A stretch of DNA of 34,596 nt. Source: a virus. A model generated the notes under the pieces. That model saw only the letters and a program-made list of their open reading frames with translations. It was not told where the DNA came from and ran no database searches. Below, one piece after another: positions 1 through 34,596 of this stretch (its first letter is position 1; every line of letters starts with the position of its first letter). The stretch spans positions 1 to 34,596 of IMG/VR virus record IMGVR_UViG_3300037235_000087; one strand, 5' to 3'. A program made the position numbers and the translations under genes.

Positions 1-3000
1 GGGTTAGGACCGCCGGTCCCTAGCATCGTGATCGCCGGACCGGACAGACTTCTGACCTGGATCGAAATAGTCGGATTAGTGCCAGAGACCGCCGCAGTGA
101 ATGCGATCTGACCGCCGCTGATATCCTGCGCGACGGCGGTCGTCTTTTGATGGAGACTCTGCCGCACGCGGTCGACGCTGCCTTGCACGCCCCATTGGAA
201 TAACCAACTGGAGTTGACCCCGGCGGTCGATGACAATCCCGGAACGATATAGATCGATACGAATGAATTACCACCGCGCGGGATGGCAAACGGACCCGAC
301 CAGAGCGTGACCCAATTCGTAGTGATCGCGACTTGGTTCGGTTCGATGACGCGAGTATTTCCGCGACGGTTATCGACGTAATCCTTGGTCGTGAGATGCG
401 CCGGATCGGTCGGCGCCTGGCCAAAGACCGCCTGATGGAACTGCCAGAAGTATCCGTTTTCAGCAACGATGGCGTTGCGGTTCGCCGCGCTCCAACCGAT
501 ATAGCCGCGCCGCGTGAATTCCGGGGTAAAAAACCCTATGTTCCCGGCATTCGTCGCATTGCCCATGTCGAACCGAAGCGCCCCGCTATTCGCATTCGCC
601 CGCATGATCAAGGTGCCGGTCATCGTGTCGCCGGCTTTCAGCACGCCGTTATTCGCATCGAGGATTACCCGCCGGCCGCCGCCGTCATTGTTCTCGATCT
701 GCGGCTGGGTATTGCCGGTGTGGCAACGAATGATCAGGCCGCTGCCGACCGCCTTATAGAACCGGCCTCCCCCCATCGTTTCATAACCCTGGCCATCCGT
801 GGTCGTAACGAAGCCATGAGTTGAAGCCTCGACGGTGCCCCAGAGATCGATATAGCGGTTCGTATTGCCCGCCTCGGTCGCGATCCCGACGATATTCAAG
901 CCGCGACCGAACAGCCGCGCACCGACCCGGCCATCGTTGAGATCGGTCGGATTGCCGTGACCGAAACGAATGAAGCCGCCGTTGGTCATGTTAATGTTGC
1001 TGGTGGCGAACGTTGTGGCCGGCACTTCAAGGCCGGTCAATAGCGCACGCTGCGTGCCGCCGAGCGTGGCGCCGCCGGCTAGGGCCTCGGGCGGCTTCGG
1101 GATGATGACGCCGTTCGGCACGTTGACATCGCGCGTGAGGCCAACGCACAGCAGCTTGAATATATGTCCCGCGCTGACCGTGCGAAGGCGCCCCTCTAGG
1201 CGCTTCGGACCATTTGAGGCGGTGTCACTGAGCCGGAACTGATCGAACACTAAACCGGCCGGATTGCGCGCCATCGATACGGAGGCCGACGCTGCATTGA
1301 ACGTGGTAGTGATATCGAGAATGAACGAGGCATCAGCCGAGTTGCCAAAGGTGTCTATCTGTAAACGGAACGAACCATAGGTAGGCACCGTCGCCAGCAG
1401 CATCCAGTTGCCGGTGGTATAATTAGTCGGCGACGGCGTGCCCTGCCAGTAGTCACCTTGATTGTAACCATAGAGATCGAGCGTTGCATAGTCGGGCGTT
1501 GCCGGCGCTGATGGGATCGCGAGGCGGGCACGAAACAGCATGTTATCCCAGCGCACAACCTCGCCGGCCGCGATATTCAAGCCGGCCGCCCAGTCGCGCG
1601 TCTGGCGGGTATCGACATACCGCTTAGTCGCTGCATGCAGGTCCGCGACCGGCTCATCGAACAGGGTCAGATAACCCTGCATATCGCCGCCGGCCAGCAT
1701 GAGATAGCGGGCGTCACCCTCGGGTCGTGTCAGCCCGCCGCCCGAGCCTGTCAAATGCTCCCACTCGCCCAAGGTCTGCGACCAGATAATCCAGTCGTGG
1801 TTGAAAATCGTCTGGCCGCCGATGCCGGGAATGCCGGGGGGCGCGATCTCGGCAATCTGCGGATCAGCCGTTTCCGCAATGAAGTAATCGCCTGCCGCCG
1901 CCGGCCAGGCGATTAGGTCCGGATCGTTCGCCGCGACTTGCCACAGACCTTGATAGCGGATCAGCGATGTCGCAAGCGTATCGATATACGACTTGCGGGC
2001 GAGATCGTTATCATCGATCGGATCGCCGGCGAGTGTGCGGACCTGATTGGCGACTGTGATCAGGCCCGAGCCTAGACCAATCCGCAGCGGGATGTCGGCG
2101 ACCGATCCGTCAGCGGCATGGCGGACGATGGTGAGGTCTTCGGCCAGCCCGGCCAGCGTGGTAACGCCGAACGACCATTTGCCCGACCCCTCGCGGGCGA
2201 ACTGTAATAGCTCACCATCGATCCCGTCGAGCTGCAACGCAGCGACCGAGCCGGCGATCGTGCCAAGCGATACCGACGATGACGGCCCGGTATCTTGGAA
2301 GCGCACGACCAGGTTGCCGGTCATCATATCGCCGAGCTTGCTGACGAACAGGTCCGGCCCGCGATCGAATAGCCCGTCGGTATATTGCTTGGTCGCCGCG
2401 TGCAGGTCCGCCACCGGATCGGCGTGGAGCGTTAGAAAGCCGGTCATCTCGCCACGATCACCGCCGCGACGCATGATCCCGCTTAGCTCGTTCAGCACCT
2501 CTGCGGTGTTCACGAATTCATCGACAACGTATAGATGGTTATGACGATCTGCTTGCAGGCAAAGCCCAGTCACGCCAGCAGTTGCAGCAACGAAAACGCC
2601 GAAACGCTCGGTCTCCCATATGATGCCGGGCGCGCGATTAATCGGCAGAATCGGCGAGTTCATGTCAAAATTGAGGTCGCCGGTCATCATATCGCCGGCT
2701 TTGATCACGAACTGATCCGCATACGCCTTGCGCACTAGATCATCATCGCCGACCGGATCGCCGCTGATTGTTCTCGGCGCTTGCAGTTCGACGTGGCCAT
2801 CAGCTTCACTGACGAAAATCGGCCCATCGATTAAGTCGCCATTCTGCAATTCTCTTGCCAAATAAAAGCCGGCGCCGCGCGGATAGGTCGCCGGCACTAA
2901 GCCAGAGTCCATGCTCCAATTGTGTGCCGCGCCAGGAGTCGCCAACAGAATACGTTGCCAAGCTGCACTGGTTAGACTTAGCAGAGCTTGCCCGGCGATC

Positions 3001-5165
3001 GTGTCGAGAAACAGCCTGCCGAAACTGAGCGTTGAAGTCGTGCCAGGTTGACCCTGGACCACAAGCTCGCCCGTCATCGTATCGCCGACCTTGGCCACAT
3101 ACGCGCCAGGCAGCAGATCATTCAGATCGTCGACGTATCGCTTGGTCGCCGCGTCTTGCGGCTCGGCCGGATCGATCATCAATTCGAGATGCGGCGGCTC
3201 GCCGAGGACATCGGGCGGGCGCGTGCGCATCAACGTCTCTGCTCCCTGCGGCGTGCCGTCATCGGCCGGCACGTTCTCCACCCGGAAGATCAGTATTGGC
3301 CCGCCGACGGTTGCTGATCGTCCGCCATAAATCCAGGCGAGATTGCCGAGATCATCGGCCCAGCGGAGGCTTGGAGCTACGCCGGTCTGGTCGCCGTCCT
3401 TGTGCAGGAATACTTCGCTGTTGATCTGTAACTTCCCATCGGCCAGAAACCGGATTGGGATGTCCTCCGCAAAGCCATTCACGTAACGGACGAAGCTAAG
3501 ATCATAATTGCCTTGCCCCAGGCCAGTCGTGCCGATCATCCATCGCCGCAATCCGTCTGCCTCAAAACGCACCGCCGCTAGTTCAGTTCCACGCAATGCA
3601 ATACCGGCATCGCCGAAAGCACTCGTGAGAACGACCTCGGCACCAGGACCGCTAATCGGCTCGGTCACGCGCAGGTTGCCGGTCATCGTATCGCCGGCCT
3701 TGAACACATAGAGTTGGTCAGCCTCGATGCGCGTCAGCCCGCCGCCGCTAAGCTGCTCCCACTCGGTGAGTTCGTGACTCCAGATTACATAGTCGCCGTT
3801 GCTGATGACGCGACCACCGATGCCGGCGATCTCGGGCGGCGCGATCTCGGGCAGCGACGGATCGACTGTAACAGCGGTGAAGTAGTCGCCCGGATTGCTG
3901 GTGAGTGCAGTCAAGTCAGGATCGTTGGCGGCAACCTGCCACGTCCCTTGATAGGTTAGCCGCGCGCCGACAATCGCATCGACATACGCCTTGCTAGTCG
4001 CATGCCCCGGCTGGGTCGGAAGGCCGGGCAAGGTCAGCATTCCCGTCATCGTGTCGCCGGTCTTCACGACAAAGGTTGCCGCCTCAACGCCCGGCAGGAA
4101 TAACGACCACGCTTCGTTGGTATTGTGCGGCACTGAATCAGTGCGCTCGCGGGCGATCCAGAGATGATAGCCGAGCCGAACGATGTCACCCTTCTCGTAG
4201 GTTTCGCCTGGTGTATAGGCGCCGACGTAGCGCATCGTGGTGACATCGATCGGCGGCGAGACCCTATCATCCTCATATTGAAACGTGATGATGCCGGGCG
4301 CATCGAGCCGCACGCCCTTGATTGAGATACCGCGCGGACCGACCTCCCCACGCGGTCCCGGTATGCCATCACGACCAGCCGCGCCGGTCACGCCACGCTC
4401 GCCTGGTATGCCGCGCTCGCCTTGCTTACCGCGTCCGCCGCGCTGCGCCACGAGTGCCCACTGATCGGACGGCGGCGCGGTATCCGCAGCCGGAACGACG
4501 CAGCGCCACGTGTTGCCGTCGACCGCGACCTCGTCGCCCATCACATAGACGCCGTCGCCGCGATAGCCGCGCCGGTGGATGGGGATCGGGAACCGCATCG
4601 GCAGTTCGCGCCGCAAGCCGTCGCTCTGATCGATGCCCAGCGTCACGGAACGCGGCTCCGCCTCGTCGAGCACGAGATCAATCCCGGCCACGCCATCGGC
4701 GATGATGCGCCAGGTCGCCGCGTCCGGGCCTGGGGTCTCGGCCGTGCGGTCAATCGCCTGCCAGGTGCCGCCGCGATGCCGGGCGATCTCGCCTGGGTCG
4801 TAGACGCGGCCGGCAACGTGGGCATGCGCGATCGTCAGATGGCCATCGCGACCATCACGCGGGCGCGGCGCCGTGGCGAACAGCGCCATCAACCGGTCGG
4901 GCATCGCGCGGGTTTCCTGCACGACGAGGGCGTGCAGCGAGCGCACCGCTTCCGCGCTTTGCCGGATCGCGTCTTCGGCACGGCGCCGGGTCTCGTCGAG
5001 CAGCTCATCGGCCTGTGCCGTGCGCTCGGTCAGCCGGTCGGCAAGCGCCGCCTCGAAAGCATCAAGCCGGGCCTGGACATCCTCGCGCAGCCGCACCAGC
5101 ACTGGTGCGACTGCGCGGACGACTGCCTCGGTTGCAGGATCAAGCAGCGCGCGATCGCCGTCCAT
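1..5165 (-). CDS. Long tail-fibre protein with collagen-like and TGDTMTG repeats (partial, 3' end off window)
   Basis: An uninterrupted frame reads from ATG at 5165 to the left edge, about 1721 codons, with no stop seen. Residues 1-110 are charged and helical, probably the virion-attachment part. About residues 240-282 are Gly-X-Y triplets (collagen-like). Beyond this comes a chain of modules with the motif K-x-GDTMTG-x-L followed by P..A..K.YVD (near plus positions 4050, 3690, 3080, 2690, 2320 and 620), the repeat of phage long tail fibres. A block of about 90 residues (YQG-WQVAANDPDL to W-x-LTR-x-E) occurs twice, near 3950-3700 and 1960-1700. The start lies 25 nt inside the portal gene and has AAGG about 10 nt upstream. 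Its role is receptor binding at the tail; this follows from the repeats, not from a recognised adhesin tip. Confidence 0.9.
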   Translation of the reverse strand, partial: MDGDRALLDPATEAVVRAVAPVLVRLREDVQARLDAFEAALADRLTERTAQADELLDETRRRAEDAIRQSAEAVRSLHALVVQETRAMPDRLMALFATAPRPRDGRDGHLTIAHAHVAGRVYDPGEIARHRGGTWQAIDRTAETPGPDAATWRIIADGVAGIDLVLDEAEPRSVTLGIDQSDGLRRELPMRFPIPIHRRGYRGDGVYVMGDEVAVDGNTWRCVVPAADTAPPSDQWALVAQRGGRGKQGERGIPGERGVTGAAGRDGIPGPRGEVGPRGISIKGVRLDAPGIITFQYEDDRVSPPIDVTTMRYVGAYTPGETYEKGDIVRLGYHLWIARERTDSVPHNTNEAWSLFLPGVEAATFVVKTGDTMTGMLTLPGLPTQPGHATSKAYVDAIVGARLTYQGTWQVAANDPDLTALTSNPGDYFTAVTVDPSLPEIAPPEIAGIGGRVISNGDYVIWSHELTEWEQLSGGGLTRIEADQLYVFKAGDTMTGNLRVTEPISGPGAEVVLTSAFGDAGIALRGTELAAVRFEADGLRRWMIGTTGLGQGNYDLSFVRYVNGFAEDIPIRFLADGKLQINSEVFLHKDGDQTGVAPSLRWADDLGNLAWIYGGRSATVGGPILIFRVENVPADDGTPQGAETLMRTRPPDVLGEPPHLELMIDPAEPQDAATKRYVDDLNDLLPGAYVAKVGDTMTGELVVQGQPGTTSTLSFGRLFLDTIAGQALLSLTSAAWQRILLATPGAAHNWSMDSGLVPATYPRGAGFYLARELQNGDLIDGPIFVSEADGHVELQAPRTISGDPVGDDDLVRKAYADQFVIKAGDMMTGDLNFDMNSPILPINRAPGIIWETERFGVFVAATAGVTGLCLQADRHNHLYVVDEFVNTAEVLNELSGIMRRGGDRGEMTGFLTLHADPVADLHAATKQYTDGLFDRGPDLFVSKLGDMMTGNLVVRFQDTGPSSSVSLGTIAGSVAALQLDGIDGELLQFAREGSGKWSFGVTTLAGLAEDLTIVRHAADGSVADIPLRIGLGSGLITVANQVRTLAGDPIDDNDLARKSYIDTLATSLIRYQGLWQVAANDPDLIAWPAAAGDYFIAETADPQIAEIAPPGIPGIGGQTIFNHDWIIWSQTLGEWEHLTGSGGGLTRPEGDARYLMLAGGDMQGYLTLFDEPVADLHAATKRYVDTRQTRDWAAGLNIAAGEVVRWDNMLFRARLAIPSAPATPDYATLDLYGYNQGDYWQGTPSPTNYTTGNWMLLATVPTYGSFRLQIDTFGNSADASFILDITTTFNAASASVSMARNPAGLVFDQFRLSDTASNGPKRLEGRLRTVSAGHIFKLLCVGLTRDVNVPNGVIIPKPPEALAGGATLGGTQRALLTGLEVPATTFATSNINMTNGGFIRFGHGNPTDLNDGRVGARLFGRGLNIVGIATEAGNTNRYIDLWGTVEASTHGFVTTTDGQGYETMGGGRFYKAVGSGLIIRCHTGNTQPQIENNDGGGRRVILDANNGVLKAGDTMTGTLIMRANANSGALRFDMGNATNAGNIGFFTPEFTRRGYIGWSAANRNAIVAENGYFWQFHQAVFGQAPTDPAHLTTKDYVDNRRGNTRVIEPNQVAITTNWVTLWSGPFAIPRGGNSFVSIYIVPGLSSTAGVNSSWLFQWGVQGSVDRVRQSLHQKTTAVAQDISGGQIAFTAAVSGTNPTISIQVRSLSGPAITMLGTGGPN

Positions 5166-6600
5166 GGATCACATGCCTTGTTGTGCGGCGCTCGGCGCTC
5201 GGGAGTAGCCGGCGCGGTGGCGCGTCGCGGAATACCTCGCCCATCAACGCGTCGCGCAATGCGTCCGAGGACAGTGCCGGTGCCGGCAGCGCAAGCTGCG
5301 TAGGCGCGTCCAGCGCGGCGGTCGGTGTCGGTGGCGGGTTCGGCCCACTGGTCGGTGGCTTGCTGGTTAGATCGGTGCGTGTCGCGAGCACTTCGACCGG
5401 GACCATCTGTTGCTGCATGAAAATCTGATCGCCACCCGTTACCGGATTGAGACCTTCGACCGCGCGCGCTTCATTCGGGGTGCGCAGCCCGCCCTGGACC
5501 GATCGCGCGAGTGCTTCGACGCGTGCCTGCATCTCGGTGCGGAACAGATAGTCGGTATCGAATTCCAGCCATTCGGTGCGGCCGTTCATATCGAAGAACT
5601 GAGTGAACTTGTCCTCGATCGCGACCATATGGGCGACTAGGCAGCCGGAATAATAGATCCGCACAAGCTGTTCGGACGAGTTGTAGGACACCTTGGTGAG
5701 ATCGCCGAGCATGAAGATCGGCAGGCGATAGACCCGCGCAACGTCTTCGACCGTATAGCGAAGCTGCTCGATAAGCTGCGCGTCGACCGAGGTCATCGCC
5801 AGCGACTTCCATTCGAGGCCCTGTTCCAGCACGGCAACGTCGCCCGCGTTGCTCGGTCCCTTGTAGACCGCGTTCCAGCGATCCTTGATCTCGTTCGCCT
5901 TCTGCGGGTCGAGCTTGCCGGCGGTTTGCAGCACGCCGGACGGCCGCGCCATCTGATTGAAGAACCGTTCCGACTGCGTGAGAATGGCCATGCCGGCGGA
6001 AGTCGATAGCGCCGCCGCCATCAGAGGTGTAATCCCGATCAGTGGATCGGCCAGCGTCAGCATGCGGTGGTGCAGGCACTCACGCGTCGTCAGCATCCGC
6101 TGGACATCGATCTCGGCGAGCGGTTGCGGACCGACCTGATAGAATACCTCGCTGCCCGCGCGATACGGCCACACGTGGTCAGGAAACAGCACGTGTAATT
6201 CGTCAATCTCATAGCGCCGGTTGCGCATGGCATAGAGGTAGCCGCTGCCGCGATAGAGCTGTGACGCCACGAACTGCTTCATCATATCGAACCGGGTCTG
6301 GTAGCCATTCGGCTTGTCCAGCACGCGCAGTGCGGCGGAATTTTCCACTTCGGTCCGATCGCCTCTGGCCCCCTTGTAATGCCGGATCGGCAAGCGGGCG
6401 ATATCACTGCTGATCGTATCGATCGAGGTGTAGACCGCTGGGAATGCGAGCAGCGGCGGCATCGTATTCGGCGACGGGTAGCCACTCTGGAACCACGTCG
6501 GTCCCCACTGCATCGGTGGCGTGCTCGGCCACCAGGCATTGCGCGTCAGCATCCGGCCGACGCGTAGTCCTACGCGCGTGATGAAGTCACGCAGTGCCAT
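5140..6600 (-). CDS. Phage portal protein (HK97 gp3-like)
   Basis: 486 aa. The portal is the dodecameric ring at the capsid vertex through which DNA is packaged and ejected. Family signs are the N-terminal A-x-YTSIDTISSDIARLP segment, the central F-F-NQMARPSGVL block, the IFMLGDLTKVSYNSSEQ segment and the C-terminal GGLRTPNEARAVEGLNPV-GGD block, followed by a Pro-rich tail. I chose ATG at 6600 (MALRDFITR) because the TAG of the upstream gene ends one base before it; an upstream in-frame extension overlaps that gene. The 3' end overlaps the fibre start by 25 nt. Here the portal follows the capsid gene, whereas HK97-type phages normally have portal, protease, capsid. Confidence 0.93.
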   Translation of the reverse strand: MALRDFITRVGLRVGRMLTRNAWWPSTPPMQWGPTWFQSGYPSPNTMPPLLAFPAVYTSIDTISSDIARLPIRHYKGARGDRTEVENSAALRVLDKPNGYQTRFDMMKQFVASQLYRGSGYLYAMRNRRYEIDELHVLFPDHVWPYRAGSEVFYQVGPQPLAEIDVQRMLTTRECLHHRMLTLADPLIGITPLMAAALSTSAGMAILTQSERFFNQMARPSGVLQTAGKLDPQKANEIKDRWNAVYKGPSNAGDVAVLEQGLEWKSLAMTSVDAQLIEQLRYTVEDVARVYRLPIFMLGDLTKVSYNSSEQLVRIYYSGCLVAHMVAIEDKFTQFFDMNGRTEWLEFDTDYLFRTEMQARVEALARSVQGGLRTPNEARAVEGLNPVTGGDQIFMQQQMVPVEVLATRTDLTSKPPTSGPNPPPTPTAALDAPTQLALPAPALSSDALRDALMGEVFRDAPPRRLLPSAERRTTRHVIHGRRSRAA

Positions 6601-6601
6601 G

Positions 6602-6931
6602 CTAGCGGCGTCCGGCAGGGCGTCCTGGCGGTGGCCGCACTGGCGCGCGGACCGGCGCATCGTGGCTGGTCATCGGCTGGACCGGATGGCCGGGCTGCTC
6701 ATCAGCCGGCGGCGGTTCGATCGGCTGCTCGGGCTGTCCATCAACCGGCGGCGGGTCGATCGGCGGCGGATCGACCGGCGCATCGGGGTCGACCGGCGCC
6801 ACGCTGCCGATATTCCAACCAAGCTGCACTTCGTGGTGGTCCACTTCAGTTTCCGGCGTGATAACGGTGCCCAGGTCGAGCGGTGTGCCGCGATACTGGA
6901 ACGCCCAGACGGTGCGATAGGTCATATTCAT
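6602..6931 (-). CDS. Pro-rich small virion-region protein
   Basis: 109 aa, unrecognised. The N-terminal half (residues 1-50) is an ordinary mixed sequence (TYRTVWAFQYRG, then TPETEVDHHEVQLGWN). The second half is low complexity, with repeated DPPPxD, PxQPEQP and PPPADEQP units, then an Arg/Pro-rich end. It lies between capsid and portal, one base before the portal start, so it is translated in the late operon. ATG at 6931 has an AGG about 7 nt upstream; a longer in-frame version from 6973 lacks a better signal. Position suggests a head decoration or connector-type protein, but nothing in the sequence proves this. Confidence 0.7.
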   Translation of the reverse strand: MNMTYRTVWAFQYRGTPLDLGTVITPETEVDHHEVQLGWNIGSVAPVDPDAPVDPPPIDPPPVDGQPEQPIEPPPADEQPGHPVQPMTSHDAPVRAPVRPPPGRPAGRR

Positions 6932-6989
6932 TGCGGAACCTATTGGATGGGAACGGCGGGAGACCGTCGCCAATCTCCCGCCGTTGCGC

Positions 6990-8426
6990 TCATTCCTCGG
7001 TCAGTGCCCAGGTGACCGCGACATCGTGCCGGCGTGCCCAGGTATGCGACATGCGCAGCCGCATAAACACCATGTCGTTCTGGAACGCCGAATAGTAAGG
7101 CGGTGGCGGTGGCGTCGGCGGTAGCGGCGGCGGGCCGTCATCGAGCAACACCGATGCCTCGGTTGATGCGTCGATAACCGGTCCCATATCGTCGGCCCAG
7201 ATCAGTTGCGATGCATCGATTAGCGCGTAGGCAGTCTGCAAACCCGTGCCGGGCGGGAACGGGATCGCAATGGCCGTCGAGTCTACGATCGGGTAGCCGA
7301 GCAAGGTGCCGGCATCGATCTCGGCCTTGAACGCAAATATCTCGGTTGCCTGGGTCCGCAGCAACCGGAGGAACTCCTTAGTCCGCGCATTCATGATCCA
7401 GACCGGCGCCAGCATCGGAACGTTTTGCATGCGTAGGGCTAGGATCATCCCCTTCAGTGCGGTCGTGACATCGGCGACGCTTGGGTCGGCGCCGATCCCG
7501 CCGTCGGGGTTCATCGTGACGTTAAACAGGATACCGGCCGGGTTGGCGCCTTGCGCGTTCGCCGCTATCGTCGAGAAGAAAAACGAGTCGACGGTCCGCG
7601 CCGTGCCGGCCAGCATATCATCGCGGATTAGCATCTCAGTCGGTGGATCGGACCGCCGCAACAGTTCGGTAGTCTGCGGAACTATCACCGCCAGCTTGCT
7701 AGGCACCAGCGGCATCTGGGCGAAGGCGAGACGCTGCACCCTGATCGTATTACCTTCCCCGACATAGCCGCCGGCCACGCCGCCGGTCTGCCGTGGGATA
7801 AGCAACTGGCCGTTATTGTTGAAATTAAGCCGGCGCATCGAGGGCATCCGTCCGACGATTAGCATAGGGCGCAGCATCTCGATGAATTCCTCGGCCAGCC
7901 GTTCGAAGCGGGTGATGAAGCCGCTCCCGAGTGCGCCGTCGTTCGTCGCCATCGGCGGCACCGGGGCGCGGATCTGCATTGCCGCACTACGGTGGATGCA
8001 ATCACCTAGCTCGTCATCACCCCAACGCATCCGAGCATACTCGGCTGCGTTCCACTGACCGGCGACCGCGACGGCGATGGCCATACGCGTGAAGTCGGCA
8101 CCACGGAACGCGTCGCGTCGCTCCCCCGTTATGACCGGATTGGCGCGTTGCGTCCGCAGCACAAGCGACGTGCCGGGCGTATTGCCGGGCACGTTCCCCG
8201 ACGCTGGTGCGGCCGAGCGCGTGAGCGAAGTCTCGGCCTCGGTCCAGTGGCGAAGCTGCTGGTCGATAGTGTCGATCCTGGCGCGGCATTCGCTGATCGT
8301 CGCGGTCTCGGCTTCATTGATGTCGCGATTTTCATCGAGTGCCGGCTGTAGTGCGGTTTCGTAAGTGCGAACCATCTGACCGCGTTCGGTGTTGAGCGCG
8401 GCGATACGTTGCGAAAGCGTCGTCAT
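6990..8426 (-). CDS. Major capsid protein, HK97 fold
   Basis: 478 aa. Residues 1-70 are strongly helical (MTTLSQRIAALNTERGQ..., IDTIDQQLRHW), matching the delta/scaffold domain that the prohead protease removes in HK97-type capsids. The rest has capsid-family stretches: a PMLIVGRMPSMRRLNF segment, GGYVGEGNTI, LAVIVPQTTELLRRS, then a LGYPIVDSTAIA segment near the end. ATG at 8426 is preferred over an upstream in-frame start at 8645, since the longer version would overlap the protease gene, and AAGG lies about 9 nt upstream. The gene follows the protease by 46 nt. The C-terminus has an odd PPPLPPTPPPPPYYSAF insertion before the last strand. Confidence 0.93.
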   Translation of the reverse strand: MTTLSQRIAALNTERGQMVRTYETALQPALDENRDINEAETATISECRARIDTIDQQLRHWTEAETSLTRSAAPASGNVPGNTPGTSLVLRTQRANPVITGERRDAFRGADFTRMAIAVAVAGQWNAAEYARMRWGDDELGDCIHRSAAMQIRAPVPPMATNDGALGSGFITRFERLAEEFIEMLRPMLIVGRMPSMRRLNFNNNGQLLIPRQTGGVAGGYVGEGNTIRVQRLAFAQMPLVPSKLAVIVPQTTELLRRSDPPTEMLIRDDMLAGTARTVDSFFFSTIAANAQGANPAGILFNVTMNPDGGIGADPSVADVTTALKGMILALRMQNVPMLAPVWIMNARTKEFLRLLRTQATEIFAFKAEIDAGTLLGYPIVDSTAIAIPFPPGTGLQTAYALIDASQLIWADDMGPVIDASTEASVLLDDGPPPLPPTPPPPPYYSAFQNDMVFMRLRMSHTWARRHDVAVTWALTEE

Positions 8427-8472
8427 AGACTGTGACCTTGAGCAGCGCCCGAGACACCGGGCAATGACACGA

Positions 8473-9111
8473 CTACGTGCCCTTGACCCGCGCCAAGTCG
8501 GCCAGAGCGAGATCGCGTTGGACAAACTTGCCCACGGTCTGCGGGGCAGGCGATCCACTGGCGGTAGCGCGGAATACCCCATCGGCGAACAACCGCCGAA
8601 GGAATTTAGGTGAGCTATCGATCGACTTAGCCAAGCCGAGCGCATCGGGATTGGCTGGAACAGTGCAGAGCGATAGCTCGATCAGTTGCGAGCGCAGGAA
8701 GCGGTAACCGTCCCAGCGGCCACGATCGTCCAGCCGATCCTCCGCCTCGATCGGCACGAAGCCGACAGAAACGGCACGGATCAGTCGCAGGTTTACGGCG
8801 CGCGCCAGCTTGTCGACGAACTCGTCGTGACCCTCGGGCGCGAACTCGACCTTCGCGACGGTCTCGGTGCGGTCCCGGTCGGACTCGAATTCGCGCACCC
8901 AGCCGATCGGCATACCCCAACTGTTATGCGACCACAGGAATACCGGATTGCGCCAGAAGTCCGCCAGGTCCCATTCCTGTTCGATGATATCGCCGTAGCG
9001 GTCGATGCGATTGGTCGAGGCGACGAAGCGCGCCATGCGGTTTTCGTCGAGCGGGCCGATCTCGGCCTGCTTGACGACGGGCGAATGGTTACGCTCTAGG
9101 CCCGCGCTCAC
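8473..9111 (-). CDS. Prohead protease, HK97/S78 family
   Basis: 212 aa, serine protease that matures the capsid by removing the delta domain. Visible family features: N-terminal RFVASTNRIDRYGDIIEQ, the catalytic His in FLWSHNS (H62), the catalytic Ser in RAVSVGFVPIE (S115), and QLIELSLCTVPANPDA (E145 region), which is the usual third conserved block. It starts with GTG overlapping the upstream TGA (GTGA), so it is translationally coupled to the acidic protein. The capsid gene follows directly. Length is normal for the family, with a C-terminal tail of about 50 residues after the protease core. Confidence 0.93.
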   Translation of the reverse strand: MSAGLERNHSPVVKQAEIGPLDENRMARFVASTNRIDRYGDIIEQEWDLADFWRNPVFLWSHNSWGMPIGWVREFESDRDRTETVAKVEFAPEGHDEFVDKLARAVNLRLIRAVSVGFVPIEAEDRLDDRGRWDGYRFLRSQLIELSLCTVPANPDALGLAKSIDSSPKFLRRLFADGVFRATASGSPAPQTVGKFVQRDLALADLARVKGT

Positions 9112-9578
9112 GGCGACAGCAGCACGTCGGACGTGTCCTCGACTTCGACTTCGATATTGCCGTGGTCGTCCTCGGTGACTGCAACGATCATCTCGCCGTC
9201 CTCAGCGGTGATCGTGACCGAATTCTCGTCGCCGGTTACCGTCACGCGGCTTCCCAGCGCGCTTTGGATCGTCGGGTCGAACGGTTCCAGTTCGTCGGTA
9301 ACGTCCTCGTTGTCGGTCCAGTCCTCGCCGGGTTCGTCCGTGGTCAACGAGGGGTTGTCCGGTTCCAGTTCGGGCGTGACGTCCTCGCGCTGCACCGGTC
9401 TGGCAGCGAGCGACTGCGCGATAATCCGATCGGCGAGCGCGAGCGAGGCACCGCCGCGTCCCTGGTGCGCCGGTGCAGGTAGCGGCCCGACCGGCGCGTC
9501 ATTCATGCGCGGAACGCGGGCCGGATTGATCGGCTGGCCGACGCGGTAAAAGTCGCCGCCGCGATGCGCGGTGGTCAT
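9108..9578 (-). CDS. Acidic protein of the head operon, unknown
   Basis: 156 aa, not recognised. ATG at 9578 overlaps the methyltransferase TGA (ATGA), and the protease GTG overlaps its own stop, so it sits in a coupled chain. Residues 1-60 are basic to neutral (RGGDFYRVGQPINPARVPRMND). From about residue 70 it is very rich in Asp and Glu (EDVTPELEPDNPS, EPGEDWTDNEDVT) and ends with a regular strand-like region (RVTVTGDENSVTITAED, VEVEDTSDVLLSP). Acidic partners next to protease and capsid are sometimes scaffolds or head-fibre proteins; that is only a suggestion. Confidence 0.75.
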   Translation of the reverse strand: MTTAHRGGDFYRVGQPINPARVPRMNDAPVGPLPAPAHQGRGGASLALADRIIAQSLAARPVQREDVTPELEPDNPSLTTDEPGEDWTDNEDVTDELEPFDPTIQSALGSRVTVTGDENSVTITAEDGEMIVAVTEDDHGNIEVEVEDTSDVLLSP

Positions 9579-10273
9579 TGGACCTGGGGACATCTGCTAT
9601 GCTCCTTTTCGATCAGCCAGCCGGCGAATTCGCCAAACCGAAAGAATTCCAGCGCGTGCGCCGGTAGCAGCGATCTCGGCAGCGGTCGCTGCACGCCGCT
9701 CAGTGAAAGCTCTTTCGCAATGATCTCGTCCGGCTCGATGCCGGTCGCCACCTTGCCGGCGAGCGTGAGCCGCCACAGCACGGTGCCGGGATAGCCGGTT
9801 TCCGCTTCGCACTTGTCGAAGATGATCAGCACGCCGCCCGGCCGCATCGCGTCGAGCAGTCGATCGAGCAACGCCGCGCGCTCGGGAACCGTGACGAACA
9901 TCAGGGTGAGGAACGCAATCGCAACATCGAACGGATCGAAAAACACGTTCTCGGCCCGCTCGACGAGCAACCGCTCGGGTTGCGGTCCGCGATACTGCGC
10001 GGCCATCTCGGCGGACGGCTCGACCGCGATCAGCTGCGCTTGTCGTGCCAGCAGGGTCGGCGCGATCGCGCGGCCGATATTGCCGGTCGCCGCGCCGAGA
10101 TCGTAAACCAGTCCGCCGTTCGGAATGTAGTGCCGCGCGACATGCGCGACCGCGCCGGTCGCGAGATCATACCACGGCAATGTTTCGCGGACATGGCGAT
10201 CGAAGCCGGCCGCTACGCCGGTATCGTCGAAGGTCCAGTTTGCCGGAATGGCAAAACCTGGCGCGTCGTTCAT
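9575..10273 (-). CDS. SAM-dependent class I methyltransferase
   Basis: 232 aa with a Rossmann methyltransferase core: motif I at about residues 55-67 (VYDLGAATGNIG, Asp58), motif II acidic end of the second strand (LIAVEPSAEM), motif IV region FDVAIAFLTLMFV, and GGVLIIFDKCE. The N-terminal part (WTFDDTGVAAGFDRHVRETLPWYD) resembles the CmoA-like group, but the substrate cannot be told from sequence. It is the first gene of the late head operon. A TTGCC-N5-GGCAA site lies 19-33 nt inside its coding sequence, so the operon is probably repressor controlled. The ribosome site before ATG 10273 is weak. Confidence 0.85.
   Translation of the reverse strand: MNDAPGFAIPANWTFDDTGVAAGFDRHVRETLPWYDLATGAVAHVARHYIPNGGLVYDLGAATGNIGRAIAPTLLARQAQLIAVEPSAEMAAQYRGPQPERLLVERAENVFFDPFDVAIAFLTLMFVTVPERAALLDRLLDAMRPGGVLIIFDKCEAETGYPGTVLWRLTLAGKVATGIEPDEIIAKELSLSGVQRPLPRSLLPAHALEFFRFGEFAGWLIEKEHSRCPQVQ
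10240..10254. promoter_or_regulatory. Dispersed operator TTGCC-GGAAT-GGCAA in 5' end of late methyltransferase gene
   Basis: A perfect 5-5-5 inverted repeat with symmetry extending one more base (TTTGCC/GGCAAA). It lies just inside the first gene of the late operon, where a bound repressor could block transcription. Confidence 0.6.
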
Positions 10274-10333
10274 CTAGGTGAATTCCGCAGCAGTCAGCTG
10301 CGATTGCCCTGGCAGTAGCGGACGATACCCGGC

Positions 10334-10368
10334 AAAAAACAATCGAGGCGCCGCTGAAACGGCGCCTC
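10334..10368 (-). terminator. Rho-independent terminator, leftward
   Basis: Perfect 9-bp stem (GAGGCGCCG, loop of 6, CGGCGCCTC) followed on the minus strand by GATTG and a run of six T. It would stop leftward transcripts coming from the right, just before the late methyltransferase operon. Confidence 0.75.
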
Positions 10369-10394
10369 GCAACGCAAACCGAAGGAACACAACG

Positions 10395-10973
10395 ATGGCA
10401 AACACAGTGAACAATACCGCTCGCAACGTCAAGGCCGCCAAGCTCAGCGCCAAGGGGGTTGCGGCGAAGGCTCGCGCCGACGCGCGGTGGGAAGCGGCTC
10501 TTGCGAAAAGCAAGGCCGGGATTGCCGCCAAGGCCGTCCAGGCGAACCCGGCCGCTGCCGGTATCGCCGCCGCCAAGACGGACGATGCCGAGCGGACCGC
10601 CCTCAAGGCCGCCGGCAAGTCGATCCCGGCCGCGTTGACCGGGCGCAAGCCGGCGAGCAAGGCGAAGGCCGCGAAGCCTGCCAAGGCGAGCGCCAAGCCG
10701 GCCGCGAAGCCGGTAACGCTCGCTAAGGCGATCGCCGCGAAGGGCGGCAAGCCGACCGCCCAGGAGACCAAGGACGGACCGCTGGTGACCGGCGCCAAGG
10801 CGACGATCATCGGCATGATCGAGACCGCCAAGGCCGGCGTCACGGCCGCCGAGATCGCGAAAAAGCTCGGCTGGCCAAGGGCCGGCGGAACGATCTCGCG
10901 GGCGATCGCGCTCGCGCCGTTCAAGGTCCGCAAGGAGCGCGTCGACGGCACGCTCCGGTATTTCGCCGCGTAA
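10395..10973 (+). CDS. Histone H1-like protein with C-terminal winged helix
   Basis: 192 aa. Residues 1-120 are dominated by Ala and Lys (repeats such as AKAAKPAKASAKPAAKP), as in bacterial histone H1-like DNA-binding tails. Residues about 135-192 (ATIIGMIETAKAGVTAAEI-AKKLGW then GGTISRAIA, FKVRKERVDGTLRYF) look like a compact winged-helix domain. Expected to bind DNA, perhaps to compact phage or host DNA. ATG at 10395 follows GAAGGAAC by 6 nt; an in-frame upstream extension has no such signal. It is on the plus strand between leftward genes and is closed by a strong terminator. Long open frames on the opposite strand are a by-product of its composition. Confidence 0.8.
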   Translation: MANTVNNTARNVKAAKLSAKGVAAKARADARWEAALAKSKAGIAAKAVQANPAAAGIAAAKTDDAERTALKAAGKSIPAALTGRKPASKAKAAKPAKASAKPAAKPVTLAKAIAAKGGKPTAQETKDGPLVTGAKATIIGMIETAKAGVTAAEIAKKLGWPRAGGTISRAIALAPFKVRKERVDGTLRYFAA

Positions 10974-10989
10974 CGTGCTGAACCGAAGC

Positions 10990-11026
10990 AAGCCGCCGGG
11001 TCGGACGACTCGGCGGCTTCGTTTTT
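10990..11026 (+). terminator. Rho-independent terminator, rightward
   Basis: 13-bp stem (AAGCCGCCGGGTC / GACTCGGCGGCTT, one G-T pair), loop GGAC, then CG and five T. Ends the histone-like gene transcript. Confidence 0.85.
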
Positions 11027-11044
11027 CAACTGAGGACAACCGCG

Positions 11045-11203
11045 ATGCAGTGGAAATTCCAATTCCGCGTCGGACAGGATGACGCGTGGCTCGATCTCGG
11101 ACCCTTCCGGCTTATTTACGAATGGTTCGAGGCTGAGGATGGACGGACTCCGGTTCCGTGGCGCCGCCGGTTCCGCGTCTTCCGGCGCGAGTTCACCTAT
11201 TAG
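11045..11203 (+). CDS. Small basic/aromatic protein, 52 aa
   Basis: ATG at 11045 preceded by GAGGACAA; reads MQWKFQFRVGQDDAW to FRREFTY and TAG. No family recognised. It is rich in Trp, Phe, Tyr and Arg, with an acidic patch in the middle (EWFEAEDG). It lies between the terminator at 10990 and the gene at 11232. Coding status rests on the ribosome site and a sensible reading frame; no conservation can be judged here. Confidence 0.5.
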   Translation: MQWKFQFRVGQDDAWLDLGPFRLIYEWFEAEDGRTPVPWRRRFRVFRREFTY

Positions 11204-11231
11204 GCCGATCATATTGCCAGGAGCGCAACCG

Positions 11232-11435
11232 ATGAGTAACCTGCAAGCCGAAGTGTATGAGGCGCTTCGCGCGATCGATATACCGGAGGACAAGGCCCTG
11301 AAAGCTGCGGAAGCGCTTAGCCGACGCGATGACGACGTCGTATCGATAAAGCGCGATCTGGCTGTCCTCAAGTGGATGGTCGGCACGTTGTATCCGCTCG
11401 TGTTCGCCATCTTGCTAAAGCAATTTATCGGCTGA
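11232..11435 (+). CDS. Small membrane-anchored helical protein, 67 aa
   Basis: ATG at 11232 (MSNLQAEVYEALRAI). Residues 1-45 form an amphipathic helical region with alternating charges (IPEDKALKAAEALSRRDDDV, IKRDLAVLKW). Residues 46-64 (MVGTLYPLVFAILLKQF) are one hydrophobic membrane segment with a short C-terminal tail. This head-plus-anchor form is common among small phage and bacterial proteins of unknown role. It faces the C5 methyltransferase gene tail to tail with 10 nt between. It could be lysis related, but it has only one membrane segment and no lysis partner beside it. Confidence 0.7.
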   Translation: MSNLQAEVYEALRAIDIPEDKALKAAEALSRRDDDVVSIKRDLAVLKWMVGTLYPLVFAILLKQFIG

Positions 11436-11445
11436 TCTAAGCCGG

Positions 11446-12900
11446 TCATGCCGCTCGACCGACAGAGGGCGCGGAGCAATCCGCGCCCTTGCTGCGTGTG
11501 GGCCCTAGAACGCGATCGCGGATCGTCGCGGCAAGCGCGGCCATCATCGGCGGCGGCACCGCGCGGCCGAGCCGCTCCCATTGCTGCGCATAGGTTCCGG
11601 TCAGCACGAAGTCAGCCGGAAAGCCGCAGATCGCGCGAAGCTCGGCAATCGAGAACTTGCGGCACTCGGTCGGATGCGCGACCGAGGCAAGGTGCGGTTT
11701 GCCGCCCTCGGCGGTAATGGTTCCGGACGGCGTATCGAGCGCGGCGCGCGTAAGCTGAAAATACCGCTCGGACTGCTCGCCCTGGCCGAGCTTGGCAAGC
11801 TCGCGGCCGACCGCATACCGCGACATATCCGCCTCGGTCTCGATCGTCATCCCACTTTGCGTGTGCGGTCGGTTGTGCGTCTGCACGGTCGGCGCCGGCT
11901 CGTCGACCGAGCGCTGCCGGTGCGCGGTGCTGATCTTGACTGACCGGCGCGCCTGGACTGTTGCGGCCGGCACGCTCGCGGACGCCATAGCGTGGCCGTT
12001 GAACCCGTTGGCGCACTCGACGGCGCCGATCCACGGCAGCGCGTCACGGACGCTGTAGCGGTATGCGAGCGGTGCCGGAAAGGCCGGCTTGGTCGCGAGA
12101 TCGAGCCGCGTCCCGACAAAAAACAACCGCTGCCGCGCTTGCGGCACGCCAAGCCATTGCGCATCGAGCAGCCGGGCTTCGACGCGATAGCCGCAATCCT
12201 TGAGCGCCGCGAGGATGTCGAGAAAGAACCCTTTCCCCACGCCCTTGACCAGACCCGAAACATTCTCGGCGACGAACACGCGGGGCTGTAGACCGCGCAG
12301 CAGCCGGACGAATTGAAAGAACAGATCATCGGTCCGCTGCTTGCTGTCCGAGTAGCGCTTGACCTGTCCCCAGTGGCGCTGACGTTTGCCGGCCATCGAA
12401 AAGCTCGCGCAGGGCGGCGAGCCGTCCAACAGATCAAGCTCGCCAGCGTGCAGGCCGGCGGCGTCGAGTATTTCCTCCGGCTCGACCTTGCGGATGTCAC
12501 GCGCATCGAGCCGGGTCTCGGGGAAGTTGGCCCGGTAGGTATCGCGGGCGGCCGGAATGAATTCGTTGGCCCAGACGACCTTGAAGCCGGCTATGCGATA
12601 GCCGAGCGACGAGCCGCCGCAACCGCTGAAGGTCGATACGGCGCGGTAGCCATTGAATGGCAGCGCGGCGATCTCGGCCATCAACGGAATGCGATACGGC
12701 AGCTTGTCGGCGCGGGCCGGACGAGGCGGCGAGCCGTTACGCTCGATCATGATCCGCGACCGCGGCGCCGCATCGATCGTCGGAAATGGCTGGTTCGTTA
12801 CGTCGATGAATTCGTGGGCGATACCAGGGAAGTGCCGCGTCTTGTCGGTAGGATATTTCGCCCACGGCACGCCGCTCGATCGCTCGGCCCATATTCTCAC
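11446..12900 (-). CDS. DNA (cytosine-5) methyltransferase
   Basis: 484 aa. Motifs in order: I VSTFSGCGGSSLGY (residues 88-101), IV DGSPPCASFSMAG with catalytic Cys164, VI AENVSG (211-216), VIII QARQRLFFVG (254-263), a variable target-recognition region (about 290-410), then IX/X RELRAICGFP-like and QQWERLGRAVPPPMM near the end. All catalytic motifs are present, so it should be active. No restriction enzyme lies beside it; an anti-restriction or regulatory role is likely. GTG at 12900 overlaps the ParB-domain stop (GTGA). About 75 residues before motif I are extra, and a later start near residue 74 is possible. Confidence 0.92.
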   Translation of the reverse strand: MRIWAERSSGVPWAKYPTDKTRHFPGIAHEFIDVTNQPFPTIDAAPRSRIMIERNGSPPRPARADKLPYRIPLMAEIAALPFNGYRAVSTFSGCGGSSLGYRIAGFKVVWANEFIPAARDTYRANFPETRLDARDIRKVEPEEILDAAGLHAGELDLLDGSPPCASFSMAGKRQRHWGQVKRYSDSKQRTDDLFFQFVRLLRGLQPRVFVAENVSGLVKGVGKGFFLDILAALKDCGYRVEARLLDAQWLGVPQARQRLFFVGTRLDLATKPAFPAPLAYRYSVRDALPWIGAVECANGFNGHAMASASVPAATVQARRSVKISTAHRQRSVDEPAPTVQTHNRPHTQSGMTIETEADMSRYAVGRELAKLGQGEQSERYFQLTRAALDTPSGTITAEGGKPHLASVAHPTECRKFSIAELRAICGFPADFVLTGTYAQQWERLGRAVPPPMMAALAATIRDRVLGPTRSKGADCSAPSVGRAA

Positions 12901-13478
12901 GCGGCATCGTCCGGTTCCTCGGTCCGCGCCGCCGAGCCACCGGAAAACCGGAACCCGCATTTTGGGCAGACATGCTCGGTCTCGATCGTCTCGTCATACG
13001 CGCCGAATTCGCTCGGTGCCTGCGGACCGTTCATCAGCTTGTCGGCCTCGCCGGTGGAAAAACCGATCAATTCGATGTTGGCACCGAGACCCTGCAGCTC
13101 GGCAAGCTCGACACCGAGCAATTGCTGATCCCAGCCGGCGAGCGTCGGCAATTGATTGTCGGCGATCCGGTATGCCTTGATCTGCGCCTCGGTCCAGCCA
13201 CGCGCGACCATCGTCGGGATTTCGGTAATGTCGAGTTGCCGCGCAGCAAGCACGCGGCCGTGGCCGGCGATCAAGGTACCCGCCTCGTCGACCAGGGCGG
13301 GCATCGTCCAGCCCCACTCGCGGATCGAGGCGGCCAGTGCCGCAACCTGGGCATCGCTGTGCGTCCGGGCGTTGCGGGCGTACGGGATTAGCCGCTCGAT
13401 CGGCCAGCGCTCGACGCGATCGGCCGGCCACTGCGGCTGCGGTGCCGGCGTTGATTTCGCCGGACGCCGCGCGCTCAC
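12897..13478 (-). CDS. ParB/Srx-domain protein with C-terminal CxxC
   Basis: 193 aa. Typical ParB N-terminal/sulfiredoxin-fold signs: RLIPYARNARTHSDAQV (30-45), ASIREWGWTMPALVD, GTLIAGHGRVLAARQL (67-82), and the YRIADNQL-x-AGWD stretch (103-117). The last 30 residues carry HVCPKCGFRF (C171, C174), only one CxxC pair. It lacks the ParB HTH domain for partition. Proteins of this form commonly adjoin or are fused to phage DNA methyltransferases, and it directly precedes and overlaps the C5 methyltransferase. ATG overlaps the upstream stop. Partition by itself is unlikely, although a parS-like site lies 0.6 kb away. Confidence 0.88.
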   Translation of the reverse strand: MSARRPAKSTPAPQPQWPADRVERWPIERLIPYARNARTHSDAQVAALAASIREWGWTMPALVDEAGTLIAGHGRVLAARQLDITEIPTMVARGWTEAQIKAYRIADNQLPTLAGWDQQLLGVELAELQGLGANIELIGFSTGEADKLMNGPQAPSEFGAYDETIETEHVCPKCGFRFSGGSAARTEEPDDAA

Positions 13479-13843
13479 GCCAATGCCTCGGCGGTCATCG
13501 TCAGCGGTGGGGTCATCTGGCGCTCAAAGCGATCCGCGAAGTCAGCCCGCCGGATCGTCTCGGCGATCTGTGCCAGGAGCGAAGCCGGCGCGCGACCGAG
13601 CACGAGCGATTGCGTGGGGATCGCGATCAGCGGCTCGCCGGTCGCGACGATCGAGGCGAACCGCCGGAGACCGAGCGGCTCGCAGTCATTCTGGGAAATC
13701 GGAACGTGCGAGCGATGACGCGGACCGGTCTGCGGTCTGACGGACAGTCCGAGCGCGATGCCGTCGGGCCTGTGCGTCCAGATGATGAAAGTCCGCTCGG
13801 CATAGAAGATGACGGCGCCGCGCGTCAGTGGCTCAGGCAGCAT
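13475..13843 (-). CDS. Unknown protein upstream of ParB/Srx gene
   Basis: 122 aa, no family recognised. The sequence is globular, with no membrane segment; stretches such as VIFYAERTFIIWTHRPDGIALGLSVRPQ and SQNDCEPLGLRRFASIVATGEPL look like a small beta-rich domain. Its TGA overlaps the ATG of the ParB/Srx gene, so the three genes 13843-11446 form one leftward operon. Its start at 13843 has GGGAG very close to ATG; a few codons of uncertainty remain. Confidence 0.7.
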   Translation of the reverse strand: MLPEPLTRGAVIFYAERTFIIWTHRPDGIALGLSVRPQTGPRHRSHVPISQNDCEPLGLRRFASIVATGEPLIAIPTQSLVLGRAPASLLAQIAETIRRADFADRFERQMTPPLTMTAEALA

Positions 13844-14042
13844 TGCTCCCGCAGCAAAAAACCGGCCGGCCCAGGTATCGATAACCGTTACCGATAATGG
13901 ACCCAGACCGACCGGAGGTAGGGACTAATCCGAGGCATCGCTGTTCGGTGCGGAAAAGGGGAACCGCTCGCACCGCTCGCGACGATGAACAATTGTTAGA
14001 CCCAACTCGGCGGGGCTGCAATCGGTAGTTCAGTTCGTGTTG

Positions 14043-14058
14043 TGTTCCACGTGGAACG
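14043..14058. promoter_or_regulatory. parS-like palindrome
   Basis: TGTTCCAC-GTGGAACG is a 16-bp near-perfect palindrome matching the chromosomal parS consensus (TGTTtCACGTGaAACA) at most positions, with the CACGTG centre intact. ParB of the host could load here. Not verified. Confidence 0.55.
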
Positions 14059-14094
14059 CGACTCGGTGGACCGGCGAATCGGACGGCCGCAACC

Positions 14095-14132
14095 GGCCTG
14101 TGAAACAAGCTCGGCCGACTGTTTCACAGGCC
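14095..14132. terminator. 13-bp inverted repeat after PEP-CTERM gene, contains parS half-sites
   Basis: GGCCTGTGAAACA and TGTTTCACAGGCC are exact reverse complements 12 nt apart, lying just downstream of the PEP-CTERM stop. No T run follows, so termination is uncertain. Each arm contains an exact parS half-site (GTGAAACA, TGTTTCAC), arranged outward. Confidence 0.5.
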
Positions 14133-14140
14133 AGTCGCCG

Positions 14141-14782
14141 TCAGGTCGCCGAGCGACGGCGGACGAAACCAAGCCCGGCAAGGCCGAGACCGAGCAGCGC
14201 CAAGCTGGCGGGCTCGGGAACGGGCGAGGCGGAAAAATTGCCGGCGATCGAGGACGAGAACGATGCCAGCGTCGTACCGTCAATACCGACGCCCGGCGCA
14301 ACGTTGATGAAGCTCAGCGCCAGGCCATCGGGTGCGCCGAGCAGGTCAGCCGCAATCACGCTCGAATTGAAGGTGACCGACTCGGGTGGGTTGGCGGCAG
14401 TAAGCGACAGCGAGTCGCCGATGCCGAACACCGCATCGGTAAACGATCCGCTGAGGAAGTTGGTCGCGCCCTCGTGGATCGAAAACGTGCCGTCAAACGA
14501 TTGCTCGACGTGGCCAGCGGCGATCGTGGCAACGCCGACGCTAGTGGCAGAGAGATCGAGCAGCGCGGGCGTCGGGACCGCCACCGCCGCGTCAATCTGG
14601 GTGATGTCAATTCCGACACCGGTGCCGGTGATCGTGGTCGAGGTTCCGGCGCCGTTGGCGACGGCGTGGATCGTATCGGCGGTGCCGGCCTGTCCCATCG
14701 TCAGGATGGTTGTCGCATTGACCGTTGCCGGTAGGGCAATGAGCACGGCAGTCGCGAGTAGCGTCATTTTTAGACGGGACAT
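14141..14782 (-). CDS. PEP-CTERM sorted secreted protein
   Basis: 213 aa. Residues 1-23 are a signal peptide (MSRLKMTLLATAVLIALPAT, cleavage after VNA). The middle is a Ser/Thr/Gly/Ala-rich beta-type domain. The C-terminus has the full sorting signal: PVPEPASLALLG, a hydrophobic helix LGLAGLGF and a basic tail RRR. In bacteria such proteins are cleaved by exosortase and placed in the outer surface or matrix. ATG 14782 has GGAG 10 nt upstream. It stands alone between two leftward operons with its own spacers, as a lysogenic-conversion (moron) gene would. A TTGCC-N5-GGCAA site lies 43-57 nt inside the gene. Confidence 0.9.
   Translation of the reverse strand: MSRLKMTLLATAVLIALPATVNATTILTMGQAGTADTIHAVANGAGTSTTITGTGVGIDITQIDAAVAVPTPALLDLSATSVGVATIAAGHVEQSFDGTFSIHEGATNFLSGSFTDAVFGIGDSLSLTAANPPESVTFNSSVIAADLLGAPDGLALSFINVAPGVGIDGTTLASFSSSIAGNFSASPVPEPASLALLGLGLAGLGFVRRRSAT
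14725..14739. promoter_or_regulatory. Dispersed operator TTGCC-GGTAG-GGCAA in 5' end of PEP-CTERM gene
   Basis: Exact half-sites with the same 5-nt spacing as the intergenic copies. It falls within the signal-peptide codons, so it may be a regulatory site or a chance match. Confidence 0.45.
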
Positions 14783-15057
14783 CGGCTATCTCCGGTTGAT
14801 TGCGCGAGACGGAAGCGTCGTGCGCGCGCAACCACATGCAGGATGCGTGCTCGATCGCGGATGGGTGGCGGATCAATAGGTTACCCGAAACCGCCGGTCC
14901 GGCGGCTTCGCTATGTGTAAAATTCTCCGACGCTCAAACCCGGCTTGATCCGGTCGGGATCGCGGCGCCCCCGGATTGCCGCCGTACGGCCGGCGGCGGG
15001 CGCGTAAAATCCGCCGACAAGGCAACTCCCCCGATCCCGACCCCCCTCTAGAAGCCG
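14783..15057. other. Intergenic stretch with hairpin at 14887-14909
   Basis: No gene seen. It holds the PEP-CTERM upstream region and a 9-bp hairpin (GAAACCGCC, GGTCC, GGCGGCTTC) that may end the leftward operon finishing at 15058, without a clear T run. A short direct repeat GAAGCCGCTA is present twice at about 15050-15070. Confidence 0.5.
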
Positions 15058-15612
15058 CTAGGAAGCCGCTACGCGGCGCGGCGGCGTTCCCGGCTTGGTA
15101 GTAGCGGCGCGGTCTCCGGAAGCCGCTCCGGCTTCGCCTAGCTGGCGCGCGAGCCGCTCCGGCGGCGGAAGCGCGCCGAGCCGCTTGAGCGCGGCGATCG
15201 TCCACCGCCGCGCGGTGGTATCGGCGACTTGATGCGTCCGGCCGATCGCCACCCAGGCGAGATCGAGCACGCAGCACTGTTCGAGCAGCTTGCAATCGAA
15301 CGGACCGAGCGCGTCGGCGACCCGCCGCAACCGCGCCAGCGCGGCAAGCCGGTCGACCGGACCGGCGCCGACGCGGCCGAGCGACGGCGACCGGAACGTC
15401 ATCAGCGCGGGCGCCCGGTTGCTGAACGCGATCTCCCAATCGCGCCGGAACGTCTCCGCCGCCTCATAGTCGCGCGGCTCGATCGCGCCTTCATCGAGCA
15501 GCACGTCGAGCCGCGAGCGGACCCGCCAGCCCTGGCGGAACGCGCGGGCGTCAACCTGCGGCGCGGTAACGTCGTGGTGCTGGCGGTAGGCTTCGGACGG
15601 GCCGGTGCTCAT
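15058..15612 (-). CDS. HTH protein, possible late-gene regulator
   Basis: 184 aa. The N-terminal part (AFRQGWRVRSRLDVLLDEGAI, AAETFRRDWEIAF) is helical and recurs in alphaproteobacterial phage proteins. The C-terminal part (LARLRRVADALGPFDCKLLEQCCV then IGRTHQVADTTARRWTIAALKRLG, residues about 110-160) looks like a helix-turn-helix of the sigma-region-4 kind. It is last in the leftward replication operon, where lambdoid phages keep their Q-type antiterminators; this is an analogy, not homology seen here. ATG 15612 is 6 nt after the upstream stop with GGGGG further up. The Ala/Arg/Pro-rich tail looks disordered. Confidence 0.65.
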   Translation of the reverse strand: MSTGPSEAYRQHHDVTAPQVDARAFRQGWRVRSRLDVLLDEGAIEPRDYEAAETFRRDWEIAFSNRAPALMTFRSPSLGRVGAGPVDRLAALARLRRVADALGPFDCKLLEQCCVLDLAWVAIGRTHQVADTTARRWTIAALKRLGALPPPERLARQLGEAGAASGDRAATTKPGTPPRRVAAS

Positions 15613-15620
15613 GGCGACGG

Positions 15621-15836
15621 TCAGGCCCCCGTGTAGAGCTTGGCACGCACCGCGCAATCCTTCGCCTCGAGCAGCTTGCGCAACGCCGTCGTACGTTCCG
15701 GATTGCGTGGCAGGGTTGCTACTAGGGCAGACGCCAGGATACAAAACGGCGCCGAAACCTTTTGCAGATGCTCGGGGAGATGCTCATAGGCGAAGAACTG
15801 CAACAGCGGTTCGGGATAGATTTGCTCGGTTGCCAT
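15621..15836 (-). CDS. Small helical protein resembling the Acb2/Tad1 hairpin family
   Basis: 71 aa. Pattern: aromatic N-terminal segment FFAYEHLPEHLQ (14-25), a helix SAPFCILASALVATLP, then PERTTALRKLLEAKDCAVRA (46-65). The last block is a widespread short phage motif. Its E-R-x-x-AL-x-KL-x-EA-x-x-A layout resembles the hairpin of Acb2 and Tad1, phage sponges that bind immune cyclic nucleotides made by CBASS and Thoeris systems. The relationship is from memory of the family pattern and needs a profile search. ATG 15836 is fixed by GGAGG 7 nt upstream; the longer frame from 15866 overlaps the upstream stop. It lies in the early leftward operon. Confidence 0.6.
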   Translation of the reverse strand: MATEQIYPEPLLQFFAYEHLPEHLQKVSAPFCILASALVATLPRNPERTTALRKLLEAKDCAVRAKLYTGA

Positions 15837-15862
15837 TACCAGTCCTCCAAGAAGCGGGGCAG

Positions 15863-16111
15863 TCATCGCCGGTTGGTCCCGCACCACTCGCGGCCGGCGT
15901 CTAGCTCGCCCACCATACGGCCGAAGGCGGCACTCGTCCGCTCGTCGCGCCACCAGACGAAGCGCCGCTCGCCGGTATCGGGGTGCGTCCACTCGGCTTG
16001 GGCGAAGTTCCGCGGCGAGCGTTGCACGAAGCCGACGCGCTGCATCGCGTCATGCAGCGCGGCCGGCGTGATGTCCGGCCGCCTGGCCTGGCGATCGCGC
16101 GCGGACATCAT
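15863..16111 (-). CDS. Small unknown phage protein
   Basis: 82 aa from ATG 16111; a GTG at 16159 would add 16 residues and abut the upstream stop. Sequence PDITPAALHDAMQRVGF, SPRNFAQAEWTHPDTGERRFVWWRD then AFGRMVGELDAGREW suggests a compact alpha/beta domain with a conserved-looking Trp pair. I do not recognise the family. It is in the middle of the leftward replication operon, between the 164-aa gene and the Acb2-like gene. Confidence 0.6.
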   Translation of the reverse strand: MMSARDRQARRPDITPAALHDAMQRVGFVQRSPRNFAQAEWTHPDTGERRFVWWRDERTSAAFGRMVGELDAGREWCGTNRR

Positions 16112-16162
16112 CGGCCGACCCCGCGCCACCAGGACCGGACGCGCGAGCACAGCGCACACATC

Positions 16163-16657
16163 CTACGCGGCGGCGTCATCTTCCGTTGCTGGATCGGCGG
16201 CGTCGGGATCGATAGGCGCGGCGGATGCGTCTGGCGCAGCGGTCGCGGATCGAGCGGGGGCGTTGATGTTCGCATGGCGGTATGCCTCGGCTAGTTGGGC
16301 GGGGGACAGGACACGCGGATGCGGCCGGCTCGGCGGCTCGGCGTAAAGCGGCGCGCCATGCAACGCGCCGGCGAATTCGCGGACCAAGCCGTGCACGCGC
16401 TCGATCTGTTCCGGCGTCGGCGGCGGTATTTCTGGCGTTGCTGGCGTTGCTGGCGCAACGATCGCGATCGGTCGCGGACGGTTGTCACGCCACCAGTCGC
16501 TGAGCCACTCGGCAAGCTCGCCGTACGTCGGGAACCCTTTGACCGCGCGGGCGGCGACGTGTTGCAGCGACGCGGTCGTGAACGCCTCGTCCGGAAATCG
16601 GTCGAGCAGCATCGGCACGTAAGCCGCGAGCCGCATCTCGGCATCCTGCCGGCTCAT
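16163..16657 (-). CDS. Unknown protein of the replication operon
   Basis: 164 aa. Residues 1-65 are helical (MSRQDAEMRLAAYVPMLLDRFP, then FPTYGELAEWLSDWWRD) and recall the small proteins that follow replication initiators in alphaproteobacterial phages, possibly helicase-loader-like. Residues 75-95 are Pro/Ala-rich linkers, and the tail is Ala/Asp-rich and probably disordered. ATG at 16657 lies one base after the TAG of the replication gene. A longer in-frame start at 16732 would overlap that gene by 74 nt and is less likely. Confidence 0.65.
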   Translation of the reverse strand: MSRQDAEMRLAAYVPMLLDRFPDEAFTTASLQHVAARAVKGFPTYGELAEWLSDWWRDNRPRPIAIVAPATPATPEIPPPTPEQIERVHGLVREFAGALHGAPLYAEPPSRPHPRVLSPAQLAEAYRHANINAPARSATAAPDASAAPIDPDAADPATEDDAAA

Positions 16658-16658
16658 G

Positions 16659-17309
16659 CTAACAGCCGATAATACGCCGAGAGATTGGCACCACTTCCGC
16701 ACCACGCCGATGTGCGTCGTCTGTTTCGGCATCGATTTCCTCCGCGATCATGTCCACGAAAGCGTTGCGGCTGGACGTCCTGCCCCCACCATTTTCAAAA
16801 GCGCGCGCGCGCCCCCCCCGCTGGCGGGGGGGTCGGGGGGGTGGTTCTGAATGTGCATAAGCAGCTTTAGACTCTTCCTCTGCTTCTATGTTATCCAGAG
16901 GCTTATCCACTTGGTTATCCAGACCGTTGCCGGAAGGTGGTGGATTAGGTCGGGTCAAGGCCGGATTTCCGCCACGTCGACCGATCTCGGTCTTCATCTT
17001 GCTCTGCTCATAGTCGGCCATCATTCGACGGCTCTGGATCACACCTAGATCACTCCTAGCGAACACCTGATGGGACTCTAGCTCGTCTATAAGGCGGCCC
17101 ACTTGGTCCGCTCGGGCACCGACGATACGGGCGATCTCGGCCACCGATGGCGGCTTGCCGGCGACCAAGACTTGTCCATACACACGTGATGACGCGGCGA
17201 GGCAGAGCAGCCGCATCCACAAGCCCTGCGCGGCCAAGCTACACAAGCGCAGCGCGGGATCGTTTTCCCAATCGCCCCACCACAGCTTTGACCAACGCAG
17301 CTTGCTCAT
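16659..17309 (-). CDS. Phage replication-initiator-like protein
   Basis: 216 aa. N-terminal block KLWWGDWENDPALRLCSLAAQGLWMRLLCLAAS followed by VAEIARIVGARADQVGRLIDELE and GVIQSRRMMADYE (residues 8-105) is the winged-helix domain found at the start of many phage O-type replication proteins. The remainder is a flexible linker (Pro/Asn/Gly-rich) and an acidic C-terminus. Inside the linker codons lie three TTATCCA repeats spaced by 12 bp, like the iterons inside lambda O, and a C/G-run hairpin. ATG 17309 overlaps the upstream stop. A helicase gene is not adjacent, so it would recruit host helicase. Confidence 0.65.
   Translation of the reverse strand: MSKLRWSKLWWGDWENDPALRLCSLAAQGLWMRLLCLAASSRVYGQVLVAGKPPSVAEIARIVGARADQVGRLIDELESHQVFARSDLGVIQSRRMMADYEQSKMKTEIGRRGGNPALTRPNPPPSGNGLDNQVDKPLDNIEAEEESKAAYAHSEPPPRPPRQRGGRARAFENGGGRTSSRNAFVDMIAEEIDAETDDAHRRGAEVVPISRRIIGC
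16812..16841. repeat. C8/G7/G7 run hairpin and G-quadruplex candidate
   Basis: Eight C, GCTGGC, seven G, TC, seven G. It can form a perfect hairpin or a G-quadruplex, 50 nt from the iteron-like repeats. Encodes Pro runs on the minus strand. Confidence 0.6.
16891..16923. other. Candidate replication origin: three TTATCCA iterons
   Basis: TTATCCAGA (16891), TTATCCACT (16903) and TTATCCAGA (16915), spaced exactly 12 bp and in the same orientation, inside the replication-protein gene. They match the DnaA box core. Isolated perfect TGTGGATAA boxes lie at 17740 and 19044. Confidence 0.55.
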
Positions 17310-17608
17310 CGCTCCTTCCGTTCGTCCCAATGCGTTTCGATCGCGTCAAGTCGCCGTTTTATATTGGCAACGGACCGTTCCAGTTCGCGCAGGTCGGAGG
17401 AAATTTTCAACGCCCGGTTAACCTTGTTGAGCACCGCATCGCCGAGACCTCCGATGGCGTCCTCTACAGACAAGCGTACTGTCGTGCGCGTGCCGTCAGC
17501 ACTGTGGGCAACCGTCTGCGTAAGCCGAGCCATATCGCGCTCGATCGCCGTTCGTATGTCGAAACATAGCTTGGTGATCTCGGCGACGATTGGGTCTCGC
17601 TCGCTCAT
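17306..17608 (-). CDS. Coiled-coil protein of the replication operon
   Basis: 100 aa, mostly helical with heptad-like spacing (VAEITKLCFDIRTAIERDMARL, LNKVNRALKISSDLRELERSV, IKRRLDAIETHWDERKER). No enzymatic motif and no membrane segment. ATG overlaps the VRR-NUC stop and its own stop overlaps the next ATG, so translation is coupled on both sides. The family is unknown to me. The helical form suggests an accessory subunit of the nuclease or the replication protein; this is a guess from position. Confidence 0.7.
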   Translation of the reverse strand: MSERDPIVAEITKLCFDIRTAIERDMARLTQTVAHSADGTRTTVRLSVEDAIGGLGDAVLNKVNRALKISSDLRELERSVANIKRRLDAIETHWDERKER

Positions 17609-18021
17609 GCCGCCTCCCTTACGCGCCGAGCGCGCGGTATCTCCCATTGATCGAGACAGGCCAGTGTTTCTGACGCATCGCGTGCGACGCCGACGCGTCC
17701 GCCGGCCGCAAGCACGGCGGCGGCGACCGATTGTTGGGCTGTGGATAACTCTCCGTCCTCCGCCTTGATCTCGATCACATGCGCGCGACCGCGATGCAGA
17801 ACGAAGGTATCGGGGATGCCGGCGATGATCCCGCGACCGATGCGGACCCCTGGCACTTCGCCGGCATAGTTCGCCATATCGATCGAAAACCAGACGACAC
17901 CGTGCCGGCTGACCTTGCCAGGCGGGGCGATCTCGATCCGTAGGACGTCGGCGACCTGCTTCTGGATCGGATGCTCGCGAACGATCGGCGCGGTCAATCG
18001 GAAGGGCGGACGCTTGCTCAT
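17605..18021 (-). CDS. VRR-NUC domain nuclease
   Basis: 138 aa. The PD-(D/E)xK nuclease signature of the VRR-NUC family is complete: GIPDTFVLHRGR (P70-D71), VIEIKAEDGELSTAQQ (E84, K86, Q96/Q97), then AGGRVGVARDASE. N-terminal REHPIQKQVADVLRIE is the usual first helix. In phages such proteins act on branched or free DNA ends during replication or recombination. ATG 18021 is the first gene after the Cro-like gene on the leftward transcript, with 67 nt between. Length is normal for stand-alone VRR-NUC proteins. Confidence 0.88.
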   Translation of the reverse strand: MSKRPPFRLTAPIVREHPIQKQVADVLRIEIAPPGKVSRHGVVWFSIDMANYAGEVPGVRIGRGIIAGIPDTFVLHRGRAHVIEIKAEDGELSTAQQSVAAAVLAAGGRVGVARDASETLACLDQWEIPRARRVREAA

Positions 18022-18088
18022 CGGCGCCGCACCGTTTCACGGAATATTAATGGGCGATTCACGATGGCCGACGTGCGGCACATCGGGG

Positions 18089-18328
18089 CTACGCCGCGCG
18101 CGATGTCTTGGCGGTGGACCTAAGCGGCGAAGCGGCTTCGATCTGATCGAGGGTTAGGCGCATCCCCTTGCGCTTGGCGATCCGCAGGAGCGCCGGCCAG
18201 TGCCGCGACGGGATGCCGACCAGCTTCCACTTCGACAGCCGGCTGTCATCGACGCCGAGCCGGCCGGCGAGCTTCTGCTGGGTGCCGATCCGCCCCGCCA
18301 GGTCGTCGATGATCTTCGCGTGCAACAT
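18089..18328 (-). CDS. Cro/YdaS-like HTH repressor
   Basis: 79 aa. Residues 5-45 (IDDLAGRIGTQQKLAGRLGVDDSRLSKWKLVGIP) form a helix-turn-helix of the Cro/YdaS type; SRHWPALLRIAKRKGMRL completes the domain. It is divergent from the XRE repressor gene at 18485, across 156 nt carrying two TTGCC-N5-GGCAA sites, as in a CI/Cro switch. Its promoter's -10 ends only 9 nt before ATG, so its mRNA should be leaderless or nearly so. It heads the leftward replication operon. Confidence 0.82.
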   Translation of the reverse strand: MLHAKIIDDLAGRIGTQQKLAGRLGVDDSRLSKWKLVGIPSRHWPALLRIAKRKGMRLTLDQIEAASPLRSTAKTSRAA

Positions 18329-18337
18329 GGTAGCCGA

Positions 18338-18366
18338 ACCCTAATTGCCCTGTAGGCAACGGTCAA
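18338..18366 (-). promoter_or_regulatory. Leftward promoter with operator in its spacer
   Basis: -35 TTGACC (18366-18361), 17-nt spacer, -10 TAGGGT (18343-18338). The spacer contains the complete operator TTGCC-TACAG-GGCAA (18345-18359), so repressor binding and RNA polymerase binding exclude each other. Drives the Cro-like gene. Confidence 0.75.
18345..18359. promoter_or_regulatory. Operator, immunity region copy 1
   Basis: TTGCC-CTGTA-GGCAA between the divergent HTH genes. Confidence 0.75.
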
Positions 18367-18372
18367 GCTGTC

Positions 18373-18388
18373 TGGGTACGAGTACCCA
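18373..18388. promoter_or_regulatory. 16-bp palindrome TGGGTAC-GA-GTACCCA
   Basis: Perfect 7-2-7 inverted repeat between the two HTH genes, just upstream of the leftward -35. A second operator class, possibly for the Cro-like protein. Confidence 0.5.
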
Positions 18389-18437
18389 TGGCGGCGGAAC
18401 CCATTTGCGTCTCAATACGTTATACGCCTACGCTCAG

Positions 18438-18452
18438 TTGCCCTAACGGCAA
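18438..18452. promoter_or_regulatory. Operator, immunity region copy 2
   Basis: TTGCC-CTAAC-GGCAA, 33 nt before the XRE repressor start, well placed for autoregulation. A possible TATACG -10 lies at about 18421; no good -35 seen. Confidence 0.7.
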
Positions 18453-18484
18453 GACTCGCTTTCCGGGCTTGTGGGAGACCTGCT

Positions 18485-18910
18485 ATGCGGCGATATAATC
18501 GGACCGTGCCCAAACGATCCGCAAAAGACGCCACGTTGACCGCAGTCGGGGTACGGCTTCAATGGCTGCGCGTCGCCCTCGGGCATACGCAAGCGGAGTG
18601 GGCGCGCAAGCTTTGGATCAGCAATCAGCAATTGAACAAGTGGGAAGCCGGCACCCGTTTACCCAATATTGACGCTTTAATCACGATCTGCGACGCGTCC
18701 GGCGCGTCGATGGATTACCTTTTCCGGGGTCTTCTGACGCCAGAGATGGAGCCGGAGCTGCTCCAGGTTCTTTTTGATGCTCACGGTTCCGAGCTAATTC
18801 TACGGCTGCGGCCTTCTCGGCCGTTAGGCGACCCATCTCCCGAAGCGCCCGAGCGCCGTAAGAGACCGTCCGGCGGGGCTGTAATCCAGAGCCATCGAAA
18901 GAAGTCATAG
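18485..18910 (+). CDS. XRE-family HTH repressor (probable phage repressor)
   Basis: 141 aa. Residues 20-76 are a standard XRE domain: VGVRLQWLRVALGHTQAEWARKLWI, then SNQQLNKWEAGTRLPNIDAL and the ICDASGASMDYLFRG end. The C-terminal 65 residues have no LexA-type peptidase motif (no Ser/Lys dyad visible) and end in a basic, disordered tail, so RecA-triggered self-cleavage is not expected. GGGAGA lies 7 nt before ATG 18485. Position opposite the Cro-like gene and beside two operators makes it the best candidate for the master repressor binding TTGCC-N5-GGCAA. Confidence 0.82.
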   Translation: MRRYNRTVPKRSAKDATLTAVGVRLQWLRVALGHTQAEWARKLWISNQQLNKWEAGTRLPNIDALITICDASGASMDYLFRGLLTPEMEPELLQVLFDAHGSELILRLRPSRPLGDPSPEAPERRKRPSGGAVIQSHRKKS

Positions 18911-19154
18911 GGCGCCTCCCGCGTCGCCTTTTGATTGAATGAGACCGGAAGCAACGCACGCTGTCTTGCCCATTAGCGCAATCGTGGTCACGAATTGCGA
19001 CAGCCGTCAACGCTCCAGACCGGGCTAGAACCGCTCAATTTCCTGTGGATAACTTCGGCCACCGGATGCCATCGAACATCGATCGGCGGAGGTGTGTTGC
19101 CTTTTAGGCAAGCCGGTCCTAACCTCCCCGACTTCCGACGAGGGAGGCAATTCG
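18911..19154. promoter_or_regulatory. Early rightward control region with DnaA box
   Basis: 244 nt without a gene. It holds a perfect DnaA box (TGTGGATAA, 19044-19052) and the operator/promoter at 19097-19125. No clear terminator after the repressor gene. Confidence 0.6.
19097..19125 (+). promoter_or_regulatory. Early rightward promoter with operator over the -35
   Basis: -35 TTGCCT (19097-19102), 17-nt spacer, -10 TAACCT (19120-19125). Operator TTGCC-TTTTA-GGCAA covers 19097-19111, so it overlaps the -35. Serves the Gp157/ERF operon, whose first ATG is 30 nt after the -10. Confidence 0.75.
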
Positions 19155-19757
19155 ATGAGCGACGAACCGCGCGGCCCTGGACCGGACACCGTCATGCGAT
19201 CGGTCGCAGCCTGGGAGCGCGCGCGGCTCATGCTCGCGACCGATCCCGAACTCGCGGCCGATGAGAACGCGATCCGCGATGCAATCGGTCTCGATCCTAC
19301 CGCCGTTCATCCCGATCAACTAATCCGGCGCGCGATGCGCGCACTCGTGTTCGCTGAGCTTCGCGCCGATGAAGCGAAAATTATCGTGACTAGTGCAACG
19401 CGGCGTTCACGCAGATATGTTATCCGCGCCCAGACGTTGCGCTCGCTGATCTTCGATCTGATGGACGTATTGAGCTACCAGAAGTTCATCACGCCATACG
19501 GAACGATCTCGATGAAGCGTTCCGGCAATCCGAGCGCAGTAGTCACCGACGAAGGAAAAATTCCCGACGAGTATTTCCGCATTGAGCGGACGCTCGACAA
19601 GCGGCTGCTGCTCGCCGACCTCAAGGTCGGCGTCGTGGTCGATGGCGCTGTACTCGGGAACGCCGCGCCGAGCATCACGATAACCGGCGCGCCGCATCTC
19701 ACCCTATCGGCGGACGATACCGAGCCAGCCGCCGAGCAACCGGAAGCGGAGACCTGA
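19155..19757 (+). CDS. Siphovirus Gp157-family protein
   Basis: 200 aa. The family pattern is clear: helical N-terminus, RYVIRAQTLRSLIFDLMDVLSYQKF, then TPYGTISMKRSGNPSAVVTDEGKIPDEYFRI and DKRLLLADLKVGVVVDGA, GNAAPSITI near the C-terminus. Gp157 proteins are found in early recombination operons of siphoviruses; function is not settled. GGGAGG 8 nt upstream selects ATG 19155 over an earlier in-frame start at 19092, which would overlap the operator. First gene of a long coupled operon; the ERF gene follows after 3 nt. Confidence 0.88.
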   Translation: MSDEPRGPGPDTVMRSVAAWERARLMLATDPELAADENAIRDAIGLDPTAVHPDQLIRRAMRALVFAELRADEAKIIVTSATRRSRRYVIRAQTLRSLIFDLMDVLSYQKFITPYGTISMKRSGNPSAVVTDEGKIPDEYFRIERTLDKRLLLADLKVGVVVDGAVLGNAAPSITITGAPHLTLSADDTEPAAEQPEAET

Positions 19758-19760
19758 GCT

Positions 19761-20786
19761 ATGGACGGTGATCAACCGCGTAACGTCGTCAGCCGCATCG
19801 AGCCGGAAGACGCGCGGATCGAGACCGCGATCATTCGCGCGGCACAAGACGACAGTATCGATATCGGCAAACTGCAAGCGCTGCTCGACATGCAGCGGAG
19901 CGTGCAGCACGAGCGATCCATACGAATGTTCAATACCGCGATGGCGCAGGCGCAAGCCGAGATGCTGCCGGTCATCCGCGACGCGACGAACACTCACACC
20001 AACAGCCGCTATGCGAAACTGGCGACGATCGATGCCCAGATGCGACCGATCTATACGAGGCACGGGTTCTCGGTACGCTTCGGCTCGCAGCCATCGCCGC
20101 AGCAAGGTTGGTTACGGGTCACTTGTCTGCTTGCCCACAGCGCCGGACATTTCGAGGAAAACTATCTCGATGCGCCACCGGATAATGTCGGGTTGCGCGG
20201 TGCGTCGAACAAGACGGCGATCCAATCGGTCGGATCGTCCGTGACGTATCTGCGCCGCTATCTGCTAACCATGTGTTTCAATATCGTTCTATCCGACGAT
20301 ATCGACGCCGATACAGATGGCGAACCCCACACGCGGTCGCGCGAACCTGCGCCACCGCGCGAGCCTGATCCGCTAGCGCTACTACAGGAAACCAACGGAC
20401 CGCGCTGGCTGGCCAATCTCCGGACGCTGCTCGCGAGCGCGGCGAGCGAAAATGATGTGACGGCGATCGGTGGCCACGGCTCGGTCAACAAGACGCTGAG
20501 CAATCCCAACACGCCGGCGGTGGTACGCAAGACGATCAATGACTTACTGTATGAGGCCCACCAGCGCTTCGTGCCGAAGCCGCCCGACGAGTCTCCCGGT
20601 CAGTGGGGTGACGATCCGCTCGCCGCCATACTCGCCGAGATCGAAACGATGGACCGGATAACGCTCGCCGGTCTCGATGACAACGCGCAGTGGCGCGCCA
20701 AGGTGCGCGATCTGTTCCCGCCCGACCGCGAGCAAGTCGACGAAGCGATAGAGGCGCGCAAGTTGAAACTAGGGAGACCAGTATGA
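19761..20786 (+). CDS. ERF-family single-strand annealing protein
   Basis: 341 aa. Residues 50-185 match ERF recombinases: HERSIRMFNTAMAQAQAEMLPV, NSRYAKLATIDAQMRPIYTRHGFSV, then WLRVTCLLAHSAGHFEENYLDAP, AIQSVGSSVTYLRRYLLTMCF and the acidic SDDIDAD. It promotes annealing of complementary single strands in phage recombination. The C-terminal 150 residues are a separate charged region containing an SSB-binding-like or regulatory tail (not recognised). Its stop overlaps the next ATG. Together with Gp157 and the VRR-NUC nuclease it forms the phage recombination set. Confidence 0.92.
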   Translation: MDGDQPRNVVSRIEPEDARIETAIIRAAQDDSIDIGKLQALLDMQRSVQHERSIRMFNTAMAQAQAEMLPVIRDATNTHTNSRYAKLATIDAQMRPIYTRHGFSVRFGSQPSPQQGWLRVTCLLAHSAGHFEENYLDAPPDNVGLRGASNKTAIQSVGSSVTYLRRYLLTMCFNIVLSDDIDADTDGEPHTRSREPAPPREPDPLALLQETNGPRWLANLRTLLASAASENDVTAIGGHGSVNKTLSNPNTPAVVRKTINDLLYEAHQRFVPKPPDESPGQWGDDPLAAILAEIETMDRITLAGLDDNAQWRAKVRDLFPPDREQVDEAIEARKLKLGRPV

Positions 20787-21013
20787 GCAAGCGAACCCCA
20801 GTCCTGCACGATGCTGAGATGGCAGTCATGGTCAAGGTTTGCCAGCTATTGGCGACGCTACAACCGGCCGCGCGCGATCGCGTCATGAGCTACGTCGCGG
20901 CGCGCGTCAGCTCGCTGCCGGTGATCGCCGGTGTCGGCGGCGGCATTGAGCAAGAGACCGAGCAGCCATTTATGTTTCCACCCCGCCAGCCGGCGAGCGA
21001 GGCAGCCGAATGA
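20783..21013 (+). CDS. Small unknown early protein, 76 aa
   Basis: ATG 20783 overlaps the ERF stop (ATGA) and follows AGGGAGA. Residues 8-50 are two amphipathic helices (LHDAEMAVMVKVCQLLATLQPAARDRVMSYVAARVSS), and the rest is a Gly/Pro-rich acidic tail. The helix pattern AxRxRVxxYVxxR is common in small phage proteins of unknown function. It is embedded in a coupled operon, so translation is not in doubt. Confidence 0.75.
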   Translation: MSKRTPVLHDAEMAVMVKVCQLLATLQPAARDRVMSYVAARVSSLPVIAGVGGGIEQETEQPFMFPPRQPASEAAE

Positions 21014-21282
21014 CAACGATACCTATCAGTCCCGGTCTCCGGCTAGCGCGGCAGTTTAGCAGAGCATTGGAGGAAACCGGCATGAGCGCGCCGGAAGGCT
21101 GCGCCGCGCTGGTACTCGCCTATGTCATGTGGATCGAAGCCCAGCCGGACGGTGACGCCGACAAGTGCGAGAGCATGCTCATACATAGCTTACAGGGTGT
21201 ACGCGCGACCTTTGGGGTGTTGCGCGACTTGCGCGCGGCCGAGCGGAAGCTACTCGACGAAGCCATGCAGGCATCACTCTGA
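21010..21282 (+). CDS. Small unknown early protein, 90 aa
   Basis: ATG overlaps the previous stop, and its TGA overlaps the next ATG. All-helical, Ala/Leu-rich (LRLARQFSRALEETGM, GCAALVLAYVMWIEAQ, GVRATFGVLRDLRAAERKLLDEAM), acidic in the middle (DGDADKCES). The hydrophobic patch ALVLAYVMW is too short for a membrane span. Not recognised. Confidence 0.75.
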   Translation: MTTIPISPGLRLARQFSRALEETGMSAPEGCAALVLAYVMWIEAQPDGDADKCESMLIHSLQGVRATFGVLRDLRAAERKLLDEAMQASL

Positions 21283-21365
21283 TGGGCGCGTGGGTATGGC
21301 TCGCGATCGCTGCCGGCTTTGGTGTCTTCGCGGTGTTCACTGAGATTACGCAATGGGCAGGATGA
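21282..21365 (+). CDS. 27-residue membrane peptide
   Basis: ATG at 21282 overlaps the upstream TGA, and its TGA overlaps the ATG of the next gene. The product is almost entirely one hydrophobic helix (WVWLAIAAGFGVFAVF) with ITQWAG after it. Coupling on both sides supports real translation in spite of its size. A small inner-membrane peptide of unknown role. Confidence 0.5.
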   Translation: MGAWVWLAIAAGFGVFAVFTEITQWAG

Positions 21366-22036
21366 TGGCACTCTCACCCCTAGTAACCGTTCCGATGCCA
21401 GACCGGATCGCGGCGTTGCCGCGCGATCATCGCGGCTATCCGGTCCCGTTCTTTGTCCATTGGATCGATGGCAAGCCGGAATTCCCGCTATTCGATCCAG
21501 TAAAGTGGCGCCGCTGCGTCAACCATAAGCTCTGCTGGATTTGCGGCGTAAGGCTCGGCCGGCATCTGGCCTTCGCGGTAGGCCCCATGTGTACGATCAA
21601 CCGCGTATCGAGCGAGCCGCCGCAGCATCGCGAGTGCGCGGAATATGCCTTGCGCGTCTGCCCGTTCCTGATCAATCCGGTTATGCGTCGGGTGCCGACC
21701 GAAAAATTCGGTCCGGTCAAGCCGCCCGGCGGGATCATGTTTGAGGGCAACCCCGGCGTAATGGCAATGTGGATGACGTCGAGTTATTCGATCCTACGCA
21801 CGCGGACCGGGCCGATTATCGCGATGGGCGAGCCGACCAGCGTCGAATGGTTTACCCGAGGCCGGACCGCTACCGCAGCCGAGGCCGCCGAGGCGTTCAA
21901 GGCAGGCTCGGTCACGCTGTTGAAGGCCGCAGATGCCGAGGCCGGCGAGGATGGTATCCTAGAACTGGTCAAGCTACTGATCCCGGCGCGCAAGCTGCTA
22001 CCTGATCCGTCTCTGGTAGTGGAGATGGCGGGGTGA
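21362..22036 (+). CDS. Conserved phage protein with Cys motifs, unknown function
   Basis: 224 aa. Core block (residues about 45-100): W-x-x-CVNHKLCWICGVRLGRHLAFAVGPMC then PQHRECAEYALRVCPFL. The CxxC and the later C-x3-A-x5-C suggest a metal-binding knuckle. This block recurs in phage early regions, but I know no assigned role. A second domain (MWMTSSYSILRTRTGPIIAMGEP, PARKLLPDPSLVVEM) is alpha/beta. ATG 21362 overlaps the stop of the 27-residue ORF. An ATG 3 nt later or an upstream one at 21353 are alternatives. Confidence 0.78.
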   Translation: MMALSPLVTVPMPDRIAALPRDHRGYPVPFFVHWIDGKPEFPLFDPVKWRRCVNHKLCWICGVRLGRHLAFAVGPMCTINRVSSEPPQHRECAEYALRVCPFLINPVMRRVPTEKFGPVKPPGGIMFEGNPGVMAMWMTSSYSILRTRTGPIIAMGEPTSVEWFTRGRTATAAEAAEAFKAGSVTLLKAADAEAGEDGILELVKLLIPARKLLPDPSLVVEMAG

Positions 22037-22395
22037 GCGAGCGCGCCCTGGCCCTGATGTCGGCGACCGCGCTACGGCTGGCGAATGGCATAAACGCCCT
22101 GCAACGCGTCGCGGAAAGCGACGGGTGCGAATTGACACTTAGCCGTCAAGCGATGTCGTTGGTCGAGCAATACGATTTGCTTAGGTACTACTTGCGCGAG
22201 AGCACGCTCCGCGCCGCGATCGAGCCCAGGCCGGCGACAGAGGCGCCCGCCGCCAAGCCCGCCGCAGCGGCCCGGAAAACCGCCCTAGCGACCAGTCCGC
22301 AGGCTTTAGGCGGTCGAGCGCGCGCGGCCGTGCTGCCGCCCGTCGAGCGCAAGGCGATCGCCAGCAAGGCCGCCAGGGCAAGGTGGAGCAAATGA
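22033..22395 (+). CDS. Unknown early protein with Ala/Lys/Arg-rich tail
   Basis: 120 aa; GTG start overlapping the upstream TGA. Residues 1-62 are helical (LMSATALRLANGINALQRVAES, then SLVEQYDLLRYYLRES). The rest is a long Ala/Pro/Arg linker ending in VERKAIASKAARARWSK, a motif typical of small DNA- or RNA-binding tails in phage and bacterial proteins. Its stop overlaps the next ATG. Role unknown; nucleic-acid binding is a guess from the tail. Confidence 0.7.
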   Translation: MSERALALMSATALRLANGINALQRVAESDGCELTLSRQAMSLVEQYDLLRYYLRESTLRAAIEPRPATEAPAAKPAAAARKTALATSPQALGGRARAAVLPPVERKAIASKAARARWSK

Positions 22396-22646
22396 GCAAT
22401 TGGCCGGAACCGATCGACCGCGAGCGGATGGAAGCGCTAACGATCAAGTTGCTGCGCGCGACCCGCGACCATCTTCGGACAGGGCCGATCGGCAAGGATC
22501 GAGTGTTCGAGGCGCTCAACGCACTCGCTGCGGTAACTGCGCTTGTGATCAGCGGCGTCGATGAGCTTGGCGATGGCGATACGGCCGAGCGGTTCTTTCA
22601 AGACGCGCTCAGCCAGCAGCGCGCGCATACGCGGCGGCCATGCTGA
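22392..22646 (+). CDS. Small helical early protein, 84 aa
   Basis: ATG overlaps the previous stop. Sequence is helical (DRERMEALTIKLLRATRDHLRTG, RVFEALNALAAVTALVISGVDEL) with an acidic centre (GDGDTAERFF). No family recognised. Its 3' end overlaps the following 42-residue membrane ORF by 7 nt. Confidence 0.7.
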   Translation: MSNWPEPIDRERMEALTIKLLRATRDHLRTGPIGKDRVFEALNALAAVTALVISGVDELGDGDTAERFFQDALSQQRAHTRRPC

Positions 22647-22768
22647 CGGATCGCCGCCGCCGGTTCTGGCGCATCGTAGGCGGCTGGTCGCTCGATCTGG
22701 CAATCGCCCTAATCGGCGCCGGATTGATTGCCGCCCTGGTGCTCACGATCCACGGCACCGGGCGGTGA
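22640..22768 (+). CDS. 42-residue membrane protein
   Basis: ATG 22640, overlapping the previous gene. Basic N-terminus MLTDRRRRFWRIVGG, then one membrane segment (LDLAIALIGAGLIAALVLTI). The positive-inside rule puts the N-terminus in the cytoplasm. Operon position supports it, size makes it uncertain. A second single-span peptide in the same operon as the 27-residue one. Confidence 0.5.
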   Translation: MLTDRRRRFWRIVGGWSLDLAIALIGAGLIAALVLTIHGTGR

Positions 22769-22802
22769 TGACGACGACTCGCGTTAACCTAGGGAGGATA
22801 TG

Positions 22803-23549
22803 ATGGCACGAGCACCTAGAAAGACTGTGGCGGCTGAGGCAGAAGTAAAGTTACAGATGCCGAATATAAAGCGCTTCAACATCTGGCTGGTCGGCGACAC
22901 GCCGTTGATCTGTCATGCGTGGTCGGAAAAGGCCAGGCGCGATATGCTGGACAAACAGGTTAAGCAAATCAAAGCCGAGGGACGCGAGCAACGCAGCCCA
23001 GAGGATGACTTTCTAAATTCGCTTTATGATATGGGGAACGAGACTTACGGCTTTCCGATCACAGCGATAAAGAAGGCCATGCGTGAAAGTGCGCACTTCA
23101 ATCGGGGGATCGCCAAGGTCGACGTGTTCCCGAGCATCTGGCTAGACCACGACATCGTCCGCGTTCGGCCAGCTCTTGCTGATGCGATCTGTGATATGCC
23201 GCTCATTCGCATTGTCGCCGAAAGGCCAGAGATGCGGGAGGATATGGGCCGGATCGGCAGCGGCTTGGCAAAAAAGGCCAACTTGATCTATCGCGGCCAG
23301 TTTTTCCCGTGGGCATTGAACATCACCGGCCGGGTGAATATCAGCCGCGTACCCGAGGAAGCGATGGTCAATCTCCTGTCATGGTCTGGCATGGAGATCG
23401 GAATCGGTGAGTGGCGGACCGAGAAAAGCGGCGTTATGGGTGCGTTCCATCCGGCGAGCGAAGAGGAGGCGCAGTCGTGGGCGCGCTTCCGTTCCGGCAA
23501 TGGACCGATCCCACAAGTCAGGACACTCTATCAGGAGGCGGCAGACTAA
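22803..23549 (+). CDS. Conserved phage early protein, unknown (GIGEWR motif)
   Basis: 248 aa. Recognisable conserved stretches: NIWLVGDTPLICHAWSEKARRDMLDKQ (about residues 25-51), YGFPITAIKKAMRESAHF, PLIRI, LIYRGQFFPWALNITGRVNI and the near-terminal GMEIGIGEWRTEKSGVMGAF. Proteins with this layout are common beside annealing-protein genes, without an assigned activity. The Gly-rich end resembles RAMP-type loops, which is only an impression. AGGGAGG 5 nt before ATG 22803 decides between two adjacent ATGs. Its TAA overlaps the next ATG. Confidence 0.78.
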   Translation: MARAPRKTVAAEAEVKLQMPNIKRFNIWLVGDTPLICHAWSEKARRDMLDKQVKQIKAEGREQRSPEDDFLNSLYDMGNETYGFPITAIKKAMRESAHFNRGIAKVDVFPSIWLDHDIVRVRPALADAICDMPLIRIVAERPEMREDMGRIGSGLAKKANLIYRGQFFPWALNITGRVNISRVPEEAMVNLLSWSGMEIGIGEWRTEKSGVMGAFHPASEEEAQSWARFRSGNGPIPQVRTLYQEAAD

Positions 23550-24058
23550 TGGCAAATTATATCTTTCGCGACGTGGTGCCGTTGCGAGGCAAGAAACACC
23601 TAGACCCGCAGAAGGTCGGCGAGATTATCGCAGCGCTACCGGCCGAAGATCGCCCCGAGGCTTTATGGCGGGCTGCCAAGGAGCGCGGTCATTATCTGCA
23701 TAGTTGTTACGAATGGAATACGCAGCGTGCTGCCGAGGCGCATTGGCGCACTACGTCACTCGGGATTATTCGTTCCATTTACGTGGTGAGTGACAGTGAT
23801 CCCGACGAGGAAACGCCGGCATTCATTTCGATCACAGCTGATGCCGGGCGGCGCTTCTATGAGCCGACGGAGATTGTCGGCAGTCTGTCGTTGCAGGTTG
23901 CGTTGATGAAAGCCGCGCGGCGCGATCTTGACGCGTTTCGGAAGCGATACCGTGTGCTGGGCGAGATTTGCGGCCTCGTAGCAGCGGCGCAAAGCAAGCT
24001 CGATGAGGCGATTAAACGATCGACAGAGACAGGCCCATCAGCGGCCGACGCTGCGTGA
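23549..24058 (+). CDS. Unknown early protein, 169 aa, last of the operon
   Basis: Start ATG 23549 in TAATG overlap, preceded by AGGAGGC. Features: ERGHYLHSCYEWNTQRAAEAHWR and IIRSIYVVSDSDPDEE, ITADAGRRFYEPTEIV, then a helical C-terminal half (LQVALMKAARRDLDAFRKRYRVL) ending in a short acidic tail. The H-x-x-YEW-N block recurs in phage proteins of unknown function. Its stop lies 4 nt before the GGCNN array, so the early operon ends here, with the array possibly acting as its 3' region. Confidence 0.75.
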   Translation: MANYIFRDVVPLRGKKHLDPQKVGEIIAALPAEDRPEALWRAAKERGHYLHSCYEWNTQRAAEAHWRTTSLGIIRSIYVVSDSDPDEETPAFISITADAGRRFYEPTEIVGSLSLQVALMKAARRDLDAFRKRYRVLGEICGLVAAAQSKLDEAIKRSTETGPSAADAA

Positions 24059-24061
24059 ATT

Positions 24062-24870
24062 GGCATGGCAAGGCTGGCGTGGCAAGGCTGGGCAAGGCAC
24101 GTCTGGGCAAGGCGTGTCACGTTGCGGCAAGGCAAGGCTGGCGAGGCCGCGCAGGGCAGGGCTCGGTTAGGCTCGGTTCGGCACAGCACGGCGCGGCATG
24201 GCGCGGCTGGCGAGGCGGGGCAGGGCAGGGCATGGCGCGGCAAGGCTGGGCGAGGCTGGCGGGGTACGGCACGGCGCGGCACGGCCAGGTCTGGCAAGGC
24301 GCGGCTCGGCTGGCGAGGCGGGGCTGGGCTTGGCCGGTCCCGGAGTGGCGCGGCATGGCCGGGCAAGGCGAGGCTGGCATGGCACGGCGTGGCCGGGCCA
24401 GGCGTGGCTTAGCTAGGTCGGGCATGGCCGGCGGGGCTGGCAAGTCGCGGCTCGTCAAGTCGCGGCTAGGCTCGGCACGGCATGGCAAGGCAAGGCTGGC
24501 GCGGCCCGGCAGGGCTAGGCGTGGCGAGGCAGGGCCAGGCGTAGCTCGGCATGGCTGGCACGGTCCGGCAGGGCAGCGCAGGTTCCGGCCCGGCGCGTCT
24601 GGGCATGGCGTGGTTCGTTTCGGCAAGGCAAGGCTGGCCACGCTGGGTGGGGTTCGGCTCGGCAGGGCTTGGCGGGGCATGGCATGGCTGGCGGGGCTGG
24701 GCGGTGCCGGGCAGTGCGCGGCGCGGCTCGGAGTGGCCGGGCTAGGCTCGGCATGGCGAGGCTGGCGCGGCTTGGCGTGGCTTGGCTTGGCAGGGCACTG
24801 CACGGCCGGGCCGGGCGGGGCCAGGCGGGGCAAGGCCGGCGCGGCGCGGCAGGGCAAGGCGCGGCTAGTC
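24062..24870. repeat. Degenerate pentanucleotide array (GGCNN)n, about 160 units
   Basis: Nearly every fifth base on the plus strand starts GGC; the two following positions vary (AA, TG, GC, AC, AT, CA and others). Interruptions are occasional 4-nt units GGCY, which shift the phase, and single changes such as GTC, GGT, GGA. The tract starts 4 nt after a stop codon and ends about 70 nt before the excisionase-like gene. Both strands stay open for hundreds of codons (for example 24055-24939 plus, 24117-24872 minus) because the 5-nt period lacks stops, so I do not call it protein coding. Strand bias is extreme, G on plus and C on minus. Function unknown. Confidence 0.9.
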
Positions 24871-24941
24871 ATGGTGTGCAGGTCTGGGCGGGGCGCGGCC
24901 GGCTTGGCCGCTGCCCTGGTACTCGCGGTGCACCGCTAGCT

Positions 24942-25289
24942 ATGGCCCGCGTTCCCCTTGGCGAGCTTCCGTCATGGCCGCGCCATCTCTCCCGCGTCGA
25001 AGCCGCGCGGTATCTGGGCGTTAGCGATGATGTCTTCGACCAAGAGGTCCGCGCCGGTCTCTGGCCGAAGCCGCTTCGCCGGGGCGCGCGCGGGGGGCGT
25101 GGAACGTGGGACCGAATTGCGCTAGATAGAGCCGCTGATCGCGCTTCCGGACTAGAGGGAGTGTCGGGACCGGCGGCAACCGGGTCCGATTATTCCGTGG
25201 AGGCAGCGACAGCGGAAGCAATGGAGATGTTACGTCATGTCACGTCCAATCGGAACCGGACTCAAGGTAGTCCGCGCAAAGCTCGCTGA
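24942..25289 (+). CDS. Excisionase-like HTH protein
   Basis: 115 aa. Residues 15-66 (HLSRVEAARYLGVSDDVFDQEVRAGLWPKPLRRG then TWDRIALDRAADRAS) are the MerR/AlpA-type winged helix that precedes integrase genes in many alphaproteobacterial phages. It is the probable recombination directionality factor. The C-terminal third is linker-like. Its 3' end overlaps the integrase start by 53 nt. ATG 24942 follows the GGCNN array; earlier in-frame starts lie inside the array and are rejected. Confidence 0.75.
   Translation: MARVPLGELPSWPRHLSRVEAARYLGVSDDVFDQEVRAGLWPKPLRRGARGGRGTWDRIALDRAADRASGLEGVSGPAATGSDYSVEAATAEAMEMLRHVTSNRNRTQGSPRKAR
25168..25187. repeat. GACCGGCGGCAACCGG hairpin, copy 1
   Basis: Sixteen-base core identical to 26335-26350, with flanks allowing a stem of GGACCGG/CCGGgTCC. 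Lies in the excisionase-like gene before the integrase start. Confidence 0.5.
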
Positions 25290-26322
25290 CGGTTCGATCC
25301 GCGAGTACTACTTCGATCGTAAGACCGGCAAGGCACTCGGTAGCGACCGAGCGGTTGCCGAGACGGCAATCGAGGCGCGGCTCGCCGCCGAAGCGACGCT
25401 GCCCTCTAGCGCGTTCACGACGCTGGGCGAGCTTATCGACCGGTATAAGCGGTCCGGAGATTTCACGGAGCGCGCGCCCGGCACGCGGACTATTTATGGG
25501 CAGTATCTCGGTCAGTTGCGCGAGCAGTTTCCCAATGTGCCGGCGCGCGGTATCAACAAGGAATGGGTCGAGCTGCTCAAGACTTCGATGCAAGATACGC
25601 CGGCGAAATGCAACCAGACCCTCGCGGTATTGCGGCTCGTGCTCCGGCAAGTCGTGCCGGGATTGTTGCCGGTCAATCCGGTTAGCTTGGTTCGCAAGGC
25701 GAAAGAGACCCCGCGCACAATGCTTTGGACGCCGAAGCAGATCGAGACGTTCCTCGCAAGTGCGGAGAGTCCGGCGCTGCGGCTCGCGATGGCGTTGATG
25801 ATCTATACCGCGCAACGGGTAAGCGACGTACTCGAAATGACGATCGGCCGCGTCAGCGAGCGCGATGGTCGTCTCTTTATCGCGCTGCGTCAGAATAAGA
25901 CCAGCGAGCTAATCGACGCACCGGTGCATCGGACGTTGCTGGAACCGCTCTTGCGCGCGCGGCTCGCCGAGAAAACGAATAACGTTCTACTGGTGCCAAG
26001 CCCAACCGGCCGGCAATGGCTACGGCGCAATTTTAGCCGCAAGTGGGACGCGGCGCGCTGCAAGGCAAAATTGCCCGATCTCCAGCGGCGCGATCTTCGC
26101 CGGACCGCCGTCGTCTTGATGTCGGAAGCCGGTCTGGCCGATGGGCAGATCACGGCGATCACCGGCCACCGGATCGAGACGACGGTCTCGATCTTGAACG
26201 TCTATCGGCCGCGCAACGCGGCGGTCGCTCTAAGCGGCATGGAAGCCTGGGAGCGCGCGCCGGTAAGCTCGCTCAGCAACGTTGTCACGCTCGCCGCCGA
26301 GCGCGGCCGGCGACGCCGGTAA
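25237..26322 (+). CDS. int: Tyrosine recombinase integrase
   Basis: 361 aa. N-terminal arm-binding region (1-60), SAM-like core-binding domain (61-150), catalytic domain (160-330). Catalytic residues by motif: Arg194 in TAQRVSDVL, Lys221 in RQNKT, box II RRDLRRTAV with Arg288 (the usual His is Arg285), His311 in TGHRIETT, nucleophile Tyr323 in LNVYRPRN. It should integrate the phage at attP/attB in a tRNA-Lys gene, the matching 3' half lying 236 nt downstream. ATG 25237 is within the excisionase-like gene. A Ser/Arg-rich tail ends the protein. Confidence 0.95.
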   Translation: MSRPIGTGLKVVRAKLADGSIREYYFDRKTGKALGSDRAVAETAIEARLAAEATLPSSAFTTLGELIDRYKRSGDFTERAPGTRTIYGQYLGQLREQFPNVPARGINKEWVELLKTSMQDTPAKCNQTLAVLRLVLRQVVPGLLPVNPVSLVRKAKETPRTMLWTPKQIETFLASAESPALRLAMALMIYTAQRVSDVLEMTIGRVSERDGRLFIALRQNKTSELIDAPVHRTLLEPLLRARLAEKTNNVLLVPSPTGRQWLRRNFSRKWDAARCKAKLPDLQRRDLRRTAVVLMSEAGLADGQITAITGHRIETTVSILNVYRPRNAAVALSGMEAWERAPVSSLSNVVTLAAERGRRRR

Positions 26323-26330
26323 AACGGAAA

Positions 26331-26356
26331 GCGGGACCGGCGGCAACCGGTCCCGC
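26331..26356 (+). terminator. Strong hairpin after integrase, copy 2 of GACCGG repeat
   Basis: Perfect 10-bp stem GCGGGACCGG, loop CGGCAA, CCGGTCCCGC, beginning 8 nt after the integrase stop. No T run, so termination would need Rho or the second hairpin. Confidence 0.55.
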
Positions 26357-26364
26357 TCCTGGCT

Positions 26365-26382
26365 GACCGGCTGCAACCGGTC
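26365..26382. repeat. GACCGGCTGCAACCGGTC hairpin, copy 3
   Basis: Six-bp stem with a 6-nt loop; differs from copy 2 by one loop base. Confidence 0.5.
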
Positions 26383-26471
26383 CGCCGCTTCCGCGATAGC
26401 GCGGTGGAGATGATCCGCGCGTCGCGAAACCTAGCTCGATCTTGCCAAGCTCCCCGGCTTGCCGGAAAGCG

Positions 26472-26508
26472 TTTTCCGAGTTTTGGAAAATACTGGAAAA
26501 CGGGAAAA
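26472..26508. promoter_or_regulatory. Left attP arm sites
   Basis: TTTTCC (26472), TGGAAAA (26484), TGGAAAA (26494) and GGGAAAA (26502) with 8-10 bp spacing. Candidate integrase arm-type sites. Confidence 0.55.
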
Positions 26509-26557
26509 CGATCGTTGCGTCTTTGGTTTCCTTAGTTGTTGTTTTCTTTGGTCTATT

Positions 26558-26602
26558 TGGTGAGCCCGGTGGGGATCGAACCCACGGCCCCAAGATTAAA
26601 AG
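26558..26602 (-). other. attP: attP core: 3' half of a tRNA-Lys(UUU) gene
   Basis: On the minus strand: anticodon loop CTTTTAA, stem TCTTG, variable GGGCC, T-arm GTGGG TTCGATC CCCAC, acceptor CGGGCTC, ACCA. This is 45 nt with correct tRNA geometry. The bases before the loop do not pair with TCTTG and no D-arm follows, so it is only a half gene that would restore the host tRNA on integration. No second copy is in the window. Confidence 0.85.
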
Positions 26603-26633
26603 TTTAGAGGTTTCCCAATGATTTCAACGGCCA

Positions 26634-26693
26634 TTTTCCATAATTAGACCGATCTTTTCCGCTACGGACCCCCTCCGTTCCGCCGCGTTTTCC
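26634..26693. promoter_or_regulatory. Right attP arm sites
   Basis: TTTTCCA (26634), TTTTCCG (26655) and TTTTCCA (26688), the reverse orientation of the left arms, as expected around a phage attachment core. Confidence 0.5.
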
Positions 26694-26824
26694 AGCCGAT
26701 CCGGCGCGCCGGCAAGAGCCGATCTCCGGACCGTGATCGACGGTCACGCGTTATTAACGCTCCTATACCGCCGTGCGGCAATCGCGCGCTGGCTCGCTCG
26801 CCGGCTTCACCCTAGTCCGCTAGA

Positions 26825-26839
26825 TTGCCGAGAGGGCAA
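26825..26839. promoter_or_regulatory. Operator upstream of second early operon
   Basis: TTGCC-GAGAG-GGCAA, symmetry extending to GATTGCC/GGCAATC. It is 30 nt before the 57-residue gene. No convincing -10 seen. Confidence 0.65.
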
Positions 26840-26868
26840 TCAGGCCCCCGGCGAAGCGGAGAACTTTC

Positions 26869-27042
26869 ATGACCTATCCGATCGACCGCCGCGCGCGGCT
26901 TGCAACGCCGCTGGCGACGTTCGTCGACCCAGCCGTCCCGGCGCCGGTGCTCCGGCTTCCGGTTATCTCGCACGCCGAAGTGCTGCGCATTCTCGCCGAC
27001 AAACCGAGTTTGCCCAAAGGGCAAACCGCGTCTAACGTCTGA
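26869..27042 (+). CDS. 57-residue protein at start of second early operon
   Basis: ATG 26869 with GGAGAAC upstream. Reads MTYPIDRRARLATPL, a Pro/Ala/Val stretch, HAEVLRILADKPSLPKGQ to TGA. No family recognised. Its last codons (PSLPKGQT) are formed by the operator/promoter at 27010, so transcription start control of the next gene lies within this gene. Placement between two operators supports an early or immunity-linked role, but coding is not certain. Confidence 0.5.
   Translation: MTYPIDRRARLATPLATFVDPAVPAPVLRLPVISHAEVLRILADKPSLPKGQTASNV
27010..27038 (+). promoter_or_regulatory. Rightward promoter with operator over the -35
   Basis: -35 TTGCCC (27010-27015), 17-nt spacer, -10 TAACGT (27033-27038). 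Operator TTGCC-CAAAG-GGCAA at 27010-27024, extending to a 19-bp palindrome GTTTGCC...GGCAAAC. Same geometry as the promoter at 19097. Serves the gene at 27069. Confidence 0.75.
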
Positions 27043-27068
27043 ACGTCGACAGGAAGGGAATCCGACAA

Positions 27069-27377
27069 ATGTGGATCAAGAATGACATGGTCGAGGCGGT
27101 CAACGAAAAGTGCCGCATCTTCTATATTGATGCGACAATGACGCAGCGGTGGAACGCGCATCGCCGAGCGGACGAGCCGCGACTGATGTCCGGCTGGTGC
27201 TGGGAAGCGAAAGCGGCGGGCGGTGGACACCGGACCGGGATCAAGACGGTTACCGCCGCATACATCGATGCTTGGTATGCGCTCGTCCATCGCCAGGAGC
27301 CACCGCGTATCGGCCGCTCGGCCGGCCGGCTGCGCGTCGTCGCGGATAACCGCAAGGCAGAGGCGGCAGTGGCATGA
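27069..27377 (+). CDS. Unknown early protein, 102 aa
   Basis: AGGAAGGG 10 nt before ATG 27069. Sequence MWIKNDMVEAVNEKCRIFYIDATM, then RLMSGWCWEAKAAGGGHRTGIKTVTAAYIDAWYALVHRQ suggests a small alpha/beta domain with a Trp/aromatic core. Not recognised. Its TGA overlaps the next ATG. Confidence 0.72.
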   Translation: MWIKNDMVEAVNEKCRIFYIDATMTQRWNAHRRADEPRLMSGWCWEAKAAGGGHRTGIKTVTAAYIDAWYALVHRQEPPRIGRSAGRLRVVADNRKAEAAVA

Positions 27378-27874
27378 CCCAGGGCATCAGAGGATCGCAA
27401 AAGGCGACGCCGTTGCAGATCGCGCGCAATGGACACATCGCCATATTGCTCCGCCGGCAGCTTGATGAGCGACAGTGGTCGGTCCCGGACCTTCACGAAC
27501 GGATCGGCCTTAAGCGTAGTTCGGCGACGGTTTATCACTGGCTCGCCTGCGCGGGTGCGCCCGGTCCGAAATACGCTCGCAAGCTCGCCAAGCTGCTGGG
27601 CGTACCCGAGGCGGAATTCGTCCCCAAGAAACTCGGTCAGGAACAATTGCCGGCCGTGCTCGCCGCGCCCGGCTATCCGACCGTCGGGCCGAGCAAGCCT
27701 GCCGTGCGCTCGCCGCCGCCGTCCGGCGACGTCCTGTCGTTCCACGTCGATAGCGATGGCATGGCACGGCTGCGGCTCGACGTGCGGTTGCCGCTCGCTA
27801 CGGCGGCGCCGCTGCTGCGCGTTCTTTTGGACGCGGGTGTCGTCATGACGCGGGAGCCGACCGATGGCGAATGA
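27374..27874 (+). CDS. HTH DNA-binding protein of second early operon
   Basis: 166 aa. Residues 21-83 (HIAILLRRQLDERQWSVPDLHERIGLKRSSATVYHWLACAGAPGPKYARKLAKLLGV) form an XRE-like helix-turn-helix with a one-residue-longer recognition turn. A Pro-rich linker follows, then a small domain (VDSDGMARLRLDVRLPLATAAPLLRVLLDAG) of unknown fold. ATG overlaps the upstream stop. Probable transcription regulator, third HTH protein in the phage beside the repressor and Cro-like gene. Confidence 0.75.
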   Translation: MTQGIRGSQKATPLQIARNGHIAILLRRQLDERQWSVPDLHERIGLKRSSATVYHWLACAGAPGPKYARKLAKLLGVPEAEFVPKKLGQEQLPAVLAAPGYPTVGPSKPAVRSPPPSGDVLSFHVDSDGMARLRLDVRLPLATAAPLLRVLLDAGVVMTREPTDGE

Positions 27875-28127
27875 ATGGCATCCTCGCAAGGGCCAGAAGA
27901 TCGAGCGGCTATACGCTTGGGTCGCTGAGGAAGCGGACGGCGGCGAGGGACTGTGCTCGATGCCGCTCGGCGACTTGACGATGCCGATGATCGGCGCCGA
28001 CCGCGAGCGTATCGAGAGTATGCGCGAATATGCCCAGCGCATCGCTAGCATACTCGGCATACCTGTCCGGCTGATCGAATTTTCGACCCGCACGGTGCTG
28101 GAGGACAGCCCCGATGCTCGTCGATGA
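27864..28127 (+). CDS. Unknown early protein, 87 aa
   Basis: Overlaps the HTH gene by 11 nt and the next gene by 14 nt. Sequence WHPRKGQKIERLYAWVAEEADGGEGLC, MPMIGADRERIESMREYAQRIASILGIPVRLIEFS: the ending is an alpha/beta pattern of small phage proteins. The DRERIESMREYAQRIA helix is strongly charged. No family recognised. Confidence 0.72.
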   Translation: MANEWHPRKGQKIERLYAWVAEEADGGEGLCSMPLGDLTMPMIGADRERIESMREYAQRIASILGIPVRLIEFSTRTVLEDSPDARR

Positions 28128-29118
28128 CCTGATAGCGAATGCCGGAACGGCGAACGATCGATCGTTCGGCGGCGCGTTCACCGAGCTAGCGAAGTCGCTG
28201 CGGATCGCGCAACGGTTCGATCTGTCGCCGGACGTTATGCGGTCCGCGTTTACGGTCGCGCATTCGCCGATCGGCGGGCAGCTTCGCGCCCTGCCGCTAA
28301 CCAAGCTGCCCTTTCGGCTTTGTTGGTTCGAGTGGCCGGGGGGCTTCGCTGGCGATCCGTCGACGCGGACCGATTGCCACGCTCCGGTGCCCAAGCGGCT
28401 CGGCTGTCTGATCGAGACCGATGCCAGCCTGCAACGCGGCGCGATGATCTATGCGTGGCTACATGCGGAGGACAGTCGTGGCGAGCAGGGTGCGAATATT
28501 TGTCCCCTCGCCGTGACGTTCGATTGGCGGTCCGAGCCGGCGCCGTTGCCGGACCTAACCCATGCCGATCGATGGGGCGTGGGCATGCCCGATCAATGGT
28601 GGCGCGAGCAGGCGGAATTGTTTCCGCGCTTGCGTGGCGCGGCGCCCGGCGACGTCATGGACGATCACCGACGCTTCGGAATGGTTATCAATCCGATGAT
28701 GAAGCGGTTCATGGACTTCGCCGAGGCGAACAGCGGGGCCGGTTATACCGCGCTACTCAATGCGGCGACGCTGGATATCAAAGGCGAGCCGGTGCTCCTG
28801 CGGGCGGCGCTTATGCTGATGAATAGCCGCAATCTCGCGCGGCATGAAAACCGCCCTGCTCCGCCACGTCTGAACGCTGCTAGAGCCCGGCGCGGCAAGC
28901 CGCCGCTATTGGACTATACCCACGTGCATATCCGGTTGACGCGCGCTCTAGGCCGGCGCGCGGGCATGGCCGCTGATCCGCGCGCGCCGAGCCGGCTGCA
29001 TCTCGTCCGGGGGCACTTCAAAATTAGGGCCTCGGGCGTGTACTGGTGGGCGCCGCATGCCAGGGGTCACGCGACGCAAGGCGAGGTCCGCCGCCAGCAG
29101 CATACGGTGGCGCTATGA
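28114..29118 (+). CDS. Conserved phage protein with C-terminal RGH-WW-PH-RG motif, unknown
   Basis: 334 aa. Middle part (LPFRLCWFEWPGG, RLGCLIETDASLQRGAMIYAW) and C-terminal part (LNAARARRGKPPLLDYTHVHI then LHLVRGHFKIRASGVYWWAPHARGHA) are known as a conserved unit in many phage proteins. The RGHFK...WW-x-PH-x-RG pattern suggests a shared binding or catalytic centre of His and Arg, but no function is established. ATG 28114 overlaps the preceding gene, and its TGA overlaps the next ATG. Confidence 0.8.
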   Translation: MLVDDLIANAGTANDRSFGGAFTELAKSLRIAQRFDLSPDVMRSAFTVAHSPIGGQLRALPLTKLPFRLCWFEWPGGFAGDPSTRTDCHAPVPKRLGCLIETDASLQRGAMIYAWLHAEDSRGEQGANICPLAVTFDWRSEPAPLPDLTHADRWGVGMPDQWWREQAELFPRLRGAAPGDVMDDHRRFGMVINPMMKRFMDFAEANSGAGYTALLNAATLDIKGEPVLLRAALMLMNSRNLARHENRPAPPRLNAARARRGKPPLLDYTHVHIRLTRALGRRAGMAADPRAPSRLHLVRGHFKIRASGVYWWAPHARGHATQGEVRRQQHTVAL

Positions 29119-29399
29119 GCGCTAATCCGATCAAGGTTCCGAACCGCGACTACATGGCGCGGCTGCACTGGCGGCTGCGCGAGCGTCTCCCGATGTGGGT
29201 CGTCTATGCACCGGTGACGCGCGAGTATCCCGGCAAGTGGGTCGCGCGGATGCACGTTACGTTGCCGGAACCGAAGCCGACCCGGTTCGTGCTTGTCGAC
29301 GCTTCGCTTGCGGACCTGCGACGGCTGCTGCCGCTGGGCTTAACGCGGTTCGATCGCGATCCGGCGGACGTGCCCGAGATCGAGGAAGTCTGGCTATGA
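29115..29399 (+). CDS. Unknown early protein, 94 aa
   Basis: ATG 29115 overlaps the upstream stop; a longer in-frame version starts inside the previous gene and is rejected. Beta-rich: MWVVYAPVTREYPGKWVARMHVTLPEPKPTRFVLVDASLADLRRLLP, ending acidic (DVPEIEEVWL). Similar small proteins occur in phage early operons. Not recognised further. Confidence 0.72.
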   Translation: MSANPIKVPNRDYMARLHWRLRERLPMWVVYAPVTREYPGKWVARMHVTLPEPKPTRFVLVDASLADLRRLLPLGLTRFDRDPADVPEIEEVWL

Positions 29400-29428
29400 G
29401 GCGACCGCAACCGCAACTAGGAGGCAAG

Positions 29429-29614
29429 ATGAGCAAGCTCACCAAGGACCAAGCGAAGGCGGAATACCGCGTCCTGATCGGCCGTTACGGATTGCAATGG
29501 ACGCCAGCGCGCGTGCCCGATCGTAGCGCCTGGGACCGGCTGGCCGAGATCAATACCGTGCTCGACGAGCAGGATCGCCGCGAGGCGCTCGGCTGGCCGA
29601 GGACGCGGCCATGA
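29429..29614 (+). CDS. Small protein, 61 aa
   Basis: AGGAGG 5 nt before ATG 29429 decides the start; an ATG at 29396, which overlaps the previous stop, would add 11 residues. Helical: SKLTKDQAKAEYRVLIGRYGLQ then DRSAWDRLAEINTVLDEQDRREALG. Its stop overlaps the next ATG. No function known. Confidence 0.7.
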   Translation: MSKLTKDQAKAEYRVLIGRYGLQWTPARVPDRSAWDRLAEINTVLDEQDRREALGWPRTRP

Positions 29615-29805
29615 GCGATGACCCCCGGCTCGATCAATTCACCCTCGCTCACGTCGCAGCCTATCTGGACGCGCGAGCCGAGGCCGAGCGTCTAATGCGC
29701 GATCTCGCGCGGCGCGAGGGCAAGCCGGATATTGCGCAGGCGCATGGCGACCGGGCGGCGGCCTTGACCGAAGCCGCTGCCGCAATTTGGGAGATCAATC
29801 GATGA
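29611..29805 (+). CDS. Small helical protein, 64 aa
   Basis: ATGA overlap on both sides. One long helical stretch (FTLAHVAAYLDARAEAERLMRDLARREGKPDIAQAHGDRAAALTEAAAAIWEINR), probable coiled coil. Not recognised. Confidence 0.7.
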   Translation: MSDDPRLDQFTLAHVAAYLDARAEAERLMRDLARREGKPDIAQAHGDRAAALTEAAAAIWEINR

Positions 29806-30374
29806 CCCCGCAGCGCGAAGCCTACCTCGCTAACCTGTGGAAGCACGATCTCGAATGGTCCGAGCAGCGTATCATCGAGACCGGCGAGATCGCGATGATG
29901 GCGATCGTCTGCACGCCGGGCGGCAATGCCGTAATCGAGCCGCGCGGCCTCGGGCTGCTCGATCGCGAGGTAGTCCTCGCGGCCTTTCGCTGCTTCTGCG
30001 TCGCCAATGCCGCATTTTCGATAACGGTTATGTCTGAAGCCTGGATGCGCATCGGGCTACAGATCAGTGACGGCGTGATGCCGAGCAAGTCACCGGATCG
30101 CATCGAGATGCTCACGCTGGTCAATACCTACCGCGATGACGAGACCGGCAAGATCGCCCATCGCATCTCGACGCGACCGATCCTGCGCGGTGCGGGTGGT
30201 TATGTCATCGGCCTTGGTCCCGATACGATACCGGCCGGGGTAACCGCTGCCGGCGATATGGCCGAGCTTCTGCCGTTACGTACGCCGACCTTCACGGACG
30301 TGCGCAAGGCGCGCGAGGCGCTCTGGCGAATTCGATCGATGTTCAAACCGTTCCACGCGCCCGGCCACGCGTGA
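29802..30374 (+). CDS. Unknown early protein, 190 aa
   Basis: ATG 29802 overlaps the upstream TGA. It has an alpha/beta pattern: VLAAFRCFCVANAAFSITVMSEAWM, RIEMLTLVNTYRDDETGKIAHRISTRPILRG, a Gly-rich turn GAGGYVIGLGPDTIPAG, and a C-terminal helix (VRKAREALWRIRSMFKPFH). No motif of a known enzyme is visible. It ends by overlapping a GTG start. Confidence 0.7.
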   Translation: MTPQREAYLANLWKHDLEWSEQRIIETGEIAMMAIVCTPGGNAVIEPRGLGLLDREVVLAAFRCFCVANAAFSITVMSEAWMRIGLQISDGVMPSKSPDRIEMLTLVNTYRDDETGKIAHRISTRPILRGAGGYVIGLGPDTIPAGVTAAGDMAELLPLRTPTFTDVRKAREALWRIRSMFKPFHAPGHA

Positions 30375-30580
30375 GCGACGCGCCGGCCGAGCGGCGGCGA
30401 CCGCAACCGCTACCGCGCTGCCATCGCTATCCGCGCCGGTGGTGCACCGGCGAATGCCAGTATTTGCTGCCGGCTGACGCTTGTATCCACGAGATGCCGA
30501 TCGCGCCGCCGGACGAGCCGGCCGGAAACCCGGTTTTCCGGGCCGTAGAAGCCGCTCACCGGTGGGACGGAGGATCATAG
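30371..30580 (+). CDS. Cys-rich small protein, possible zinc knuckle
   Basis: 69 aa, GTG start overlapping the previous stop (GTGA). Residues 17-41 (CHRYPRRWCTGECQYLLPADACIHEM) hold four Cys and two His in a tight block, which could bind zinc. The rest is Pro/Ala-rich. Last gene of the operon, tail to tail and 6 nt overlapping with the AraC-type gene. Confidence 0.6.
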   Translation: MSDAPAERRRPQPLPRCHRYPRRWCTGECQYLLPADACIHEMPIAPPDEPAGNPVFRAVEAAHRWDGGS

Positions 30581-30934
30581 CGGCCCCTCCCCTCCGCGTC
30601 GCGTAGCCCCGGCCGGAGCCAGCGCGCGCCGGCGATCCACCGTCTCGCTCGGTAGCTCGCCGAATTGCCGGCGGTAATTCTTGGCGAAATGGCCCAATTG
30701 CCAGAAGCCGTACTCGATCGCCGCGCTGGTAACGGTCTCGCCAGCAAGTAGCGCGGCGCGAGCGCGCGCCATTCGCGACGCGCGCAGATACCGACCGGGG
30801 CTATCGCCGGAGCGCCGTCGAACGATAAGCCGCAAGTGCCGCTCACTGACGCCGAGACGTCGCGCGACTTCCGAGACCGGTATCGGCTGGTTGATCGTCT
30901 TGGCTAGCGCGCTGAAGCGGTCGAACAGGTGCAA
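30575..30934 (-). CDS. AraC-type HTH regulator (DNA-binding domain only)
   Basis: 119 aa, almost only the C-terminal double helix-turn-helix of AraC proteins: first HTH VSEVARRLGVSERHLRLIVRR (20-40), linker helix RYLRASRMARARAALLAGE, second HTH VTSAAIEYGFWQLGHFAKNYRRQFG (67-92). There is no ligand-binding domain, so it should act without an effector. A phage-encoded AraC domain could activate late genes such as the terminase block. It faces the end of the second early operon. Start ATG 30934; the RBS is weak. Confidence 0.82.
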   Translation of the reverse strand: MHLFDRFSALAKTINQPIPVSEVARRLGVSERHLRLIVRRRSGDSPGRYLRASRMARARAALLAGETVTSAAIEYGFWQLGHFAKNYRRQFGELPSETVDRRRALAPAGATRRGGEGPL

Positions 30935-30985
30935 TCTAACCGCCTAGCGTTCGATCTCGCGGGTAAGGGTGGGAGGGGCCGTCAA

Positions 30986-31051
30986 GGCGGACCGGACGGA
31001 CACCCTCCCTTCGCTTGCCTCACCCGGTCCGCCGTCGAGGTTCGCGAACCT
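30986..31051. other. Inverted repeats between AraC and Pro/Gly-rich genes
   Basis: GGCGGACCGG (30986) and CCGGTCCGCC (31024) are an exact 10-bp inverted repeat 28 nt apart. AGGTTCGCGAACCT (31038-31051) is a 14-bp palindrome right after the Pro/Gly-rich stop. No T run is present, so a terminator or regulatory site is possible. Confidence 0.5.
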
Positions 31052-31734
31052 TAGCGCTTGGTAGGATCGACTTCCGGCTTGCCGAAATCGGCGCTGATCT
31101 CGAATACGAACGCGAAGCAGCAGTCGTGGCCCTCGTCACAGGCATGCTCCGGATCAGCATTGACCGCGACCCAGTGCCCGCCGACCGTTACGGAGCCACC
31201 TGGGAGACCGCCACCAGGGCGGCCCGGCGCCGGAATAGTCGGGTCGACTTCCGGCAGCGACGACTCACCCTGCAGCCAGCCGAGCGCGCGCTTGCGCGAC
31301 TTGCTGGCGACCACGACACAGATGGCGCCCGGTTCGTGCGGTGCGCCAGTCGGAAGCTCGACGCCTTCCGGAAGCGGACACGTCGCGACCACCGGGATCG
31401 GCGGACGCGGCAGCGGATGCCCCGGACGGCCGGGGATAACAGGCGGCTGCACCGGCACGTCGGGCAGACCGGGGATATCCGGCCCCTCAACGCCCCAGCC
31501 TGGGTCCGGCCGGTAGCCAGGCCACGGCAGACCGTGCCCAGGACGCTCGCCGCCCCAGCTCGGCGGCAGGCCATGACCGGGACGTCCGGGGCTGGGCCCA
31601 CCCTGATCGGGATGTTCCGGCAAGCCACCGTCGATGTCGCCCTCGTCGATCCCATAATCCGGATCGACCGGTCGGCCCCATCGGTCACGACGCATACGCG
31701 CCCTAACCCAGCCGGAAAGATGAACAAATGGCAT
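31051..31734 (-). CDS. Pro/Gly-rich protein with GRPGHGLP repeats
   Basis: 227 aa from ATG 31734 (MPFVHLSGWVRARMRRD), AGGGA upstream. Residues 30-115 are repeats of PGRPGHGLP, PGYRPDPGWG and similar Pro/Gly units. Residues 120-227 are an ordinary domain (ICVVVASKSRKRALGWLQGESS, then GSVTVGGHWVAVNADPEHACDEGHDCCFAFVFEI) with four Cys/His near the end. Family not recognised. It is separated from the lysin-like gene by 90 nt containing operator 31794, so it is controlled independently of the terminase transcript. Confidence 0.7.
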   Translation of the reverse strand: MPFVHLSGWVRARMRRDRWGRPVDPDYGIDEGDIDGGLPEHPDQGGPSPGRPGHGLPPSWGGERPGHGLPWPGYRPDPGWGVEGPDIPGLPDVPVQPPVIPGRPGHPLPRPPIPVVATCPLPEGVELPTGAPHEPGAICVVVASKSRKRALGWLQGESSLPEVDPTIPAPGRPGGGLPGGSVTVGGHWVAVNADPEHACDEGHDCCFAFVFEISADFGKPEVDPTKR

Positions 31735-31793
31735 GGTGCTTGTCCCTTTTTGATGGTGAAGATCGGCGGAAGCGGCGCGACAGTGCACGCTCG

Positions 31794-31808
31794 TTGCCCA
31801 CTAGGCAA
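31794..31808. promoter_or_regulatory. Operator upstream of Pro/Gly-rich gene
   Basis: TTGCC-CACTA-GGCAA, 60 nt before ATG 31734 and in the gap after the lysin-like gene. On the minus strand TTGCCT could serve as -35, but the -10 (CACTGT) is poor. Confidence 0.6.
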
Positions 31809-31824
31809 TAGCGTCATTGACGTG

Positions 31825-32223
31825 TCACGCCGCCGCTCGCGCCGTCTCCGGCTCCTCGGTCGAAATTGCATAAAATGCATCGCCGTCATTGATCGGCGAG
31901 CCGGTACCGCCACGATATCGGATCGTCCGCATCTGTACCGGATGGGTGAGCCATTGGTCCCAGACCAGCAGGCCGATCGGATCGGCGCCCACCAAGATAG
32001 CCGCGTGACTACGGCCGGAAGTGTCATTCTCGTATCTGCCGGCGGCGTCGAATGTCGCGATCGCCGTGCCGATCATGAAGCCGCCGTCACGTGCCCTCTG
32101 GCCGCGCCGCCAGGTCGACGTATGGCCCAGCCCGGTCGCCTCGCGGACATAGGCGACGCAGTGCCCATTGCCGACAACCTTGCCGCGATACGAAGCCGGA
32201 TCGCCCGCTATCCATTCTTTCAT
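31825..32223 (-). CDS. BPSL0067-family protein, probable peptidoglycan hydrolase
   Basis: 132 aa. The family pattern is present: GNGHCVAYVREATGLGHTSTW (catalytic-type Cys22), IGTAIATFDAAGRYENDTSGRSHAAILVG (His73) and VWDQWL with the following RTIRYRG, then NDGDAFYAIST. Members are small cysteine-peptidase-like (NlpC/P60- or CHAP-related) proteins; amidase activity is inferred from Cys and His. Location next to terminase fits a lysin. No signal peptide, so a holin or equivalent would be needed; none is recognised beside it. GGAAGGA lies 8 nt before ATG 32223, 17 nt after the terminase stop. Confidence 0.7.
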   Translation of the reverse strand: MKEWIAGDPASYRGKVVGNGHCVAYVREATGLGHTSTWRRGQRARDGGFMIGTAIATFDAAGRYENDTSGRSHAAILVGADPIGLLVWDQWLTHPVQMRTIRYRGGTGSPINDGDAFYAISTEEPETARAAA

Positions 32224-32240
32224 TGCCGTATCCTTCCGTA

Positions 32241-33944
32241 TCAGAACACAAGTAGATCCCGGCCGGTATAGATATAGCCCCCGCCATCTCTCTCATCGGC
32301 GATCGAGATACCGAGCGCGATGATCGTCGCGATCGCGGAGTCGATCTTTTTCGAGTTGTCCTCCTTCCTGGGGTAGACGTTCGACCGCGCATCGTAGTGA
32401 CCGACCACGTTGCCGATACACCAGGCGAGCACCGGATCGCCGGTGTGCATGATCCGCCGCTCGCGCATCAGCGCGTCGAGTAGCTTGGTCGGCTCGGAAA
32501 AATTCAGCGTGCTGGAACGATACTCTTTCATAACATAGCCCTCATTGCGGAGCCTCTGGGAAAATTGCATCAACGCATAAGGATCGTAACCACAGGCCCG
32601 GAGGTCATACTCGGCAGCCGCCGCGCGCAGCCAATCTTCTATCGCCGCGAAATCGGTGGTCTCGCCGTCCGTAACGACAAGCGCGCCAGCATCGGCCCAC
32701 TGGACATAGAGCGGATTGCGCGATGGATCGACCGCCGCTTCGGGCAGGAACGCGGTCGCGAATACCGCATAGCTCGTCTTGGTGGTCTCGGCATCGTAAC
32801 GCGGGAAGATCAATACGGCGGCGGCGATATCAACGCGCGTCGCCATATCGATCGCCGCGAAGCACGGCTCACCCTTGAAGTCCTCGATGCGCAGCGCCGG
32901 ATCGGCGCAGGCCGCCCAGACGCCGGTATCGAATAGCGCATTATTGGCCGAGACCCATTGGTTAAGGTGGCGCGTGCGGAACGCCGCCTGCAAGGCCGGC
33001 GAGGCAAGCGCCTGGCGGGCGAGCGCGTGCAACGCATCCGGCTGCACGAGCGGTCCCCAGCCGGGGTTCGCCTTCTGCCAGGTCCGCTCGGACCACGGAT
33101 CATCGTCAGGATCGGCGTCATAGATTACGCCGAAAAAGTGGTCATCATCGAGAATGCCGGCGAGGACCTGCTCGGTGTAATTCCACACCTGACGGCCGAC
33201 GCCGGTGGCGTTATCGGTCGCGGTGCTGATCGAGATCAGCAACGGCTGCAAGCGCTTGCCGCAAGCCGTGATCAGTACGTCATAGATTGCCGACGAGCGG
33301 TGCGAGCCGATCTCGTCTAGTACCGCGAAATGCACGTTAAGGCCGTCCAGCGCCTTGGCGTGCGCGCTCAGCGCTCGGAAGGACGAGCCGGTGCGCGCTT
33401 GCGATAGCGTCGCGGCGTTAACCTGCACGCCGTAGTGGCGGCGGAATTCCGGGTTCTTTTCCACCATCGCCTTGGCCATATCGAGCGCGATCGTGGCCTG
33501 TGACCGCGACACCGCCGCCGAGTAGCCCTCGGCGCCGCCCTCGCCCTCGGTGAACGAGACGAACAAGGCGAGCACCGCCGCCAGCGTCGTCTTGCCATTG
33601 CCGCGCGCGATCCAGATCGATGCCTGGCGGAACCGCCGCGCGCCGGTAGCGCGATCGACGAACCCGAACAGGTTGATGAGCATCCACTTTTCGAATGGCA
33701 ACAATTCGATCGGCTCGCCCGCCTTCGGCCCCTTGACGTTCACCATCAGCTTGGCGAACACGATCGGTGCCTCCGCTCGTCTCGGATCGAATACCCACTC
33801 ACTGCCAGACAGCTTGGCGCGTTTCAGATCGGCGATGAAACGGGCGCAAGCCTGCCGCGCTTTCTTGCCTGCCTTGGTGCGACCGGATGCTACCGCGCGG
33901 GCATAATCGATACCCTGCGCGACGTCATCTGCGAGCTTGGTCAA
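32241..33944 (-). CDS. terL: Terminase large subunit
   Basis: 567 aa. ATPase domain: Walker A ARGNGKTT (113-120) and Walker B FAVLDE (206-211) with the adenine-binding region near 80-90 (LLPFEKWMLINLFGF). The nuclease domain begins near 358 with CFAAIDMATRVDIAAAV (D366, D372). The packaging motor cuts and translocates DNA into the prohead. It starts with TTG at 33944, overlapping the small-subunit stop (TTGA); no in-frame ATG is close. It belongs to the Terminase_1/HK97 type, consistent with the HK97 head genes, though these lie more than 20 kb away. Confidence 0.95.
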   Translation of the reverse strand: MTKLADDVAQGIDYARAVASGRTKAGKKARQACARFIADLKRAKLSGSEWVFDPRRAEAPIVFAKLMVNVKGPKAGEPIELLPFEKWMLINLFGFVDRATGARRFRQASIWIARGNGKTTLAAVLALFVSFTEGEGGAEGYSAAVSRSQATIALDMAKAMVEKNPEFRRHYGVQVNAATLSQARTGSSFRALSAHAKALDGLNVHFAVLDEIGSHRSSAIYDVLITACGKRLQPLLISISTATDNATGVGRQVWNYTEQVLAGILDDDHFFGVIYDADPDDDPWSERTWQKANPGWGPLVQPDALHALARQALASPALQAAFRTRHLNQWVSANNALFDTGVWAACADPALRIEDFKGEPCFAAIDMATRVDIAAAVLIFPRYDAETTKTSYAVFATAFLPEAAVDPSRNPLYVQWADAGALVVTDGETTDFAAIEDWLRAAAAEYDLRACGYDPYALMQFSQRLRNEGYVMKEYRSSTLNFSEPTKLLDALMRERRIMHTGDPVLAWCIGNVVGHYDARSNVYPRKEDNSKKIDSAIATIIALGISIADERDGGGYIYTGRDLLVF

Positions 33945-34462
33945 TCCTTCCGGCCACCCTCAACCACCCGCAGGCTGCGCAACAATTCCCAGCCGGTGCC
34001 CTCGTCCTCGTTCGGCTGGCGATTATCCGACATCTTGAACCGTGACCGTGCCTGCGGTGTGAAGCCCATCTCGCCCTGGAGGTTTCTCATTATCAGCACG
34101 CAATGGTTGATCACCCGGATATAGGGCGAGATGGCGGGACCGTCCTTGCGCTTGACCAGGAACGGTAGCGCCTGCCCCTCGTCGAGCTTGCGCTGTGCTT
34201 GCACCGCCTTGGCGTGCCGGTCGACGACCTCGATGTAATTCGCGAACACCACCCAGTCGATCCGGCGCAGCAGTTCACGCGGTGCGTCGAGCAATATCTC
34301 GGCCCACAGGTCCCGCTGCGCTGCCGTCATCCATTCCGGCGCTGGCTTGTGCGCGAGATCGCCGACCGCCTCGGGATCGGCGCGGGCGGCATGATACGAC
34401 CGCGTGGTCCCTTCGAGCTTGTGCAGAACGGTCGGCTTTACCGGGCGGCCCGTGCGGGCCAT
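33941..34462 (-). CDS. terS: Terminase small subunit, P27 family
   Basis: 173 aa. N-terminal MARTGRPVKPTVLHKLEGTTR is the typical beginning of P27-type small terminases. A helical middle follows (WAEILLDAPRELLRRIDWVVFANYIEVVDRHAKAVQAQ), then PYIRVINHCVLIMRNLQGEMGFTPQARSRF, the conserved family end. It binds the packaging start site and activates TerL. It stops in a 4-nt overlap with the TerL TTG. ATG 34462 has GGATG further upstream, a weak ribosome site. Confidence 0.92.
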   Translation of the reverse strand: MARTGRPVKPTVLHKLEGTTRSYHAARADPEAVGDLAHKPAPEWMTAAQRDLWAEILLDAPRELLRRIDWVVFANYIEVVDRHAKAVQAQRKLDEGQALPFLVKRKDGPAISPYIRVINHCVLIMRNLQGEMGFTPQARSRFKMSDNRQPNEDEGTGWELLRSLRVVEGGRKD

Positions 34463-34596
34463 GGCGCGTCATCCGATCAGTTAGAGGTGGTGGACGGTCG
34501 ACACGCGGTCGCGAGCGATCGTCGCCCGATTGTGCGCGGTTTCCGGCCGGTGGCAAATCGGCGAATTATTGCCGCAAAAAAATTTGCCTTGTCGGG
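34463..34596. other. Right-edge noncoding stretch upstream of terS
   Basis: 134 nt without a gene. It includes inverted GGCAA...TTGCC at 34551-34573 and TTGCCTTGTCGG at the very end, which would begin another operator-like site but has one mismatch and is cut off. It may contain the packaging start, which cannot be recognised from this sequence. Confidence 0.5.

What the first reader, a model, noticed from the sequence alone, without database searches (positions are those of the whole stretch)
24062..24870. Long degenerate pentanucleotide array (GGCNN)n between the early operon and xis/int
Seen: about 160 units, GGC fixed every 5 nt on one strand with two free positions, phase slips by 4-nt units GGCY, extreme G/C strand bias, sharp borders at a stop codon and before the excisionase-like gene. 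It is open in several frames on both strands, so protein coding is not needed to explain it. Constraint on 3 of 5 positions without conserving the other 2 suggests selection on spacing (half a helical turn), on a strand-specific structure (G-rich R-loop or quadruplex), on a protein reading GGC every 5 bp, or on Chi-like recombination beside ERF. I know of no described element of this form.
Basis: partly seen in the sequence, partly recalled or inferred. Interest (0 to 1): 0.88.

Follow-up and report, generated by a model that had tools for sequence, protein, structure and literature searches.

The report
Phage VIPR guide-RNA array with punctuation
The strange repeat is a phage's bank of about a dozen short guide RNAs, sitting beside the gene of a small CRISPR-related protein that uses such guides to bind and silence DNA, probably of rival mobile elements; this kind of system (VIPR) was first described in a 2026 preprint.

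Summary
The repeat is real. In 151 pentamers, positions 1-3 (GGC) carry 1.5-1.6 bits each and positions 4-5 under 0.1. It is not a neutral repeat, a gene or a DNA-only element. Two genes upstream are window 22800-23549 (family A) and 23549-24058 (family B). Family A is homologous to the Vipr protein of phage SUSP1 (PDB 36pp, profile E=1e-35) and has a Cas7-like RAMP fold. In 45 array loci found by the DNA pattern alone, 40 have a Vipr gene within 1.5 kb, all on the array's strand. So this is a VIPR locus (PMC13142463): Vipr plus RNAs of alternating GGY/NN, in which the NN pairs specify a DNA target with a 1-nt skip. In mycobacteriophages such guides are gained and lost whole, by lengths not divisible by 3. 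Punctuated arrays go with family B (p=3e-8) and with one supported Vipr clade that excludes SUSP1. Two decoded guides match conserved codons of a VapE-type gene and a Toprim-like gene; this is suggestive only. Verdict: a new member of a known kind.

The parts
22800..23549 (+). vipr gene (family A, 249 aa; start may be 22803), RAMP/Cas7-like Vipr protein
   Evidence: phrog_4652; family profile hits PDB 36pp SUSP1 Vipr, E=1.1e-35; hhalign to SUSP1 Vipr 99.7%; AlphaFold model pLDDT 86, top Foldseek hits listed are Cas7-type RAMPs of type III and VII CRISPR complexes
23549..24058 (+). vap-like accessory gene (family B, 169 aa), start overlaps the vipr stop; candidate winged-helix DNA-binding protein
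   Evidence: phrog_15946; next to Vipr and array in 21 of 45 array loci, all on the same strand; model pLDDT 90, only weak winged-helix matches; not homologous to SUSP1 vap1 by hhalign
24062..24872 (+). VIPR array (vrRNA-coding): GGYNN pentamers in 12 guides of 9-15 units plus a terminal 7-unit segment, separated by 4-nt units
24072..24075 (+). first 4-nt separator GGCT (others at 24136, 24205, 24254, 24308, 24372, 24435, 24494, 24553, 24632, 24686, 24760; GGCC at 24426 and 24834)
24376..24425 (+). guide 6, NN = AT AC GT CG CA GT TT TA CG AT; 9/10 units match MTVRQVFYR codons in four viral contigs
24498..24552 (+). guide 8, NN = GC CC AG TA GT GA AG CA GT TC AT; 10/11 units match antisense to (L/I)DTWLSTYLG codons of VapE-type genes
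24863..24942 (+). GC-rich imperfect hairpin at the 3' end of the array; candidate tail or terminator, unproven
   Evidence: -45.6 kcal/mol, z=-1.8 against shuffles

Best explanation
The array is the guide part of a VIPR system. Steps inferred from the preprint and the homology: the array is transcribed from the + strand with or after vipr and the accessory gene; Vipr subunits, small Cas7-like RAMPs, line up on the RNA, one per GGY-NN pentamer, holding GGY and presenting NN; the complex binds double-stranded DNA in which successive NN pairs match with one skipped base between them, and blocks transcription of a competing phage, prophage or satellite. Shown here: the gene pair, the array form, the homology and fold of Vipr, the strand and linkage, and segmentation by 4-nt units into guides of 9-15 pentamers that turn over as whole units in relatives. 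My inference for this subtype: the 4-nt unit breaks the 5-nt register of the Vipr filament and so marks guide ends, letting one continuous RNA carry about 12 guides without a tail between them.
For: Profile of family A against PDB: SUSP1 Vipr, E=1.1e-35; hhalign 99.7%; Cas7/RAMP fold. Preprint definition: Vipr + vap + RNAs of 9-16 YNNGG repeats, phage-encoded, 1-nt skip. Array positions 1-3 conserved, 4-5 free. Unbiased linkage: 40 of 45 array loci have Vipr within 1.5 kb, 40/40 same strand; 9 unrelated contigs have none. Segments of 9-15 pentamers fit the known vrRNA length; random placement of cuts gave this in 0 of 100000 trials. Each locus keeps its own separator word (158 of 179). Whole-guide gain and loss in mycobacteriophages. 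Punctuation and family B co-occur (22/6 against 1/23, p=2.8e-8), and a Vipr clade of 31 (support 100/97) holds them.
Against: No RNA data for this phage, so expression, processing and binding are not shown. The window's Vipr alone gives no significant PDB hit by phmmer; the link runs through the family profile. SUSP1 vrRNAs have mostly GGT, not GGC, and a tail after each repeat tract; here there is no tail between guides. One separator pair (24426-24438) is irregular. No perfect target was found: the genome scan for full guide 8 gave nothing and for full guide 6 one out-of-frame chance hit. Five other guides gave 0 or 1 hit in viral contigs. The preprint is not peer reviewed.
Confidence: 0.95

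Rival explanations
1. A degenerate microsatellite: neutral expansion of a pentamer followed by mutation.
For: Tandem form, some higher-order repeats.
Against: Mutation should hit all five positions, but three keep about 1.5 bits and two keep none. It recurs in unrelated phages beside one protein family on one strand, and 4-nt units are regularly spaced with a locus-specific word.
Confidence: 0.02
2. A protein-coding repeat (G-x-A-[RWG]-x pentapeptides).
For: A 294-aa ORF crosses the array; some phages have genes annotated inside arrays.
Against: Open frames follow from the period. Close mycobacteriophages differ by whole blocks of 59 and 113 bp, not multiples of 3. Annotated genes inside the arrays are inconsistent between near-identical phages.
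Confidence: 0.02
3. A DNA-level element: sites for a protein reading GGC every 5 bp, or a recombination hot spot beside ERF.
For: ERF-type gene in the same arm.
Against: ERF was detected in only 4 array loci by tblastn, whereas Vipr, a homologue of RNA-binding RAMPs, is next to nearly all. Strand is always that of the genes. The free bases are hypervariable, organised in guide-length segments, and turn over as blocks.
Confidence: 0.02
4. The array is a VIPR relic: vipr is present but the guides are dead or decoys.
For: About 15% of triplets depart from GGY; no perfect target found.
Against: Most triplets are intact, the separator word is constant, vipr and the accessory gene are intact, and two guides match conserved codons in frame.
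Confidence: 0.1

Closest known systems
VIPR type II, phage SUSP1 (vipr 28474-29061 and vap1 28031-28471 of KT454805; PMC13142463; PDB 36pp)
   Same: Phage-encoded; homologous Vipr; two-gene locus with arrays in the neighbouring intergenic stretch; 5-nt units GGY/NN; guide length 9-16 units.
   Different: SUSP1 has GGT-rich single vrRNAs each followed by a structured tail. The window has GGC-rich units, about 12 guides in one run split by 4-nt GGCT units, an unrelated accessory protein, and a Vipr in another part of the tree.
VIPR 'staggered arrays with overlapping vrRNAs' (preprint fig. S18, not readable here)
   Same: Multi-guide arrays without obvious spacing; may be the same thing as the punctuated arrays.
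   Different: Cannot be compared: only one phrase of the main text was available.
Class 1 CRISPR-Cas (Cas7 of types III and VII)
   Same: Cas7-like RAMP fold; multi-guide array; modular gain and loss of guides.
   Different: No direct repeats with contiguous spacers, no other cas gene seen; guide information is in 2 of every 5 bases; phage-borne minimal locus.
Cluster F mycobacteriophages (Donkeykong, Brocalys, Quico and others) and Gordonia phages Pipp and UmaThurman
   Same: Same clade of Vipr (tree includes Donkeykong, Brocalys, Quico and Pipp), family B in those read, punctuated arrays with separator GGCA.
   Different: Shorter arrays (195-348 bp); array before vipr or between the two genes rather than after both.

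Membership tests
VIPR system | Vipr protein (ancestral RAMP with RRM core and G-loop) | tested here: met
   Profile hit to PDB 36pp Vipr E=1.1e-35, hhalign 99.7%, Foldseek to Cas7-type RAMPs; G-rich motif near the C-terminus conserved
VIPR system | vrRNA-coding DNA of alternating GGY and NN | tested here: met
   129 of 151 units GGY, NN nearly free
VIPR system | 9-16 repeats per vrRNA | tested here: met
   12 segments of 9-15 units between 4-nt units; one terminal segment of 7. That segments equal vrRNAs is inferred
VIPR system | vap accessory gene next to vipr | tested here: met
   Family B overlaps the vipr stop and co-occurs in relatives; it is not SUSP1 vap1, and which vap number it is cannot be told
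VIPR system | Carried by a phage or prophage | tested here: met
   Window is an IMG/VR virus record with integrase and ERF-type protein
VIPR system | Invariable 3' tail after the repeat tract | tested here: inconclusive
   No tail between guides; one GC-rich hairpin after the last segment, z=-1.8; no match in Rfam
VIPR system | Targets matched with a 1-nt skip, skip at codon wobble | tested here: inconclusive
   Guides 6 and 8 match two gene families in frame, but the counts alone are near chance and no perfect target was found
VIPR system | RNA expressed, bound by Vipr and silencing DNA | not testable with these tools
   Needs RNA sequencing and reporter assays
VIPR type II (SUSP1-like) | vap1 homologue and SUSP1-side Vipr clade | tested here: not met
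   No vap1 homology; window lies in the other well-supported clade
CRISPR-Cas | Direct repeats with unique contiguous spacers and cas operon | tested here: not met
   Period-5 array only; only vipr and family B beside it

The most novel reading that the evidence does not exclude
A VIPR subtype in which one continuous transcript carries many guides delimited only by a 4-nt unit that breaks the 5-nt register, so that Vipr itself measures guide length, and in which guides are exchanged between related phages as whole units, a CRISPR-like updatable array without CRISPR. The punctuation rule, its tie to the phrog_15946 accessory protein, and guide turnover in sequenced mycobacteriophages would be the new parts.
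Probability: 0.4. Interest if true: 0.75.

Novelty: new member of a known kind. Interest (0 to 1): 0.6.

Why it matters
The finding, read from raw sequence, leads by a DNA pattern alone to a system that was first described in 2026 by protein structure search. It gives a simple way to find such arrays, shows that phrog_4652 (unknown function) is Vipr and phrog_15946 its partner in one clade, and supplies a code for splitting long arrays into guides. Cluster F mycobacteriophages, widely held and growing on M. smegmatis, carry natural punctuated arrays that differ by whole guides, so guide turnover and the role of the 4-nt separator can be tested directly.

Tried and rejected
Rfam search of window and 13 array loci: no match. 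Array against plasmids: no match. All-against-all search of 362 guides in 1.25 Mb of held DNA with skips of 0-2: no signal for any skip beyond the fetched targets; the script stopped at skip 3. Self-targeting in the window: none above background. Full-length guides 8 and 6 in 257 Gb of genomes: 0 hits and one out-of-frame hit in a carbamoyltransferase-like frame. Guides 2, 3, 9, 11, 12 in viral contigs: 1, 0, 0, 0, 0 hits; the one is 9 of 13 units and looks like chance. Guides 6 and 8 do not hit the same contigs. Structure search of family B: no significant fold match. Host of the window could not be named.

Full report
Observation. The array at 24062-24870 is as described. Parsing gives 151 pentamers; the three fixed positions carry 1.58, 1.59 and 1.46 bits and the two free ones 0.09 and 0.02. 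Lag-5 autocorrelation is 0.61. Five-unit matches are 66 against 0.06 expected, all on one strand. The fixed triplet is GGY rather than strictly GGC (120 GGC, 9 GGT).

Relatives. About 110 of them hold arrays of 60-1580 bp. BLAST of the array found 30 annotated phage records, all Mycobacterium or Gordonia phages. Their genes beside the array are homologous to the two genes upstream of the window array, and the same two families lie beside arrays in dozens of IMG/VR loci.

Linkage. Loci were chosen by the DNA pattern only (plus a few phage records chosen by array BLAST). Of 45 with a strong array and 1.5 kb on both sides, 40 have a family A gene within 1.5 kb, all 40 on the strand that bears GGC; family B is found in 21. 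Nine contigs fetched for other reasons have neither. Family A corresponds to phrog_4652 in 43 of 43 members and family B to phrog_15946 in 23 of 23.

Identity. The family A profile hits PDB 36pp, SUSP1 Vipr, at E=1.1e-35, with nothing else significant. hhalign against the SUSP1 gene gives 99.7%. The AlphaFold model of the window protein (pLDDT 86) matches Cas7-type RAMPs of type VII and type III CRISPR complexes. PMC13142463 describes VIPR: a phage-borne RAMP with RNAs of 9-16 YNNGG repeats, read as a noncontiguous guide with one skipped base, that represses competing phages. The window locus fits each feature that could be tested, except that a tail is not seen between guides.

Punctuation. 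In the window, 4-nt units (12 GGCT, 2 GGCC) split the array into 12 segments of 12, 13, 9, 10, 12, 10, 11, 11, 15, 10, 14 and 14 pentamers and a last one of 7. Random cuts gave all segments within 9-15 in 0 of 100000 trials (this leaves out the one irregular pair at 24426-24438). Other loci behave alike with their own word: GGCA in most, GGCG in L008 and L056, CGCA in L031 and L119; the commonest word makes up 158 of 179 separators. Arrays without 4-nt units occur too, in loci without family B. Punctuation and family B go together (22 and 6 against 1 and 23, p=2.8e-8), and the Vipr tree puts the window in a clade of 31 (100/97) that holds nearly all punctuated loci, with SUSP1 outside it. Related loci are not independent, so that p value is optimistic.

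Turnover. In 12 cluster F mycobacteriophages the array has the same last segment and similar first segments, while inner guides come and go whole: ByChance lacks one guide plus separator (59 bp) that Saal, DRBy19 and others have, and Donkeykong has two more (113 bp) than Brocalys. Neither is a multiple of 3, which speaks against a protein.

Targets. With the 1-nt skip, guide 6 (nine of ten units) matches four viral contigs, all in the codons of MTVRQVFYR in homologous Toprim-like proteins, skip at the wobble base. Guide 8 matches three contigs (two of them 10 of 11 units, one base off), all antisense to (L/I)DTWLSTYLG; L138 is a VapE-like domain protein (PF05272, E=9e-79), a kind common in phage satellites by general knowledge. 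Five further guides gave one chance-like hit in all. Hits within a family are not independent, the counts are near what chance allows, and no perfect target was found, so I treat these as candidates.

Mechanism. Homology and anatomy support an RNA-guided DNA-binding complex for silencing rivals. That Vipr takes one pentamer per subunit, and that the 4-nt unit ends a guide by breaking the register, is my inference. Family B may be a DNA-binding helper, as stated for some vap proteins in the preprint; the fold evidence here is weak.

Novelty. The system is known since April 2026. The window is a new member, outside type II by two tests. Whether the punctuated clade is one of the seven published types is open, because the preprint's supplement was not available to me.

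Noticed in passing
L001, L005, L026, L032, L054: Strong GGCNN arrays with no detectable Vipr gene within 1.5 kb: possible orphan guide arrays, or Viprs too divergent for the profile.
   Followed up: partly
L007 6310-7022 and L034 7606-9165: Arrays with about 140 to 170 pentamers without a 4-nt unit; how these are cut into guides is unclear.
   Followed up: no
L063 1958-3539: Very long punctuated array (287 pentamers) in which a second element, ACGGGAGCAGCAGCATCCGGCGYAAAGGGATGGAC, recurs between groups of guides; no Rfam match.
   Followed up: no
L131 gp48, L153 gp52, L156 gp47, L133 gp43, L161 gp40: Genes annotated inside or across VIPR arrays in Mycobacterium and Gordonia phages are probably spurious or wrongly started.
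   Followed up: partly
window 24863-24942: Large imperfect GC-rich hairpin between the array end and the excisionase-like gene; could be a vrRNA tail, a terminator or an attachment-site feature.
   Followed up: partly
window 14141-14782 (-): ORF ending in VPEPASLALLGLGLAGLGFVRRRS, which looks like a PEP-CTERM sorting signal; unusual in a phage record and may be host DNA or a moron gene.
   Followed up: no
window 11446-12960 (-): ORF resembling a C5 cytosine DNA methyltransferase (motif GSPPCASFS).
   Followed up: no
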